Source: Sneathiella sp. P13V-1 (GTDB lineage Bacteria > Pseudomonadota > Alphaproteobacteria > Sneathiellales > Sneathiellaceae). Taken from it: 64,000 bases of DNA. A program made the position numbers and the translations under genes. The stretch is taken from the NCBI RefSeq assembly GCF_015143595.1, contig NZ_WYEU01000002.1:310001-374000 (forward strand). Reading direction: 5' to 3'. Numbering within the stretch: the stretch's first letter is position 1; every line of letters begins with the position of its first letter. A model generated the notes under the pieces. The model ran no database searches. It saw only the letters and a list, made by a program, of their open reading frames with translations, and was not told where the DNA came from. Shown piece after piece: positions 1 through 64,000 of the stretch.

Positions 1-2
1 AG

Positions 3-59
3 TCTGATTTCAAGCTATGTGACATTCTGACGCAATTGCGCGAGATCAATGATTTCTAG
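3..59 (+). CDS. possible 3' end of an unidentified plus-strand gene
   Basis: From position 3 the plus strand is open for 18 codons and stops with TAG at 57-59. The residues are an ordinary soluble mixture ending in LREINDF. Its stop would overlap the RNase R stop (minus strand TAG at 58-56) in a shared CTAG. The stretch is too short to identify a product, and a minus-strand ATG at 25 competes for the same bases, so this is only a candidate. Confidence 0.2.
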   Translation, partial: SDFKLCDILTQLREINDF

Positions 60-2359
60 CTTTTACGCTTTGCAGCCGCCCGTTTTTTACCCTTGGGTGT
101 TGTTTTCTTTCCCTTTTTCATTTTTCCTCGAGGGTTGCCTTTGGGTTTGGTAACGCGCCCTCTTCGTGGCCCTTTGCGTTTCGCATCGAACGAGTTATTC
201 CCGTCTCCATCCTCTACGGAAACAATGATACCGCCTGTGACAATATCTACTTCACGAAGTCGTGCCATCAAACGGTCAGCCAGACGATAGGCAACACCCG
301 TCCGTTCCCCGATCAACATGTGGCGATCCTGATCATAGACAAAATAATCATGGCCTAGTGTAGAAATAGGGGCAAGGCCGTCTGCGCCTGTCGCTTCTAA
401 TGTTACAAACAAGCCAGCACGGGTGACCCCCGTAACTTTGGCTTCAAAGATTTTATCCACCTGGTTGGCAAGGAATACAGCAGTGAAACGGTCCAATGTC
501 TGGCGTTCCGCAACCATGGCTCGGCGCTCCAGTGTGGAGATTTCTTCACCGATTTGATCAAACTTCTCTGCGTCGCTGTCTGGCAGACCATCCTTCCCAA
601 AGCCATGCGCCGAAATCAGACTGCGATGAACCAGCAAATCCGCATAGCGCCGAATAGGGGAGGTAAAGTGCGCGTAATTTTTAAGATTCAGGCCAAAATG
701 GTGGCGATTGTCAGGGCTATAGACTGCCTGTGATTGCGATCGCAAGACCAACGCACTTACCAGTTCCTTATCCGCATCAGTTTTTGTCTGACCCAAAATC
801 TGATTAAAGGTCTTGGTGCGCATGACCTGACCTTTGGCAAAACTGATATCCATATCAGCCAGCACTTCACGAAGGCCTTCCAGTTTTTCCATATCCGGTT
901 CTTCATGAACTCGGAACATGCAAGGGCGGCGTTTTTTGGTGAGAGTTTCTGCAGCAGACACATTTGCCTGAATCATGAACTCTTCGATCATCATATGGGC
1001 CGCAAAACGAACTTTCTTGGAGACGGATTTAATAAACCCATCTTCGTTCAGTTCAATTTTGCGCTCAGGCAGATCCAGATCCAGCGGTTGACGTTTCTCT
1101 CTCGCCATTTTCAATGACTTATAAGCCCTGAAAAGGGGGCGAATAACGCTGTCCATCAAGGGTTCGGTCACATGATCCGGGTGACCTTCATGGGCTGCCT
1201 GTGCCTGCTCGTAGGTGAGAGACGCACATGAATTAATAAGGGCACGCATGAACTTGTGACGCAGTTTATTTCCGCTGGCGTCAAAGACCATACGCACCGC
1301 CATTACGGGGCGGTCTACATTTTCATGGAGAGAGCATAGGTCGCTCGATAGCTCATGCGGTAGCATAGGAACCACACGATCCGGGAAATAGACAGAGTTA
1401 CCACGTTTTCGCGCTGATTTGTCCAGTTCTGAGCCCGGTGTTACGTAATGGGCGACATCGGCAATGGCCACAATGACCTGCCAGCCGCCAGGATTTTCAG
1501 GATCGTCGTCAGGAGCGGCCCATACTGCGTCGTCCCGATCACGCGCATCTTTGGGGTCAATCGTCGCAATGGGGAGATGGCGAAGGTCTGTTCTGTCTTC
1601 TAACTCAACCGGGCGGGCAGATTCCGCCTCTTTAATCACCTTATCACTAAACTCATAGGGGATGCCGTGGGTATGAATGGCGATCATGCTGATGGATTTT
1701 GAATCGCCCAACGGACCCAGGCGCTCGGTAACACGACCCTCTGGCAATCCAAATTGGCGGCCCGGCAAAATGTCGCAAATGACCACTTCACCGCTTTGAG
1801 CACCCATTGAATTTTCATCCAGAATAACAATTTCTTTTTTGTTTTTCCTGTCGGTTGGCTGCACGCGGCCATTGTTCCCTGTCCGGGTGAAGACGCCCAA
1901 TACAGGGCCATCAGCTGATTTCAGATGCCGTATAATTTTGGCTTCGTAGGTACTTTTATTCAGGCGGTTAAGGCGCACCAATACGCGATCACCGATCCCT
2001 GGTGCAGGTGCCCGGCCGGTACTTTGCCTGCTGACATAAATGGTTGGAAGCGGATCTTCGTCTCGCCAATTGAGGGGTTTGGCAAGAACTTCACCGTCTT
2101 TATCGAGTTTGATGACCTCAACGACTGCAACAGATGGGAGGCTGCCAGCAGGTGCAAGGGATCGGTGGTGTCCTTTTTCAAGGACACCTTCGCCAACCAG
2201 TTCTTTCAATATCTGTTTTAGATAAATCCGGTCGCCACCTTTGATACCAAAGGCTTTAGCAATTTCACGCTTGCCCACATTGCCTTCGCTTTTTTCGATA
2301 AATTCGCGAATCTGCTCTTTTGTCGGCATGGGCGACGGTATTTTCGGTTTGTTGGTCAC
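56..2359 (-). CDS. rnr: ribonuclease R (3'-5' exoribonuclease)
   Basis: A 767-residue RNase II/R family exoribonuclease that degrades structured RNA processively from the 3' end. In order I see an N-terminal winged-helix-like segment (about 10-70), cold-shock-like OB folds (about 75-230), the RNB catalytic domain from about 255 with the acidic metal-binding cluster DARDRDDAV at 271-279, an S1 domain near 640-720, and a lysine/arginine-rich tail after about 735. Length and order fit RNase R rather than RNase II. The start is GTG at 2359, preceded by TAAGG five bases upstream; an ATG ten codons later (2329) is the alternative. It follows topA by 36 bases on the same strand, so the two are probably cotranscribed. 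Confidence 0.96.
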   Translation of the reverse strand: MTNKPKIPSPMPTKEQIREFIEKSEGNVGKREIAKAFGIKGGDRIYLKQILKELVGEGVLEKGHHRSLAPAGSLPSVAVVEVIKLDKDGEVLAKPLNWRDEDPLPTIYVSRQSTGRAPAPGIGDRVLVRLNRLNKSTYEAKIIRHLKSADGPVLGVFTRTGNNGRVQPTDRKNKKEIVILDENSMGAQSGEVVICDILPGRQFGLPEGRVTERLGPLGDSKSISMIAIHTHGIPYEFSDKVIKEAESARPVELEDRTDLRHLPIATIDPKDARDRDDAVWAAPDDDPENPGGWQVIVAIADVAHYVTPGSELDKSARKRGNSVYFPDRVVPMLPHELSSDLCSLHENVDRPVMAVRMVFDASGNKLRHKFMRALINSCASLTYEQAQAAHEGHPDHVTEPLMDSVIRPLFRAYKSLKMAREKRQPLDLDLPERKIELNEDGFIKSVSKKVRFAAHMMIEEFMIQANVSAAETLTKKRRPCMFRVHEEPDMEKLEGLREVLADMDISFAKGQVMRTKTFNQILGQTKTDADKELVSALVLRSQSQAVYSPDNRHHFGLNLKNYAHFTSPIRRYADLLVHRSLISAHGFGKDGLPDSDAEKFDQIGEEISTLERRAMVAERQTLDRFTAVFLANQVDKIFEAKVTGVTRAGLFVTLEATGADGLAPISTLGHDYFVYDQDRHMLIGERTGVAYRLADRLMARLREVDIVTGGIIVSVEDGDGNNSFDAKRKGPRRGRVTKPKGNPRGKMKKGKKTTPKGKKRAAAKRKS

Positions 2360-2395
2360 ATTACCTTATTTCTGCGGGCAAGCCGCCTAAATCAA

Positions 2396-5035
2396 CTATT
2401 CCTTTGAAGCAGCTTTTTTCTTCGGCGCGGCTTTCTTGGCTGTTGTCTTCTTTGCAGCCGTCTTCTTGGCAGGTGCCTTCTTAGCTGGCGTTTTCTTCGC
2501 AGCAGCTTTTTTGGGCTTCTTACCTGATTTTGCGGCGCGCTCCGCCAGCAACGTTACCGCTTCTTCCAACGTAATTGTCATTGGATCGGATGACTTTGGA
2601 ATGGTTGCGTTAATGCCACCGTGGGTGACATACGGGCCATAGCGACCATCTTTCACATTGATATCCGCGCCATCATCAGGATGCGCGCCAACAACACGAA
2701 GAGGAGGGGCCGCACGACCGGCACCGCCGCGTGTCTTCGCCGTTGCCAACAGCTCTACAGCGCGGTTCATGCCCACTGTTAGTACTTCCATGCCGCTGGC
2801 GAGACGACCATATTTTTTGTCGCATTCCACATATGGACCATAACGACCCAGATTAGCGGTAATCATGGAACCTGTTTCTGGGTGTGGGCCAATTTCGCGC
2901 GGCAAACTGATCAGTTGCAGTGCCATTTCAAAATCAACATCCTCAAGCGGAATATCTTTTGGAATGGAGACACGCTTAGGCTTTTTCTTTGGTTCAGCTT
3001 CACCAAGTTGGAGGTAAGGACCATATGGACCATTTCGCAGGGTGATCATCAGACCACTATCCGGCTCCAGACCCAACTCTTTTGGTCCTTCATCCGCTGT
3101 TGCGGCTTCAGCTTCCTCTTCAGAGGCGCCAAGCTGACGGGTGTAGCGGCATTCAGGATAGTTGGAACAGCCGATAAAGGCACCAAACCGGCCTGTTTTA
3201 AGGCTAAGACGGCCGTCATCGCATTTAGGGCAGTCACGCGGGTCGCTGCCATCTTCTTTTTCAGGGAAGATGTGAGGGCCCAGAATTTTATTCAGTTCTT
3301 CCAGAACATCACTTACGCGAAGCTCTGATGTGCCTTCAACGGAAACCGTAAAGTCATTCCAGAAGTCACGTAAAACCTGCTTCCAGTCGATTTTTGCGTC
3401 TGAAATATCGTCAAGCCGTTCTTCCAACTGCGCAGTGAAATCATATTCCACGTAGCGTGTGAAGAAAGCTGACAGGAAGGCCGTTACAAGTTGGCCCTTA
3501 TCTTCCGGGATAAAGCGTTTCTGATCCAGCTTCACATAATCCCGATCCTGCAGAACAGAGATGATGGAGGCATAAGTTGACGGGCGACCAATGCCCAGTT
3601 CTTCCAGTTTCTTTACAAGGCTTGCTTCACTGTAACGAGGCGCAGGTTCAGTGAAGTGCTGATCTTCTCGCACCTCATTTGTTGTCATTACTTCGCCTTC
3701 ATCAACAGCGGGAAGGCGTTTGCCATCCTTGTCGTTATCCTCGTCATCCTGTCCTTCTTCATAAAGTTTCAGGAACCCCGAGAAACGAATAACGCTACCT
3801 GTTGCACGCAGGGTTTGGCCATTTCCATCAGAGAAATCAACCGTGGTGCGCTCCAACTGCGCGCTTTCCATCTGGCTTGCGATGGTACGCTTCCAGATCA
3901 GTTCATAAAGGCGGAGATGTTCTTTATCCAGATACTGTGCCATCTGTGCTGGTGTGCGGCTCAAATCTGTTGGGCGGATCGCTTCGTGTGCTTCCTGCGC
4001 ATTTTTGGATTTTGTCTTGTAGACACGCGGGGAAGAGGGAACGAATTTATCACCATATTCACTTGCGATCACGCTGCGGCAGGCGTCGATGGCTTCATTT
4101 GCCAGTGTCACACCATCTGTACGCATGTAGGTGATCAAACCTGTTGTCTCACCGCCAATATCGAAACCTTCATACAGCTTCTGCGCCACCATCATGGTGC
4201 GCTTGGCACCAAAACCCAACTTGCGGGAAGCTTCCTGCTGCAAAGTTGACGTTGTGAAAGGCGGTGATGGATTACGTTTGGCTGGCTTTTTGGTAACGGA
4301 AGCGACTTTGAAGTTTCCAGCCCGCACAGCTTCTCCAGCCGCGTTTGCCAGATCTGCGTTTGGTAGCGAAAACTTATCCAGCTTGTCATTTTTCAGATGA
4401 GTGAGGCGCGCGGTGATCTTATCACCGGATGCGGTGTTAAAGTCCGCATCAATTGTCCAGTATTCTTCTGGGACAAAGGCTTCGATTTCCAGTTCACGCT
4501 CACAAATAAGGCGTAGAGCAACGGACTGCACGCGACCTGCAGATTTGGCACCCGGTAGTTTTCTCCACAGAACGGGAGAAAGCGTAAAGCCTACGAGGTA
4601 ATCGAGCGCCCGGCGCGCTTGCTGCGCGTTCACCAGATTCATGTCCAACTCACGCGGGTTGGCGATACCGTCCAGAACAGCTTTTTTGGTAATTTCGTTG
4701 AAAACGACACGGCTTACTTTGGCGGTTTTCAGCTTCTTCTTTTCTTCCATCACTTTTAGAACATGCCAAGCGATGGCTTCCCCTTCACGATCCGGGTCAG
4801 TTGCGAGATATAAGTTGTCGGCGTCTTTTAGGGCGTCAGCGATGGCTTTGATGTGTTTTGCAGATTTCGCATCATTCTGGTAATCCATTGCAAAATCTTC
4901 ATCAGGTTTTACCGACCCGTCTTTGGATGGCAAATCCCGGATATGTCCATAAGATGCAAGAACAGTGTAGTCCTTACCCAAATACTTATTGATGGTTTTT
5001 GCTTTCGCCGGTGATTCAACAACCACAACATTCAT
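2396..5035 (-). CDS. topA: DNA topoisomerase I (type IA)
   Basis: An 879-residue omega-type topoisomerase that relaxes negative supercoils. The Toprim domain opens the protein (ESPAKAKTI near 7-15) and carries DPDREGE at 80-86; the DNA-linking tyrosine is Y303 in ITYMRTDG. A C4 zinc element follows (C602, C605, C623, C629), then three GPYGPY/GRYGPYV topoisomerase C-terminal repeats, and a tail after about 840 made almost entirely of Lys, Ala, Pro and Thr in AKK-type repeats. Such basic tails are common in alphaproteobacterial TopA and likely help nonspecific DNA binding. ATG start at 5035 has no strong Shine-Dalgarno sequence. dprA lies 66 bases upstream on the same strand and rnr follows. 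Confidence 0.97.
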   Translation of the reverse strand: MNVVVVESPAKAKTINKYLGKDYTVLASYGHIRDLPSKDGSVKPDEDFAMDYQNDAKSAKHIKAIADALKDADNLYLATDPDREGEAIAWHVLKVMEEKKKLKTAKVSRVVFNEITKKAVLDGIANPRELDMNLVNAQQARRALDYLVGFTLSPVLWRKLPGAKSAGRVQSVALRLICERELEIEAFVPEEYWTIDADFNTASGDKITARLTHLKNDKLDKFSLPNADLANAAGEAVRAGNFKVASVTKKPAKRNPSPPFTTSTLQQEASRKLGFGAKRTMMVAQKLYEGFDIGGETTGLITYMRTDGVTLANEAIDACRSVIASEYGDKFVPSSPRVYKTKSKNAQEAHEAIRPTDLSRTPAQMAQYLDKEHLRLYELIWKRTIASQMESAQLERTTVDFSDGNGQTLRATGSVIRFSGFLKLYEEGQDDEDNDKDGKRLPAVDEGEVMTTNEVREDQHFTEPAPRYSEASLVKKLEELGIGRPSTYASIISVLQDRDYVKLDQKRFIPEDKGQLVTAFLSAFFTRYVEYDFTAQLEERLDDISDAKIDWKQVLRDFWNDFTVSVEGTSELRVSDVLEELNKILGPHIFPEKEDGSDPRDCPKCDDGRLSLKTGRFGAFIGCSNYPECRYTRQLGASEEEAEAATADEGPKELGLEPDSGLMITLRNGPYGPYLQLGEAEPKKKPKRVSIPKDIPLEDVDFEMALQLISLPREIGPHPETGSMITANLGRYGPYVECDKKYGRLASGMEVLTVGMNRAVELLATAKTRGGAGRAAPPLRVVGAHPDDGADINVKDGRYGPYVTHGGINATIPKSSDPMTITLEEAVTLLAERAAKSGKKPKKAAAKKTPAKKAPAKKTAAKKTTAKKAAPKKKAASKE

Positions 5036-5101
5036 AGGGACACCACAGGTTATGTGTTCACATTCAACCCGATCTTCGGGCTTTTTGCATATATAGAGAC
5101 G

Positions 5102-6223
5102 CTAACTTACCAAGGAAACCCTGTTTCCAAAGTGGCGTTCTACTCTGCCTGCGAGTTCAAGCTCAAGCAAAATCGTCATTACTAACGCTGGTGCGATGCC
5201 AGTGAGGCGTATTATTTCATCAATTTCCACGGCAACAGGCGAAAGTAGAGACATAATATGGGGGCGGGCGCTTTCAAGTTCCTGCTCCGGAATATCGGGC
5301 TGTATTCCAAAGTTAAGTTCAGGCTGTTCAGGTTCCCTAAATGGCTGCGAAAACAGTTGGTTGAGGGATTCCAGAAGTTCAGCAGGTGTTTCAACCAACA
5401 TGGCCCCTTGGCGGATCAGGTTATTGGTTCCCCGCGCCCTTGGGTCAAGGGGGGATCCGGGTATGGCAAAAACCTCACGCCCATGCTCTGCTGCCATACG
5501 GGCAGTTATCAAGGATCCGGACTTTGGCGTTGCTTCCATTACAAGGATTCCCAGTGATATGCCGGAAATGATCCTATTTCGCCTTGGGAAGTGACGTGCC
5601 TGTGGTTGGGTGCCTAGCGGTTGCTCCGCGATAATGCAGCCTCGTGCGGCGATCTCATGATGAAGATCTTTGTTCTCTTGCGGGTAAATGACATCCACGC
5701 CGCCGCCCACCACACCAACGGTGCCCGTTTCCAAACTGGCGATATGAGCAGCGGCATCAATGCCGCGGGCAAGCCCTGAGGTTATTGAGATGCCCTTCTT
5801 ACCAATTTCTTCTGCAAATTGCCGCGTTAGACGTATAGCTGCTGCCGATGCATTTCTGGACCCTACAATACCAAGGGATCTGCGTTGGAGAAGGGACGGA
5901 TGCCCGAGAATACTTATGACTGGTGGTGGGTCATGAATTTCCCGAAGAAGTGGAGGGTATTCGGGGTCGCAACTGGCAACAAGGCGACCTCCAATCTCCT
6001 CTAATCGTTCCAGTTCATGTAATGCAGAAGATCTGGAGAAAATCTGTATGGGTCGTTTGGCGCCGCCCCGTTTGGCGAGTTCGGGAACTTTCTGAAGAGC
6101 CTTCTGTGCGGACCCGAATTTTTGAAGTAAATGATAAAAGGTGACAGGTCCGACATTTTCAGACCTGATCAGCTGCAACCAACTTAAGCGCTCTTCATTT
6201 GATATATTCTGTTGTCCCCTCAT
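5102..6223 (-). CDS. dprA: DNA processing protein DprA/Smf
   Basis: A 373-residue DprA homologue, the loader of RecA onto incoming single-stranded DNA in natural transformation. The Rossmann-like core (about 80-290) contains GSRNAS, SGLARGIDAAAH, GGGVDVIYP and FPRRNRIISG, all diagnostic of the family, and the last 60 or so residues form a winged-helix (DML1-like) domain. It sits upstream of topA in the order dprA-topA-rnr, with plsY next upstream, an arrangement common in Alphaproteobacteria. No other competence gene is visible in the window, so a role in transformation here is family knowledge rather than something the sequence shows. Confidence 0.95.
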   Translation of the reverse strand: MRGQQNISNEERLSWLQLIRSENVGPVTFYHLLQKFGSAQKALQKVPELAKRGGAKRPIQIFSRSSALHELERLEEIGGRLVASCDPEYPPLLREIHDPPPVISILGHPSLLQRRSLGIVGSRNASAAAIRLTRQFAEEIGKKGISITSGLARGIDAAAHIASLETGTVGVVGGGVDVIYPQENKDLHHEIAARGCIIAEQPLGTQPQARHFPRRNRIISGISLGILVMEATPKSGSLITARMAAEHGREVFAIPGSPLDPRARGTNNLIRQGAMLVETPAELLESLNQLFSQPFREPEQPELNFGIQPDIPEQELESARPHIMSLLSPVAVEIDEIIRLTGIAPALVMTILLELELAGRVERHFGNRVSLVS

Positions 6224-6298
6224 GCAAAAAAGAGTGATACAACATAATTAGCGCGTCAATTGAAAAGCACATATGGTTATGCGCGTTATAAGTTAATA

Positions 6299-6946
6299 TT
6301 ACTTTTTGCCGATTCGGGGCTCTGTCCCTGATAGTAATCTACGGATGTTTTCATGATGGCGAATGAAAATCAAAACCGCCATAAATCCGGCAAGTTCAAT
6401 CCGCTGCAAATCCCCATAGAAGACATCCCCGAACAAATCGGTTGTGGACAGCCAATAGACATAAACAGGTGAGAGCGCCGCGGCCATCAACGCTGATAGG
6501 GACGAGATTCTGAAGACCAATGCCGTCAGTAACCACGTCAGGGCAACAGCGACACCCGCAGGCCATGAGATAGCGAGCATCACGCCAATAAAGGTCGCAA
6601 CACCTTTGCCGCCTTTAAATTTTAGCCAGATGGGGAATAGGTGACCCAGAAAAGCCCCTCCGCCGGCAAGCACCGCGTAATCCTGTGTCAGGAAGTGGTT
6701 GGCGAGGAGAACCACCACCGCGCCTTTACCGCCGTCCAGAATAAGGGTGGCAAGCGCCAACATCTTGTTACCAGTACGCAGGACATTAGTTGTGCCGATA
6801 TTACCGGAGCCTATTTTCCGGATATCACCAAGACCGGCCATCTTTGTGAGAACCAATCCAAAAGGGATGGAGCCCAGAAGATAACCGATAACGGCAGCCG
6901 CCAAAAATGGCCAAGTGTAGGAAAAATCCCCGATCGGATCCGGCAT
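6299..6946 (-). CDS. plsY: glycerol-3-phosphate acyltransferase PlsY
   Basis: A 215-residue integral membrane acyltransferase that moves an acyl group from acyl phosphate to glycerol-3-phosphate, the first committed phospholipid step. Family motifs are present: GSIPFG, GSGNIGTTN and KFKGGKGVAT, within about five hydrophobic segments. Its substrate supplier PlsX is encoded far away at 60.5 kb in this window. The gene lies 9 bases downstream of the pyrC homologue and upstream of dprA, all on the minus strand, so readthrough from the pyrimidine genes is likely. Confidence 0.96.
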   Translation of the reverse strand: MPDPIGDFSYTWPFLAAAVIGYLLGSIPFGLVLTKMAGLGDIRKIGSGNIGTTNVLRTGNKMLALATLILDGGKGAVVVLLANHFLTQDYAVLAGGGAFLGHLFPIWLKFKGGKGVATFIGVMLAISWPAGVAVALTWLLTALVFRISSLSALMAAALSPVYVYWLSTTDLFGDVFYGDLQRIELAGFMAVLIFIRHHENIRRLLSGTEPRIGKK

Positions 6947-6955
6947 GTAATGTCC

Positions 6956-8251
6956 TTATCGTTTAAACACGGTTTTGCCGCGCACTATTGTTCTTAAGAC
7001 CTTACCTTGCAACAAATGACCGTCAAATGCAGTATTTTTTGATTTTGACTTCAGTTCGCTGCCGACAACTTTCCACGGCTTGCCAAGATCAAAAAGACAA
7101 AGGTCTGCAGACCGGCCTTTCTTTATTTTACCGGCCTTGATACCAAGCAGTTTTGCCGGCGCCACAGTCATAGTTCTGAGTAGTGGCAGCAGACCCATGT
7201 CACCATTGTGATAGAGGCGTAGGGATACGGGCAGCATGGTTTCAAGGCCAATAACGCCGGGCTTCGCTTGGGCAAATGGGAGACGCTTGCTATCTGCACT
7301 CTGCGGAAGATGTTGAGACGCGATGACATCAATTGTGCCGTCTTTCAACGCCTCGATAACTGCAAGGCGATCTTCTTCAACCCGTAGAGGAGGGGAGACA
7401 CGGGCAAAAGTCCGGTATTCCCCAACTTCCATATCGTTGAGCGCATGATAATGCGGCGCTGTTCCGGCTGTCACCTTGATCTGCTGCTCTTTCGCACGGC
7501 GAATAGTGTTCAGGGCGTCTGCAGTACTTAAATGCGCTGCATGCCAGCGGGCACCTGTCATGGCGGCTAGGCGGATATCCCGCTCCACCATGATGGCTTC
7601 CGCGCAGGATGGAATAGATTTAAGGCCCATGATCGTAGCGATTTTTCCGCCAGTCATGACACCACCACTCGCAAGCGCAGGATCTTCAGCATGAACAATT
7701 ACGGGACGGTCGAACATTGTGGAGTAAGCGAGAGCCCGTCGCATCAAGTTCACATCGCCAATGGCTTTCTGGCCGTCACTGAAGGCCACAACCCCGGCCT
7801 CAGCAAGGAGGCCAAGTTCGGCCATTTCCTTGCCTTCAAGGCCACGTGTCAGAGCGCCAGTGATGACAACATTCACATCACAGGTTTTCCGCGCACGACG
7901 GGCCACAAGTTCCACAATGGCGGGATCATCAATAACTGGCTCTGTCGCAGGGAAGGCGTTAATGGTGGTCACACCACCCGCCGCCGCCGCTTCACCGGCT
8001 GTCTGCAAGGTTTCGCGGTGCTCTTTCCCCGGTTCACATAAGTAAGCATGAGCATCCACAAGTCCTGGCGCAAGGCAGTTGCCTTCACAGTCAATGACTT
8101 TGGCACCCTCTGGGATATTGTCGGATTTAATATCCGCACCCCAATCCAGAATTTTCCCATTCTGAATCAGGACACCGCCTTGCGTGTCTGTATTTGACGC
8201 AGGATCCAGGAGGCGTGCGTTGATGAGAGCGGTGATTTTTTGTTTGCTCAT
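6956..8251 (-). CDS. dihydroorotase-like protein with missing catalytic residues (PyrC' type)
   Basis: A 431-residue amidohydrolase of the class I dihydroorotase family, overlapping pyrB by four bases (ATGA). The fold markers are intact (PGLVDAH, FSDG, VHAEDP with H187, [10 protein letters not shown] with H237/H240), but the catalytic signature is not. The HxH metal pair reads H68-A-Y70, the substrate-binding arginine of the usual LREPG is C72, and the usual DHAPH motif reads Q313-H-L-P-Q317. By family knowledge such a protein should not hydrolyse dihydroorotate. Pseudomonads have an inactive PyrC' that serves as a structural partner of aspartate carbamoyltransferase; the tight coupling to pyrB suggests the same here. 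A working dihydroorotase should then exist elsewhere in the genome. Confidence 0.88.
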
Positions 8252-9195
8252 GTCCGGTCCCTCCGCGTCAAAAGATCAAGACAGGCCATTCGGACCGCAA
8301 CACCCATCTCAACCTGTTCTGAAATCAGGCTGATGTGAAGATCATCTGCCAGTTCGGAATCAAGTTCTACGCCTCTGTTCATCGGACCCGGATGCATTAT
8401 GAGCGCATCAGGTTTGGCAACTGACAGCTTTTCCTTATCAAGACCAAAGAATTTAAAATATTCGCGAATGGAGGGGACAAATGCTCCTTGCATCCGTTCG
8501 GTTTGGAGACGCAGCATCATCACAATATCAGCGTCTTTAAGGCCTTCCTCCATAGAATGAAATACTTCAACTCCAAGCGCCTTAGCATTGGATGGAATCA
8601 GAGTTGTTGGGCCGACAATTCGGACACGAGCTCCCATAATATTGAGAAGCGCAATGTTGGACCGAGCAACACGGCTGTGTTGGATATCACCGCATATCGC
8701 AACAGTAAGGCCCGCAAGGCGGCCCTTGCGATTCCTAATGGTGAGTGCGTCAAGCAGTGCCTGTGTGGGATGTTCATGAGACCCATCACCGCCATTTATC
8801 ACGGCGCAGTCCATTTTCTGGCTCAGCAAATGAGGTGCCCCGGATTCGGAATGACGAACCACCAAGACATCCGGATGCATGGCATTTAATGTCATGGCCG
8901 TATCAATGAGCGTTTCGCCCTTCTTCACAGAACTTGTGCCAACGGACATATTAATCACGTCCAGCCCAAGCCTCTTGCCAGCAAGCTCGAACGAAGTTCG
9001 TGTGCGGGTTGAGTTTTCAAAGAAGAGATTGATTTGGGTCCGTCCGCGCAACAGAGAGTGCTTCTTGTCGCCCGCACGGGATTTGTCCACATAGCTTTCT
9101 GCAAGGTCTAAAATAGTTGTGATGTCACCCGCGGTCAGGCGGGCAATATCCAGCAGATGCCGGTGATCAAATGATGTTTGGTCAAGCTGTGTCAT
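8248..9195 (-). CDS. pyrB: aspartate carbamoyltransferase catalytic subunit
   Basis: A 315-residue ATCase that joins carbamoyl phosphate and aspartate to carbamoyl aspartate in pyrimidine synthesis. The carbamoyl-phosphate loop [13 protein letters not shown] and the downstream HPGPMNRG motif are both present, and length fits the catalytic chain. An upstream start would add 19 residues from 9252, but the ATG at 9195 gives the normal family N-terminus (MTQLDQ...HRHLLDI), so I place the start there. No pyrI regulatory chain is nearby. The next gene downstream overlaps by four bases and encodes the inactive dihydroorotase homologue, a likely partner of this enzyme. Confidence 0.95.
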
Positions 9196-9262
9196 TAAAG
9201 GGGCATTATATACGTGGAAGGGGACAATTGGGCAAGAAAGAGTTGGACCCAATTTTCACTTT

Positions 9263-9718
9263 CTATATCGAATCAAGCGCCCCTTGTAGAATATAGGCGG
9301 CAGCCATCTTATCGACGACTTCAGCACGCTTTTTCCGGCTAGTATCTGCCTCAAGCAGGGTGCGGGTTACCGCGGCCGTTGAAAGCCGTTCATCCCAAAA
9401 ACAGGAAGGAAGGTCAAAAACATCTTCCAGATTCTTCTGAAATTGCCTGCAGGACTGGGCGCGAGGGCCTTCTGATCCGTCCATATTGATCGGTAGGCCA
9501 ATCACAAAGCCACCGACCCTATATTCTTCAATTAATTCACGAATTCGGGCTGCGTCATCCTTGAATTTCTTACGTTTAATGGTCTCAATCGGGGTTGCGA
9601 CCTTCAAGGAAGTATCTGATAGGGAAATGCCAATTGTTTTCGTCCCGGGATCGAATCCCATCAGGCGTTGGTCAAGGGCGATAAAATGTTTCAAATGGCT
9701 GGGGTTGCCGAGAAGCAT
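9263..9718 (-). CDS. ruvX: putative pre-16S rRNA nuclease / Holliday junction resolvase-like YqgF
   Basis: A 151-residue YqgF/RuvX protein with the RNase H-like fold. The first strand carries the acidic metal ligand in LMGFDPGTKTIGIS, followed by IGLPINMDGSEG and DERLSTAAV, the three signature blocks of the family. In other bacteria YqgF matures the 5' end of 16S rRNA. It precedes pyrB on the minus strand and is divergent from gatC, with about 110 bases between them holding both promoters. Start ATG at 9718 gives a slightly long N-terminus; the ATG at residue 20 is an alternative. Confidence 0.92.
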   Translation of the reverse strand: MLLGNPSHLKHFIALDQRLMGFDPGTKTIGISLSDTSLKVATPIETIKRKKFKDDAARIRELIEEYRVGGFVIGLPINMDGSEGPRAQSCRQFQKNLEDVFDLPSCFWDERLSTAAVTRTLLEADTSRKKRAEVVDKMAAAYILQGALDSI

Positions 9719-9827
9719 GGGTTGCGCTAACTTGCGGCCATTGTCGGTTTGGCCTTCTGTAAGAATTTGCAGATTTTTTCCGGACCGACCATCCAGATAA
9801 GCTTCTTAATATAGCAAAGGGTGACAA

Positions 9828-10115
9828 ATGTCGCTTGATAAAGCCACTGTGGCAAAAGTAGCCAATTTGGCGCGCATCCGGGTTGAAGAAAAAGACCTGG
9901 ACGGCCTCGCCAACGAATTGAATTCAATCCTCGACTGGGTAGAGCAACTCGGTGAGGTGGATACGGAAAATACACCACCGATGACATCGGTTGCTGACAT
10001 GCAATTACGCTGGCGCAAAGATGAAATCACTGATGGTGGTTACCAAGAGGAAGTGGTTGCCAATGCACCTTCCCCAGAAGATGGCTTCTTTGGCGTGCCG
10101 AAGGTGATCGAATAA
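9828..10115 (+). CDS. gatC: Asp/Glu-tRNA amidotransferase subunit C
   Basis: A 95-residue GatC, the small clamp that holds GatA and GatB together in the tRNA-dependent amidotransferase. The N-terminal block [14 protein letters not shown] and the C-terminal FFGVPKVIE are typical. A Shine-Dalgarno AAAGGG lies just upstream of the ATG. The last base of its stop codon is the first base of the gatA start (TAATG), which shows tight translational coupling and marks this as the first gene of a gatCAB operon. Confidence 0.96.
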
Positions 10116-11593
10116 TGAGTGATTTAACTAAACTGACAATCGCTGAAGCCCGCGACGGACTGAAAGCGAAAAAATTCTCCGCGCGTGAATTGACCGCTGC
10201 ACATATCACAGCGATGGAAAGTGCAGGTGCGCTTAACGCCTATATTGCGGAAACACCAGAAATTGCTGTTCAGGCAGCAACGAAATCTGATGAGCGTCTT
10301 GCCAATGGAGAAGGCGGCATCATGGAAGGTATTCCGGTTGCCATTAAGGATCTGTTCTGCACCAAAGGAACTTTGACAACCGCTGCCTCACATATTCTGG
10401 ATGGCTTTAAACCTCAGTATGAAAGCACAGTGACCACAAATCTGTGGAACGAAGGTGCTGTGATGCTGGGTAAGGTGAACTTGGACGAATTTGCCATGGG
10501 GTCTTCCAATGAGACCAGTTATTACGGCAACGTTGTAAACCCTTGGCGCCGTGAAGGTGATGATGCAGCATTGGTGCCAGGTGGTTCATCTGGTGGTTCT
10601 GCAAGTGCGGTTGCCTCACGCACCGCGATGGGGGCGACAGGAACAGATACGGGTGGTTCCATCCGTCAGCCTGCGGCCTTTACCGGTATCGTCGGTATCA
10701 AACCAACTTATGGTCGTTGTTCCCGCTGGGGCGTTGTGGCCTTTGCGTCCAGCCTTGATCAGGCAGGACCAATGACACGGACAGTTCGTGATTCCGCGAT
10801 TATGCTGGAGGCAATGGCCGGCTTTGATCCGAAAGACAGTACAAGTGTTAATATGGAAGTGCCAAACTTCGAAGCAGCGCTTACTGGTGATATCAAAGGC
10901 CTGAAAATTGGTATTCCGAAAGAATATCGTCTGGACGGCATGTCTGACGAAATTGCCAAGCTCTGGGATCAGGGCATTGAGTGGCTGAAAGCTGCTGGTG
11001 CCGAAATCGTTGAGATCAGCCTGCCGCACACGAAATATGCACTTCCTGCCTATTACATCGTGGCCCCAGCTGAAGCATCCAGTAACCTCGCGCGTTATGA
11101 TGGTGTTCGCTATGGTCTGCGTGTTGAAGGTGAAAATCTTGCTGATATGTACAGCCGCACACGTGGTGAAGGCTTTGGTGAAGAGGTACAGCGCCGTATC
11201 CTGATCGGGACATATGCGCTGTCTGCTGGTTACTATGACGCTTATTACCTCAAAGCACAGAAGGTACGGACACGTATCGCTGACGACTTTAAGGAAGCCT
11301 ATAAAACAGTGGATGCGATCTTGACGCCAACAGCGCCAAGTGCAGCCTTTGCAGCTGGTGAGAAAAGCAACGATCCTTTGGAAATGTATCTGAACGACGT
11401 GTTTACGGTTCCTGCAAGTCTAGCAGGCCTTCCAGGCATTTCCATTCCTGCAGGCCTTTCAAGCGAAGGTTTGCCGTTGGGTCTACAATTGCTGGGCCGT
11501 CCATTTGATGAAGAAACTGTTCTGCGCACCGCAGGGGTTCTGGAAGAAGCCGCTGGATTTACAGCTGAACCAACTGCTTGGTGGAAGGGATAA
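10115..11593 (+). CDS. gatA: Asp/Glu-tRNA amidotransferase subunit A
   Basis: A 492-residue amidase-signature enzyme that releases ammonia from glutamine for conversion of Glu-tRNA(Gln) or Asp-tRNA(Asn). The Ser-cisSer-Lys triad is readable: the lysine in IPVAIKDLF, the cis-serine in [11 protein letters not shown] and the nucleophile region [12 protein letters not shown]. It is sandwiched between gatC (overlapping stop/start) and gatB (five-base spacing). The presence of all three subunits predicts that at least one of GlnRS or AsnRS is missing or supplemented in this organism. Confidence 0.97.
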
Positions 11594-11598
11594 GAACA

Positions 11599-13053
11599 AT
11601 GGGTATGATTATTCAAGGCGCCACAGGTGATTGGGAAGTGATCATCGGTATGGAAGTCCACGCTCAGGTGACTTCGAAGGCCAAGCTGTTCTCTGGCTCT
11701 GCTACTGAATACGGTGCGGAACAGAACTCACAGGTTTCTTTCGTGGATGCGGCCATGCCAGGCATGTTGCCAGTTATCAATGAAATGGCTGTAGAACAGG
11801 CAGTCCGCACAGGTTTGGGTCTGAAAGCTCAGATCAATAAATATTCTGTCTTTGATCGTAAGAACTATTTCTACGCAGACTTGCCGCAGGGTTATCAGAT
11901 CAGTCAGTTCCTGCAGCCAATCGTTGGTGAAGGTGTATTGACGATTGATCTGAAAGACGGTGAGACAAAAGAGATCGGCATTACGCGTCTGCATCTAGAG
12001 CAGGATGCGGGTAAAAGTATCCATGATCAGCACCCGACCATGACACTGGTGGATCTGAATCGCTCTGGTGTTGCGTTGATGGAAATCGTTTCAGAGCCTG
12101 ACATCCGTAGCCCTGAAGAAGCAGCTGCCTATATCAAAAAGCTGCGCAGTATTCTCCGATACTTGGGTACATGCGATGGTAACATGGAAGAAGGCTCCAT
12201 GCGTGCCGACGTGAATGTTTCAGTGCGCCGTCCGGGCGATCCGCTGGGCACACGTTGCGAGATGAAGAACATCAACTCTGTTCGTTTCATTCAGCAAGCG
12301 ATTATCTATGAAGCAAATCGTCAGGTGGACATTATTGAAGCCGGTGGAGAAGTGGATCAGGAAACACGTCTTTATGATAGCGTGAAAGGGGAGACCCGTT
12401 CCATGCGCTCCAAAGAGGAAGCGCATGATTATCGTTACTTCCCGGATCCAGATCTTCTGCCTTTGGAATTTGATGATGCCTTTGTTGAAAAAATCAAAGC
12501 CGATCTGCCTGAACTTCCAGATGAGAAAAAAGATCGCTTTATCAACGAGTTGGGCATCACCCCTTATGATGCAAGCGTTCTGGTAACTGAAAAAGAGGTT
12601 GCTGATTTCTTCGAATCTGTTGCCGAAGGCCGCGATGCGAAGATGTCTGCCAACTGGGTGATTGGTGAGCTTTTTGGCCACCTCAACCGTTCTGGTAAAC
12701 AGCTTTCAGAAAGCCCTGTTTCGGCAAAAGCGCTGGGCGAACTGATCGATCTGATCAAGGATGGCACAATTTCTAACCGTATCGCCAAAGAAGTCTTTGA
12801 AGATATGTTTGAAACCGGCAAAGCGGCCGGTGCGATCGTTGAAGAAAAAGGCCTGAAACAGGTATCTGACACGGGGGCTATTGACGCGGCAATTGATGAA
12901 GTGATCGCGGCTAATATGGACAAAGTAGAAGAATATCGCGGCGGTAAAGACAAGTTGCTTGGCTTCTTCGTGGGGCAGGTGATGAAGGCAACCGGCGGTA
13001 AAGCTAACCCAGGTGTTGTGAACAAATTGCTGAAGCCAAAACTAGACGGCTAA
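11599..13053 (+). CDS. gatB: Asp/Glu-tRNA amidotransferase subunit B
   Basis: A 484-residue kinase/transamidase subunit that activates the tRNA-bound carboxylate and uses ammonia channelled from GatA. The start of the family is clear ([12 protein letters not shown]), with [14 protein letters not shown] and [10 protein letters not shown] in the catalytic cradle, a helical linker, and a C-terminal YqeY-like tRNA-binding domain. The frame is open upstream from 11578, inside gatA, but the ATG at 11599 has a GGAAGGGA ribosome site about ten bases ahead and is preferred. A strong bidirectional terminator at 13071-13101 closes the operon. Confidence 0.97.
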
Positions 13054-13070
13054 GTCAGTCTGAAGACAAT

Positions 13071-13101
13071 AAAAAAGGGCGGGTATTTCCCGCCCTTTTT
13101 T
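13071..13101. terminator. bidirectional intrinsic terminator after gatB
   Basis: GGGCGGG (13077-13083) pairs with CCCGCCC (13089-13095) around a five-base loop. Six A residues precede and six T residues follow, so it can stop transcription from gatB on the plus strand and from the small 36-codon ORF on the minus strand. Confidence 0.92.
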
Positions 13102-13127
13102 GTGCGATGCACAAATAAATTTCTAAA

Positions 13128-13238
13128 TTAGAATTGGTAGGAACCTACAGCCCACAAAACCATAAATGCTGGAAATGAAAAAATAGCTACAGCATCAGTA
13201 TATTTGGAAATCTTTGATTTAGAAGATTTATTAGCCAT
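13128..13238 (-). CDS. putative 36-residue single-helix membrane protein
   Basis: An ORF of 37 codons reading from ATG at 13238 to TAA at 13128. The protein begins MANKSSKSKISKYTDA, which is strongly basic, continues into one hydrophobic helix (about residues 16-32, AVAIFSFPAFMVLWAVG) and ends SYQF. That is the usual plan of a small inner-membrane protein with a cytoplasmic N-terminus. A purine-rich GGTAGAGAGAG lies 7-17 bases upstream. It has its own bidirectional terminator 27 bases downstream, and a perfect FNR/FixK box sits 88 bases upstream with a TAGAAG -10-like hexamer at the right spacing. I do not recognise the family; it resembles neither CydX nor CcoQ. Being real is an inference from start site, composition, promoter and terminator. 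Confidence 0.6.
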   Translation of the reverse strand: MANKSSKSKISKYTDAVAIFSFPAFMVLWAVGSYQF

Positions 13239-13325
13239 ATCGGACTCTCTCTACCAAGTTTCGCGATCACATCGCGGTGATTCAACATTTGCGCTATCTT
13301 CTAAATTTTCTTCGCAGTTGCAACA

Positions 13326-13339
13326 TTGATTTGGATCAA
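13326..13339. promoter_or_regulatory. FNR/FixK-type operator in a divergent promoter
   Basis: The bases TTGAT-TTGG-ATCAA are an exact match to the FNR/Anr/FixK consensus TTGAT-N4-ATCAA. Counting 41.5 bases from its centre, the class II activation position, finds a -10-like hexamer on each side: CACAAT at 13362-13367 for the plus-strand gene at 13443, and TAGAAG (minus strand, 13303-13298) for the small ORF at 13238. Both match TATAAT at four of six positions. The site would make both transcription units respond to low oxygen. Confidence 0.72.
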
Positions 13340-13442
13340 TTGCGACATTATGTAGCAACTGCACAATTTTGCTAAAAGTTGCGTTAATTATTTATCAAGG
13401 CCTCACCTGTAGTTTTAGCTGTGAAATTGTAGGTGTACGCTG

Positions 13443-13805
13443 ATGAATACTGGAAAAGCCGGAACTGAAAATCCTGATATCGCTAGTGCGATATGGATGG
13501 CTGTTTTTATGCTGTTTGCTGGATTTATCTTTCTGGCATTTCTTTCATTAAAGCCCTCATCAAACGGGGAAGATGTTGCCGCAATTTTCCCACTTTCCAT
13601 GAGTTTGAAAGACATCACCTCAATTTCAGCCGATTTACCTTTTACGCCACTGCGTGCGGGATGGTCGGATAACATCGTCATATTCAGGCCTCAACCCGGT
13701 GCCGCCTTGGAAGATTTAAGATCAGCAGGGGCGTTATTGGTTGTGAGCGCAATTGTGAACGGTGGATGTGTTTTTTTGACAAGTGACATTAAAAATAAGG
13801 CTTGA
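13443..13805 (+). CDS. membrane-anchored protein of unknown function, chemoreceptor partner
   Basis: A 120-residue protein with one N-terminal transmembrane helix (about 17-37, AIWMAVFMLFAGFIFLAFLS) and an 80-residue domain after it, probably in the periplasm. The domain has the pattern AAIFPLSMS ... RAGWSDNIVIF ... LRSAGALLVVSAIVNGGC. I recall similar short anchored proteins in other Alphaproteobacteria but know of no assigned function. It ends three bases before the start of the chemoreceptor gene, so the two are almost certainly one operon. The FNR/FixK box at 13326-13339 lies about 105 bases upstream. A role in signalling to the receptor is inference from position only. Confidence 0.75.
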   Translation: MNTGKAGTENPDIASAIWMAVFMLFAGFIFLAFLSLKPSSNGEDVAAIFPLSMSLKDITSISADLPFTPLRAGWSDNIVIFRPQPGAALEDLRSAGALLVVSAIVNGGCVFLTSDIKNKA

Positions 13806-13808
13806 GCT

Positions 13809-15347
13809 ATGAACGCCCTTAATGAACTTAGAAATACAGTTTCAAAGTATCTGATCTACCTTTTGTGGGCACATGTGCCTGTATTGGTGGTCGCAGGTAT
13901 GATAACCGGTGGTGATTGGGTCACGGCTGCTGTTGGTGGGGCTGTTTTTGCAGCCATCGCAACCGGCCTGAAAATGCAATCAAAGAATGAACTGGCCTAC
14001 AGATATGCGGCGGCGGTGACATATGTCATTCAGGTTGGTTTGCTTGTATATGTCTTTTCCGGCCATCCTTGGCAGATTGACATTCATATGTATTTCTTTG
14101 CGTCCCTTGCAATTGTTGCTGCTTTTTGTTGTTGGCAAACGATCCTTGTGGCCACAGTTGCCATCGCTTTGCATCACTTGGTATTGAACTTCGTGCTGCC
14201 AACAGCCGTTTTCCCAGAAGGGGCTGATTTTGCGCGGGTTGTTTTGCACGCGGTTATTGTTGTTTTGGAATCTGCAGTGCTTGTTTGGCTGACGGCCAAA
14301 TTAACCGGTGCTTTCGCAGCCTCTCAAGAAGCGATCGAGAGTGCTGAGCAAGCTGAGCGCCATGCGAACCAGGAAAAAGCCAATGCTGAAAAAGCAACTG
14401 AAGAAGCGAAAAAAGCAGCGGAAGAAGCGCTATCCTTAAAAGCCGAAGCCGAAAAGCTTCAGGCTGAACGCGATCAGTCCGTTGCCCGCCAGGAAGAGGA
14501 GCGTAAGCAACAACGCAACGAATTGGCAAATACATTTGAGCACTCTGTCGGTGGATTGCTGCAAAAAGTATCTGACAATTCCAAGCAGTTGTCTGGTCTT
14601 GCGAATAATCTGCAGAGTATTTCGACCAATGTTGAAGGTCGTATCAGTCAAACGTCCTCCCTTGCAGAAGATATGACAGGTAATGTTCAAAGCGTGACGA
14701 CTGCGACGGGTGAACTGAGCGATTCAATTCGTGAGATTTCCTCTCAGGTAAATCACTCAAACCAGGTTGTTTCGAGTGCATCCGAACGTGCGGAAGCGAC
14801 CGCTCAGACAATGGGTGAACTTAAAGAGGCCGCACAGCAGATCAATGAGGTGGTAAAACTGATTAATGATATCGCTGAACAAACTAACCTGCTGGCGCTT
14901 AATGCAACGATCGAGGCGGCACGTGCTGGTGATGCGGGTAAAGGCTTTGCTGTTGTCGCGAGCGAGGTGAAAAACCTTGCGACGCAGACAGCAAAAGCAA
15001 CCGAAGATATCTCTACGCAGATTGCAGGTATTCAGCAGGTGAGTGATCAGGCCGGGACCGAAATCGAAGCCATTTTGCAAACGATCCAGGAAATCACGTC
15101 AACCACATCCTCCGTTGCCGCGGCGGTAGAAGAGCAATCCGTTGCGACCAGTGAGATTTCAGGAAACACACAGAATACATACAACAGTACAGTTCGCTTG
15201 CAAGAGGAAGTCGGCAATATCCAGGGTTATACTCAGGAGACTTCGGCAGCATCTCATAGTGTGCAGCAAGCAGTTGATGAGATGGTCCGTGATACAGACA
15301 ATGTCATGGAAGAGGTCAGCGCACTACTGAAGCAAATGCGACAGTAA
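13809..15347 (+). CDS. methyl-accepting chemotaxis protein with six-helix membrane module
   Basis: A 512-residue chemoreceptor. Instead of the usual two helices around a periplasmic sensor it starts with about six transmembrane segments (roughly 14-33, 37-54, 66-83, 90-109, 110-130, 144-165) with very short loops. A charged Ala/Glu/Lys coiled coil (about 165-235) follows, then the signalling domain with the conserved hairpin tip [20 protein letters not shown] and downstream [13 protein letters not shown]. No HAMP or PAS domain is evident. With no external binding domain, the ligand or stimulus may be sensed in or at the membrane, for example redox or energy state, which agrees with the FNR/FixK box ahead of the operon. 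A terminator follows at 15376. Confidence 0.93.
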
Positions 15348-15375
15348 TTACCTTGTCGAAGTTACCAGCAGAATT

Positions 15376-15403
15376 AAAACGCCCCCTATTGGGGCGTTTT
15401 TTT
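15376..15403. terminator. bidirectional intrinsic terminator between chemoreceptor gene and convergent ORF
   Basis: The stem AAAACGCCCC (15376-15385) pairs with GGGGCGTTTT (15391-15400) around a five-base loop, with more T residues after it. Flanking A residues let it act on the minus strand too; it sits at the very end of the minus-strand ORF ending at 15402. Confidence 0.9.
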
Positions 15404-15719
15404 ATATGAGCACCATTTCTATCCTATAAGGGGCTTTGTCCTGAATGACGACCACCTCTATATCATAATGAGTGGGGGTGGATTTTTGGAAAGAGATTCC
15501 CCAGGATGTCACTTTCAGCCAACAGATCAACCCCCCGTACTTGATCGGGACATGAAAGCCGGAAGCTGGCCCTGTGCAATGGCAGCGATGAAAGGTAAAA
15601 GGGTCAAGTCTGGTAGGGGGATTTACATGCCAGTTGGCGCCTTGCATATCGAGCTGTTGGTAATCAAAGCTTTCCCCGTTAATGGTGTTAATTAGTGAGA
15701 TTTCAACATTCAGTGGCAT
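15402..15719 (-). CDS. uncharacterised 105-residue protein
   Basis: A 105-residue protein, probably mostly beta strand, with no signal peptide or membrane helix. Visible landmarks are GANWHVNPPTRLDPFTF, HRCHCTGPASGF, KYGGLICWLKV and the charged end VVVIQDKAPYRIEMVLI. The spacing of W-x-x-x-PP, a central GPASG turn and a later aromatic-rich strand faintly recalls aegerolysin-like beta-sandwich proteins, but this is a weak impression. The minus-strand reading is preferred over an overlapping plus-strand frame because it has an excellent GGAGGGAAAAG ribosome site before its ATG at 15719 and a terminator at its end. Its neighbours (chemoreceptor, recO) give no functional clue. Confidence 0.65.
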   Translation of the reverse strand: MPLNVEISLINTINGESFDYQQLDMQGANWHVNPPTRLDPFTFHRCHCTGPASGFHVPIKYGGLICWLKVTSWGISFQKSTPTHYDIEVVVIQDKAPYRIEMVLI

Positions 15720-15816
15720 TCTTTTCCCTCCAGCAAGGAAAAAGACGCCTTATTTTTAATGCCTGTGATACATTCCCCTGTAATCTTTTAAAAGTCGAGT
15801 TTCTTGGGGAGAGGGG

Positions 15817-16563
15817 ATGCATTGGTTAGATAGCGGAATTGTTCTTTCGGCCCGAAAATATGGCGAGAACAGCGTTATTCTACAGGCCTTCACCAAAGAA
15901 CATGGAAGATGCGCAGGGCTTGTCCGTGGTGGCACAAGCAAAAAACTGCGCGGGATTTTGCAGCCTGGAAATATCGTAGGACTTAAATGGCAAAGCCGCA
16001 TTGCAGATCAGTTGGGAACATATACGATAGAGGCTGGTCAGTCTTCAGGGGCACTCTTATTTGATCGCCCATTATCATTGGCTGCCTGTTCTTCCATTGT
16101 TGCCTTGCTGGAAAAAACCCTTCCGGAAAAAGAAATTCATAGCCCGTTATTTGAAGCATCGTCGATCCTTCTTGGGCTATTGGATGATGATATTGAACTG
16201 TGGGGGCCGCTTCTGGTGAAATGGGAATTGGGGTTGCTTTCTGAAATGGGATACGGCCTTGACCTCTCCGAATGTGCGGCAACCGGGGTGAAAGAAAACC
16301 TTGCATATGTTTCCCCAAAATCGGGACGGGCGGTAAGCCGCGAAGCGGGAACACCATATGGAGATCGTTTGTTGCCGCTTCCTGATTTTTTATGTTCAAC
16401 CAACCATTCAGAAAATGAGATAAACCTTATGGACGTGGAGCAGGGGTTACGTTTAAGCGGTTATTTCATAAAGAAAAACCTTATTCCTCATTATGGTGGG
16501 GAGAGCCTTCCCGCGAGAGAACGGCTTGTTCATAAAATGAACAAGACATTGAATAAGAAATGA
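15817..16563 (+). CDS. recO: DNA repair protein RecO
   Basis: A 248-residue RecO, which helps RecA replace SSB on single-stranded DNA in the RecFOR pathway. The N-terminal OB fold is typical (WLDSGIVLSARKYGENSVIL ... RCAGLVRGG), followed by the helical domain. A GAGAGGGG ribosome site precedes ATG 15817. The usual RecO zinc cysteines are not obviously complete: a C-x(4)-G pattern appears only as ECAATG, as in many alphaproteobacterial members. parC follows after 58 bases on the same strand, an order often seen in this class. Confidence 0.93.
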   Translation: MHWLDSGIVLSARKYGENSVILQAFTKEHGRCAGLVRGGTSKKLRGILQPGNIVGLKWQSRIADQLGTYTIEAGQSSGALLFDRPLSLAACSSIVALLEKTLPEKEIHSPLFEASSILLGLLDDDIELWGPLLVKWELGLLSEMGYGLDLSECAATGVKENLAYVSPKSGRAVSREAGTPYGDRLLPLPDFLCSTNHSENEINLMDVEQGLRLSGYFIKKNLIPHYGGESLPARERLVHKMNKTLNKK

Positions 16564-16621
16564 GCCGTTAAATTCGGTTTTTTTTGCTCCTCACCTTTAA
16601 ATCAGATGCTATAAAGATGTC

Positions 16622-18850
16622 ATGAGTGACCAGACAACAATTAAATCCGGTGAAGTCCTGCCAACTTCACTGAAGGACGCCATAAGCGAACGCTATCTCG
16701 CTTATGCGATGTCGACCATTATGTCCCGTTCCCTGCCAGACGTACGTGACGGCTTGAAACCCGTTCACCGCCGTTTGCTGTATGCGATGCGGCTTTTAAA
16801 ACTGGATCCGGCATCCGGTTATAAGAAATGTGCACGTGTTGTTGGTGACGTAATTGGTAAGTATCATCCCCATGGCGATCAGTCTGTTTATGATGCATTG
16901 GTCCGTTTGGCGCAGGAATTTGCACAGCGCTATACGCTGGTAGATGGGCAGGGTAACTTCGGCAACATCGACGGCGATAATGCGGCTGCGATGCGTTATA
17001 CAGAAGCCCGCTTGACTGTCTTTGCTGAACTGCTTCTTCGGGATTTGGATCAGGATACCGTAAATTTTCGACCCACATATGATGGAGAAGATAAAGAACC
17101 GGTCGTTCTGCCATCGGCTTTCCCAAATCTGTTGGCAAACGGATCCAATGGTATCGCGGTGGGTATGGCAACATCCATCCCACCTCACAATGCGACAGAA
17201 CTTTGCAACGCGCTTATCCATCTGAACAAGCATCCAAATGCGACGATTGATAAGCTGCTTGAGTTTGTTCCGGGACCTGACTTCCCGACAGGCGGTGAGC
17301 TTGTTGAGAAACCAGAGAATATTCGTGAGGCCTATATTACTGGCCGTGGTGGTTTCCGGGTTCGTGCCCGCTGGGAAGTGGAGCAGGGCGCGCGCGGTAC
17401 CTATCAGATTGTTGTCACTGAAATTCCGTATCAGGTTCAAAAAGGTAAGCTGATTGAACGGATTGCGGAACTTATTCAGACCAAGAAGCTGCCGCTGCTT
17501 GCTGATGTTCGGGACGAATCTGCTGAAGATATCCGGCTGGTTCTGGAACCACGAAGTAAGAATGTAGACCCTGAAATCCTGATGCAGGGCTTGTTCCGAC
17601 TATCTGATCTGGAAAGCCGGTTCTCTCTAAACATGAACGTTCTGGATGCAAGCCAGACACCACGCGTGATGTCTCTTGCCGATGTATTGCTGTCTTTCCT
17701 TGAACATCGTCAGGAAGTTTTGCAGCGTCGTTCCCGCTACCGTTTGAGTAAAATTGAAAACCGTTTGGAAGTTCTGGACGGTTACTTGATTGTTTTCCTT
17801 AATCTGGATGAGGTCATTCGCATTATTCGTGAGGAAGACCATCCGAAACAGGAATTGATCAAAACGTTTAAATTGACGGAAGTTCAGGCGGAAGCCATTC
17901 TCAATATGCGTCTTCGTTCTTTGCGCAAATTGGAAGAAATGGAACTTCGGACTGAACACGATAAGCTGTCTGCTGAAAAAGCTGAACTGGAAGCACTGCT
18001 TGCAAGCGAAGATCTTCAAAAAGGAGCCTTGGGTAACGAACTTAAAGACCTGAAGAAACTTCTAAAAGAACATTCGGACGTTTCCAACCGCCGCACTGTT
18101 ATTGGTGAAGCGCAGGAAACACCTGACATCCCACTTGAAGCCATGATTGAGAAAGAACCGATTACTGTCATCTGTTCTGAAAAAGGCTGGATCAGAGCGC
18201 TAAAAGGGCATGTCGCGCAAACAGGCGAAGAGAAATACAAAGACGGAGATAAAGAGCGTTTCTGGATCCAGGCGGAAACTACCGACAAGCTGGTTCTGTT
18301 TGGGACAAACGGACGTTTCTATACAATCGGATGCGATAAGCTGCCGCGAGGCAGAGGACAAGGTGAGCCAGTCCGCCTGATGGTTGACCTTGGAAATGAT
18401 CAGGATATCGTTTCCTTGTTTGTACATAAGCCGGATCGTAAGCTCTTAATTGCTTCCACCGATGGGCGTGGCTTTATCGTGGATGAAAACGGTGTCATTG
18501 CCCAAACCAGAAATGGTAAGCAGACACTGAATGTCTCCGGCGATGTGGAAGCAGCCTTCTGTATCGAAGCACAAGGGGATTCCATCGCTGTTGTGGGTGA
18601 AAACCGTAAACTCAACTGTTTTGCCCTGGAAGAAGTTTCAGAAATGACCCGTGGCCGCGGTGTGACACTGCAGCGTTATAAAGATGGCGGTCTTTCCGAC
18701 ATTACTACGTTTGTGAAAGAAGAAGGTCTCAGTTGGAAATCCGGAGAAAGAACGAGAACTGAAACGGATCTTACAGGTTGGTACACACGCCGCGGAAATG
18801 CAGGGCGTTTGGCACCAAGGGGCTTCAGCCGAAATAATAAATTTAGTTAA
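16622..18850 (+). CDS. parC: DNA topoisomerase IV subunit A
   Basis: A 742-residue type IIA topoisomerase subunit, the DNA-cleaving half of the chromosome decatenase. The catalytic tyrosine is Y126 in [10 protein letters not shown]. The region corresponding to the quinolone-resistance determining segment reads [17 protein letters not shown] (about 82-98), with Gln where E. coli ParC has Ser80. The C-terminal half has the beta-pinwheel repeats but lacks the GyrA box, and total length is shorter than GyrA, which favours ParC. parE is not in the window. Confidence 0.94.
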
Positions 18851-18878
18851 AGAAGTATAATAATAAGAAGGGAAAGGC

Positions 18879-20501
18879 ATGCACACCCTCTATGACGCCT
18901 TTTTGAAATCCGCGGAAAAATTCCCGGATAATGATTGTTTATGCGTTCCGCCGCTTACGAAACGTCACTACTATCCAGAAGGAAAGAGCTTTACCTACGC
19001 AGAAGTGAAGCAACGAGTTGAGGAGCTTATTTCTGCCTATAAATCGGCAGGATATGGGTATGGACATCGGATAGGTTTTCTTCTGGAAAACCGTCCTGAA
19101 TATGTCATGCATCTATTGGCACTCAATTCAATGGGGGCCTCTTGTGTCCCCATTAATCCTGATTATCGGCATGATGAAATGCTCTATCAGATGAGTCACT
19201 CAGATACAGTGCTGGTGGTGACGGTTAAAGAGCGCCTGAAGGAAGTCGAAGCAGTCTCCAAAGACCGGGACGTTCCCTTTCATGTGGTTTTGGAGACGGA
19301 TTTTGACAAAGCTCTACCTGCTCCTGCCACGCCTGCGAAAAATGGCTCCCCTTGTCTGATGACAGAAGCATCGCTTTTGTATACTTCCGGCACAACAGGT
19401 CGTCCAAAAGGCTGTATCCTGAATAACGATTATCACCTGACCGCCGCCAATTGGTATGCAGAAATGGGCGGTATGATTGATATTCGGGAAGGGCAGGAGA
19501 GGTTGTATAATCCGTTGCCTTTGTTCCATATGAATGCCGCTGTGGTGTCACTTGGCTGTATGATTGTTACCGGTGGCTGCCTTGTCATCCCTGACCGTTT
19601 CCATCCGGGCAGCTGGTGGCAGGAAGTGTGTGATAGCAAAACAACGATTGTTCATTATCTGGGTGTGGTTGTTCCTATGCTTCTGAACCAGCCTTTCTCG
19701 CCACAAGAAATGGCCCATGAGGTTCGGTTTGGCGTTGGGGCCGGAGTGGAGCCTGAGCTTCATCATGTGTTTGAAGAGCGTTATGGGTTCCCACTTCTTG
19801 AAGTCTGGGGAATGACGGAGACTGGCCGTATTTTTGCTGTGAATGAAGAACCTCGGCAAATTGATACCCGTGCTTTTGGTCGCCCCATGAAGGATCTGGA
19901 AGCAAAGGTAGTTGATGAAAACGGCAATGAAGTCCCACGTGGCACACCGGGAGAGTTCCTTATTCGGTGCAAGGGGGATAACCCCCGCCGTGGTTTCTTT
20001 GCAGGTTACCTGAAGAATGAAGAAGCAACGGAGGAAGCCTGGACTGGTGGGTGGTTCCATACCGGAGATACGGTGACCATGGATGAGACGGGTATGGTTT
20101 ACTTCGTAGATCGTAAGAAAAACATCATTCGCCGTTCTGGAGAAAACATTGCGGCCGCAGAAGTGGAAGCCTTATTGCAATCTCACGACGCGGTGGCACA
20201 GATCGCTGTTATCGCAGCACCGGACGACGTGAGGGAAGAAGAGGTAATGGCCTGTGTTGTCTTGATGGATGGCTATGAGGCATCTGAAGAACTGGCACGG
20301 GAACTGTTTGATTTTGCCTTTGATCGCCTTGCCTATTTCAAGCCTCCTGGGTGGCTACTGTTTATCGATAGTCTACCAACGACTGGGACCCAGAAAATTC
20401 AGAAAACACAGATTTTTGGAAAAGACGTGGACCCGCGGGATGCGGAAGGAATTTTCGATTTTCGAATACTGAAGAAAAAAAAGAAACTAGTGCCCGCATA
20501 G
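18879..20501 (+). CDS. AMP-forming acyl-CoA ligase (CaiC-like)
   Basis: A 540-residue adenylate-forming enzyme. Diagnostic motifs are the phosphate loop LLYTSGTTGRPKG, VWGMTETG, GWFHTGD, the hinge DRKKNIIRRSGENI and the C-terminal catalytic lysine in PTTGTQKIQK. The sequence resembles crotonobetaine/carnitine-CoA ligases more than long-chain fatty-acyl ligases, but the substrate cannot be read from it. It is convergent with a TRAP transporter for a carboxylate, separated by a shared terminator, so uptake and CoA activation of the same acid is a reasonable but unproven link. The start ATG 18879 has an AGAAGGGAAAGG ribosome site. Confidence 0.88.
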   Translation: MHTLYDAFLKSAEKFPDNDCLCVPPLTKRHYYPEGKSFTYAEVKQRVEELISAYKSAGYGYGHRIGFLLENRPEYVMHLLALNSMGASCVPINPDYRHDEMLYQMSHSDTVLVVTVKERLKEVEAVSKDRDVPFHVVLETDFDKALPAPATPAKNGSPCLMTEASLLYTSGTTGRPKGCILNNDYHLTAANWYAEMGGMIDIREGQERLYNPLPLFHMNAAVVSLGCMIVTGGCLVIPDRFHPGSWWQEVCDSKTTIVHYLGVVVPMLLNQPFSPQEMAHEVRFGVGAGVEPELHHVFEERYGFPLLEVWGMTETGRIFAVNEEPRQIDTRAFGRPMKDLEAKVVDENGNEVPRGTPGEFLIRCKGDNPRRGFFAGYLKNEEATEEAWTGGWFHTGDTVTMDETGMVYFVDRKKNIIRRSGENIAAAEVEALLQSHDAVAQIAVIAAPDDVREEEVMACVVLMDGYEASEELARELFDFAFDRLAYFKPPGWLLFIDSLPTTGTQKIQKTQIFGKDVDPRDAEGIFDFRILKKKKKLVPA

Positions 20502-20520
20502 AAAAAAATACGCCCACTAA

Positions 20521-20549
20521 AAAAGCCGCTGGAAATTCCAGCGGCTTTT
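20521..20549. terminator. bidirectional intrinsic terminator between acyl-CoA ligase and dctM
   Basis: A 14-base-pair perfect hairpin: AAAAGCCGCTGGAA (20521-20534), a single-base centre, and TTCCAGCGGCTTTT (20536-20549). T residues follow on the plus strand and A residues precede, so it serves both convergent genes. Confidence 0.93.
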
Positions 20550-20567
20550 CTTTTGTCTGTTATCTGG

Positions 20568-22670
20568 CTAATTCGCCGGCAACAACTCTGGTAGGAAAGT
20601 TGTAATCGACGGGAAGAACCATAGAAGTGTAAGTCCAATTACCTGAATGATCACAAAAGGAACCACACCGCGGTAGATATCCATTGTTGTCACATTGCTT
20701 GGCGCCACGCCACGTAGATAGAAAAGGGCAAAGCCAAACGGAGGTGTAATAAAGGATGTCTGCAGGTTCACAGCGATCAGGATGGTAATCCAGGTTGGTG
20801 GCATCAATGTAGGATCTGCCGCATAGATAACCGGACCAACAATTGGGATCACAATGAAGATGATTTCAATGAAGTCGAGTACAAATCCGAGAAGGAAAAG
20901 AACGACCATCACAACAATCAACAATGTGCGCGGATCTTCAAAAGACTGCAAGAATTCCTGAATGTAATGTTCACCGCCAAACGCACGAAGTGTCAGGCTG
21001 AGGAACAGGGACGCAACCAGGATAACGAACACCATAGAGGTCACTTTCGTGGTCTCGTAAACAATGGCGTGCATGACCTTCTCTTTAATCAACACCCAGC
21101 AGGAGTAGAGTAAACCAAACGCCGCAATGTGGTACGAAATCATTGCAATGACGATACCGACCCTATCCGAGAAGGTGATATCCTCAATTGTCAAGCGAAG
21201 GTCGAAGTTACCACGCATGAGAAGCATCATGATAATGGCCAAAGAAGCCCAGATGACAACAGCAGTTGAGCGGTTGGTTTCCTTTAAACGACGATTTGCT
21301 GCGAGCATGATTGCACCAGCCGCACCTAGGGCCGCTGCCGCTGTTGGGTTGGTAATACCTCCAAGGATGGAGCCAAGCACGGCAACAATCAAAATCACCG
21401 GAGGAGAGACCACTCGGAGGACTTCAATTTCTACAAGGCGTGTCAGCGCAGCCTTCATGCCATACACAATCATTGCCGCAGGGATGATGTACCACAACAA
21501 TTTTGCACCGCCACTTGCGTTACCACCGACATAATTCCAGTCAATAATGAACAAGAGCAGAGAGCCGGCAAGACCAACAATAATTGGTAATTTTGCCTCG
21601 CCCGGACGTAGTACAAAACCAAGGATTGTGATGTAGGTTGTAATGACCAGCAGGGAGAATGTTCCGCCTGAAATCGGACCATACTCAACCGCACCGTTTA
21701 CCTCAGCTTCGCCGATGACACCGCTGACGCCAAAGACAATCCACAGTACGACAAGAGTAATCAGTGGAAGGATGACAGCACCCACCAGAAGAAGCGGGTT
21801 GTTCTTGTAGTAAGAAAGCAGGCCATAGCTGTCTGGATCTTCCAGATGTACAGGAGGTGCTTGATCTCGGTTCAGCAAGGCAAAACCAAGGGCGTAAAGT
21901 GCATAAAGGGACGCGAGCATCACACCAGGAATAAAGGCAGCCTTAAAGAGGGTTCCTGTAGATAGAACAGCTGGCTCACCCAGCATTTCCAAAACAGTCA
22001 CACCCAGTTCAGCAGCACGGTTTTCCTGACCGATGGAGTACATGTCACCAACGATGGAGCCGAGAAGAACGATCACGATGGATGGCGGGATAATCTGACC
22101 CAGGGTACCGGATGTCGCGATAACGCCGGTTGCAAGGGATTTGGAATATCCGTGTTTCAACATGGTTGGCAGGGCGATCAGACCCATTGTCACCACAGTC
22201 GCACCTACAACACCTGTAGATGCCGCTAGCAACGTTCCCACAAGAACAACAGAGATGGCCAGACCGCCCGGCATGGAGCCGAACAGCTTCGCCATTGTTG
22301 TCAGCAGGTCTTCTGCAATGTTGGAGCGTTCAAGGGCGATACCCATCAGAACGAACAATGGCACCGCCAGCAGTGTTTCCACGTTGCCGCCGAAGGCCCT
22401 GGAGAATACCCCTTGGGCCCACGTCGACTCCGTCGTGAGCATAGCGTGTTCCCAGCCTCTTTCAAAGACTGGAACTTTCTTCATTTCCCCGCCAATTTCC
22501 TGCAGGGTATAAAGCCATCCGATTTCGTTAAAACCAGCAATAAGAACGAAGCTGACAAATGCGGAACCGGAAATAGCGTAGGCGACTGGGTAACCTGACA
22601 GAATTCCCCCGAACAGGGAAACTGCCACGATAATCAGCGATATTTCAACGCCGTCAAGACCAAATAGCAT
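20568..22670 (-). CDS. TRAP transporter large permease, extended form
   Basis: A 700-residue DctM-type permease, the ion-coupled channel of a tripartite transporter. The first 240 residues (LFGLDGVEISL, VPLFVLMG, GATVVTMGLIALP, GTLGQIIPPS) and the last 170 (LGFVLDFIEIIFIVIPIVGP, LQTSFITPPFGFALFYLRG) are classical DctM. Between them lies roughly 220-250 extra residues with about four to six more hydrophobic segments, making it far longer than the common 430-residue form. Long DctM variants are known in marine Alphaproteobacteria. It is the last gene of dctP-dctQ-dctM and starts 22 bases after dctQ. Confidence 0.9.
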   Translation of the reverse strand: MLFGLDGVEISLIIVAVSLFGGILSGYPVAYAISGSAFVSFVLIAGFNEIGWLYTLQEIGGEMKKVPVFERGWEHAMLTTESTWAQGVFSRAFGGNVETLLAVPLFVLMGIALERSNIAEDLLTTMAKLFGSMPGGLAISVVLVGTLLAASTGVVGATVVTMGLIALPTMLKHGYSKSLATGVIATSGTLGQIIPPSIVIVLLGSIVGDMYSIGQENRAAELGVTVLEMLGEPAVLSTGTLFKAAFIPGVMLASLYALYALGFALLNRDQAPPVHLEDPDSYGLLSYYKNNPLLLVGAVILPLITLVVLWIVFGVSGVIGEAEVNGAVEYGPISGGTFSLLVITTYITILGFVLRPGEAKLPIIVGLAGSLLLFIIDWNYVGGNASGGAKLLWYIIPAAMIVYGMKAALTRLVEIEVLRVVSPPVILIVAVLGSILGGITNPTAAAALGAAGAIMLAANRRLKETNRSTAVVIWASLAIIMMLLMRGNFDLRLTIEDITFSDRVGIVIAMISYHIAAFGLLYSCWVLIKEKVMHAIVYETTKVTSMVFVILVASLFLSLTLRAFGGEHYIQEFLQSFEDPRTLLIVVMVVLFLLGFVLDFIEIIFIVIPIVGPVIYAADPTLMPPTWITILIAVNLQTSFITPPFGFALFYLRGVAPSNVTTMDIYRGVVPFVIIQVIGLTLLWFFPSITTFLPELLPAN

Positions 22671-22692
22671 GGGTTAGAAACTCCGATACTTA

Positions 22693-23577
22693 TTATAGAG
22701 GATGAGCGGGAGCTTCGGTGCCCATGTCACCTGCCTGCTCGTCATCAAACGAATAGTGGGTTGGGATATCTTCGTCCTTTTGAAGAAGGGCAAGGATATT
22801 GCGAAGCAGGAAGCCAATGGCACAAATAAACATAAAGGCGGCAAATACCAGCACCATAAATTTAAATGTCCATACCCAGGAAAATTCTGCTGTCCCTGAT
22901 GTTTCAAATCGGAAATCTCGCCAGCGGGCGGATGTACTCCAGATATTGAGAGGTTTTTGAGCGAACATGGCGTTCATTGTGATTGGCCATGCAAACCACC
23001 AGAGCATCACAGTAGATGGGATAAAGAAGAAGAGAGTTCCCAGCAAATCAATCCAGTGCTTGGTGCGCTTTTTACAAGACGCGTAAACCAGATCCACACG
23101 GACATGACCGCCTTCGATAAAGGTATAGGCGGATGCAAGCGCAATCAGGATCGTATTATAAAATTTCAACTGGCCTGAAAGCCATTGTAATTCTTCTGTC
23201 ATGAAGGAGATGCCGAGAGGGGAGATCAGGATCTCATTTCCTCGGAAAATCTGGCCAACGGCGATAATGGCAACCTGCTGCAAGGTCATAAGTAATGCAA
23301 ACCAGGCTGCGAACCGACCAATACGACCATTAAATGTCTCTAGGCCATAAACTGCCTTCCTAAGGAAGGAGCGGCGAAGAATGCCGATGCCAATAACGAT
23401 GAGGACCAAGGCAACGACCATAAAGAAGAATTCAATAGACATGCCGGCCATAGTCAGCGCATTCATCTTCTTCTTCAGGGTATCAAGCATTACCCAGTTA
23501 TAGATATGCCAAGGGAGCAACGCCAAATTGACGAACCCCATCAGAAAATTAAGTAAAAATGTTCCAAGCGCTTCCAT
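22693..23577 (-). CDS. TRAP transporter small permease
   Basis: A 294-residue DctQ-type subunit with about four main membrane helices plus an N-terminal hydrophobic stretch, longer than the usual 160-200 residues. The family core is visible in the segment around FIEGGHVRVDLVY, where GGHVRVD is the typical DctQ turn. I place the start at ATG 23577 (MEALGTF); the frame is open 11 codons further to a TTG without support. The C-terminal 25 residues are hydrophilic and acidic. It lies 290 bases after dctP, with a hairpin between, and 22 bases before dctM. Confidence 0.88.
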   Translation of the reverse strand: MEALGTFLLNFLMGFVNLALLPWHIYNWVMLDTLKKKMNALTMAGMSIEFFFMVVALVLIVIGIGILRRSFLRKAVYGLETFNGRIGRFAAWFALLMTLQQVAIIAVGQIFRGNEILISPLGISFMTEELQWLSGQLKFYNTILIALASAYTFIEGGHVRVDLVYASCKKRTKHWIDLLGTLFFFIPSTVMLWWFAWPITMNAMFAQKPLNIWSTSARWRDFRFETSGTAEFSWVWTFKFMVLVFAAFMFICAIGFLLRNILALLQKDEDIPTHYSFDDEQAGDMGTEAPAHPL

Positions 23578-23820
23578 AGCGGATCTTTCTAACGACCATT
23601 GCCTGTCCAACTGATCTCTGAATTCATTTGCCTTCTGAACTCAGTTCAATACTGCTTTAACGGAATTAATGACGCCCCATTGTCATTTGCCAGCGATATT
23701 CTGGATATTAAGCCAGCGCAATTCTTCTGATTATGCACCGTAGAATGTACCTTTTCTAACGGGAGCCAGCATAATCAGCACACAGTCAAACCTGCATGGA
23801 TTTAATTGAACTTAAAACGT

Positions 23821-23849
23821 GAAACCGGGCAATAAGCCCGGTTTCTTTT
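23821..23849. terminator. strong hairpin between dctP and dctQ
   Basis: GAAACCGGGC (23821-23830) pairs perfectly with GCCCGGTTTC (23836-23845) around a five-base loop. In the direction of transcription (minus) the tail is only ACGTTTTAAG, so it may terminate partially or protect the dctP message from 3' exonucleases. Either effect would raise the binding protein over the membrane subunits. On the plus strand it has a T-rich tail but no gene feeds it. Confidence 0.75.
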
Positions 23850-23868
23850 TCTTTCGAATGTGATCCGA

Positions 23869-24957
23869 TTATCCCAGTACGCGTGTACGCTGACGCGCAT
23901 ACGCTACAGAAGACAATTGATCCCATGCTGCAGATTCTTTCATAGATTTGTTCACGGAAGTGCGAACTTTCTTGAAAACCTCGTCGCTCATGTTTTCTTC
24001 TAGAACTTCGAGAGATGCCTTACCAAATGCATCCCAAACGTCATTCGGGAATTCAAGAGTTTTAACACCACCAGCCTGAAGGCGAGCCAGAGCTTCAGAG
24101 TTTTTAGACAGGAACTGGTGGAGGCTCCACATGTTCGTTGCCTGAGAAGCAATCTCGATGATTTTCTGGTTAGCTTTGCTGAGGCCGTTGAAGCGATCCT
24201 GGTTCACAGCAACAGACAGGCCAGCACCTGGCTCATGGAAGCCGGATGTATAGTAGAATTTAGTGATTTCCTGGAAACCAGCTTTTTCGTCTGCCCATGG
24301 ACCAATCCATTCAGTACCGTCGATCGCACCAGAAGCAAGAGCCTGATACACTTCGGAACCTGGGATAGTCTGAACAGATGCGCCCAACTTACCAAGAGCT
24401 TTACCGCCCAGACCTGGCATACGGAATTTCAGACCGTTGAAGTCAGCTGCGGATTTAATTTCTTTACGGAACCAGCCACCAGCCTGTGGACCTGTGTTAC
24501 CGCCGAGGAAGGATACGAGACCGAATTCTTCGCCCAACTCGTGGTGCATTTTCATGCCGTCCTGGTGATAGTACCAGTTGTGCAGTTCTGTTGGTGTCAT
24601 ACCAAACGGTACAGCAGTAAAGAATGCAAATGCTGGGTGTTGACCTACATAGTAGTAGTCAGCTGCGTGGTACATGTCAGCCTGACCGGAAGTTACCGCG
24701 TCAAACAAAGCAGGCAGACCGGAAACCAGCTCACCGTTTGCTTTAACGTCAACTTCCAACTTGCCGTCAGACATTGCAGTTACGTTTTCTGCAAAGTAGA
24801 CAGCAGCGTCAAACACACCCGCCAGACCGCGGCCCCAAGCTGTGACCATAGTCAGCTTTTCACGGCCTTGCGCGATCGCAGGAGCACCAATTGTAGCAGC
24901 TGCAGATCCAACAACGCCAGCGACGCCAGCACTTTTAATGAATTTACGACGATCCAT
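23869..24957 (-). CDS. TRAP transporter substrate-binding protein, Tat-exported
   Basis: A 362-residue DctP-family periplasmic binding protein. It begins with a twin-arginine signal (MDRRKFIKSAGVAG, cleavage after GAPAIAQ), followed by TMVTAWGRGL and the family blocks KFRMPGLGGKALGKLG and ALASGAIDGTEWIGPW. The latter segment holds the usual ligand-contact region, and the conserved Arg of KFRMPG normally binds the substrate carboxylate. The ATG at 24957 has a good AGGGAGAA ribosome site; in-frame sequence upstream to 25122 is not export-like and is rejected. Two inverted repeats lie in the upstream region. The transported acid is unknown; the mannitol/chloroaromatic-type subgroup name is common for such proteins but not informative. 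Confidence 0.93.
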   Translation of the reverse strand: MDRRKFIKSAGVAGVVGSAAATIGAPAIAQGREKLTMVTAWGRGLAGVFDAAVYFAENVTAMSDGKLEVDVKANGELVSGLPALFDAVTSGQADMYHAADYYYVGQHPAFAFFTAVPFGMTPTELHNWYYHQDGMKMHHELGEEFGLVSFLGGNTGPQAGGWFRKEIKSAADFNGLKFRMPGLGGKALGKLGASVQTIPGSEVYQALASGAIDGTEWIGPWADEKAGFQEITKFYYTSGFHEPGAGLSVAVNQDRFNGLSKANQKIIEIASQATNMWSLHQFLSKNSEALARLQAGGVKTLEFPNDVWDAFGKASLEVLEENMSDEVFKKVRTSVNKSMKESAAWDQLSSVAYARQRTRVLG

Positions 24958-24984
24958 AAACTTTTCTCCCTGAATATAAGATAA

Positions 24985-25037
24985 GTGTGCCCTGTTGACG
25001 CACACCCATCCCTTAGGTGAATTCGCAATACTCACCT
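24985..25037. promoter_or_regulatory. two inverted repeats upstream of dctP
   Basis: GTGTGC (24985-24990) is mirrored by GCACAC (25000-25005) over a nine-base spacer, and AGGTGA (25015-25020) by TCACCT (25032-25037) over eleven bases. They lie 28-80 bases upstream of the dctP start codon. The second has the shape of a dimeric repressor operator; the first could be a leader hairpin. No regulator gene is adjacent. Confidence 0.4.
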
Positions 25038-25134
25038 TTCGGAACCAAAGTATAAATTTAATGATGCTAAAGGCAACTAGATAGTAGTGAAAAATGAGCC
25101 ATTTTTTAGAAAAAATGACCAAATTTTAGGCATA

Positions 25135-25854
25135 TTAGAGCTTTATTTCGATCCAGCCGTCTTTTGTCAGGATTTCACATGGCGCGAATCTGGACTTGTA
25201 GGACATTTTGGGGCTCGCCTCGATCCAGTAGCCTAAATAGACATAATACTGCCCTTCGGATTTGGTGCGAACAATGTGCCACAGAATAAGATAACTGCCC
25301 AGACTACGCCTTGCTTCATCGGGTTCGTAGAAGCTATATACGAGGGACATGCCATCATCCATTTGATCTGTTAGACACACTGCTACCAATACGCCTATTG
25401 AATTACGAAATTCAGTAAGTCTGCTTTTTACAGGGCTATCCTCGACCATTGCCTTATAGTCATTATAGTCCATATCAGACATGCCGCCTTCGTTATGTCG
25501 CGACTTCAGATATTTTGCAAAAAGGACATAATGTTCTTCCGTTGCAATGGATGTGATCTCAGTTGCAACCAGATCTTCGTTTTTATTCCAGATTCTGCGC
25601 CAGTGTTTTTTCAACTCGAATCGCCGGGTGGCAACCCGGATAGGAATACAAGCATTGCAGTTTTCGCAAGCGGGCCGGTAGGCAAGGTCCTGACTACGGC
25701 GAAACCCGGCAAGGCTGAGTGTATTGTGAAGGTGATCCGGATCTTTGCCAGCAAGAAGGGTTACGACCTTTTTCTCCAGTTTGCCGGGAAGGTAGGGGCA
25801 AGGGGCTGGTGGGGTCGAAAAAAAGAAACGTGATGGAATTTCTACTCTTTTCAT
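25135..25854 (-). CDS. bpt: aspartate/glutamate leucyltransferase
   Basis: A 239-residue Bpt/ATE1-type transferase that adds leucine from Leu-tRNA to proteins with N-terminal Asp or Glu, marking them for ClpS-ClpAP (the bacterial N-end rule). Typical blocks are CPYLPGKLE, FRRSQDLAYRPACENCNACIP with the conserved cysteines, SLVYSFYEP, LGSYLILWHI and YYVYLGYWI. The start is set at ATG 25854 (MKRVEIP), since the upstream frame uses an unsupported TTG at 25890. It is upstream of the TRAP genes on the same strand, with about 180 noncoding bases between. Confidence 0.93.
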   Translation of the reverse strand: MKRVEIPSRFFFSTPPAPCPYLPGKLEKKVVTLLAGKDPDHLHNTLSLAGFRRSQDLAYRPACENCNACIPIRVATRRFELKKHWRRIWNKNEDLVATEITSIATEEHYVLFAKYLKSRHNEGGMSDMDYNDYKAMVEDSPVKSRLTEFRNSIGVLVAVCLTDQMDDGMSLVYSFYEPDEARRSLGSYLILWHIVRTKSEGQYYVYLGYWIEASPKMSYKSRFAPCEILTKDGWIEIKL

Positions 25855-25936
25855 AACGTCGCTTACAATCCAGAAAACCAAGACTGACAATTATTTTGCC
25901 ATTTTCACAAAGCTACAACAGGAAATCCTAAAAAAG

Positions 25937-27787
25937 TCATATCAAACCATAGTAGATCGGTGCAAATAGCGAGAAAACGAGCCAAAGAAGTATGACGAGT
26001 GGTGCTCCGGCACGGAAATAATCGCTAAATTTGTAGTGTCCCGGTCCCATGACGAGGAGATTCGTTTGGTATCCCATAGGGGTGGCGAAAGAACAATTGG
26101 ATGCAAAGATAACCGCAAATACGAACACCATGGGGTTTATCCCCAGCGTTTGTGCAATGCTAATGGCCACCGGGGTAAACAGAACGGCGGTGGCGCTATT
26201 GCTCAGGATATTTGTGAATATTGAGATCAGCAGGAAGAACCCTGACAAGATGACCGCAGGATGTGCGCCGGATAACAAATAGACTAGCAATTCCGCAATA
26301 TATACTGCACCACCTGTACCTTGCATGGCAGTTCCGAGCGCTAGAGCGGCCCAAATCAGAAGTAATATCTTACGGTCAACCGAGCGGCTGGCTTGATGGA
26401 TGTTGAGGCAGCCAGACAAAACCATCGCTGTAGCACCGGCAACGGCGGCAACGACAATAGGGACAAATCCGGAGGCTGCAGCCAGAACAACCGCACCGAA
26501 AATAAAACGAGCCCGCCGCGCCAGAGCAAGAGCGGGGAGTTCGCGGGTTGACCACTCCAGAAGGAGAACGTCTGGATTGCTTCTAAGGCGTGTCAGATTG
26601 TTGCGTGACCCAAGAAGCAATAACACATCACCAGCTTCCAGGCGTATATCAGTCATTCGGGACGTCCTGATCATACGGGAGCGACGTTGAATGCCTAAGA
26701 CCACGCAGCCTGTCCGGTATCGGAAACTGATTTGATGCAAGGCCCGACCTATCATGCGGCTTGCAGGAGCAATGACCACTTCGGCAAGGCTTTGGTCACG
26801 GGAGATCTTCCGATCTTCTCCGTCTTCTTCAGCACCATTTTCGATATCCATGAAATCACTGAGGATTTGAGGGTTATCCGCAAACGCATCCATCAATGAT
26901 TTGCGTGTCCCTGCAAAGACCACGGAATCTCCTGGTTTCAGGCTCATGTCATCAAAGGGCGGCAGAAGAAGTTTTTCATCCCTTTGGATAAACCGGATTG
27001 TAATGCCTTTCAGGCTGGGGAATTGGCCCGCGACAGCTTCCTCCCCGACTAGAGGGCTATCCGCTGAAATCTCCATTTGCACGATAAACTGTTTACCGGA
27101 AACCGTTGCCGACTTATCCGTTACAGCTTCACGATCCGGAAGCAGATGTGGAATAGCAAATATAGCGTAGAGAAGGCCAAAAACGGCAAGTACCATTCCG
27201 GGAACGGTAAAATCAAAAAAGTTAATGGCCGGTTGGCCCGCCTGAACCGCGGCGGCAGACACAAGTAGGTTGGTTGAAGATCCAATTAGAGTTGTCATGC
27301 CACCGAGGATTGAGGCGTAGGACAATGGGATCATTAACGAAGAGGTTGGTTTATGAAGCCGTTCCGCCAAAGCGGTCATAATCGGGATAAAAACAACGAC
27401 CACCGGAGTATTATTCATCACCGCGCTGATCAGCAATACTGTTGCCAATACGGCAGCGATCGCCATTGCCGGGTGATGGCGGCGCAATGTCACCAATACC
27501 CGCACCGGCTTCTCCAAAGCACCGGTTCTAACGATACCTTGCCCCACTACCAAGAGCGATAAAACGGTTATGAGCGCGGGATCTGCAAGCCCCGCAAGTA
27601 GCTCTTTTGCCCCCAGGATTTGAGAGCCAGCTGCATCTTCCAGCGGGTAGATGTAGAATAGAATCAGAAGTCCTGAGATGACGCTGATCGCGGAAATTTC
27701 CAGTTCGATTTTTTCGGACGCAAAGGCATACATTGCAACAGCAATGAACAGGAATACCAGCCACATATGAAGTTGTGTTTCGATCAT
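25937..27787 (-). CDS. SLC13-family anion permease with two RCK_C domains
   Basis: A 616-residue membrane transporter of the divalent anion:Na+ symporter group. Each transport half shows the family hallmark: MNNTPVV plus GSSTNLLVS in the first, and LSNSATAVLFTP plus TPMGYQTNLLV in the second. A cytoplasmic insert of about 200 residues (about 225-415) holds two TrkA-C/RCK_C modules (MEISADSPLVGEE and VIAPASRMIGRALHQ). Proteins of this build carry sulfate, dicarboxylates or related anions in other bacteria; substrate cannot be assigned here. It is divergent from the PuuB-like oxidase, with 150 bases between. Confidence 0.9.
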   Translation of the reverse strand: MIETQLHMWLVFLFIAVAMYAFASEKIELEISAISVISGLLILFYIYPLEDAAGSQILGAKELLAGLADPALITVLSLLVVGQGIVRTGALEKPVRVLVTLRRHHPAMAIAAVLATVLLISAVMNNTPVVVVFIPIMTALAERLHKPTSSLMIPLSYASILGGMTTLIGSSTNLLVSAAAVQAGQPAINFFDFTVPGMVLAVFGLLYAIFAIPHLLPDREAVTDKSATVSGKQFIVQMEISADSPLVGEEAVAGQFPSLKGITIRFIQRDEKLLLPPFDDMSLKPGDSVVFAGTRKSLMDAFADNPQILSDFMDIENGAEEDGEDRKISRDQSLAEVVIAPASRMIGRALHQISFRYRTGCVVLGIQRRSRMIRTSRMTDIRLEAGDVLLLLGSRNNLTRLRSNPDVLLLEWSTRELPALALARRARFIFGAVVLAAASGFVPIVVAAVAGATAMVLSGCLNIHQASRSVDRKILLLIWAALALGTAMQGTGGAVYIAELLVYLLSGAHPAVILSGFFLLISIFTNILSNSATAVLFTPVAISIAQTLGINPMVFVFAVIFASNCSFATPMGYQTNLLVMGPGHYKFSDYFRAGAPLVILLWLVFSLFAPIYYGLI

Positions 27788-27938
27788 GGTTCTGTATTAA
27801 TTAACTCGCGTTTTCATGCCTGATCTATTTGTGATAATTGGTGCGACCTCTGTCATGGCTACATATCCTATCATGAATAATGTTGACACTCTTGCAAGTA
27901 AATCATTGATCGCATGACCAATTTGAAAGCCCATTTCT

Positions 27939-29213
27939 GTGGATAATAGACAAAATTATTATCGCTATTCAGCGAATAAATCTTTGCAGTTTTCGCCTCT
28001 TGCTGGAACCCTCCGATTTGATATCTGCGTTGTCGGTGCGGGTTTCACTGGGCTTGGAACGGCGCTGGAACTCGTTAAGCGTGGTTTCAAAGTGGCAGTT
28101 CTGGAAGCAGGTCTGATTGGGGAAGGGGCGTCAGGCGCAAGTGGAGGTCAGATTGCATCCGGTTACAACACCGGGATGATTGAAGCCGCTGAAATTGCGG
28201 GTGAAGAAGGTGTTCAGGATCTATGGGATCTATCCGAGAGATCAAAGAAGATCCTTTTTGATAGAATCCGACATCATAAAATCCAGTGTGATCTTGGACG
28301 AGGGGAGATTTACGCAGCCGTTAAACCTTCTCACTATCAGTGGCTGCAGGACGAGAAAAAACTCTGTGAAGAGCGATTTGGCTTTGAAGGGTATGAACTC
28401 ATCCCCCAAGAGGAAATGCAAAGATACATTGGCAGTTCCCGATATGTAGGGGCGTTGCTGGATCACGAAGGTGGTCATATTCACCCTCTCAATTATTCGC
28501 TCGGTATGGCAGATGCAGCAATCAGTGCCGGGGCGCACATATTTGCGCAGAGTAAGGCGCTTTCCTATCGGCATGAAACGGGGAAAGTTGTCATTGAGAC
28601 AGAGGCTGGAGAGATCATTGCAGATAGCCTGATATTAGCTGGCAACGCCTACATCAACAACATTGCACCGCCACTTCTAAAAAGAATGATCCCAGTCAAA
28701 AGCAGTATTTTGGCAACTGAGGTGCTGCCCGACACACTACGGAAAGAAATTTGGTCCACGAATGCTTGTGTCTGCGACACCAACTTTGATCTGGATTATT
28801 ATAAAATGTCGGCGGATGGGCGCCTGATTTATGGGGGACAGGATTTTTCACTGCTACGCCCAAACCCGCCTTGGAAAATTATCCAAAGAAATATGCTGCG
28901 GACTTTCCCGCAACTAGAAGAAACGGCAATCGACTTTTTCTGGTCCGGGAAAATTGCGGTAACGCGCACTTTGCTGCCGGATGTTGGGCAACTGGATAAA
29001 AACGTGTTCTACGCACATGGCTATTCAGGGCAGGGCGTTACCTTGTCAGCGGGCGTTAGTGAAATTCTGGCGGACGCCGTAGTGGGGCAAATGACCCGCT
29101 TGGATATTTTTTCCAAATTGCCCCGAACAAGAGTTCCGAAATCGAAGCTGCTTCAGGTGCCGGCCGTATATGCGGCCGCCTATTGGAAGCGGATCATTGA
29201 CCTGATCAATTAA
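27939..29213 (+). CDS. FAD-dependent oxidoreductase, gamma-glutamylputrescine oxidase-like
   Basis: A 424-residue DAO-family flavoenzyme. The ADP-binding fingerprint is DICVVGAGFTGLGTALELV with the acidic end of strand 2 in VLEAGLIGEGASG, and the C-terminal flavin contact is YAHGYSGQGVTLS. The N-terminal YYRYSAN pattern and overall layout resemble PuuB, which oxidises gamma-glutamylputrescine; related members oxidise other amines or sarcosine-like substrates, so the substrate is open. The start is GTG with only a weak ribosome site. No other puu gene is near. Its stop codon overlaps that of the convergent RDD gene within TTAA. Confidence 0.88.
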   Translation: MDNRQNYYRYSANKSLQFSPLAGTLRFDICVVGAGFTGLGTALELVKRGFKVAVLEAGLIGEGASGASGGQIASGYNTGMIEAAEIAGEEGVQDLWDLSERSKKILFDRIRHHKIQCDLGRGEIYAAVKPSHYQWLQDEKKLCEERFGFEGYELIPQEEMQRYIGSSRYVGALLDHEGGHIHPLNYSLGMADAAISAGAHIFAQSKALSYRHETGKVVIETEAGEIIADSLILAGNAYINNIAPPLLKRMIPVKSSILATEVLPDTLRKEIWSTNACVCDTNFDLDYYKMSADGRLIYGGQDFSLLRPNPPWKIIQRNMLRTFPQLEETAIDFFWSGKIAVTRTLLPDVGQLDKNVFYAHGYSGQGVTLSAGVSEILADAVVGQMTRLDIFSKLPRTRVPKSKLLQVPAVYAAAYWKRIIDLIN

Positions 29214-29710
29214 TCCTCACGCAGCCTCACAGTGCTACTGGTCAGATAGTCATGAAGCAGCTTACCCTTATCATTGAAAAGGGAGACCAGCAAAATCAGC
29301 GTGGAGGTCAGTGCCATGGTCGCATAGAAAAGGCCGGAGTGGAAGAAAGCCATCAGATAGTCTGGCCCTCTGCCATCCTCCAGAACGACTTCAACCCCCA
29401 TGATCTGCATACCGATCGTCGCGTTTTTAGCGCTACCTATTGTGAGGGTATGGTAGGCAATTGGGATAAGGGCCAGCGCAAGTGACAAAATTGGGGTGAG
29501 GGCCCCAAAGGACAAGACGCCCAGAATAAAGGCGGCAATCGTTGCAACCAATGTGATACCTGCAATACAGGCGAGGTCGATGATGTAGGCAATGACACGC
29601 TTTGTTCTGATACCATCAAAGCGATCTTTGATATCAGACATCCGCCCTTGGAATCCTTCATTTCCCTTAAGAGAAGAGAGTTGGATTGATCCCGGGGTAT
29701 CCTGTGACAT
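29210..29710 (-). CDS. RDD family membrane protein
   Basis: A 166-residue protein with a hydrophilic N-terminal 35 residues and three membrane segments. The R-D-D-type signature is present as KRVIAYIIDLACIAGI near residue 37, followed by GSAKNATIGMQIMGVEV and a last helix near LFYATMALTSTLILLVSLF. The end, NDKGKLLHDYLTSSTVRL, is the standard RDD tail, where H-D-x-L/L-T is conserved. Function is unknown for most members; some affect ion or osmotic balance. It ends over the stop codon of the convergent flavoprotein gene. Confidence 0.88.
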   Translation of the reverse strand: MSQDTPGSIQLSSLKGNEGFQGRMSDIKDRFDGIRTKRVIAYIIDLACIAGITLVATIAAFILGVLSFGALTPILSLALALIPIAYHTLTIGSAKNATIGMQIMGVEVVLEDGRGPDYLMAFFHSGLFYATMALTSTLILLVSLFNDKGKLLHDYLTSSTVRLRED

Positions 29711-29848
29711 AGCTTGTGTTCCTCATTCATCAAAATGCGGCTGTAAATTATGTTTTTCAGATGGTAAGTATTGTTCAGTCTTCAAGATAAATTGATACTA
29801 AATGTTGAAGATTTATGTGAGAAAGTAACGCTAACTATATAAAATGAA

Positions 29849-30607
29849 ATGATTTTTAAATTTCCGCCCATTGTTACTGCTCTCGTTGTTCAGGCGCTGG
29901 TTTTCGTCGTTCTCTACTCGTTAAAAGAACATGCATCTATGTTTGCGAACCTGTCCTTGTTCGAACTATCTCTGCTTCAAGGGGCACTTGCGGCTGTGTC
30001 TACAAAACGGACAAGCCTGTCTTACTGGTGGGTTGGTATTCAGTTTGCAGCACCACCACTTCTTCTGTTGGGATTGGCTTTCAGTATTCCCCTTTGGGTT
30101 TTCCCAGTGGTTTTAATCCTGTTGTTGCTCGTGTTTTGGAATGTAGCAATTAATCGGGTGCCGTTGTATCTCACCAACAACTCGACCACAGAAAAGCTGC
30201 TCAGCCTGATGCCAAAAGAAGAGGGGGCGCTGTTTGCAGATTTGGGAAGTGGCCTTGCGGGAACTCTCATTCGGCTAGCGAAGGCCCGCCCAGATGGTCA
30301 GTTTCATGGGTATGAGACCGCACCCGTTCCCTTTTTGATGTCCTACATTCGCGCGAAACTATCGGGTGCGCGAAATGTTCATCTTCATTTTGTATCTCTT
30401 TGGAATGCGGACCTGTCCCACTTCGATGTGGTGTATTGTTTTCTCTCTCCGGTGCCGATGCCAGATTTATACGAAAAGGCGAAAGGGGAGATGAAAAAGG
30501 GAAGCCGCTTTATCAGTAACAGCTTTGTGGTTCCCAACAAAAAGCCGTCGCGAACAGTAAGTGTCAGCGACGGCCGGAAAACCAAATTATACATTTGGGA
30601 TATGTAA
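29849..30607 (+). CDS. membrane-anchored SAM-dependent methyltransferase-like protein
   Basis: A 252-residue protein with about four hydrophobic segments in its first 110 residues and a class I methyltransferase core behind them. The SAM-binding motif I reads LFADLGSGLAGTLIRLAKA, motif II is around FHGYETAPVPFLMSYIRAKL, and LSHFDVVYCFLSP is the post-motif strand. The last 40 residues are shorter than a full Rossmann fold. Related proteins in proteobacteria are annotated only as class I methyltransferases; the acceptor is unknown. Its stop codon abuts that of motB (30607/30608) with no terminator between, so antisense transcripts into motB are possible. Confidence 0.78.
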   Translation: MIFKFPPIVTALVVQALVFVVLYSLKEHASMFANLSLFELSLLQGALAAVSTKRTSLSYWWVGIQFAAPPLLLLGLAFSIPLWVFPVVLILLLLVFWNVAINRVPLYLTNNSTTEKLLSLMPKEEGALFADLGSGLAGTLIRLAKARPDGQFHGYETAPVPFLMSYIRAKLSGARNVHLHFVSLWNADLSHFDVVYCFLSPVPMPDLYEKAKGEMKKGSRFISNSFVVPNKKPSRTVSVSDGRKTKLYIWDM

Positions 30608-31498
30608 CTACTTCAGATCTGGCGGGAGGATGGGTGTTTCCCGTAGCAACGTAATACTTATTCGCCTGTTGCCAGGATTTGTTGGATCATCTGTAATCAT
30701 TGGATCTGTATCGGCTTTGCCCGTAACTTTTTGTATTCGAGCAGGATCCAGACCTACTTCGACCAGAGCGCGCCTGCTTGAGTTTGCACGATCTGAAGAC
30801 AATTCCCAGTTTGAATACTCGGCCCCCGCGAAACCAGAACTATCTGTATGACCTGCTATCGCAAGTCCGTTCGGCAACCCTTCAATGGCTTTTACAATTT
30901 TTGCCATTAGGCGTTTGACTCTCGGTTTGATGGTTGTACCGCCTGCTTCAAACATGCTTTCATCATACTGATCAACTATTTGGATCCTTAATCCCTCCGG
31001 CGTCATATCCATTACGATATTGTCAGCCAAGCCAGAAAGGTTGGGATCGGTTGCAAGTGCTTGCCGGATTTGCTCTTTGGTCGTTTCGAAACTGGCTTCT
31101 TCAATCGCAGCAAGGCGGGCAAGGAAGGCCTCTTCATCAACCTCACTTTGTCCATCTCCATCTGCATCATCTTTCTTTCCCTCTTCAGGGGGGGAGATGG
31201 AGGACACAACTGAAGGTGTTCCTGTGTTGGAGGTCATTGCCCCCTCGGTCTGCATACTTGTGCCGCCAAGGACACCGCCAGAACCACTTTCACTGGAACT
31301 TGCCACAGTAGGCGCGAAATAGTCTGAAATTCCTTGTTTTTGAACAGCGTCTGTCACATTCAGAAGCCACAGAAGCAAGAAGAACGCCATCATCGCCGTC
31401 ACAAAGTCAGCGTAGGCAACTTTCCACGCGCCGCCATGGTGGCCGTGTCCGCCTTTCTTGACTTTTTTAACAATTATCGGGGCTACTTCATCGGCCAT
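30608..31498 (-). CDS. motB: flagellar motor stator protein MotB
   Basis: A 296-residue stator subunit. After a His/Gly-rich cytoplasmic start (GGHGHHGGAWKVAYADFVTAMMAF) comes the single membrane helix with the proton-carrying aspartate in YADFVTAMMAFFLLLWLL. A long, acidic and low-complexity linker follows (about 60-140), then an OmpA-like peptidoglycan-binding domain (IAGHTDSSGF, SSDRANSSRRAL, NPGNRRISI). Presence of the YAD aspartate points to a working channel. It is 23 bases downstream of motA. The linker is longer than in enteric MotB. Confidence 0.95.
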   Translation of the reverse strand: MADEVAPIIVKKVKKGGHGHHGGAWKVAYADFVTAMMAFFLLLWLLNVTDAVQKQGISDYFAPTVASSSESGSGGVLGGTSMQTEGAMTSNTGTPSVVSSISPPEEGKKDDADGDGQSEVDEEAFLARLAAIEEASFETTKEQIRQALATDPNLSGLADNIVMDMTPEGLRIQIVDQYDESMFEAGGTTIKPRVKRLMAKIVKAIEGLPNGLAIAGHTDSSGFAGAEYSNWELSSDRANSSRRALVEVGLDPARIQKVTGKADTDPMITDDPTNPGNRRISITLLRETPILPPDLK

Positions 31499-31521
31499 TT
31501 AACTGCTCCACCGGACCTATC

Positions 31522-32379
31522 TTAAACGCTTGGCGCGTTGGCACAGGCTTCTTCAACTTCGGCGAAGCTTGGACGCTCGTGGCTGTAAAGTGTTTTGCGG
31601 GCGAATTCCACGGATACCGCTGGCGCGTAACCCTGTAGATGGGCGAGAAGGCCAGTTTTCATACAGTCATAATATTTGGCGTCGGCGTCGAAATACTGCT
31701 GAATGTTTGTTCCCATAGGGGCAAACAGACCATACGCAATCAGGATACCAAAGAACGTACCCACGAGGGCCGCAGCAATAAGGCCACCCAGAACTTCGGG
31801 TGGTTCCGCAATGGAACCCATGGTCACAATCACACCAAGCACCGCAGCCACAATACCGAAGGCCGGAAGAGCTTCTGAGAGGGTTGTCACCGCACCCGCC
31901 ATCGCGTGATGTTCAGCGTGATGTGTTTCAAGGTCAATATCCATCAGATTTTCAACTTCGTGCGGATTTTCTGTCCCCATTGTCATGAGACGCAAATAGT
32001 CGCACATAAAGTCCATCGCGTGATGATCTTTCAGGAATGATGGAAAATTGGAGAAGAGAGCACTTTCCTTCGGGTTTTCAATATGCGGCTCTAGCGCAAT
32101 CATACCCTTGGTTTTTGCCAGCTTGAAGATAGCGTACATTAGGGTGAGCAGCTCTTCATATGACTTCTTGCTATGCGGTGCGCCCTTGAAAAGGTTTGCT
32201 AATGCACCCAATGTTCCGAAGATTACCCATTTAGGGTTACCCTGAACAAAAGCACCGATACCTGCACCCAGAATAATAAGATATTCCAGAGGCTGGAATA
32301 GAACGCCTGGTTCACCGTGGGGCAGATAACCCCCGGCAACAGAGCCGAACACGATGACTACACCGATGATAAAAAACAT
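31522..32379 (-). CDS. motA: flagellar motor stator protein MotA
   Basis: A 285-residue stator subunit with four membrane helices. It starts MFFIIGVVIVFGSVAGGYLPHGEPG; the large cytoplasmic loop contains LRLMTMGTENPHEVENLMD, and the pore helices are AFGIVAAVLGVIVTMGSI and LGGLIAAALVGTFFGILIAYGLF, where P-A-F-G-I-V holds the conserved proline. I choose ATG 32379; an in-frame GTG ten codons upstream lacks a ribosome site. motA and motB form a two-gene unit divergent from the flavin reductase. No other flagellar gene is clustered here except the FliL-like gene at 52.8 kb. Confidence 0.95.
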   Translation of the reverse strand: MFFIIGVVIVFGSVAGGYLPHGEPGVLFQPLEYLIILGAGIGAFVQGNPKWVIFGTLGALANLFKGAPHSKKSYEELLTLMYAIFKLAKTKGMIALEPHIENPKESALFSNFPSFLKDHHAMDFMCDYLRLMTMGTENPHEVENLMDIDLETHHAEHHAMAGAVTTLSEALPAFGIVAAVLGVIVTMGSIAEPPEVLGGLIAAALVGTFFGILIAYGLFAPMGTNIQQYFDADAKYYDCMKTGLLAHLQGYAPAVSVEFARKTLYSHERPSFAEVEEACANAPSV

Positions 32380-32604
32380 GCTTTTAAAAGCCCCTGTTAT
32401 CTCTCTCACTTGTTTGGTTAACGGATATTGGCTGGATTTGGTTAATAAACAGTGAGCAATTTGATTAAGATTTTAGCTTTTTACACTCTTCGCTCTATGA
32501 ATGTGGAGAGGGTTTAAAAAAAGAGATGATTTTCTGTCAAAGCTGTGTGAAATTGCCGAAGTGGAGAGATTTATTGTATTTTCAGGTAAAAAAAACAGAA
32601 CTAA

Positions 32605-33087
32605 ATGACCTTTGATTCTAGACAGTTTCGTGATGCGATGGGCAGCTTTGCGACCGGAGTAACGGTTGTAACATCCATGAGTAATAGGGGTGAGCCTATG
32701 GGGATCACCGTAAATTCCTTTTCATCTGTGTCTTTGGACCCTCCATTAGTTCTGTTTTGTCTGGGATTTGACGGAAACCACTGCCGAGAGTTTAAAGAAA
32801 GTGGTCAATACGCCATTCACATCCTCGCAGAGGACCAAGGTGATTTGTGTCAGCGCTTTGCCTCTCCCATTGAGAACCGTTTTGAAGGGGTTGAGTATCG
32901 TAAAGGTAGCGGGGGCGATGCCCCGGTATTTGACGGAAGCATCGCAGTAATCGAATGTCGTCAGCATCAATTAATCGAAGCCGGCGATCATCTCATTTTC
33001 CTTTGTAATGTCACAGATTTGGAAGTGAATATGGAAAAGAAGCCACTCCTGTATTACCGCGGTGGTTTTCCAGAACTGACTTCTTGA
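32605..33087 (+). CDS. flavin reductase family protein
   Basis: A 160-residue split-barrel FMN-binding protein of the HpaC/DIM6 type, which hands reduced flavin to partner monooxygenases. The signature is complete: FRDAMGSFATGVTVVTS, GITVNSFSSVSLDPPLVLFCL, FAIHILAEDQ-type strand (AIHILAEDQGDL), and GDHLIFLCNV near the C-terminus. No oxygenase is adjacent, so its partner is unknown. It is divergent from motA and convergent with the penicillin acylase family gene, 12 bases away. Confidence 0.92.
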   Translation: MTFDSRQFRDAMGSFATGVTVVTSMSNRGEPMGITVNSFSSVSLDPPLVLFCLGFDGNHCREFKESGQYAIHILAEDQGDLCQRFASPIENRFEGVEYRKGSGGDAPVFDGSIAVIECRQHQLIEAGDHLIFLCNVTDLEVNMEKKPLLYYRGGFPELTS

Positions 33088-33099
33088 TCCTTTTAGTAT

Positions 33100-35499
33100 T
33101 TACATCTTCGGTTTCAGGATCAGGGTACCCAAGGCACCCTCCATATATTCCTCCCGATTTGTTGTCATTTTCCGATACTTCATATTCGCCCAGTCTTCCG
33201 ACATGTCTCCATATAAAGGAGATAAAATGTTTCCTGACTGACCTGTGGAGTGAATGAACAGGGAATTGTTCAGATCTGAAAAATCATAAATCGCACGTAG
33301 TGATGCCGCATGTGTGTTCGCAAAAGGTTGTGTTTCATCCTTTAAGCGGTTGCGGCCAACATTAACTGTATATGTATCTCCCATTGAGGGCACTTTAATG
33401 TCGAACAGCCATGCAAGGGGTTTGATATGCGTAAATGGTAGATGATCACTATGGGCGAAATGGGCCTCTCCCCAGTTCCATTCCAGCATGTCGGCACCAT
33501 AACGAGCCGTAAGGTCCATAAGAGCGTTTGAAAGAGAGTTTTGTAAAACACTCGCGCAATTTTCGACGACCACTGTTGAGATATTATCGCACCAGGTCTG
33601 ATGACCATTTTCAGCTTTCAGGACCCGCGCGATAAAGTTAGGGCGCGGCTTCCAATATTGCTCAAAAATTTCTCCAAGCTCATCTGCATATACTTCACGA
33701 TATAACTCGCGCATCCAGCCATTAAAGATAAGAGGAGTCGGGCCATTTTTGGTCATGCTTCCGTCCCAGATGGACAGCAGTGTCAAAGCCTGTCTGCTTT
33801 TGTCATCTTTTGGTTTGGTGGTGAGCAGAATTTCAAGGAATTCTTTCGCCATCAAGGACTGTACATCTGATTGCAAGTCAATGAAGGACTGGACACTGTG
33901 TGTATCTTCCTGTTCAAGTCGGTCAGCAATTCGTTTGGCGCGATAAGGAAGCGTCCAATCACTTGTGATGAAGTGTTTATAGTGACTGGGTACGATTTTT
34001 TCGTTGGCAGTATAGTGATACCCCCGCTCCGGGTTAAATACCTGAGGTAGTTCTTCAAAAGGAATGAAACCTTGCCAGTCATACTTTGCTTCCCACCCGG
34101 GAACCGGAAGGCGGCCTTTGACCTCGTTGTCCTGATGCCTTACAGGAACACGGCCTGGGGCATAATATCCGATATTACCGTCTACATCCGCATAGACCAT
34201 GTTTTGTTGCGGGCTGGTAAAATCTCGAATTGCTGTTTTAAACTCTTCCCAATTTGTGGCGCGCATCATTTTGGCGGCAGAGGAAGCGGTTAGATCGCCA
34301 TCTTGCAAGGTTGTCCAGGCAAAGGCCAAAGCATAGCCGTTTGACAAATATTTTTCAGATGAGGCTAGTGCATCGCTTAAGATCGGTCCGTGGCGCGTTA
34401 TTCTTACCTTAATGCTAACGGGATCAGCGTCTTTTACTTGGATGACCTCTTCGCGAACTTCAAAATTCTGCCATCCTGTTGGCGTTTTATATTGAGCAGG
34501 GTTATCGGGGTTTATTTTTTCAATAAACAGATCCTGTGTATCAGGCCCCGTATTTGTGAAGCCCCAGGCAATTTTCTCGTTGCGGCCCAGAATGACTGCG
34601 GGTACACCCGGCAGGGTCGCCCCAATGGCGCTGATCTCAGGTGTTTTGATATGGGCGAAATACCATAGGGCAGGCGCCGCCAAGCCTAGATGAGGGTCGT
34701 TAGCGAGCAGCGGTTTACCGGTATTGGTAAGATTGCCTGAAACCACCCAGTTATTGGATCCAGCGCCTTCAGGAAGTGGTTCAGGTGCCATCGCAAACAA
34801 GTTGTCAGCAGCTTTCATGGCGCTTTTGTAAACGTCATCGAAACGGGGAAGTGGAGTGTTCGGCTCCCCTGGGTAGGAAGGCATGATTTCAGCAACTTTT
34901 TGCGGAGACAGGCGCTTCATCAGGCGCATACGTTCAATTTCCTGTCCCCAGTTTTTACCAAGATCCCATGCCATCATTTTTGTCCAAACGATGGAGTCGG
35001 TCACTTTCCATGGTTCTGGTTCGAATCCGAGAACAAGAAATTCAGGTGGTAATGCGCCACTTCTGTTTTCTAGAAACGCGTTGACGCCATCAGCATAGGT
35101 CTGCATCAAGTCGCGTGTATCTTCGTCAAGGGCTGCGTAAGTGCGTTCAGCCGCTTTGTAAACACCAAGAGTACGCAGGAACTTATCTTTGGAGATCGCA
35201 GATTTGCCGAGGATTTCTGACAAACGTCCGGCGCCAATCCGTCGGTTGGTTTCCATTTGCCACAGGCGATCCTGTGCGTGAACATAGCCGAGCGAAAAGA
35301 CCGCATCTTTTAGGGATTTGGCTTCAATATGCGGGACACCAGATTTATCGCGAACAACGACAACTTCCCGGGCAAGGCCCGCAAGTTGTGTCTGCCCATC
35401 TATGGTTGGCAAAGATGTCCGAAGATAGAAATATCCTCCAGCGGCAACGACGACTGCCAGCACTATCAATCCAAAAAAGATCCGACCAATCCAACGCAT
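33100..35499 (-). CDS. penicillin acylase family N-terminal-nucleophile hydrolase
   Basis: A 799-residue Ntn hydrolase precursor. A short N-terminal membrane helix (about 6-26) acts as anchor or uncleaved signal. The alpha-chain region has VHAQDRLWQME; the autocatalytic junction is G247-S248 in EGAGSNNWVVSG, where S248 becomes the beta-chain nucleophile; LLANDPHLGL and AFTNTG-type blocks (WGFTNTGPD) follow. Family members cleave beta-lactam side chains or, physiologically, acyl-homoserine lactones and phenylacetyl amides. Which applies here is not visible. Its genomic setting gives no quorum-sensing or lactam context. Confidence 0.9.
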   Translation of the reverse strand: MRWIGRIFFGLIVLAVVVAAGGYFYLRTSLPTIDGQTQLAGLAREVVVVRDKSGVPHIEAKSLKDAVFSLGYVHAQDRLWQMETNRRIGAGRLSEILGKSAISKDKFLRTLGVYKAAERTYAALDEDTRDLMQTYADGVNAFLENRSGALPPEFLVLGFEPEPWKVTDSIVWTKMMAWDLGKNWGQEIERMRLMKRLSPQKVAEIMPSYPGEPNTPLPRFDDVYKSAMKAADNLFAMAPEPLPEGAGSNNWVVSGNLTNTGKPLLANDPHLGLAAPALWYFAHIKTPEISAIGATLPGVPAVILGRNEKIAWGFTNTGPDTQDLFIEKINPDNPAQYKTPTGWQNFEVREEVIQVKDADPVSIKVRITRHGPILSDALASSEKYLSNGYALAFAWTTLQDGDLTASSAAKMMRATNWEEFKTAIRDFTSPQQNMVYADVDGNIGYYAPGRVPVRHQDNEVKGRLPVPGWEAKYDWQGFIPFEELPQVFNPERGYHYTANEKIVPSHYKHFITSDWTLPYRAKRIADRLEQEDTHSVQSFIDLQSDVQSLMAKEFLEILLTTKPKDDKSRQALTLLSIWDGSMTKNGPTPLIFNGWMRELYREVYADELGEIFEQYWKPRPNFIARVLKAENGHQTWCDNISTVVVENCASVLQNSLSNALMDLTARYGADMLEWNWGEAHFAHSDHLPFTHIKPLAWLFDIKVPSMGDTYTVNVGRNRLKDETQPFANTHAASLRAIYDFSDLNNSLFIHSTGQSGNILSPLYGDMSEDWANMKYRKMTTNREEYMEGALGTLILKPKM

Positions 35500-35658
35500 A
35501 AATGCCTCCCCCTATAAATTATTTTCTAATATTCTGACCATAACTTTCAAAAAATTCAATCATCAGTTTTCATGAAGTGAAATCGCCACAGATATTCCTT
35601 TGCAGCCGAGTGCTAAGCCATTAAAACCATATCAAACACATTTCAGGGAGTATGAAGC

Positions 35659-36534
35659 ATGAGCAAAAAAGCAGCTTTCATCGGTTTGGGCGTCATGGGA
35701 TATCCTATGGCTGGATATATGCAAAAAGCGGGTTACGACGTTACCGTATATAACCGCACGACTGCCAAAGCTGAGAAGTGGGCCGCGGAATATGGCGGAT
35801 CTTTTGCAGCGACACCCCGTGAAGCCTCTGAAGGCGCTGATTTTGTAATGGCATGCGTCGGTAACGATGACGATCTTCGTAGTGTCGTTCTGGGTGCTGA
35901 TGGCGCATTGGCCGGAATGAAAGAAGGCAGCCTGTTTGTTGATCACACAACAGCATCCAGTGAAGTTGCCCGTGAGCTTGCGGCAGTTGCTGCTGAAAAA
36001 GGGATTGGTTTTCTGGATGCACCTGTATCCGGTGGTCAGGCCGGGGCTGAAAATGGCGTTCTAACCGTTATGTGCGGCGGCAGCGAAGCGGATTTTAATC
36101 GCGCGGTTGAACCTGTGGATGCTTACTCGCAGGCGTTTAAGCTGATGGGGGATGTAGGCGCAGGTCAATTGGCTAAAATGGTCAACCAGATTTGTATCGC
36201 TGGTGTTCTTCAAGGATTGTCTGAAGGAATTCATTTCGGTCAGAAAGCTGGACTTGATGTTGAAAAAGTCATTGAAGTGATTTCAAAAGGTGCAGCGCAA
36301 AGCTGGCAGATGGAAAATCGCTATAAAACAATGATCGCAGATGAGTTTGATTTTGGTTTTGCTGTGGACTGGATGCGCAAAGATCTGGGCATCTGTCTTG
36401 AAACGGCAAACCAAATCGGTGCTTCACTGCCAAATACAGCTTTGGTCGATCAGTATTATAAGGATGTTCAGAATATGGGCGGTGGGCGCAACGATACCTC
36501 CAGCCTTATTCGCAGACTTCGTAAATTAAGCTAA
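35659..36534 (+). CDS. 3-hydroxyisobutyrate dehydrogenase-family oxidoreductase
   Basis: A 291-residue beta-hydroxyacid dehydrogenase. The NAD(P) fingerprint is AFIGLGVMGYPMAGYM, the substrate signature FLDAPVSGGQAGAENG, and the catalytic lysine lies in GAGQLAKMVNQI. Arg in YNRT after strand 2 suggests NADP use. The window also encodes an isobutyryl-CoA dehydrogenase and 3-hydroxyisobutyryl-CoA hydrolase (39.4-41.6 kb), the two preceding steps of valine breakdown, so this may be mmsB, but related enzymes reduce tartronate semialdehyde or succinic semialdehyde. I therefore leave the symbol open. Confidence 0.86.
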   Translation: MSKKAAFIGLGVMGYPMAGYMQKAGYDVTVYNRTTAKAEKWAAEYGGSFAATPREASEGADFVMACVGNDDDLRSVVLGADGALAGMKEGSLFVDHTTASSEVARELAAVAAEKGIGFLDAPVSGGQAGAENGVLTVMCGGSEADFNRAVEPVDAYSQAFKLMGDVGAGQLAKMVNQICIAGVLQGLSEGIHFGQKAGLDVEKVIEVISKGAAQSWQMENRYKTMIADEFDFGFAVDWMRKDLGICLETANQIGASLPNTALVDQYYKDVQNMGGGRNDTSSLIRRLRKLS

Positions 36535-36538
36535 GTCT

Positions 36539-36964
36539 TCAGATATCTTCGTATGTGAGCGGACAAGCGAAAATAGCAGTCCAATAGACGTTCTCTTTGG
36601 ACTGTTTTTCGTCTGCCTCTTCGATTTTGGGGGCAATAGCGATACCCATATGGCTGAAATTGGGATTTAGCAGATTTTGGCGATGTAAGGGGCTGTTCAT
36701 CCAGTGATCAATAACTTTTTGAGGATCAGCTGGGCAGAGGGCGATATTCTCCGCAGCCTCCATAAAGTGATATCCATTTTGCAAAATGCGGTCTGAAAAC
36801 GTAGAGCTTAGCGATCCTGTATGAGAGAGCGACGCGTTGCGGCACATGAATATCGAATGATGTAATGCGGTTAAATTTAGCATATTATTCATGGTAACCG
36901 CTTTACATGAATGACTTGTTCTAAGCTCATTCAGCTTCAAAATAAATTGTTCTGATCTGGACAT
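36539..36964 (-). CDS. CAP/SCP-domain protein without visible signal peptide
   Basis: A 141-residue CAP-superfamily (YkwD-like) domain. Conserved spots are LNELRTSHSC, LSHTGSLSSTFSDRILQNGY, AENIAL, HWMNSPLHRQNLLNPNFSHMGIA and the final YWTAIFACP strand. Most bacterial members are exported, yet this reading frame starts directly with the domain (MSRSEQFILKLNELR) and an in-frame stop lies a few codons upstream of ATG 36964, so no leader is hidden. It ends five bases from the convergent dehydrogenase gene. Function of bacterial CAP proteins is generally unknown. Confidence 0.82.
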   Translation of the reverse strand: MSRSEQFILKLNELRTSHSCKAVTMNNMLNLTALHHSIFMCRNASLSHTGSLSSTFSDRILQNGYHFMEAAENIALCPADPQKVIDHWMNSPLHRQNLLNPNFSHMGIAIAPKIEEADEKQSKENVYWTAIFACPLTYEDI

Positions 36965-37038
36965 GACAACTTCTGATTATGAAAATAAGTGATGTTGGTA
37001 CCAACGTGTCAGCCCGATCAGCTGTGAAAGGAAAAAGG

Positions 37039-38184
37039 ATGAAAGATCCGCGAAAAGTACATGTGGAAACCGCTTTGGCGCAGGGTTTGGGGCGTATGGA
37101 CGATCAGTTCAAGGGCGTTATTCCGGGTATTCATCCAAGCACGACCTATGAGCGGGAACCTGATGGAAGTTACCCTAATGGTCGCGTTTATACTCGTGAT
37201 CAGAACCCAAATTACGATCAGGCGGAAAGTATGCTTTCCCTGATGGAAAAGGGGGAAGGGGCGCTTCTTTTCTCGTCCGGTATGTCTGCAGCGGTTGCCG
37301 TTTTTCAGGCGCTTATGCCCGGCGATCATATTGTGGCACCAAAGGTGATGTATTGGGCGCTTCGCAACTGGTTGCTCACCTTCGGGGCTGATATGGGCCT
37401 TCAGATGACCTTTGTTGAAAATGGTAATCTGGATGACGTGAAAGCCGCCGTTCAACCGGGCAAAACTAAACTTCTTTGGATAGAAACACCAGCAAATCCA
37501 ACATGGGCTGTGGATGATATTGCAGCGTGGGCCGACATCGCAAATTCTGTGGGTGCCCGCCTTGCCGTGGACAACACGGTTGCGACGCCAATTCTTACCC
37601 AACCCATTTCATTGGGGGCGGATATCGTTATGCATTCCGCGACCAAATATCTAAATGGTCATTCAGATGTGTTGGCCGGGGCGCTGATTACCAAAACTAA
37701 CGATGCCTTTTGGGAACGTATTGCCAAGGTTCGCAATGCTGGCGGTGCGGTCATGGGGCCGATGGAAGCATGGCTTTTGACCCGCGGTATGCGTACCCTT
37801 GCCATTCGTGTGGAACGTGCTTCAGCCAATGCGATGCAGATTGCTGAAAGCCTGCAATCTTTGAATAATGTAGAGAGCGTTCTGTATCCGGGCTTACCTT
37901 CAGATGCGGGATATGAAGTGTCTGCCAGTCAGATGAGCGGTGGCTTTGGTGGCATGCTCAGTGTCTGCATCAAAGGCGGTGCAGAAGAGGCACTTGCGGT
38001 TACCGGACGGCTGGAACTCTTTAAACGTGCGACATCGCTTGGCGGTGTTGAAAGTCTTGTTGAACATCGGGCCAGCATTGAAGGTGAGGGAACCCCATGT
38101 CCACAAAACCTTCTGCGGCTATCAATCGGCATTGAAAGCGCGTCAGATCTGATTGATGATCTGAAATCAGCGATCGATGGATAA
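37039..38184 (+). CDS. Cys/Met-metabolism PLP-dependent enzyme (cystathionine synthase/lyase or sulfhydrylase type)
   Basis: A 381-residue fold-type I PLP enzyme of the trans-sulfuration family. The lysine forming the Schiff base is in HSATKYLNGHSDVLAGAL; LFSSGMSAAVAVFQAL and IETPANPTWAVDDI are also characteristic. Members include cystathionine gamma-synthase, beta-lyase, methionine gamma-lyase and O-succinylhomoserine sulfhydrylase; motifs alone do not separate them. I start at ATG 37039 behind AAAGGAAAAAGG; the frame opens 20 codons earlier with a weak site. It is divergent from the CAP gene and convergent with hemB. Confidence 0.88.
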   Translation: MKDPRKVHVETALAQGLGRMDDQFKGVIPGIHPSTTYEREPDGSYPNGRVYTRDQNPNYDQAESMLSLMEKGEGALLFSSGMSAAVAVFQALMPGDHIVAPKVMYWALRNWLLTFGADMGLQMTFVENGNLDDVKAAVQPGKTKLLWIETPANPTWAVDDIAAWADIANSVGARLAVDNTVATPILTQPISLGADIVMHSATKYLNGHSDVLAGALITKTNDAFWERIAKVRNAGGAVMGPMEAWLLTRGMRTLAIRVERASANAMQIAESLQSLNNVESVLYPGLPSDAGYEVSASQMSGGFGGMLSVCIKGGAEEALAVTGRLELFKRATSLGGVESLVEHRASIEGEGTPCPQNLLRLSIGIESASDLIDDLKSAIDG

Positions 38185-38205
38185 AGAGTTGGGGTGAGCT
38201 TCGGC

Positions 38206-39219
<1,014 letters not shown>

Positions 39220-39361
39220 TCAATCTGATTTGAAACGCCCAGATAATAGTCATGATTTGGGGGTGGTGCAAACCTTTAAGCCTAACGGTCGTTTGGTGTG
39301 ATTTGACATTAGACTTCAGACGCACTATCACAGGGAAAAGGGACTAACAGGAATTGATCAT

Positions 39362-40510
39362 ATGGATTTTAATCTGACTGAAGACCAGGTCGCGTTTCGC
39401 GATATGGCACGTTCTTTTGGACAGGAAGTATTCGCCCCAAATGCTGAAAAATGGGATGAGGAAAAAATCTTTCCCGAAGCAGAACTTCGTCAAGCGGCTG
39501 AGCTTGGATTTGCAGGCATATATGTGGGTGAAGAATATGGTGGATCAGCCCTGACACGCCTTGACGCCGCCATCATTTTCGAAGAATTGGCAGCAGGCTG
39601 CACGTCAACAGCGGCTTATATTTCCATCCATAACATGGCGAGCTGGATGATTGACCGGTTCGGGTCTGACACTGTGCGTGCCAAATTCCTGCCAAAACTT
39701 ACCACAATGGAACATTTCGCAAGTTATTGCCTGACAGAACCTGGTGCAGGTTCTGACGCAGCTTCGCTTCGGACACGCGCTGTTCGCGAGGGTGATGAAT
39801 ATGTGATCAATGGTGGTAAGGCGTTTATTTCAGGTGGTGGCCGTTCAGACGTTTATGTCACAATGGTGCGTACCGGTGATGAAGGTGCAGGTGGAGTGAG
39901 CTGTATTGTCATTCCAAAAGACGCACCGGGTATCAGCTTTGGCGCGCAGGAGCGCAAAATGGGCTGGAATTCTCAGCCAACGTCTCAAGTATTGTTTGAT
40001 GATTGCCGTGTCCCGGTTGAAAATCTGGTGGGCGAAGAAGGTGAAGGCTTCAAGATCGCCATGATGGGTCTTGATGGTGGCCGCCTGAATATCGGCGCGT
40101 GCTCAATTGGTGCCGCGCGTGCCTGCCTTGAAGCAACACAGGAATATACCGCGGACAGAAAACAGTTTGGCAAGCCGGTTGGCTCTTTTCAGGGTGTTCA
40201 GTTCGAAATCGCCGATATGGCAACCGAATTGGAAGCATCCCGCCTGATGATCCGTCAGGCAGCATCCAAACTGGATGCGAAAGATCCAGATGCAACGCTT
40301 CACTGTGCCATGGCAAAACGCTTTGCGACAGATGCCGGATTTAAGATCTGTAACAGTGCCATGCAGCTTCATGGTGGATATGGGTATCTGAAAGACTTCC
40401 CGATTGAACGTTATATGCGGGATGCCCGTGTTCACCAGATCCTGGAAGGCACCAATGAAATTATGCGGGTCGTTATTTCTCGTAAACTGGCTGATGGGCA
40501 AGGTAAATAA
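39362..40510 (+). CDS. acyl-CoA dehydrogenase, isobutyryl-CoA dehydrogenase-like
   Basis: A 382-residue acyl-CoA dehydrogenase. The signature blocks YCLTEPGAGSDAAS and QLHGGYGYLKDFPIERYMRDARVHQILEGTNEIMR are complete; the catalytic glutamate is in ILEGTNE. The product overlaps functionally with the next gene, a 3-hydroxyisobutyryl-CoA hydrolase, whose ATG directly follows this TAA with no spacing. That pairing strongly suggests the isobutyryl-CoA (valine) branch, although 2-methylbutyryl-CoA is possible. FAD is the expected cofactor, with electrons passing to ETF. Confidence 0.93.
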   Translation: MDFNLTEDQVAFRDMARSFGQEVFAPNAEKWDEEKIFPEAELRQAAELGFAGIYVGEEYGGSALTRLDAAIIFEELAAGCTSTAAYISIHNMASWMIDRFGSDTVRAKFLPKLTTMEHFASYCLTEPGAGSDAASLRTRAVREGDEYVINGGKAFISGGGRSDVYVTMVRTGDEGAGGVSCIVIPKDAPGISFGAQERKMGWNSQPTSQVLFDDCRVPVENLVGEEGEGFKIAMMGLDGGRLNIGACSIGAARACLEATQEYTADRKQFGKPVGSFQGVQFEIADMATELEASRLMIRQAASKLDAKDPDATLHCAMAKRFATDAGFKICNSAMQLHGGYGYLKDFPIERYMRDARVHQILEGTNEIMRVVISRKLADGQGK

Positions 40511-41569
40511 ATGAGCGACGAACAAGAAATCCTGTTTGAGCAGAAAAACCAACTGGGTGTGATCACCCTAAACCGCCCAAAGGCACTCAACGCTTTAACC
40601 CATGAAATGGCTTTGGCATTGACGGCCAAGCTAAATGAATGGGCTGAGGACGACAGCATCAAAGCCGTTCTTATTAAAGGCACGGGCGAGAAAGCTTTCT
40701 GCGCTGGCGGCGATGTGGTCAAACTTTACAATGAAGGTAAGGCTGGCGGTGATTACCCGTATAAATTCTACCATGATGAATATGTTGGCAACGCAACCGT
40801 AAAGCATTTTCCAAAACCATATGTTGCCTTTATTGATGGCATCGTTATGGGCGGCGGTGTAGGTGTGTCTGTTCACGGATCCCACCGGGTCGCGACAGAG
40901 AAAACCATGTTCGCTATGCCGGAGACTGGTATTGGTTTGTTCCCGGATGTTGGAGGAACTTACTTCCTACCGCGTTGCCCGGGTGAACTTGGCATGTATC
41001 TGGGATTAACTGGTGCGCGCCTTAAAGGGGCCGATGTGGTCTATGCCGGAGTGGCGTCTCACTACATTCAATCTCAGGACCTTGATGGCATTGAAAACGC
41101 TTTGTCTTCCATGACATTTTCTGCAGATCCCCATGGCGATATCGACCAGATGCTGGATGTATATGCCGCACCCATGGACGGTATTTCTACGAAAGAGATT
41201 CAGGCTTCAATCGACAAGCATTTCGCCTTTGATAGCGTTGATGAGATTTTGGAAAGTCTTGACGGTGACGATAGCGAATGGGCCGAGAAAACTGCGAAAG
41301 GCCTGCGCTCTAAATCCCCAACCAGCATGAAAGTAAGCTGTCAGCAACTACGTCTGGGGGCAACAAAATCCTTTGATGACTGCATGAAGCAGGAATGGCG
41401 GATGGTGAACCGGATCATTCAGGGTGTGGATTTCTATGAAGGTGTTCGTGCGCTTCTTATTGATAAGGACCAGAACCCAACATGGAATCCTGCAACACTT
41501 GATGAAGTCTCCCAGAGTGACGTAGATGCCTATTTCGCCCCTCTGGAAGATGGTGATCTGGATATTTAA
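40511..41569 (+). CDS. 3-hydroxyisobutyryl-CoA hydrolase-like enoyl-CoA hydratase/isomerase family protein
   Basis: A 352-residue crotonase-fold protein. The oxyanion segment IDGIVMGGGVGVSVHGSHRV and the catalytic region FAMPETGIGLFPDVGGTYFLPR are those of 3-hydroxyisobutyryl-CoA hydrolases, and the length with its C-terminal half (SPTSMKVSCQQLR, EWRMVNRII, GVRALLIDKDQNPTWNP) distinguishes it from 260-residue hydratases. It releases 3-hydroxyisobutyrate, the substrate of the dehydrogenase family seen at 35.7 kb. It starts at the base following the upstream acyl-CoA dehydrogenase stop. Confidence 0.93.
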   Translation: MSDEQEILFEQKNQLGVITLNRPKALNALTHEMALALTAKLNEWAEDDSIKAVLIKGTGEKAFCAGGDVVKLYNEGKAGGDYPYKFYHDEYVGNATVKHFPKPYVAFIDGIVMGGGVGVSVHGSHRVATEKTMFAMPETGIGLFPDVGGTYFLPRCPGELGMYLGLTGARLKGADVVYAGVASHYIQSQDLDGIENALSSMTFSADPHGDIDQMLDVYAAPMDGISTKEIQASIDKHFAFDSVDEILESLDGDDSEWAEKTAKGLRSKSPTSMKVSCQQLRLGATKSFDDCMKQEWRMVNRIIQGVDFYEGVRALLIDKDQNPTWNPATLDEVSQSDVDAYFAPLEDGDLDI

Positions 41570-41866
41570 TTATTCAGGCGTAAAGCCATCAAGAATAACA
41601 AACTGGCCCTCGGCTGCTCCTTCACGGGCATCGCGGGCTTTTTTGTATTCAGGGCTGTTATAAAAAGCGCGTGCTGTATCCATATCCGGGAATTGTACCA
41701 AAACCACTCTTAGTTTCTGTTCAGGACCTTCCAGTGTTTCCATCTCTCCGCCGCGGGTCAGATACTGTGCGCCAAATTTCTTAATCGCGATTGGGGCGAG
41801 GGCTTTATATTCCTCATATTGTACAGGATCTTTCACGTCGATTGTTGCAACCATATAAGCTGGCAT
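41570..41866 (-). CDS. DUF1330 family protein
   Basis: A 98-residue dimeric alpha/beta-barrel (ferredoxin-like) protein. The start MPAYMVATIDVKDPVQYEEY, the middle GGEMETLEGPEQKLRVVLVQFPDMDTARAFYNSPEYK and the end FVILDGF are standard DUF1330. The family has no established function. I begin at ATG 41866, behind AAAAAGGAAA; the open frame extends to 42001 but that part has no family similarity. It ends one base after the valine-pathway hydrolase stop on the opposite strand and is divergent from an enoyl-CoA hydratase gene. Confidence 0.88.
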   Translation of the reverse strand: MPAYMVATIDVKDPVQYEEYKALAPIAIKKFGAQYLTRGGEMETLEGPEQKLRVVLVQFPDMDTARAFYNSPEYKKARDAREGAAEGQFVILDGFTPE

Positions 41867-41932
41867 AGAGTTTCCTTTTTCAAATTGGAGAAGGACTGTT
41901 ATCGTGGAAAGAAAAACATAAAGAGGAAATCC

Positions 41933-42727
41933 ATGACCTACAAGTATGTGTCTGTTGAAAAGAAAAACAGAATTGCGGTTGTTCGATTTGATCGCCAGCA
42001 TGACATGAACCCCTTATCCGTTGAAATAATGGAAGAGTTGACGGATGTAGCCCGTTCTTTTGAAACCGACATCGAAACAAATGTTGTGATCCTGACAGGG
42101 AATGGAAAAAACTTCTCTGCGGGTTTTGATCTTAAGGGTGTCGCGCAGAAAGAGCGCATGAACGCTGGTATGCTGGAGCGAAAAGTCCTGCAAAGTGTTG
42201 GCCCTCGTATGTGTCAGGCATGGGAGAATATTGAACCCATGACCATTGCCGCAGTGGATGGATATTGCATAGGTGGCGGTGTTGCGCTTTGTGTGGCGCT
42301 GGATATGCGTATTGCCGCTTCAAATGCACAGTTTTATGTGCCTGAGATTAAAAACGGAATGAATATGAGCTGGCAATCCATCCCGCGCATGGTCAATTTG
42401 ATGGGACCAGCGAGAACCAAGCAAATCTCAATCATTGCGGACATGATCCCTGCAGATAAAGCTGAGAAATGGGGGCTGGTTGAAGAACTGGCCGATGGCG
42501 ACAGTTCTTTTGAACTTGCTATGGAATATGCTGAGAAAATCGCGGCGCGTCCGCCAATTCCGGTTCGTATGATCAAGAAAGGCGCAAGTGCGGCTGCTAA
42601 TGCACTTAACAATGCGACAAGCTATATGGATGTGGATCAGTTCACGCTCACAACATTCTCAGAAGACTACGCAGAAGGCGTCGCGGCTTTCATTGAAAAG
42701 CGGGATCCGGATTTTAAGGGGCGATAA
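41933..42727 (+). CDS. enoyl-CoA hydratase/isomerase family protein
   Basis: A 264-residue crotonase-fold enzyme beginning MTYKYVSVEKKNRIAVV at ATG 41933, with GAGGAAAT upstream. Conserved blocks are GKNFSAGFDLKGV, the oxyanion helix AAVDGYCIGGGVALCVALDMRIAA and the EIKNGMNMSWQSIPRM segment. The residue after the helix where classical hydratases carry the second catalytic glutamate region reads PEIKNGM, as in several degradative hydratases and CoA hydrolases. It likely acts in fatty or branched acid degradation with its neighbours; the exact substrate is unknown. Confidence 0.88.
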   Translation: MTYKYVSVEKKNRIAVVRFDRQHDMNPLSVEIMEELTDVARSFETDIETNVVILTGNGKNFSAGFDLKGVAQKERMNAGMLERKVLQSVGPRMCQAWENIEPMTIAAVDGYCIGGGVALCVALDMRIAASNAQFYVPEIKNGMNMSWQSIPRMVNLMGPARTKQISIIADMIPADKAEKWGLVEELADGDSSFELAMEYAEKIAARPPIPVRMIKKGASAAANALNNATSYMDVDQFTLTTFSEDYAEGVAAFIEKRDPDFKGR

Positions 42728-42785
42728 GCGCCCCTTAAAAATTATTCCGAATTAGAAAATTCATCTTGGTGACTGTTGCTCTCAA

Positions 42786-43553
42786 TCAGGCGCCCAGGTA
42801 TTTTTTCCTGAGGCGTTGCATGCCTCCGATCCAGCGATCATAGTCGGATGTTTTCCGCTGCATGTACTCTTTCACCTGCGGGTGAGGCAGTATAAGAAAT
42901 TCTTCCTTATCCATGGTTTCGATAACGCAATCCGCCAGCTCTTCTACTGTGATGGTACCATCAACAGAGGCCACACCATCTGTACGTCCCGCAGTCATTG
43001 CCGTGTGAACCTGCTGTGGGCAAAGGACGGAAACGCGAACACCCTTATCGCCATATTTGATGGCAAGTGTTTCCGCATAACCAACAGCCGCGTGTTTGGT
43101 GACGGCATATGGGCTGGCATCAACTTGGCTCAAAAGGCCAGCGGCAGACGCCGTGTTGACAAGGTAACCTGATCCGCGTTCTACCATTTTGTCCACGACA
43201 GCGCGGGCTGCGTATACGTGAGACATCACATGGACATCCCAGCTTAGCTGCCAGAAATCATTTGGAAGATCTTCCCAGCCTTTTCGGATAATGCCTGCGT
43301 TGGAAACAAAGATATCAATTGGACCTCCAGCTTCCTCTGCCTTAGCGACTAGATTTTGAATGGCGGCTTCGCTTGATACGTCGGTTTGAACGGCAAGGCC
43401 GCCAACGCTTTCCGCGACTTCTTTCAGGGCGTCTTCTTGTAGATCTGCAACTGTTATATGGGCTGCGCCTTCTTTGTGAAATCTCAGGGCGAGTTCTTTT
43501 CCGATGCCGCTGGCGCCGCCTGTGATGACGATGTTTTTGCCTGCAACTTTCAT
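42786..43553 (-). CDS. short-chain dehydrogenase/reductase
   Basis: A 255-residue classical SDR. The cofactor loop is ITGGASGIGKELALRF; the NAG motif is VSNAGIIRKGW; the active site is NTASAAGLL with Ser and SPYAVTKHAAVGYAETLA with the YxxxK pair. Aspartate in VADLQ after strand 2 suggests NAD over NADP. The tail (MQRKTSDYDRWIGGMQRLRKKYL) is basic and typical of a subgroup next to acyl-CoA genes. It probably oxidises or reduces a hydroxyacyl or alcohol intermediate, but nothing fixes which. It lies downstream of gcdH on the same strand, behind a terminator. Confidence 0.9.
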   Translation of the reverse strand: MKVAGKNIVITGGASGIGKELALRFHKEGAAHITVADLQEDALKEVAESVGGLAVQTDVSSEAAIQNLVAKAEEAGGPIDIFVSNAGIIRKGWEDLPNDFWQLSWDVHVMSHVYAARAVVDKMVERGSGYLVNTASAAGLLSQVDASPYAVTKHAAVGYAETLAIKYGDKGVRVSVLCPQQVHTAMTAGRTDGVASVDGTITVEELADCVIETMDKEEFLILPHPQVKEYMQRKTSDYDRWIGGMQRLRKKYLGA

Positions 43554-43633
43554 GATGTGCCTCCCGCTTTTTTCAGCTTGTTATTTATTTTATGTATAAG
43601 TGCATTCTGGATGCTTTTGTTGCAAGGCACAAT

Positions 43634-43665
43634 AAAAAATGGCCCGGTGTTTCCACCGGACCATT
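43634..43665 (-). terminator. intrinsic terminator after glutaryl-CoA dehydrogenase gene
   Basis: ATGGCCCGGTG (43640-43650) pairs with CACCGGACCAT (43655-43665) with one C-A mismatch and a four-base loop. Read on the minus strand it is followed by TTTTTT, so it ends the gcdH transcript before the SDR gene. Confidence 0.85.
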
Positions 43666-43688
43666 AGAGTTTGGAGCTGTTTAGACTT

Positions 43689-44882
43689 TTATGCGCCTGT
43701 AAACGCCTGAATTCCTGTCTGTGCACGACCCAGGATCAGCGCGTGTACATCATGAGTCCCTTCGTAAGTATTTACCGCTTCAAGGTTCATCACGTGACGG
43801 ATCACATGGAATTCGTCACTAATACCGTTACCGCCATGCATATCACGAGCAACACGTGCAATATCGAGGGCTTTGCCGCAGGAATTACGTTTGATCAAAG
43901 AGATCAATTCCGGTGCAGCGCGTTCTTCGTCACGAAGACGGCCTGCCTGCAAGCATGCCTGAAGACCGATTGAGATTTCAGTTTGCATGTCAGCCAGTTT
44001 TTTCTGGATCAACTGGTTCGCGGCGAGGGGACGACCGAATTGTTTACGGTCCATTGTGTATTGAAGCGCTGCCTGCCAGCAGAATTCTGCCGCGCCAAGG
44101 GCACCCCAGGCAATGCCGAAACGAGCACTGTTCAGACAGCCAAATGGGCCACCCAAACCTTTTACGTTTGGCAACATGTTTTCTTCAGGAACAAAGACAT
44201 TGTCCATTACGATCTCGCCAGTGATGGAGGCGCGAAGGGAGAATTTGCCTTCAATCTTAGGAGCGCTGAGGCCTTCCATGCCTTTTTCAAGAACGAAACC
44301 ACGGATAACATCATCATCAGTTTTCGCCCAAACAACAAAAACGTCTGCGACAGGGGCATTGGTGATCCACATTTTTGCGCCTGAGAGACTGTAACCGCCG
44401 TCTACGGATTTGGCGCGTGTTACCATGCTTCCTGGATCTGATCCGTGATCTGGCTCAGTAAGACCAAAACAGCCAATCCATTCACCGGTTGCCAGTTTTG
44501 GAAGATATTTTTCTTTTTGCGCTTCGCTGCCGTAAGCATTAATCGGATGCATCACGAGGCTGGATTGAACACTCATCATGGAGCGGTAACCGCTGTCTAC
44601 ACGTTCAACTTCACGGGCAATAAGACCGTATGAAACGTAAGACATGCCTGCGCAGCCATATCCCTCAATCGTTGCACCCAGTAGTCCTAGCTCGCCCATT
44701 TCACGGAAGATGGATGTATCCATTTTCTCATGACGGTTTGCTTCCAGAACCCGTGGCATTAATTTTTCCTGACAGTAATCATGCGCTGTCTGACGAACCA
44801 TGCGTTCTTCTTCGGTTAGTTGGCTTTCCAGGAGGAAAGGATCGTCTGGGTTAAAGCTCGGCAGGGTTTTTGAAGTGCTCAT
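43689..44882 (-). CDS. gcdH: glutaryl-CoA dehydrogenase
   Basis: A 397-residue acyl-CoA dehydrogenase that oxidises and decarboxylates glutaryl-CoA to crotonyl-CoA in lysine, hydroxylysine and tryptophan breakdown. GCDH-specific features are the N-terminal [24 protein letters not shown] start, [31 protein letters not shown] (Pro-Asp-His-Gly-Ser-Asp replaces the usual PGAGSD) and the catalytic glutamate in [20 protein letters not shown]. It is single-gene, with a terminator after it and an AT-rich divergent promoter region before it. Confidence 0.95.
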
Positions 44883-44971
44883 GCGGGGTGCTCCAATTTA
44901 CTATTTTTTATATTGGTGTGGGGTTATTTATATGTTTTCTGTATTAAACTCAATATGAATTTTTAATTCCT

Positions 44972-45000
44972 TTAACAGACGAGAATACTTTTAATATATA
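44972..45000 (+). promoter_or_regulatory. putative sigma70-type promoter for the DUF6898 gene
   Basis: TTAACA (44972-44977) and TATATA (44995-45000) are separated by 17 bases, 36 bases upstream of the ATG at 45036. Confidence 0.45.
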
Positions 45001-45035
45001 CTCGTCCCGCATTGTGAAAAATAGCGAGAGCCAGA

Positions 45036-45275
45036 ATGGCAACAGAAGAAGGTTACATTATTGAATTTGTTCCCATGGGGAACTCAGTCAAGGTTTCTGC
45101 AATGGACCCGGAGACCTTGACGGAAGTCTCCATTATTGGGCCGCGGACAGCGGGGCAGGAAGAGCTGCAACGGAATGTTCTCAATAAGTTGCACTATGTT
45201 CTTAAAAAAGAAAAAGGTGGTGAAGTGCGGCAGTCGACTGACAAGCAATCTTCAAAGGGCGGAATTATCGTCTGA
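45036..45275 (+). CDS. DUF6898-like small conserved protein
   Basis: A 79-residue protein found next to glyA in many Alphaproteobacteria. The conserved core is EFVPMGNSVKVSAMDPETLTEVSIIGP, followed by LQRNVLNKLHYVL and a hydrophilic tail. No signal peptide or membrane segment is seen. The family, as I recall it, has no known function; conserved placement before glyA suggests a link to one-carbon metabolism or merely shared transcription. About 180 noncoding bases separate it from glyA. Confidence 0.82.
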   Translation: MATEEGYIIEFVPMGNSVKVSAMDPETLTEVSIIGPRTAGQEELQRNVLNKLHYVLKKEKGGEVRQSTDKQSSKGGIIV

Positions 45276-45458
45276 GCACCTCCGTAAAACACAGATTTTT
45301 TCAGTAGATTCACAAATCATCAAAAAACTGTCATAAAACAGCATATGGGGTGAGATAAGGCTAGGAAGTCACATTATCATGTGCTATCCAGTCGTCGCTT
45401 TGGTGGCCGGACTGATTATTGCCAGGCCGGTATCTTCTGTGGGATATGGAGTTGAAAT
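45276..45458 (+). promoter_or_regulatory. structured leader or promoter region upstream of glyA
   Basis: This spacer contains CACAT-TATC-ATGTG (a five-base-pair hairpin near 45370-45383) and, about 30 bases on, GGCCGG paired with CCAGGCC across an 11-base loop with one bulged A (near 45402-45425). Neither matches a riboswitch consensus that I know. It may hold the glyA promoter and a regulatory leader. Confidence 0.35.
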
Positions 45459-46754
45459 ATGACGAAACAGAGCCCCGAACAAGTTGCATTCTTTGCAGCC
45501 GATCTTCAGAAAAACGATCCTGATGTCTTCTCCGCGATGGAACAGGAATTGGTCCGTCAGCGTGACCAGATCGAACTGATTGCATCTGAAAATATTGTAA
45601 GCCCAGCTGTTATGGCAGCTCAAGGCTCCGTTCTCACTAACAAATATGCCGAAGGTTATCCGGGCCGCCGTTATTATGGTGGTTGCGAATATGTTGATAT
45701 TGTCGAAAATCTGGCAATTGAACGTGCGAAGAAACTGTTTGGTTGTGACTTTGTGAATGTGCAGCCAAACTCCGGATCTCAGGCTAACCAAGGCGCGTTC
45801 ATGTCCCTGATCAAGCCAGGCGATACAATCCTCGGTATGTCCCTGGCAGCTGGTGGCCACCTGACACATGGTGCAGCCCCGAACCAGTCCGGTAAATGGT
45901 TTAATGCTGTTCAGTATGGCGTTCGTCAAGATGATCACCTTGTTGACTTTGATGAAGTTCGTGCTCTGGCCGTAGAACACAAACCGGCCTTGATCGTGGC
46001 GGGTGGTTCCGCTTATCCACGTCATCTGGACTTTGCGAAATTCCGTGAAATTGCGGATGAAGTCGGCGCCTACCTGATGGTTGATATGGCTCACTTTGCG
46101 GGTCTTGTTGCCGCAGGTGTACACCCAAGCCCATTCCCACATGCCCATATCGCAACAACAACAACTCATAAAACACTGCGTGGTCCACGCGGTGGTATGA
46201 TCCTGACAAATGATGAAGCGATTGCGAAGAAGGTAAACTCCGCAATTTTCCCAGGCATTCAGGGTGGCCCATTGATGCATGTGATTGCAGGTAAAGCAGT
46301 TGCCTTTGGTGAAGCACTTCAACCTGAATTTAAAGCCTATGCTCAACAGGTCGTAGATAACGCTAAAACACTGGCGAGCACTCTTGTCGGTCATGGTCTA
46401 GATATTGTTTCCGGCGGCACGGACACGCATCTGATGCTGGTGGACCTTCGTCCGAAAAGCCTGACAGGTAAAGTGGCAGAGCATTCTTTGGAGAATGCCA
46501 ATATCACCTGTAACAAGAACGGCATACCGTTTGACCCGGAAAAACCAATGGTCACTTCTGGGGTTCGCCTTGGTACACCTGCCGCCACAACACGTGGCTT
46601 CGGTACAGAAGAATTTACCAAAGTTGGTGACCTGATTGCCGAAGTTCTTGACGGACTGGTTGCAAATCCCGAGGATAATAGTGCTGTTGAGGCGAAAGTA
46701 CGCGAAAGCGTCAAGGAACTATGCGAAGCGTTCCCGCTTTACGCCTCGCTCTAA
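45459..46754 (+). CDS. glyA: serine hydroxymethyltransferase
   Basis: A 431-residue fold-type I PLP enzyme that converts serine and tetrahydrofolate to glycine and methylene-tetrahydrofolate. The cofactor lysine is K238 in [14 protein letters not shown]; the folate/serine contacts [27 protein letters not shown] and VVDMAHFAG-type strand ([15 protein letters not shown]) are complete. It heads the order glyA-nrdR-ribD-ribE-ribBA-ribH-nusB-thiL. A perfect hairpin right after its stop (46762-46784) may end or regulate the transcript. Confidence 0.97.
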
Positions 46755-46761
46755 TAACGAT

Positions 46762-46799
46762 TTGGGGGGAATATTTCCCCCCAATAAAACTTGGGGGAG
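46762..46799 (+). promoter_or_regulatory. competing hairpins over the nrdR ribosome binding site
   Basis: TTGGGGGGAA (46762-46771) pairs perfectly with TTCCCCCCAA (46775-46784) over a three-base loop. The same CCCCCAA can instead pair with TTGGGGG (46791-46797) over six bases. The second partner contains the nrdR Shine-Dalgarno GGGGGAG (46793-46799), seven bases before the ATG. So one fold exposes and the other hides the ribosome site. The first hairpin lacks a full T tract, so plain termination is less likely. Confidence 0.55.
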
Positions 46800-46806
46800 T
46801 TGCTGA

Positions 46807-47283
46807 ATGCGTTGCCCGTTCTGTAATAGTGAAGAGACACAAGTAAAAGATAGTCGTCCGACGGAAGAAAATACGGCTATTCGTCGTCGGCGATCATGTG
46901 CGGCCTGTGGCGCACGTTTTACCACTTTTGAACGGGTACAACTTCGGGAACTCACCGTTGTTAAAAAAGATGGTTCCCGCAGTCCTTTTGAGCGTGAAAA
47001 ACTGGAACGCTCTATCACCATAGCGACCCGTAAACGTCCTGTCGATCTGGAGCAGATCAACCAGATGATCAGTGGCATTGTTCGCCAGCTTGAAAGCCGG
47101 GGAGAGCAAGAGGTTAATTCCGACACAATTGGTGAACTTGTGATGGAAGGGCTAGCCAATATCGACAGTGTCGCCTATGTTCGTTTCGCATCGGTTTACC
47201 GGGAATTCCGGGAAGCCAAGGATTTTGAAGAGTTTATCGGCGAACTTCATGGTGATGTCACCTCAGGATCGGGATCTCACTGA
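46807..47283 (+). CDS. nrdR: transcriptional repressor NrdR
   Basis: A 158-residue NrdR, which senses dATP/ATP through its ATP-cone and represses ribonucleotide reductase genes by binding NrdR boxes. The N-terminal zinc ribbon has MRCPFC and [12 protein letters not shown], followed by the ATP-cone ([20 protein letters not shown]). Length is normal. ribD begins inside its last codons, so translation is coupled to riboflavin genes. Its ribosome site may be masked by the upstream hairpin described separately. Confidence 0.96.
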
Positions 47284-48376
47284 TCAGAAATTCATGAAAA
47301 TGGCGCTGCAGCTGGCGCGTCGCGGCCTAGGACAGGTAGCGCCAAACCCGGCTGTTGGCTGTCTTATTGTTAAAGATAACCTTGTCGTAGGTCGGGGACA
47401 CACACAGGTTGGTGGTCGTCCCCATGCGGAAGTTGTTGCGCTTTCAGAGGCTGGCGACCATGCTAAAGGGGCGACGGCATATGTTACGCTGGAGCCCTGT
47501 TCCCATCACGGTAAAACCCCCCCATGTGCAGAGGCCCTGATCAACGCAGGCGTGGCGCGTGTGGTAGTTGCCATGGGAGATCCAGATGAGCGAGTCGATG
47601 GTGATGGCGTTGAAATGCTGCGTGATGCGGGAGTTGAGGTGACCGTTGGTGTGCTTCAGAAGCAAGCACTTGAAAACAACCTGGGTTTTGTCCTTAACCG
47701 AACCATATCCCGACCAAAGGTGATGCTGAAAACCGCAACAACACTGGACGGAAAAATTGCGACCCATACAGGAAATAGCCAATGGATCACGGGCCCAGAT
47801 GCACGCCGGTTTGGGCATATGTTGCGGGCAAAAAATGATGCGATCATGGTCGGAATTGGTACTGTTCTGGCGGATGACCCGCGGCTTGATTGCCGAATCC
47901 CGGGGCTTGAGAACAGGTCGCCTATCCGCATTGTTGCTGATACCCGCCTTCGGCTGCCACTGACCAGTGAGCTTGTCAAAACCGCGAATGAGATCCCCGT
48001 TTGGGTGCTGACTTTAAAAGGAAATGCGCCGGAACGTATTGATGCACTTGAAGATCTGGGCGTCAAGGTGATTGAACTTTGCGCAGGTGAAAGCGGATAT
48101 CCCGATATGTCGGAGGCGTTAAATGTCCTTTCTGAAGCAGGGATAACACGATTGCTTGTGGAAGGAGGTTCCCATCTGCAGGCATCATTGGTAAAAGAAG
48201 ACCTCGTTGATGAACTTTATTGGTTCCGCGCGTCCAAATTGGTCGGCGGTGATGGTATTTCTGTATTGCAGTCATTGGGGCTGGATTTAATTGCGGATGC
48301 CGTATCAATGAAATTGGCAGATCATCGCCAGTTGGGTGATGATCGCTTGGAAATTTATAACTTTCGAACAGAGTAA
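47255..48376 (+). CDS. ribD: bifunctional riboflavin deaminase/reductase RibD
   Basis: A 373-residue two-domain enzyme for the second and third steps of riboflavin synthesis. The deaminase half binds zinc through HAEVVAL (near 51) and [15 protein letters not shown] (near 75-90); the reductase half starts near 150 ([18 protein letters not shown]) and includes [21 protein letters not shown] start at ATG 47255; ATG 47249 is equally open, and further upstream codons are not family-like. It overlaps nrdR by 29 bases and ends three bases before ribE. Confidence 0.95.
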
Positions 48377-48379
48377 GCG

Positions 48380-48970
48380 ATGTTTACTGGAATTATCACA
48401 GATGTGGGGAGCATCCTCTCCCTTGAACAGAGTGGCGACACAAAAATAAAAATCAAAACAGCCTTTGAGACCTCTGGCATCGACATTGGCGCTTCTATCG
48501 CTTGTTCAGGTGTTTGCTTGACGGTAACGGACAAGGGAGATGACTGGTTTGCTGTTGAAGCATCAGCCGAGACACTTTCTTGTACGAACCTTGGTAACTG
48601 GAAAGAGGGAAGTGCCGTAAATCTGGAACGCGCCCTTAAAATGGGGGATGAGCTTGGCGGTCACGTGGTAACCGGTCATGTGGATGCGGTTATTTCTGTC
48701 AAAGAAATGGAAACTATTGGCGATTCCACGAAAGTGACATTCTCACTTCCTACCGATTACGCAGGTTTTGTCGCCCAAAAAGGATCGGTTACACTGGACG
48801 GTATTTCACTCACCGTGAACTCTGTTGGGGATGATTTTTTTACTGTGAATCTGATTTCCCATACCAAAGGCAATACAACTTTCCAAGGCCTTCAGGTTGG
48901 ACAATTCATCAATATGGAAATTGATGTCCTGGCCCGCTATGTGTCACGTATGAATGAGGTAAATAATTAA
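48380..48970 (+). CDS. ribE: riboflavin synthase alpha chain
   Basis: A 196-residue trimeric riboflavin synthase, which dismutates two 6,7-dimethyl-8-ribityllumazines to riboflavin. Two lumazine-binding repeats are clear: MFTGIITDVGSI ... ACSGVCLTVTDKG and GGHVVTGHVDAVISV ... GSVTLDGISLTVNSVG. Usual length. It lies three bases after ribD and one base before ribBA, showing a polycistronic unit. Confidence 0.96.
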   Translation: MFTGIITDVGSILSLEQSGDTKIKIKTAFETSGIDIGASIACSGVCLTVTDKGDDWFAVEASAETLSCTNLGNWKEGSAVNLERALKMGDELGGHVVTGHVDAVISVKEMETIGDSTKVTFSLPTDYAGFVAQKGSVTLDGISLTVNSVGDDFFTVNLISHTKGNTTFQGLQVGQFINMEIDVLARYVSRMNEVNN

Positions 48971-48971
48971 A

Positions 48972-50084
48972 ATGAGCTATAAAGAACACCTCGCGACAAC
49001 CGAAGAAATCATTGAAGATGCCCGCAATGGCAAGATGATCGTACTTGTGGATGCGGAAGATCGTGAAAATGAAGGCGATCTTGTTATTCCTGCGCAAATG
49101 GCGACACCGGAAGTGATTAACTTCATGGCAAAATATGGTCGTGGTCTGATTTGTCTTTCCATGACAGAAGAGCGCATTGAAGAGCTGGACCTGCCGTTAA
49201 TGGCGCAGTCCAATGCGTCCCGTCTGCATACAAATTTCACGATTTCTATTGAAGCTCGTGAAGGCGTTACAACAGGTATTTCTGCAGCTGACCGCGCACA
49301 AACTATTGCGGTTGCTATCGACCCCGACAAAGGCGCAATGGATATTGTAAGCCCGGGCCACGTTTTCCCACTTGTCGCCCGTGAAGGCGGTGTTCTGCGC
49401 CGTGCAGGCCATACGGAAGCTGCCGTTGATTTGGCGCGCCTTGCTGGCCTACGCCCCTCAGGTGTTATCTGTGAGATTATGAATGATGACGGCACAATGG
49501 CGCGTCTGCCTGATCTCATTGAATTTGCCAAAGAGCATGATCTGAAAGTGGGCACGATTGCTGACCTGATCGAATATCGCCGTCGCCATGACAGCCTGAT
49601 TGAGCGGGAAATCGAAACAGATATTTCCAGCCTTTACGGTGGCGACTGGAAAATGATCGTGTATTGCAACAAGCCTGAATATGCCGAGCATGTTGCTTTG
49701 GTAAAAGGGGACATCAATACAGATGAGCCCATTATGGTACGTATGCATGCCATGAACCCGCTGGGTGATGTGCTGGGTGAGACGGATGAAAATCCAACCA
49801 TGCTGCAAGATGCCATGAGCCAGATTGATGAAGAAGGGCGCGGTATTGTTGTGTTGATCCGGGAGCCACGTCCGATGGCGCTTTCTGATCGCGTTCGCAA
49901 AAAACTGGGCGAGCCGCAGAAAACACCTCAGGAATTGCGTGATTATGGTATTGGTGCGCAGATTTTGCTTGATCTTGGGGTCAAAAAAATGGTCCTTCTG
50001 TCAAACACTGAACGTAATATTGTCGGCCTTGATGGATATGGCCTGTCCGTTAGCGAGACGCGCGCTATCAAGCCGAAAGGATAA
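48972..50084 (+). CDS. ribB: 3,4-dihydroxy-2-butanone 4-phosphate synthase fused to a degenerate GTP cyclohydrolase II domain
   Basis: A 370-residue RibBA-layout protein. The N-terminal DHBP synthase half is intact (DAEDRENEGDLVIP near 27-40, GHVFPLVAREGGVLRRAGHTEA near 129-150), so it can make the four-carbon unit from ribulose 5-phosphate. The C-terminal half keeps the GTP cyclohydrolase II outline (HVALVKGD, LRDYGIGAQILLDLGVKKM), but the zinc cysteines of the usual CxTGDxxxSxxCDC are N262, E273 and P275, and the RQEGRGIG loop reads IREPRPMALS. It should not act on GTP. Hybrid proteins of this kind have been described in Proteobacteria (RibBX). A separate ribA is therefore expected elsewhere. 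Confidence 0.92.
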   Translation: MSYKEHLATTEEIIEDARNGKMIVLVDAEDRENEGDLVIPAQMATPEVINFMAKYGRGLICLSMTEERIEELDLPLMAQSNASRLHTNFTISIEAREGVTTGISAADRAQTIAVAIDPDKGAMDIVSPGHVFPLVAREGGVLRRAGHTEAAVDLARLAGLRPSGVICEIMNDDGTMARLPDLIEFAKEHDLKVGTIADLIEYRRRHDSLIEREIETDISSLYGGDWKMIVYCNKPEYAEHVALVKGDINTDEPIMVRMHAMNPLGDVLGETDENPTMLQDAMSQIDEEGRGIVVLIREPRPMALSDRVRKKLGEPQKTPQELRDYGIGAQILLDLGVKKMVLLSNTERNIVGLDGYGLSVSETRAIKPKG

Positions 50085-50090
50085 CCTTTT

Positions 50091-50552
50091 ATGGAAGACA
50101 CCAAAGTACTGATCATTGAAGCGGATTTTTACCGCGATATTTCGGACGCGTTGCTTGAAGGCGCTGTTGAAGTTCTGAACAAGGCTGGCGTGGACTATGA
50201 AGTGGTTCAGGTGCCAGGCTGTCTTGAAATCCCGGCGGCAATCCGTTTTGCCATGAAGGCAATGGAGTTTACTGGTGGGCTTCGCCGTTTTGATGCCTAT
50301 GTGGCACTTGGCTGCGTGATCCGCGGTGAAACGTCCCACTATGACACCGTGTCTGAAGAAAGTGCCCGTGCTTTGATGGACCTTAGTACTGATTACAGTC
50401 TGGCAATCGGTAATGGCATTATCACTTGTGAAAATGATGCGCAAGCGTGGGCCCGTGCCAAGAAGGATGAGAAAAACAAAGGTGGCGGTGCTGCTGAAGC
50501 AGCGCTTCACATGTTGAACCTTAAGCAGAAATTTGGACTATTCCCACGATGA
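50091..50552 (+). CDS. ribH: 6,7-dimethyl-8-ribityllumazine synthase
   Basis: A 153-residue lumazine synthase. The substrate segments [34 protein letters not shown] (with catalytic His) and [18 protein letters not shown] are well conserved; the normal GVLT is replaced by GIIT. It supplies the substrate of RibE, four genes in one operon. It overlaps the next gene nusB by four bases (ATGA), a coupling usual in Alphaproteobacteria. Confidence 0.96.
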
Positions 50553-51031
50553 GCTATAAATCCGAAAAACGCGGAGATAAGCACAGTCGCAGAACACTGG
50601 CCCGCCTTAACGCCGTTCAAGCCTACTATCAGAAAAGCATGGATGACAGTAGTGCCGGGGAAGTGGTCGATCAGTTTATGGCTCACCGTATTGGTGCCGA
50701 AATTGATGGTCTTCAGTTCAAAGATGCGGACAAGAACTTGTTCAAGGATTTGGTAATTGGCACCGATGAACGCCTAGTTGAGATTGACGAGAAGATCAAC
50801 GCAGTTCTGGATAAAGAACGTTCCATGGAGAAGCTGGACCTCATCATGCAGGCCTGCCTTCGTGTGGCTGTCTATGAACTCCTTGCGCGTATCGACACAA
50901 AAGCCGTTGTGATCATCACGGAATATGTCGGTCTTGCGCGGACATTCTTCACAGGTAAAGAGCCCACTTTTGTAAATGGTGTTCTTGATCGGTTGGCACG
51001 GGAAATTCGCGAAGGCGAGTTCAGCGACTGA
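50549..51031 (+). CDS. nusB: transcription antitermination factor NusB
   Basis: A 160-residue all-helical NusB, which with NusE/S10 binds boxA RNA for rRNA antitermination. The start [16 protein letters not shown] and the C-terminal block [35 protein letters not shown] with [14 protein letters not shown] are typical. It overlaps ribH by four bases and is followed two bases later by thiL, keeping the classic ribH-nusB-thiL order. Confidence 0.96.
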
Positions 51032-51033
51032 TT

Positions 51034-52026
51034 ATGTCAAATGTAAAGCACGGCGGGCAAGAGTTTGAAATCATTGAAAAATGTTTTCGCCCGCTTGCTT
51101 CATCTGCCGCAGGGGCCTTTGACTTAACAGACGATGCGGCTGTGTTCTCGGTGCCCAGCGGCAAAGAAGTCGTCGTTACAAAAGACGCTATGGTTGAAGG
51201 CGTCCATTTTCTATCTGATGATAACCCTGCAAATATTTCCAGAAAACTGTTACGCACAAACCTTTCTGATATAGCCGCAATGGGCGGGCGTCCCTTTGGG
51301 TATCTGCTTGCGACTTCCTGGAATGATAACACTACCTTTGAATGGGTACAGTTTTTTGCGGAAGGGCTTGCCCTGGATCAGAAGAAATATGGTGTTTCAT
51401 TGCTGGGCGGTGATACCGTCAAAAGCTCTGGACCCTTGACCTTCAGTTTGACGCTTATGGGATATGTGCCAAAAGGGAAGGCGCTTAGACGAAATGGTGC
51501 CCGCGCGGGCGATCTCATTTGTGTTTCAGGCACCATTGGTGACGGAGCCTTGGGCTTGAAAGCTGCCTTGGAGGAATTGCCAAAACTGTCTGATAGACAG
51601 CGCGCATGGTTGGATGGGCGATATCGACTACCAACACCGCGGAACATCTTGGGACCGCGACTACTTGGCAAGGCCAGTGCGTGTATCGATATATCGGATG
51701 GGTTATTGGCGGATCTTGGCCATATATGCAAGCAATCAAAAGTGGGTGCGGAGATACAAAGATCCGCAATCCCTCTCTCTGATGCCGCAAAAGCGCTTGT
51801 TGAGACTGACGAATCCTATTGGCAGGATATCCTGGCCGGTGGGGATGACTATGAGTTGCTATTTACACTCCCCCCCGAAAAGGCTGATGAAATACAAAGA
51901 TTGTCCAATGAGTGCGGTGTGCCGATCTGCCAAATTGGTCTTCTGGGTGAGGGCGAAGATATTATCGTGCGAGATTCCGCCGGTCAGCCTATGGAATTTG
52001 CCAATCGCGGTTGGCAACATCTTTGA
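51034..52026 (+). CDS. thiL: thiamine-monophosphate kinase
   Basis: A 330-residue ThiL that phosphorylates thiamine monophosphate to the active diphosphate. Family motifs: DDAAVFSVPSGKEVVVTKDAMVEGVHF, RTNLSDIAAMGGRP, GGDTVKS, the glycine-rich GTIGDGALGL and the late CIDISDGLLADLGHI. The end region AGGDDYELLFTLPP is also diagnostic. It closes the riboflavin operon; the next gene begins 122 bases later and belongs to a different pathway, with no clear terminator between. Confidence 0.95.
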   Translation: MSNVKHGGQEFEIIEKCFRPLASSAAGAFDLTDDAAVFSVPSGKEVVVTKDAMVEGVHFLSDDNPANISRKLLRTNLSDIAAMGGRPFGYLLATSWNDNTTFEWVQFFAEGLALDQKKYGVSLLGGDTVKSSGPLTFSLTLMGYVPKGKALRRNGARAGDLICVSGTIGDGALGLKAALEELPKLSDRQRAWLDGRYRLPTPRNILGPRLLGKASACIDISDGLLADLGHICKQSKVGAEIQRSAIPLSDAAKALVETDESYWQDILAGGDDYELLFTLPPEKADEIQRLSNECGVPICQIGLLGEGEDIIVRDSAGQPMEFANRGWQHL

Positions 52027-52148
52027 ATTTTAGACAAATTTTATGATCTCTGCCTGTAGCGCATGAGTGCTATGCATTTCTGACAGTTGTCATATTGTCT
52101 GCCTTTTGGAAAACTGCGCCAACATTTATGGCTGATTGGGAGAGCTGT

Positions 52149-52709
52149 ATGCTCGCGATGCAATACTCTGTAAGATTGCCAGAGGAGTTTGACCTAGATA
52201 AGGTCTATGAACGAGTGGCAACACGTGGCCCAATGTTTAAGGGCCATCCTGGGTTAAAGCACAAGTTCTATCTTTATGATCACGAAGAGCATATCTACGC
52301 TCCCATGTATATATGGGAAAATAGTGCGTCCGCACGTGAATTTCTGATGAATCAGCTATTCTCTGATGTTGTTCAGGATTTTGGCCGTCCGCGTGTCAGA
52401 AGCTGGCAAATTCTGGAATTTGATTATGGCCCTTCAGCTCTTGAAGGAAGTTGCATGATTGCGGAAATGGACAAAGTTTGTGATCAGAACAAGTTGATCG
52501 ATGTCCGTAGTCGCGAAAAGGATCTACACAATCAAATGATCAAGGAAGAAGGCCTGTTCGCCAACATGGTTCTTTTGGATCCTGATCGTTGGGAAATTGC
52601 AAGATGTAGCCTTTGGTCCAAGAAAGACCATGGATATGCAGCTAAGGCAGATTGCGTATTTGATTATGAGGTCATTCCTGAAAAAACTCTGGTCTCAGGG
52701 GCCGCTTGA
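52149..52709 (+). CDS. DUF4865 family protein
   Basis: A 186-residue protein of the DUF4865 group, recognisable by the opening MLAMQYSVRLPEEFDLDKVYERVATRGPMFKGHPGLKHKFYLY and YAPMYIWEN. It has the look of two related dimeric alpha/beta-barrel halves; the second includes ALEGSCMIAEMDKV and DPDRWEIARCSLW. Function is unknown; members often sit near regulators or efflux genes. I start at ATG 52149 behind GGGAGAG; the frame is open to 52095 but the added 18 residues are not family-like. It is monocistronic, with a gap of 86 bases to the FliL-like gene. Confidence 0.82.
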   Translation: MLAMQYSVRLPEEFDLDKVYERVATRGPMFKGHPGLKHKFYLYDHEEHIYAPMYIWENSASAREFLMNQLFSDVVQDFGRPRVRSWQILEFDYGPSALEGSCMIAEMDKVCDQNKLIDVRSREKDLHNQMIKEEGLFANMVLLDPDRWEIARCSLWSKKDHGYAAKADCVFDYEVIPEKTLVSGAA

Positions 52710-52795
52710 TACCTAATTTTGGGTCTTTGTAAACCATTCTGAAAGCCTTCCTGGTTTAAGAAGTAAATCAGTTTCTTAATTCAGGGCGGAATGGA

Positions 52796-53245
52796 ATGTT
52801 CGAAAAATTTGCTAAACGGGCGCTTGCAGTAACTGTTTTGTGTCTGGGGTTACTGTCACTGACCTCCTTTTATGGGAGTGTATCTTATGCGGCCGGTGGC
52901 GGGGGTGGTGAAGAAGTTCCAGAAGAGGGACCTTTCTATCAGGAAATGGATCCTTTAAGTGTTCCTATCCGTCGGAAAAGCGGAAGTATCAAGTATCACA
53001 TGTTCTTGGTGACCAGTCTGGAATTTGATGAAAAAGATAAGAAAGAAAAGTCTCGCAAACTTATGCCACGTATTCGCGATGCTTTTATTCAGGATTTAAG
53101 CGGCCGGTCTGTTATGCATAAGGACAAAAGTCGTGGCTTGGACTTTGAGCAAATTAAAAGTCGGTTGTTAAAACAGTCGAAAAAAGTCCTTGGAAAAAAC
53201 GCACCTTCTGCGATCCATGTGGTAAAGGTGTTCAAAGGTACCTAA
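52796..53245 (+). CDS. FliL-like secreted or periplasmic protein
   Basis: A 149-residue protein with an N-terminal signal or anchor helix (about 8-32, ALAVTVLCLGLLSL...SYAA), a glycine-rich linker, and a domain with the FliL plan: a segment like MDPLSVPIRRKSGSIKYHMFLVTSLEFDEKD, followed by KLMPRIRDAFIQDLSGR. FliL associates with the MotAB stator and contains this stomatin-like fold. Here the rest of the flagellar operon is absent, and motAB is 20 kb away. It may be a FliL paralogue acting in the periplasm. Signal cleavage near SYAA is plausible, which would free it from the membrane. Confidence 0.7.
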   Translation: MFEKFAKRALAVTVLCLGLLSLTSFYGSVSYAAGGGGGEEVPEEGPFYQEMDPLSVPIRRKSGSIKYHMFLVTSLEFDEKDKKEKSRKLMPRIRDAFIQDLSGRSVMHKDKSRGLDFEQIKSRLLKQSKKVLGKNAPSAIHVVKVFKGT

Positions 53246-53293
53246 TTGTAGCAGCGCATTAACCCGCTTCTACATACTTGGAGGAGCGGTGAG

Positions 53294-54490
53294 TTGAAAG
53301 ATAGACGTACCAAGTTGAGTATTTTGTTTATGGCCGGCGCACAGGCCATGTTGAACAGTACGACTTCCATTCTCATTAGTTCCGCGTCATTCGCTGCCTT
53401 GTTATTACTCGGTGAAGATAAGACTCTGGCGACGTTACCGGCAACCGCTGTAGTGACCGGCACTGCCTTGGCCACAATTCCGGCTTCCTATTTTATGAAA
53501 AAAGCTGGGCGTAAACCTGGGTTTATATTCGGAATATTGCTTGGCATTATGGGGGCGGCCATTGCAGCATATTCGATCTACTATGGTAGTTTTGTCGGCT
53601 TTACGATCGGTGCGATGATTGTTGGTACCTGTACCGCATTCGGTAACTATTACCGTTTTGCCGCGGTTGATGTAGCGGGCCCAGAATATAGAAGTAAAGC
53701 AGTTTCTTATGTAATGGCGGGTGGGCTCGTCGCAGGTTTCATCGGGCCGCAGATTGCCAGCAATACGAAAGAGCTGTTTCTGCCATATCTTTATCTAGGG
53801 CCGTATCTTGCGATTATTGCCCTCGGTGTCTTGGCCCTTTTCTTCGTGAGTCAGGTTAAAATTCCCAAAATGGAAGAAAGCCATTTTGACGATGAACCGC
53901 GCCCGTTGATGGAAATCCTGAAGCAACCAACAGCTATTCTCGCGATCTTAAGTGCGATGATTGGTTACGCTGGCATGAGTTTTGTAATGATTGCAACACC
54001 TCTCGCGATCATTGGTTGTGGATTGTTAGACGAAGATAGCTTCAACGTGATCAGCTGGCACGTGGTTGCCATGTTTGGTCCAAGCTTCTTTACCGGGTCT
54101 CTCATTGCGCGCTATGGGGATTACAAGATCATTATGATCGGCGCATTGCTTGGTGTTGCTTGTGTGTTTGTTGCCTTGTCAGGAGTTGCTTTTTCCAATT
54201 TCTGGGTGGCGCTTGTTCTGCTTGGCGTGTCCTGGAACTTCATGTTCGTTGGCGGGACGACGCTTTTGACGACAACATATCGCCCGTCGGAAACGGCGAA
54301 GGTGCAAGGCTTTAACGATTTCCTTGTATTCGGTACTGTTGCCACCGCATCTTTATCCGCAGGTATTTTGCAGCAGACATACGGCTGGGATGTCGTGAAC
54401 TACTCTGTTCTGCCATTCTTTATTCTGGTTGTGGTCATTGCTTTTGCAAAAATTATGGGCGGTAAGAAAGAAGTCGCTGCTGCTGAATAA
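53294..54490 (+). CDS. major facilitator superfamily transporter
   Basis: A 398-residue, 12-helix MFS carrier. The motif-A-like loop between helices 2 and 3 reads MKKAGRKPGFIFG, and the central loop is KIPKMEESHFDDEPRPLMEIL. The translation start is TTG at 53294: a strong GGAGGAG lies about seven bases before it and the residues MKDRRTKLSILFMAGAQ form a normal cytoplasmic start; the next ATG (53330) would cut into helix 1. Substrate unknown. Terminator follows, shared with ppa. Confidence 0.88.
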   Translation: MKDRRTKLSILFMAGAQAMLNSTTSILISSASFAALLLLGEDKTLATLPATAVVTGTALATIPASYFMKKAGRKPGFIFGILLGIMGAAIAAYSIYYGSFVGFTIGAMIVGTCTAFGNYYRFAAVDVAGPEYRSKAVSYVMAGGLVAGFIGPQIASNTKELFLPYLYLGPYLAIIALGVLALFFVSQVKIPKMEESHFDDEPRPLMEILKQPTAILAILSAMIGYAGMSFVMIATPLAIIGCGLLDEDSFNVISWHVVAMFGPSFFTGSLIARYGDYKIIMIGALLGVACVFVALSGVAFSNFWVALVLLGVSWNFMFVGGTTLLTTTYRPSETAKVQGFNDFLVFGTVATASLSAGILQQTYGWDVVNYSVLPFFILVVVIAFAKIMGGKKEVAAAE

Positions 54491-54505
54491 ATGAAATTCA
54501 AGCAC

Positions 54506-54538
54506 AAAAAAGGCCGCTGAAATTCAGCGGCCTTTTTT
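54506..54538. terminator. bidirectional intrinsic terminator between MFS gene and ppa
   Basis: GGCCGCTGA (54512-54520) and TCAGCGGCC (54524-54532) pair perfectly over AAT; A residues before and T residues after extend the stem and provide tails on both strands. Confidence 0.94.
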
Positions 54539-54557
54539 ATTGGTATATCTGAGAGGT

Positions 54558-55091
54558 TTAGCCGAGGATGGCACCTTCAACCAGAGATTTCTTGATCATG
54601 CCTGCAGCTTCTTCTGCATCGCCCCAGCGTACGATCTTTACCCATTTATCTTTTTCCAGATCTTTATAGTGCTCGAAGAAGTGAGCGATCTGGTCGAGAA
54701 GAACATCACGAAGATCTGAGTAGTTCTCTACGTTTGAGTAATATGGGTGCAGTTTATCAACTGGAACCGCCAGAATTTTCTCATCCTGACCAGCTTCATC
54801 TTCCATAATCAGCACGCCAACTGGACGGGCGCGGATAACAGCACCTGGCACCACAGGAATAGGGCCTGCAACCAATACATCTACTGGATCGCCATCGTCA
54901 GACAGTGTGTGCGGAATGAAGCCGTAGTTGCATGGGTAGAACATGGCTGTGTGGAGGAAACGGTCCACAAACATTGCACCGGATTCTTTGTCTACTTCGT
55001 ATTTGACAGGGACACCGCCGATTGGAATTTCAATGATGACGTTGACGTCATTCGGGAAATCTTTACCCGCAGAAATTTTGGAAATATCCAT
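54558..55091 (-). CDS. ppa: soluble inorganic pyrophosphatase (family I)
   Basis: A 177-residue cytoplasmic pyrophosphatase. The active-site block is [16 protein letters not shown] with its three metal-binding aspartates; [16 protein letters not shown] and [20 protein letters not shown] are typical. Start ATG 55091 has AAGGAG upstream; a TTG three codons earlier is too close to that site. It hydrolyses pyrophosphate without conserving energy, while the divergent membrane pyrophosphatase at 55.6 kb recovers it as a proton gradient. Confidence 0.95.
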
Positions 55092-55100
55092 ACTATGCAA

Positions 55101-55591
55101 GCTCCTTGAAAAGGCTTCGTAATTGAGTTGCGTTCGCTTAGCATGTTCTGGGCCGAGATGCTATATAGGAATGTAAAAAAACATCCGATATCCCTCAAAA
55201 AAACTAACATTTGAATAGTTTTGAACTTAAGAAAAACATAAATAATAAAAAACTAAAATAAATAACAATTTCATCAACTATACTTGTTTTTTGATGTACA
55301 AGTATTTGACTATTTAATTCAAGAATATATCTATTCTAAATATTACTTATTTTATATTTATAAATATAAAAACAAAATCATCAGAAAGTATTGTGTAATT
55401 AAAAAAATAAATATCTAAATATAGACACTTTCAATTTAATACACACAAAGTATTGCGGTTATTTTATTTATCTGTCATTCTCGTATTACCGTCGATTTAC
55501 ATGTTAATTATAGTTTGGATTATGGACATTTTGCATATTTAAAATAACAGACAGATCAGCATGATCTGCCAGAAATGTGGGGTAGGGTCTG
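55101..55591. other. AT-rich intergenic island between ppa and hppA
   Basis: About 490 noncoding bases with no open frame worth calling. The middle 300 (55200-55500) are roughly 80 percent A+T, in sharp contrast with the surrounding genes. Notable are a 22-base perfect palindrome at 55350-55371 and an inverted repeat ATACTTG/CAAGTAT (55280-55286 and 55299-55305) with a 12-base loop. Promoters for both divergent genes should lie here, and runs of A and T make curved DNA likely. No gene, tRNA or riboswitch is visible. Confidence 0.8.
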
Positions 55592-57697
55592 ATGTCAGAA
55601 TTGTTGTGGATTCCCTTAGTCTGTGGATTTGTGGCGTTGGTATATGGTGTGTATGCGGGCCGGTCAGTATTGGCGGCTGATGCAGGTACCGAAAGAATGC
55701 AAGAAATTTCAGGTGCCATTCAAGAAGGTGCGACTGCGTATCTCAATCGACAATATTTAACTATCGCAGTGGTGGGGGTTGTCATCTTCGCCCTCTTATG
55801 GGTGCTTCTTTCCCTTCTTGTTGCAATAGGGTTTTTAATTGGCGCGGTTCTTTCTGGTGCCGCTGGTTTCATTGGCATGAATGTGTCGGTTCGCGCAAAT
55901 GTGAGAACCGCAGCTGGAGCTGCAAAGGGTCTAAAAGAGGGGTTGGAAATATCGTTCAAAGCTGGCGCTGTTACAGGAATGTTAGTCGTAGGTCTCGCAT
56001 TGCTGGCGGTTGCCGGATACTACAGTGCTTTGGTGACAATGGGGGTCGAAGGACGCCCAATGATTGACAGTCTGGTTGGACTTGGTTTCGGTGCTTCGCT
56101 CATATCAATCTTCGCAAGGCTTGGTGGAGGTATATTCACAAAAGGTGCCGATGTTGGTGCTGACCTTGTCGGCAAGGTGGAAGCCGGTATCCCAGAAGAT
56201 GATCCGCGAAACCCGGCCGTTATTGCCGACAATGTTGGTGATAATGTAGGCGACTGTGCGGGGATGGCAGCAGACTTGTTTGAAACCTACGCCGTGACAG
56301 TCGTTGCAACGATGGTTTTGGCGTCAATCTACTTTGCTGGTGATCTGGCGCTGATGTCATATCCGCTCATGATTGGTGGGGTTTGTATTCTAGCTTCTGT
56401 CGTTGGTACCTTCTTCGTTAAACTGGGCAGCAGCGAAAACATTATGGGGGCCCTCTATAAGGGCTTTGTCGTCACGACTGTGTTGTCGGCAGTACTTCTT
56501 TGGCCTATCACAGATTGGATGTTGGGCATGGGTACTGAATACGCCATTAATGGAAAATCCTTCACCGCGGCGAGCTTGTTCTACTGTGGGCTAGTTGGCT
56601 TGGTTGTGACGGGTTTACTGATTTGGGTGACAGAGTATTACACCTCTACCAGCTTCCGGCCGGTAAAAAGCATTGCGGCAGCATCTGAAACCGGGCATGG
56701 AACGAATGTGATCCAAGGGCTTGCCATTTCAATGGAGGCAACAGCAATTCCTGCGATTATCATCTGTGCGGGTATTTTTATCGCCTATAATATGGCAGCG
56801 CTGTTTGGCATCGCCATTGCCGTGACGACGATGCTGGCGCTTGCAGGGATGGTGGTTGCTTTGGACGCCTATGGTCCGGTAACGGATAATGCAGGTGGTA
56901 TTGCCGAAATGGCGGAAATGGACGAAGAGGTTCGTAAAACCACGGACGCACTTGACGCTGTTGGCAATACAACAAAAGCAGTTACCAAAGGCTATGCTAT
57001 CGGATCCGCCGGCCTCGGTGCGCTGGTTCTGTTCGCTGCTTACACTGAGGATTTAGCTTTCTTTATCAAGAATGCAACGCCAGATCAGTTCTCTTTCTAT
57101 CAAGGGGTAACGTTTGATTTTGGTCTTCAAAATCCATTTGTAGTGATCGGTTTGATATTGGGTGGATTATTGCCATACCTGTTCGGAGCTTTGAGCATGA
57201 TGTCGGTTGGGCGTGCCGCAGGATCTGTGGTGCGTGAAGTGCGGCGTCAATTCAAAGAGCATCCGGGCATTATGGATGGCACTGACAAGCCAAACTACGG
57301 TCGTGCCGTTGATATGCTGACAAAAGCTGCGATTAAGGAAATGATTATTCCTTCCTTGTTGCCTTTGCTCGCGCCAATTGTCACTTTCGGTGTTGTGATG
57401 GTGATTGCAGATAAATCAGCTGCTTTCTCAACCGTTGGGGCAATGCTTTTGGGGGTTATTATCACGGGCCTGTTTGTTGCCATTTCCATGACAGCGGGCG
57501 GCGGTGCCTGGGATAACGCAAAGAAGTATATTGAAGATGGTAATCATGGTGGTAAGGGGACCGATGCTCATGCCGCTGCGGTTACCGGGGATACCGTGGG
57601 GGATCCGTATAAAGACACAGCGGGACCTGCGGTTAATCCAATGATTAAAATTACAAATATCATAGCATTGTTGTTGCTTGCCGTACTTGCTCACTGA
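55592..57697 (+). CDS. hppA: K+-independent proton-translocating membrane pyrophosphatase
   Basis: A 701-residue, about 16-helix pump that couples pyrophosphate hydrolysis to proton export. The pyrophosphate site is intact ([18 protein letters not shown] near 187-204 and [18 protein letters not shown] near 214-231, and the late [15 protein letters not shown]). The class marker position reads lysine: K462 with T465 in [14 protein letters not shown], where K+-dependent enzymes have Ala/Gly, so it is the K+-independent, proton-type class, as in Rhodospirillum rubrum. ATG 55592 is preceded by GGGTAGGG. It is divergent from soluble ppa across the AT-rich island and ends with an intrinsic terminator. 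Confidence 0.96.
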
Positions 57698-57714
57698 TTT
57701 TTGTTTTTCCTCCG

Positions 57715-57749
57715 AAAAGCCCCTCTGAAATGGGGGGGCTTTTTTTTTG
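57715..57749 (+). terminator. intrinsic terminator after hppA
   Basis: AAAAGCCCC (57715-57723) pairs with GGGGCTTTT (57735-57743), followed by a run of T residues to 57748. Confidence 0.92.
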
Positions 57750-57802
57750 TGCAGTTTTTCTGGTAATTTGGAGAGGGCAACTAGAAAACAGAGGGTGGGG
57801 CC

Positions 57803-58222
57803 ATGGATCAGATGATGACAGGTGGATGTGCTTGCGGGGCCATTCGTTTTGAATGTGATGGGGAGCCGATGCATATGGGGAATTGCCACTGCCGCGATTG
57901 TCAGCGGGCAACCGGTGGGCCTTATTTCCCAGCAACGATTTATCCTACTGAAAACTTCACCCTTCTTCAGGGGGAACCTAATTGGTTCGAGAAAAAGTCT
58001 GATGGGGGAGATACGGTCGGTCGGGCTTTTTGCGGTGAGTGTGGATCACCTATGTTTTTTGTGAATCAGTCTGCTCCGCATATTTATGCGATTTACGCTA
58101 CCGCATTTGATGATCCAACATTCTATAAGGCGGTTGACGATATTTTTGTATCAAGTGCGCAAGAGTGGAACCCGCGGGACCTAAACATCCCGCAGTTTGA
58201 ACGAAGTCCCAAACGGTCCTGA
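57803..58222 (+). CDS. GFA family (glutathione-dependent formaldehyde-activating-like) protein
   Basis: A 139-residue Mss4-like zinc protein. Seven cysteines follow the family spacing: GGCACGAIRFEC, NCHCRDCQRATG and FCGECGSPMFF. The family name comes from one enzyme reported to join formaldehyde and glutathione; most members have unknown roles. It is convergent with bamE with three bases between the stop codons and has its own GGGTGGGG ribosome site. Confidence 0.9.
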   Translation: MDQMMTGGCACGAIRFECDGEPMHMGNCHCRDCQRATGGPYFPATIYPTENFTLLQGEPNWFEKKSDGGDTVGRAFCGECGSPMFFVNQSAPHIYAIYATAFDDPTFYKAVDDIFVSSAQEWNPRDLNIPQFERSPKRS

Positions 58223-58225
58223 ATA

Positions 58226-58672
58226 TTACTGTGCTGGGTTGAAGCGACCGAAGTTGCCAAAGATCTGTTCGAAGAAGCCCAGCTCATTACCGCCGGTTGG
58301 GGTTGTTCTCTCGACGACTTCAATTTCACGGGCATCGTCTTTGTTGTATGTTTTGATCTCTTTAACGACTTCCTCATCATTAAAGTGAACAACCACAACA
58401 TTTTGCTCTTTGATGTCTTTTTCCAAAAAGGCGTAATGCTCGGTCTTCTTGCCGATATAGTACCAGGCCTCGCCGGTTTCAGGAAAAGTTGAGATGCTGG
58501 AAGGGGAGCCCATCAGTTCCAGAACTTCGTCTTTAGTCGTGCTGCCGCTTTCGACTTTTGCGATTTGTTCCGGATCCATACGATAGCCGCGTTCTTCCTT
58601 AACGGGATCGCAAGCAGCGACCGACAGGGTAATCAGGGCACCACAGATCAGGGATTTCGCAAATTTTGTCAT
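58226..58672 (-). CDS. bamE: outer membrane assembly lipoprotein BamE
   Basis: A 148-residue SmpA/OmlA-type lipoprotein of the BAM complex that inserts beta-barrel proteins. A signal peptide ends in the lipobox SVAAC, with C21 as the lipidated cysteine. The BamE core is KVESGSTTKDEVLELMGSPSSISTF ... AWYYIG, the usual G-x-x-K-D-E-V helix and W-Y-Y-I strand. The C-terminal part (TTPTGGNELGFFEQIFGNFGRF) is a loosely conserved tail found in alphaproteobacterial forms. It is divergent from the cytochrome chaperone gene; a hairpin lies in its leader. Confidence 0.93.
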   Translation of the reverse strand: MTKFAKSLICGALITLSVAACDPVKEERGYRMDPEQIAKVESGSTTKDEVLELMGSPSSISTFPETGEAWYYIGKKTEHYAFLEKDIKEQNVVVVHFNDEEVVKEIKTYNKDDAREIEVVERTTPTGGNELGFFEQIFGNFGRFNPAQ

Positions 58673-58726
58673 TTGTAGAACCAGTTTGTTTCCAGCAAAA
58701 GCAGCAAATTACCTGCCGTCATATGT

Positions 58727-58748
58727 AAAAAGCAGGAGCTTGCTTTTT
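58727..58748. other. terminator-like hairpin in the bamE leader region
   Basis: AAAAAGCA (58727-58734) pairs with TGCTTTTT (58741-58748) over six bases, 55 bases upstream of the bamE start. A and T runs on both sides resemble a weak bidirectional terminator or attenuator between divergent genes. Confidence 0.4.
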
Positions 58749-58864
58749 TAGTGGCAGTCGGACTATAAATGCCACCGAAATAGCCGATATGTCAAATTAT
58801 TCGCAAATATATATTCGCGACCCTAAATAGTTTGAGTATGGCTTCTCCAAAGAAGAGTTGTTGA

Positions 58865-59404
58865 ATGATTTTAAAAAAGCTGTTTGGCCCCAAGCAGGAA
58901 GTGATTTCTGCGGAAAAGATCTACCAGTCCGTCGTCAGTCAGGCGCGGACACCGCAATTCTATTTGGAGGTTGCTGTCCCCGATACGATTGACGGACGAT
59001 ATGAAATGATTGCCCTGCATTGCTTTCTCGTGCTCCGGCGCCTCAAAAAAAGCGGCAGCAAGTTTCAAACCCTCTCGCAGGAGGTGTTCGATCTGATGTT
59101 CCAGGATATGGACCAGTCTTTGCGTGAAATCGGGGTCGGGGATTTGGCCGTTGGTAAACGGATCAAGAAAATGGCCGAGGTCTTCTATGGGCGTATCATC
59201 GCTTATGAAGAGGCTTTAGAGGGTGGTGAGGAGACCCTTGAAGCAGCATTAGAGCGGAATCACTATGGTACACTTGAAGTGGCGCCGCAGCCTGAAATAC
59301 TGACGCGTATGGCGGATTATGTTCGTGAAAATGACGCGTTTCTTGCGGCAATTGACGATGCAAAGCTGGAAATAGGAGAGGTTAGCTTCTCTTCCTTGCA
59401 ATAA
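58865..59404 (+). CDS. ubiquinol-cytochrome c chaperone family protein
   Basis: A 179-residue protein of the CBP3/UPF0174 family, involved in assembly of the cytochrome bc1 complex. The core is YQSVVSQARTPQFYLEVAVPDTIDGRYEMIALHCFLVLRRL, then VFDLMFQDMDQSLREIGVGDLAVGKRIKKMAEVFYGRIIAYE. This family is mostly mitochondrial and alphaproteobacterial, which supports the class assignment. The gene order chaperone-yceD-rpmF-plsX is typical for these bacteria. Confidence 0.93.
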   Translation: MILKKLFGPKQEVISAEKIYQSVVSQARTPQFYLEVAVPDTIDGRYEMIALHCFLVLRRLKKSGSKFQTLSQEVFDLMFQDMDQSLREIGVGDLAVGKRIKKMAEVFYGRIIAYEEALEGGEETLEAALERNHYGTLEVAPQPEILTRMADYVRENDAFLAAIDDAKLEIGEVSFSSLQ

Positions 59405-59490
59405 TTGTTCGTGGATTGAGTGAAAATTGTTCGAATTTTTCCTTCAATTCAATGGGATATCAAATACTTAAATAGAAGATGTAAAACTGA

Positions 59491-59519
59491 TTGACCCGGG
59501 GCGGCGAAACGCTTATTTT
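59491..59519 (+). promoter_or_regulatory. putative sigma70-type promoter for yceD-rpmF-plsX
   Basis: TTGACC (59491-59496) and TATTTT (59514-59519) are spaced by exactly 17 bases, about 80 bases upstream of yceD. The leader contains an imperfect hairpin between CTTCGAATC and GGATTGAAG. Confidence 0.6.
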
Positions 59520-59600
59520 CGCGCCTTCGAATCTTGCATCCGTTCGGATTGAAGAATACGCGGTACTATCGGGTCAGAATGTTGTGGAAAGGAATGCTCC

Positions 59601-60167
59601 ATGCAGGAAGCCGGAGCTGAGTATGTTCGGGTGATGAAAGTTGAGAAGTTGGGTAGGGAGCCTATTCACTTCACTCTTGAGCCTGATGAAGACCAACGAG
59701 CTGATTTGGCTAAACGACTGAATATAGTCGAAATACCGTTTCTGAAAGCCAGTGGTGAACTGGTTCGTCAGGAAAAGAGTAGCCGGATTGAGCTGAGTGC
59801 AGAATTTGAAGCGGAAACTGTGCAGTCTTGCGTTTTGACACTTGCGCCTGTCCCGCAGAAAATTGAACAAAGTTTTACGATGTGTTACACATTTAATAGC
59901 GCGGATGCGACGCTTGAAGATGCGGAATATGTTGTGGGCCTTGAGGAAGAGGACCTTCCTGAACTGATCGAAAATGGTGAAATCGATGTGGTTCAGGCGG
60001 TTGCAGAGCAATTAGCACTTGCACTCGACCCCTATCCTCGGGCAGAAGATGCTGATAAATCTGACAGCGCAAAATATGTGCAGCAGTCAGAAGAGACCAG
60101 TGAAGCGGAAGAGCAGGAGACACACAGGCCTTTCGCGAACCTGAAAGAACTAATGGAACGAAAGTAA
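59601..60167 (+). CDS. yceD: YceD/DUF177 family protein
   Basis: A 188-residue YceD homologue, typically the gene ahead of rpmF and linked to 23S rRNA or ribosome assembly. Recognisable blocks are KRLNIVEIPFLKASGEL, QSCVLTLAPVPQKIEQSFTMCY and LIENGEIDVVQAVAEQLALALDPYPR. The final 30 residues are acidic and Ser/Glu-rich, then RPFANLKELMERK. The usual two cysteine pairs are not complete (C-V-L-T, M-C-Y), as in many alphaproteobacterial members. GGAAAGGA precedes ATG 59601. Confidence 0.88.
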   Translation: MQEAGAEYVRVMKVEKLGREPIHFTLEPDEDQRADLAKRLNIVEIPFLKASGELVRQEKSSRIELSAEFEAETVQSCVLTLAPVPQKIEQSFTMCYTFNSADATLEDAEYVVGLEEEDLPELIENGEIDVVQAVAEQLALALDPYPRAEDADKSDSAKYVQQSEETSEAEEQETHRPFANLKELMERK

Positions 60168-60234
60168 GTCTGCTTTGCAGGCATATTGAATTAGGTAAGT
60201 CACCCCTTGGGGTGCAAGAGTGAGAGATAGAGAC

Positions 60235-60420
60235 ATGGCTGTACCTAGAAAGAAAACAACCAAATCCAAACGCAACATGCGTCGTGCACATGATGCACTG
60301 ACAGGCACTCAGGTTCAGGAATGCCAGAACTGCGGTGAAATGAAGCGTCCACACCACGTTTGTGATTCTTGCGGTTACTATGGTGATCGTGAAGTTGTGG
60401 AAGCAGCAGACGTTCTCTAA
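60235..60420 (+). CDS. rpmF: large ribosomal subunit protein bL32
   Basis: A 61-residue bL32 starting [22 protein letters not shown], with the zinc-binding set [18 protein letters not shown]. The open frame begins 15 bases earlier at a GTG, but MAVP is the universal start. AGAGATAGAG is the ribosome site. It lies between yceD and plsX, the classic yceD-rpmF-plsX-fabH order connecting ribosome production with fatty acid synthesis. Confidence 0.97.
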
Positions 60421-60459
60421 CGTCAACTGTCTGACTGAAATTCAAAACCGGACGCTGGA

Positions 60460-61569
60460 ATGAGCGACAGTATCATAATTGCCTTGGATGCGATGGGAGG
60501 GGATGACGCCCCTGATATCGTTATTAAAGGTGTTGATTTGGTGCGCGTTCAATTCCCGAGCGCCCGGTTTTTGCTGTATGGTGATGAAGAAAAACTGAAG
60601 CCTTATCTGGATGCGTATCCTGGGGTGAAGGCTGTTTGTGAAGTTCGCCATACGGATCAGGCCATTTCCGGCGAAGACAAGCCAAGCATAGCTTTGCGCA
60701 AAGGGCGCAATAGCAGTATGCGGCTTGCCATTGATGCCGTGAAAAATAAAGAAGCCCATGGTGTTGTCTCCGCAGGAAACACGGGTGCTTTAATGGCTAT
60801 GGCGAAGATTTCTCTTCGTACGCTTCCAGGTATTGATCGTCCGGCTCTTGCCTCCATGCTGCCATCCCCACGCGGGGAAACGGTTATGCTCGATCTTGGG
60901 GCAAACACGGAATGTGATGCTGATAACCTGTTCCAGTTTGCCGTCATGGGCGCCGATTTTGCCCGCGCGGTCTTGGGGCGTGTGCCTCCACGTGTAGGTC
61001 TTCTTAATGTCGGTAGTGAAGAGCTGAAAGGCAGCGATACCATTAAAGAAGCGGGGGAGCGTCTACGTTCCTTGGAAAATGCCCCTTTTGAATATCACGG
61101 CTTTGTTGAAGGTGATGATATTACGCGCGGTGTGGTCGATGTGATTGTTACAGACGGCTTTACAGGAAATGTGGCCCTTAAAACGGCAGAGGGAGCGGTC
61201 TCCCTCTACACTAACTTCCTGCAATCTGCTTTCAAATATTCCTTCATGTCCAAGCTGGGATACCTTCTGGCGCGCGGCGGTCTTCGTATCCTGAAAGATC
61301 GATTGGATCCTCGTGGATATAACGGGGCGGTTTTCCTCGGGCTAAATGGTGTATGCGTGAAAAGCCACGGCGGAACGGATGCGTTGGGATTTGCCAATGC
61401 AATCGCTGTCACGATTGAGATTATTTCCGAACAAATGATCGAAAAAATGATCGCGCACTTTGAGGAATTTGGTGTAGAAACAAAATCTGGCCCTAATTCG
61501 GAGGCACCTTCCACGGATACCTCCAAAGATGCCACCGAGAAACCAGCATCAGAGCCTGAGAAAATATAA
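60460..61569 (+). CDS. plsX: phosphate acyltransferase PlsX
   Basis: A 369-residue enzyme that turns acyl-ACP into acyl phosphate, the substrate of PlsY. Blocks: IALDAMGGDDAP, VSAGNTGALMAMAKI, GANTECDADNLFQFAVMG, TDGFTGNVALKTAEG and the late GCIKSHGGTDALGFANAI-type (VKSHGGTDALGFANAIAV). A hydrophilic acidic/serine-rich tail of about 25 residues follows, unusual but harmless. fabH follows after 41 bases. Confidence 0.96.
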   Translation: MSDSIIIALDAMGGDDAPDIVIKGVDLVRVQFPSARFLLYGDEEKLKPYLDAYPGVKAVCEVRHTDQAISGEDKPSIALRKGRNSSMRLAIDAVKNKEAHGVVSAGNTGALMAMAKISLRTLPGIDRPALASMLPSPRGETVMLDLGANTECDADNLFQFAVMGADFARAVLGRVPPRVGLLNVGSEELKGSDTIKEAGERLRSLENAPFEYHGFVEGDDITRGVVDVIVTDGFTGNVALKTAEGAVSLYTNFLQSAFKYSFMSKLGYLLARGGLRILKDRLDPRGYNGAVFLGLNGVCVKSHGGTDALGFANAIAVTIEIISEQMIEKMIAHFEEFGVETKSGPNSEAPSTDTSKDATEKPASEPEKI

Positions 61570-61610
61570 ACATCTAACCGAGTATCTATTGGTTAGGGAA
61601 TGGGAAGTTT

Positions 61611-62582
61611 ATGCGTCGTTCAATCATTACCGGAACCGGTTCCTACCTACCAGAACGTATTCTCACGAATAAAGAACTGGAAACCATGGTCGACACTACT
61701 GATGAGTGGATTGTCGCCCGCTCCGGCATTCGTCAGCGTCACATTGCTGCTGATGGTGAACTGACATCTGATCTGGGGACAGCGGCGGCCAAAAAGGCGC
61801 TAGAGGCAGCTGGACTTGAAGCAGATGATATTGATCTGGTTCTGGTGGCCACAGCCACACCAGATGAAACTTTTCCAGCCACAGCAACGGTTATTCAAAA
61901 AAACCTTGGTATGTCAGGTGGCTTTGCCTTTGATGTGCAGGCCGTTTGTACGGGGTTTATCTACGCTCTTTCGACTGCTGATAACTTCATCAAATCCGGT
62001 CAGATCAACAAAGCCCTCGTGATCGGTGCGGAGACATTCTCCCGCATTATCGATTGGGAAGATCGCACGACTTGCGTTCTGTTCGCAGACGGTGCGGGTG
62101 CGATCGTATTGGAAGCCTCTGAAGAGGAGGGGACAAATCAGGATCGTGGTATCCTGACAAACCACCTGCATTCAGATGGAAACAAACACGATCTTCTGTT
62201 TGTGGACGGTGGGCCTTCCTCCACTCAGACAACCGGATACCTTCGCATGCAGGGTAAGGAAGTTTTCCGCCATGCGGTGACCAACCTTGCTAACGTGGTT
62301 GGTGAAGCCTTGGAAGCCACGGACTTGAAACCAGAAGACATTGATTGGTTGATCCCGCATCAGGCCAACAAACGCATTATTGATGGCACAGGCCGGAAGC
62401 TGAAAATGGATCCTTCTAAAGTAGTTGTGACCGTTGATCGCCATGGTAATACATCTGCGGCGTCTGTTCCGCTCGCGTTGGACGAAGCGGTCCGTGACGG
62501 CCGGGTTCAAAAAGGGGATCTGTTGCTACTGGAAGCAATGGGTGGTGGATTTACCTGGGGCTCCTCTCTCGTTCGTTTCTAG
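61611..62582 (+). CDS. fabH: beta-ketoacyl-ACP synthase III
   Basis: A 323-residue thiolase-fold condensing enzyme that starts fatty acid chains from acetyl-CoA and malonyl-ACP. The Cys-His-Asn triad is complete: C113 in [11 protein letters not shown]250 in IPHQANKR and N280 in [10 protein letters not shown]. Length and GGGFTWGS end are standard. It follows plsX on the same strand and is followed by a 204-base gap before ihfA. Confidence 0.97.
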
Positions 62583-62732
62583 GGGTGACTACACCCGAAT
62601 CTATGGATGGTGATTCTCGTCACATCTTTCATGACACCAGTTTTCCACATTCACTTTCAGGGTGATTTGGGAAGTTTTTTACTAAAATCGCGGGTTTAGC
62701 GGGCTTTGCTCATAGATTTTCGTCGTTACCGG

Positions 62733-62760
62733 TTGACGGTATTCGCGTCTGTGATAATCC
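62733..62760 (+). promoter_or_regulatory. possible promoter for ihfA-merR
   Basis: TTGACG (62733-62738) is followed after 16 bases by TAATCC (62755-62760), or after 14 by GATAAT (62753-62758), 27-34 bases before the ihfA start. Spacing is not ideal. Confidence 0.35.
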
Positions 62761-62786
62761 TTTTAGGACAGGCGTGAGGTGGGAAC

Positions 62787-63092
62787 ATGAGCAAAACAAC
62801 TGTTACAAGAGCGCATCTAGCTGAAGCGTTATATCATCAAATTGGACTTTCGCGGAACGAATCCGCGGAGCATGTGGAAGCAGTTCTGAACGAGATTTCG
62901 GATCGTTTGGTCGCAGGTGAGACCGTGAAGATTTCTTCTTTCGGAAGCCTTCAGGTTCGTGAAAAGAACGAACGGGTAGGACGTAACCCGAAAACGGGTG
63001 AAGAAGTCCCGATTGAGGCGCGTCGCGTCCTTGTCTTCCGGGCGTCACATGTGCTGAAAGACAAAATCAACGCCGCAAGTCGCGACGACTGA
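62787..63092 (+). CDS. ihfA: integration host factor alpha subunit
   Basis: A 101-residue DNA-bending protein of the HU/IHF family. Alpha-type features are [64 protein letters not shown], with the intercalating proline in GRNPKTGE. It forms a heterodimer with IhfB, not in this window. It is followed 19 bases later by a MerR-type gene, an order found widely in Proteobacteria. Confidence 0.96.
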
Positions 63093-63111
63093 TAGAAAGT
63101 TATAGGCACAC

Positions 63112-63603
63112 ATGGCCGAAGAGGGAAAAGGACCTGCACCTAAAGGGCGCAAGGCGCCGGGTGCATTCCGTACCATTAGTGAAGTATCCACGGAACTTGA
63201 TGTTCCGCAGCATGTGTTGCGGTTTTGGGAGAGCAAATTCCCTGTCGTTAAACCCTTAAAGCGTGGCGGCGGGCGTCGTTACTATCGTCCCGCTGATGTG
63301 GAGCTGGTGCGCGGTATTCGTGACCTGCTTTATACCCATGGCTTTACCATTAAGGGTGCGCAGAAACTGCTGAAAGAGCAGGGCAATAAAATCGAGAATA
63401 TCGAAGTCCTGAAACGCAGCAATGGTGATCAAGTCGAGACACGAGAGGCACCTGTTCAGCCAACGGTGACAATCAGTATGTCAAAGCCGGAAGGCAGCAC
63501 CTTTGATGAGGCCTCCGAAGCTGAAATAACAGGATCCTTGCGCGAAGATCTGGAAAGCCTACTGGATGATCTTAAAGCCATGCGGAAAATGCTTCCAAAA
63601 TAG
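63112..63603 (+). CDS. MerR family transcriptional regulator
   Basis: A 163-residue regulator. The MerR helix-turn-helix reads [51 protein letters not shown], then [20 protein letters not shown]. There is no C-terminal cysteine cluster for metal sensing, and the C-terminal third is a helix ([17 protein letters not shown]) for dimerisation. This type is always linked to ihfA and its target is not generally known. Confidence 0.92.
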
Positions 63604-63660
63604 GACGTTACCGCACCTTCTTTAGATTCTGATAAATTTATCCTCCCATCAAAAGGGACA

Positions 63661-63689
63661 TTGCAATAGCCTTTTATCGGCGGTATAGT
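63661..63689 (+). promoter_or_regulatory. strong sigma70-type promoter for tRNA-Pro
   Basis: TTGCAA (63661-63666) and TATAGT (63684-63689) have a 17-base spacer. A GC-rich discriminator (CGCGCCGCC) follows, the pattern of stringently controlled stable-RNA promoters, 27 bases before the tRNA. Confidence 0.78.
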
Positions 63690-63715
63690 TCGCGCCGCCT
63701 CACCCCTGTTTTTAT

Positions 63716-63792
63716 CGGGTAGTAGCGCAGCCTGGTAGCGCACTTCACTGGGGGTGAAGGGGTCGTCGGTTCAAATCCGGCCTACCCGACCA
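63716..63792 (+). tRNA. tRNA-Pro (anticodon GGG), CCA encoded
   Basis: A 77-base cloverleaf: acceptor CGGGTAG pairs with CTACCCG, the D arm is GCGC...GCGC, the anticodon stem CTTCA/TGAAG carries loop CTGGGGG with anticodon GGG, and the T arm has GTTCAAAT. The discriminator A is followed by an encoded CCA at 63790-63792. G34 reads CCC and CCU proline codons. Confidence 0.96.
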
Positions 63793-63795
63793 ATC

Positions 63796-63830
63796 AAAGC
63801 CTCGAAGAGTTCTTCTTCGGGGCTTTTTTG
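63796..63830 (+). terminator. intrinsic terminator after tRNA-Pro
   Basis: A 13-base-pair hairpin with one G-T pair (left arm 63796-63808, right arm ending with GGGGCTTT at 63817-63824) followed by TTT. Confidence 0.88.
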
Positions 63831-63949
63831 TGTTTGCTAAACACTTAAATGCTGTTTTGATTTGAAGGCGCACCCGAATTAGTTGGGTTTCGATAGAATC
63901 AGAAGTAGAGTAAAACTGTGTTTGATAAGTCACCTTCGAGAGATGATAA

Positions 63950-64000
63950 ATGAAGCGATGTGTATTTGCATTTACTGTGAGCCTGGTAATTTCTCTCGTT
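63950..64000 (+). CDS. start of an exported protein, cut by the window end
   Basis: From ATG 63950 the frame reads MKRCVFAFTVSLVISLV for 17 codons to the window end. The K-R then hydrophobic core is a signal-peptide start. A GAGAG ribosome-like site lies 7-12 bases upstream. The mature protein is outside the window, so its product cannot be named. Confidence 0.55.
   Translation, partial: MKRCVFAFTVSLVISLV

Follow-up and report, generated by a model that had tools for sequence, protein, structure and literature searches.

Small membrane proteins are easily missed by genome annotation, and many of those that are known act on respiratory complexes. Among the latter are CydX, CydH/YnhF and CcoM, small stand-alone subunits of terminal oxidases; CydX and CcoM serve high-affinity oxidases. 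These proteins share with the small membrane protein described here a length of 30-40 residues, a single helix and short polar ends, but their sequences do not match it, and in the present genome ccoS is a separate gene. CydX has been described as a stand-alone small subunit of a terminal oxidase (PMC4325964).

On the regulatory side, the closest described systems are the FnrL-activated promoters of Rhodobacter, namely, those of ccoN, hemN, fnrL, and dorS (PMC4634722). The locus described here has in common with them a TTGAY-N4-RTCAA operator, an FnrL-type regulator, and the linkage of fnrL to hemN-like and cco genes; it differs in its target, a small protein that is genus-specific and unannotated, and in the second conserved element that adjoins the box. 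For this second element, the described counterparts are the operators of PhaR, given as CTGCNNNGCAG in R. sphaeroides, NGCN3GC[GA]N3 in B. diazoefficiens, and YGCRNYGCR in S. meliloti (PMC12542648, PMC10888616).

The features of the locus, which lies in a 64,000-nt window (the whole stretch of DNA analysed), are collected in Table 1. The explanation that we favor, with a probability of roughly 0.6 for the model as a whole, is that of an FnrL-activated, class II-like promoter that has the small ORF as its target and a PhaR-like second site, with a respiratory role for the encoded protein.

Table 1. Features of the locus in window coordinates
Feature	Position	Strand	Basis or remark
Hairpin terminator of the small ORF that gatB can also use from the opposite side	13071..13101	-	Terminator search
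36-aa single-helix membrane protein MANKSSKSKISKYTDAVAIFSFPAFMVLWAVGSYQF	13128..13238	-	21/25 genus genomes, 0/118 others, pN/pS 0.31
Candidate -10 hexamer TAGAAG of the small ORF, class II spacing	13298..13303	-	4/6 here, 5/6 in five relatives
Second promoter element TTGCAACTGCGA (YTGCANNTGCGA), PhaR-operator-like	13312..13323	-	2 bp from the FNR box, small-ORF side
FNR/FnrL operator TTGATTTGGATCAA	13326..13339	.	Pattern match and genus conservation upstream of the small ORF
Additional, imperfect copy of the second element (GTGCAGTTGCTA)	13353..13364	-	Other side of the box
Partner protein of 120 aa with a single N-terminal TM helix (11-35), small domain, invariant Cys109	13443..13805	+	Model and orthologue comparison
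512-aa methyl-accepting chemotaxis protein (MCP), six TM helices, no external domain, WQIDIHMY / HHL / RVxxHA	13809..15347	+	Pfam, model, alignment
Terminator of the partner-MCP operon	15376..15400	+	Terminator search

The operator and its regulator

A pattern search confirms the perfect TTGAT-N4-ATCAA box that the initial annotation had reported at 13326-13339; in the whole window, TTGATTTGGATCAA is the sole match, also when one mismatch is tolerated. By itself, the box is not decisive because a perfect one is expected by chance 0.23 times per window, and the decision falls to genome context and conservation. The whole genome contains 13 perfect sites, compared to 1 for a reversed-pattern control; several of the 13 are within coding sequence, and other perfect boxes are found near classic FNR-type targets, namely, a napF-like gene, ompW, and the gene of an FnrL-type regulator.

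This regulator contains the cysteine cluster CSACAAHKTALC (C-x2-C-x7-C) and matches the NCBIfam FnrL model with an E value of 1.3e-51 and a score of 175, which is under the 300-bit equivalog cut-off. Its gene has a perfect box of its own upstream, at C2:92143, and is followed by a gene with a hemN-type CxxxCxxC (radical-SAM) start; ccoN comes next, and cco-type genes and ccoS lie beyond it. The box thus has a resident regulator to use it, in support of its earlier assignment as an FNR/FixK-type operator. That the box is a chance match, a reading to which the presence of a perfect site in about one fifth of shuffled windows might lend some credence, is hardly believable with an FnrL-type regulator resident and the box conserved in all 21 small-ORF loci; indeed, the conservation already refutes this reading, unless FnrL fails to bind.

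The small membrane protein

The 36-residue membrane ORF that is missing from the gene list was found as described on one arm of the divergent region. Its product has a basic N-terminus and four invariant residues, P23, W29, A30, and S33, and the relatives, of 36-41 aa, likewise combine a basic N-terminus with one helix of the type AxIFxFPxxMLIWAVxSY. A profile search finds this ORF in 21 of the 25 genomes of the marine genus Sneathiella and retrieves no match from the 118 non-Sneathiella genomes searched. The conserved core evolves under purifying selection, with a pN/pS of 0.31 (codons, 91 pairs), which identifies the ORF as a coding gene. The locus is a complete unit with its own terminator hairpin, and a search for structured RNA at the locus found none. 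With the promoter, terminator, and reading frame all conserved, the regulation of the small gene is directly testable.

Two genomes depart from this pattern. In G017 (L073, G017:C357), an in-frame TGA breaks the small ORF, with the FNR box still perfect. In G001, a box-less partial copy of the ORF (L075, G001:C12:859253) is located near gatB, and the intact copy with its box (L072) follows about 830 bp further on; the box-less copy looks like a remnant left behind gatB by local duplication or relocation.

Which gene the operator goes with

Conservation of the box in relatives, proposed in the initial annotation as a check, was examined across the genus, and for the small-ORF arm the result is clear. 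Every one of the 21 main loci has the box upstream of the ORF; 17 of these boxes are perfect, 3 contain a single mismatch, and the one in G010 is weak, with two mismatches. The box center is 22-126 bp, most frequently 73-98 bp, from the first ATG of the frame. About a dozen genomes of the genus keep the box and the small ORF without an adjacent chemoreceptor, and both are also retained in genomes that have no MCP relative at all at the search threshold, G003, G018, G020, and G022 among them. The receptor operon, when apart from the small ORF, has no box upstream (G007, G017, G023), and in G019, where the receptor is present and the small ORF lost, the box is degenerate, a one-mismatch site. 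Outside the genus, some 30 receptor orthologues from other Alphaproteobacteria, including Kiloniella, Thalassospira, Kordiimonas, Terasakiella, and Dongia, lack a box in the 700 bp upstream, even if one mismatch is tolerated. The comparison of genomes indicates, then, that the box belongs to the small ORF and not to the receptor operon.

These observations bear directly on the model of the initial annotation, in which both arms are under a single FNR box and together form an oxygen- or redox-tuned taxis module. Of the divergent control, the arm of the 36-aa ORF holds up, with its conserved box; the chemoreceptor arm is not supported, the box being missing from the receptor operon when the two are apart. 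In the present genome, 110 bp separate the box from the downstream 120-aa gene that heads the receptor operon, so that co-regulation at the level of the strain is possible; the box, small ORF, and MCP are adjacent in 7 of the 11 MCP-bearing genomes of the genus; the three genes are neighbors in S. chinensis; and in G012, the small ORF, partner, and MCP share one location, away from gatB, and this lends some support to an association of the three genes. Moreover, FnrL controls chemoreceptor genes in Rhodobacter capsulatus, mostly by repression though (PMC4634722). Against these points stand the box that stays with the small ORF where there is no adjacent MCP, its absence or decay at separate receptor operons within the genus and its absence from the orthologous operons elsewhere, as well as -10 hexamers that, on the MCP side, never exceed 4/6. 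We consider control of both arms unlikely, and an oxygen-tuned taxis module in this strain is possible but unsupported. A tempting inference is thereby corrected: a shared divergent operator does not mean an oxygen-controlled chemoreceptor.

The same adjacency in seven genomes, along with the joint relocation in G012, could also be taken to mean that the small protein serves the neighboring chemoreceptor as a subunit or regulator. This seems very improbable: at least a dozen genomes of the genus have the ORF with no MCP next to it, several have it but lack any MCP relative at the search threshold, and the ORF is absent from all the non-Sneathiella genomes, which do have MCP orthologues.

Promoter architecture and the second conserved element

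The -10-like hexamers with 4/6 matches that the initial annotation placed at class II spacing on both sides of the box are indeed present, the one on the MCP side being CACAAT at 13362-13367 (+), but at chance level: random sequence yields a hexamer of at least 4/6 at this spacing in about 36-57% of cases, so that in this genome they carry almost no weight. On the small-ORF side, five relatives have a 5/6 match to TATAAT (TATAAG/TATAAC/TATAAA/TATATT) at the spacing that puts the box center at -41.5, whereas the 4/6 match here is at chance level. On the receptor side, no genome has a -10 hexamer above 4/6.

The conserved part of the promoter extends beyond the box. An element of the form YTGCA-NN-TGCGA begins 2-3 bp from it, on the side of the small gene, and in six relatives an additional exact copy precedes the box by 29 bp (-29). 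In each of 12 genus genomes, the joint motif of FNR box and second element has exactly one occurrence, and the control has none. Taken alone, YTGCANNTGCGA is strongly enriched, with 31 genomic sites compared to 2. Sites of this kind lie upstream of or between several genes in G000, for example, L122, L115/L116, L128, and L139.

A doublet of the second element (L159:5450-5481) is located between phaC-like and thiolase genes and adjoins phaR, the gene of the PHB regulator PhaR, which is encoded in this genome. We propose YTGCANNTGCGA as a candidate PhaR operator of Sneathiella, with GC-N4-GC spacing. It resembles the known PhaR operators in its two GC-centered half sites, which match YGCR, and in the doublets that flank the -35 region; the difference is in the spacing, N4 here instead of GC-N3-GC, that is, one base longer than the published consensi. 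The PhaR operator variant of Maehara reportedly has a spacing of N3-4. By sequence likeness, PhaR would be the second factor at this promoter. For the TGCGAC stretch on the MCP side, a RegA-type site was also considered. In B. diazoefficiens, the FixK2 network is modulated by PhaR (PMC10888616), which makes a joint FnrL/PhaR promoter plausible by analogy.

The arrangement could also be read in the opposite sense: the box would serve repression, either directly or within a looped promoter under dual regulation, FnrL and/or the second factor would shut off the small ORF, and the small protein would act in oxic conditions. Three points speak for this reading: a weak sigma70-like promoter, TTAGCA-17-CATAAT at 13375-13347 (-), whose start site would coincide with the box; the overlap of the second motif with the promoter spacer, a location open to a repressor; and the many genes that FnrL of R. 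capsulatus represses as well (PMC4634722). However, the sigma70-like match is itself at chance level (2 found, 2.9 expected), and the distance from the box to the -10 hexamer fits activation in several relatives. We regard a repressor site as quite unlikely and activation as the most likely direction of regulation.

Under the favored explanation, low oxygen would lead FnrL to activate the class II-like promoter through the box at 13326-13339, and the single-helix protein of 36 aa would be made. The second site, resembling an operator for PhaR and hence for PHB status, overlaps the promoter spacer, so that the small gene may read both oxygen and carbon storage. A more elaborate, tentative version, which we think rather doubtful, has a dual-input promoter, with oxygen sensed via FnrL and stored carbon via PhaR, and a genus-specific protein that tunes a respiratory complex when PHB is held and oxygen is lacking.

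A likely respiratory role for the small protein

The small protein has no match above cut-off in Pfam or NCBIfam and no match in the PDB or among sequences. Several identities were considered and rejected. Weak PetN hits (E about 0.03), obtained for a few members of the small-ORF family only, were treated as noise, and so was a hit to a centromere protein in the PDB (E 2). The protein is not a CydX-like subunit of cytochrome bd because the bd oxidase is absent from many ORF-bearing genomes, including this one, with cydA found in 12 of 25 genomes. Nor is it CcoS, the real ccoS being part of the cco cluster and the family model giving no match to the small protein.

Size, topology, and regulation together suggest that the small protein probably modulates a low-oxygen respiratory membrane complex. 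Most likely, it would insert with its basic end inside the cell and modulate or stabilize such a complex, for which the best candidate would be the cbb3 oxidase, encoded next to fnrL and in every near-complete genome of the genus. The co-occurrence as such is uninformative because ccoN is present in all these genomes, with or without the ORF, those of the ORF-less G009, G019, and G023 included.

The six-helix chemoreceptor and its partner

The other arm consists, as had been noted, of a small anchored protein and a six-helix chemoreceptor without an external sensor domain, a description borne out by the ORFs and the AlphaFold model. The product of 13809-15347 is a genuine MCP, with an MCPsignal domain (PF00015, E 3.7e-31); the model (pLDDT 91) has six membrane helices and no external domain. 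The signature WQIDIHMY / HHL / RVxxHA is invariant over 27 sequences. An N-terminus inside the cell, which is implied by the cytoplasmic location of MCP output, would put the signature residues in the periplasmic half of helices 4-6. Nearly all orthologous loci have a gene of about 90-140 codons that overlaps the receptor start or ends less than 100 bp from it. The model of the partner (pLDDT 84) consists of one membrane helix and a beta-alpha-beta-beta-alpha-beta domain, in which one cysteine is invariant.

Neither the partner nor the six-helix part of the receptor has a Pfam match above cut-off or a sequence match in the PDB, so that the latter falls into no known sensor-domain family, and a Foldseek search of the PDB with the two domains found nothing below 0.001. 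Six helices joined directly to a coiled-coil output, without an external domain, are known from the six-TM receptor domain of CqsS. The adenylyl cyclase Rv1625c/Cya of M. tuberculosis (PDB 7yzk) is likewise built in this way, but its resemblance to the six-helix receptor is not significant (Foldseek E 0.86, TM-score 0.49).

Judging by gene order and sequence conservation, the receptor and its membrane-anchored, periplasmic partner are a conserved, undescribed two-gene unit in Alphaproteobacteria (window 13443-15347; L076-L109). The divergent partner-MCP operon is an independent and more widespread unit that adjoins the small-ORF promoter in part of the genus. Within the locus, this two-gene receptor is probably the more novel object, although it is independent of the FNR box; as a side result, the analysis brings to light a six-helix sensor domain not described before, together with its dedicated periplasmic partner, the two being kept as a pair across many Alphaproteobacteria.

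Beyond the receptor, a 105-aa protein without a Pfam match is encoded at 15402-15719 (-), and similar ORFs occur beside recO in other genomes of the genus. In the receptor-less genomes, the gene of this protein is located directly upstream of the FNR box promoter.
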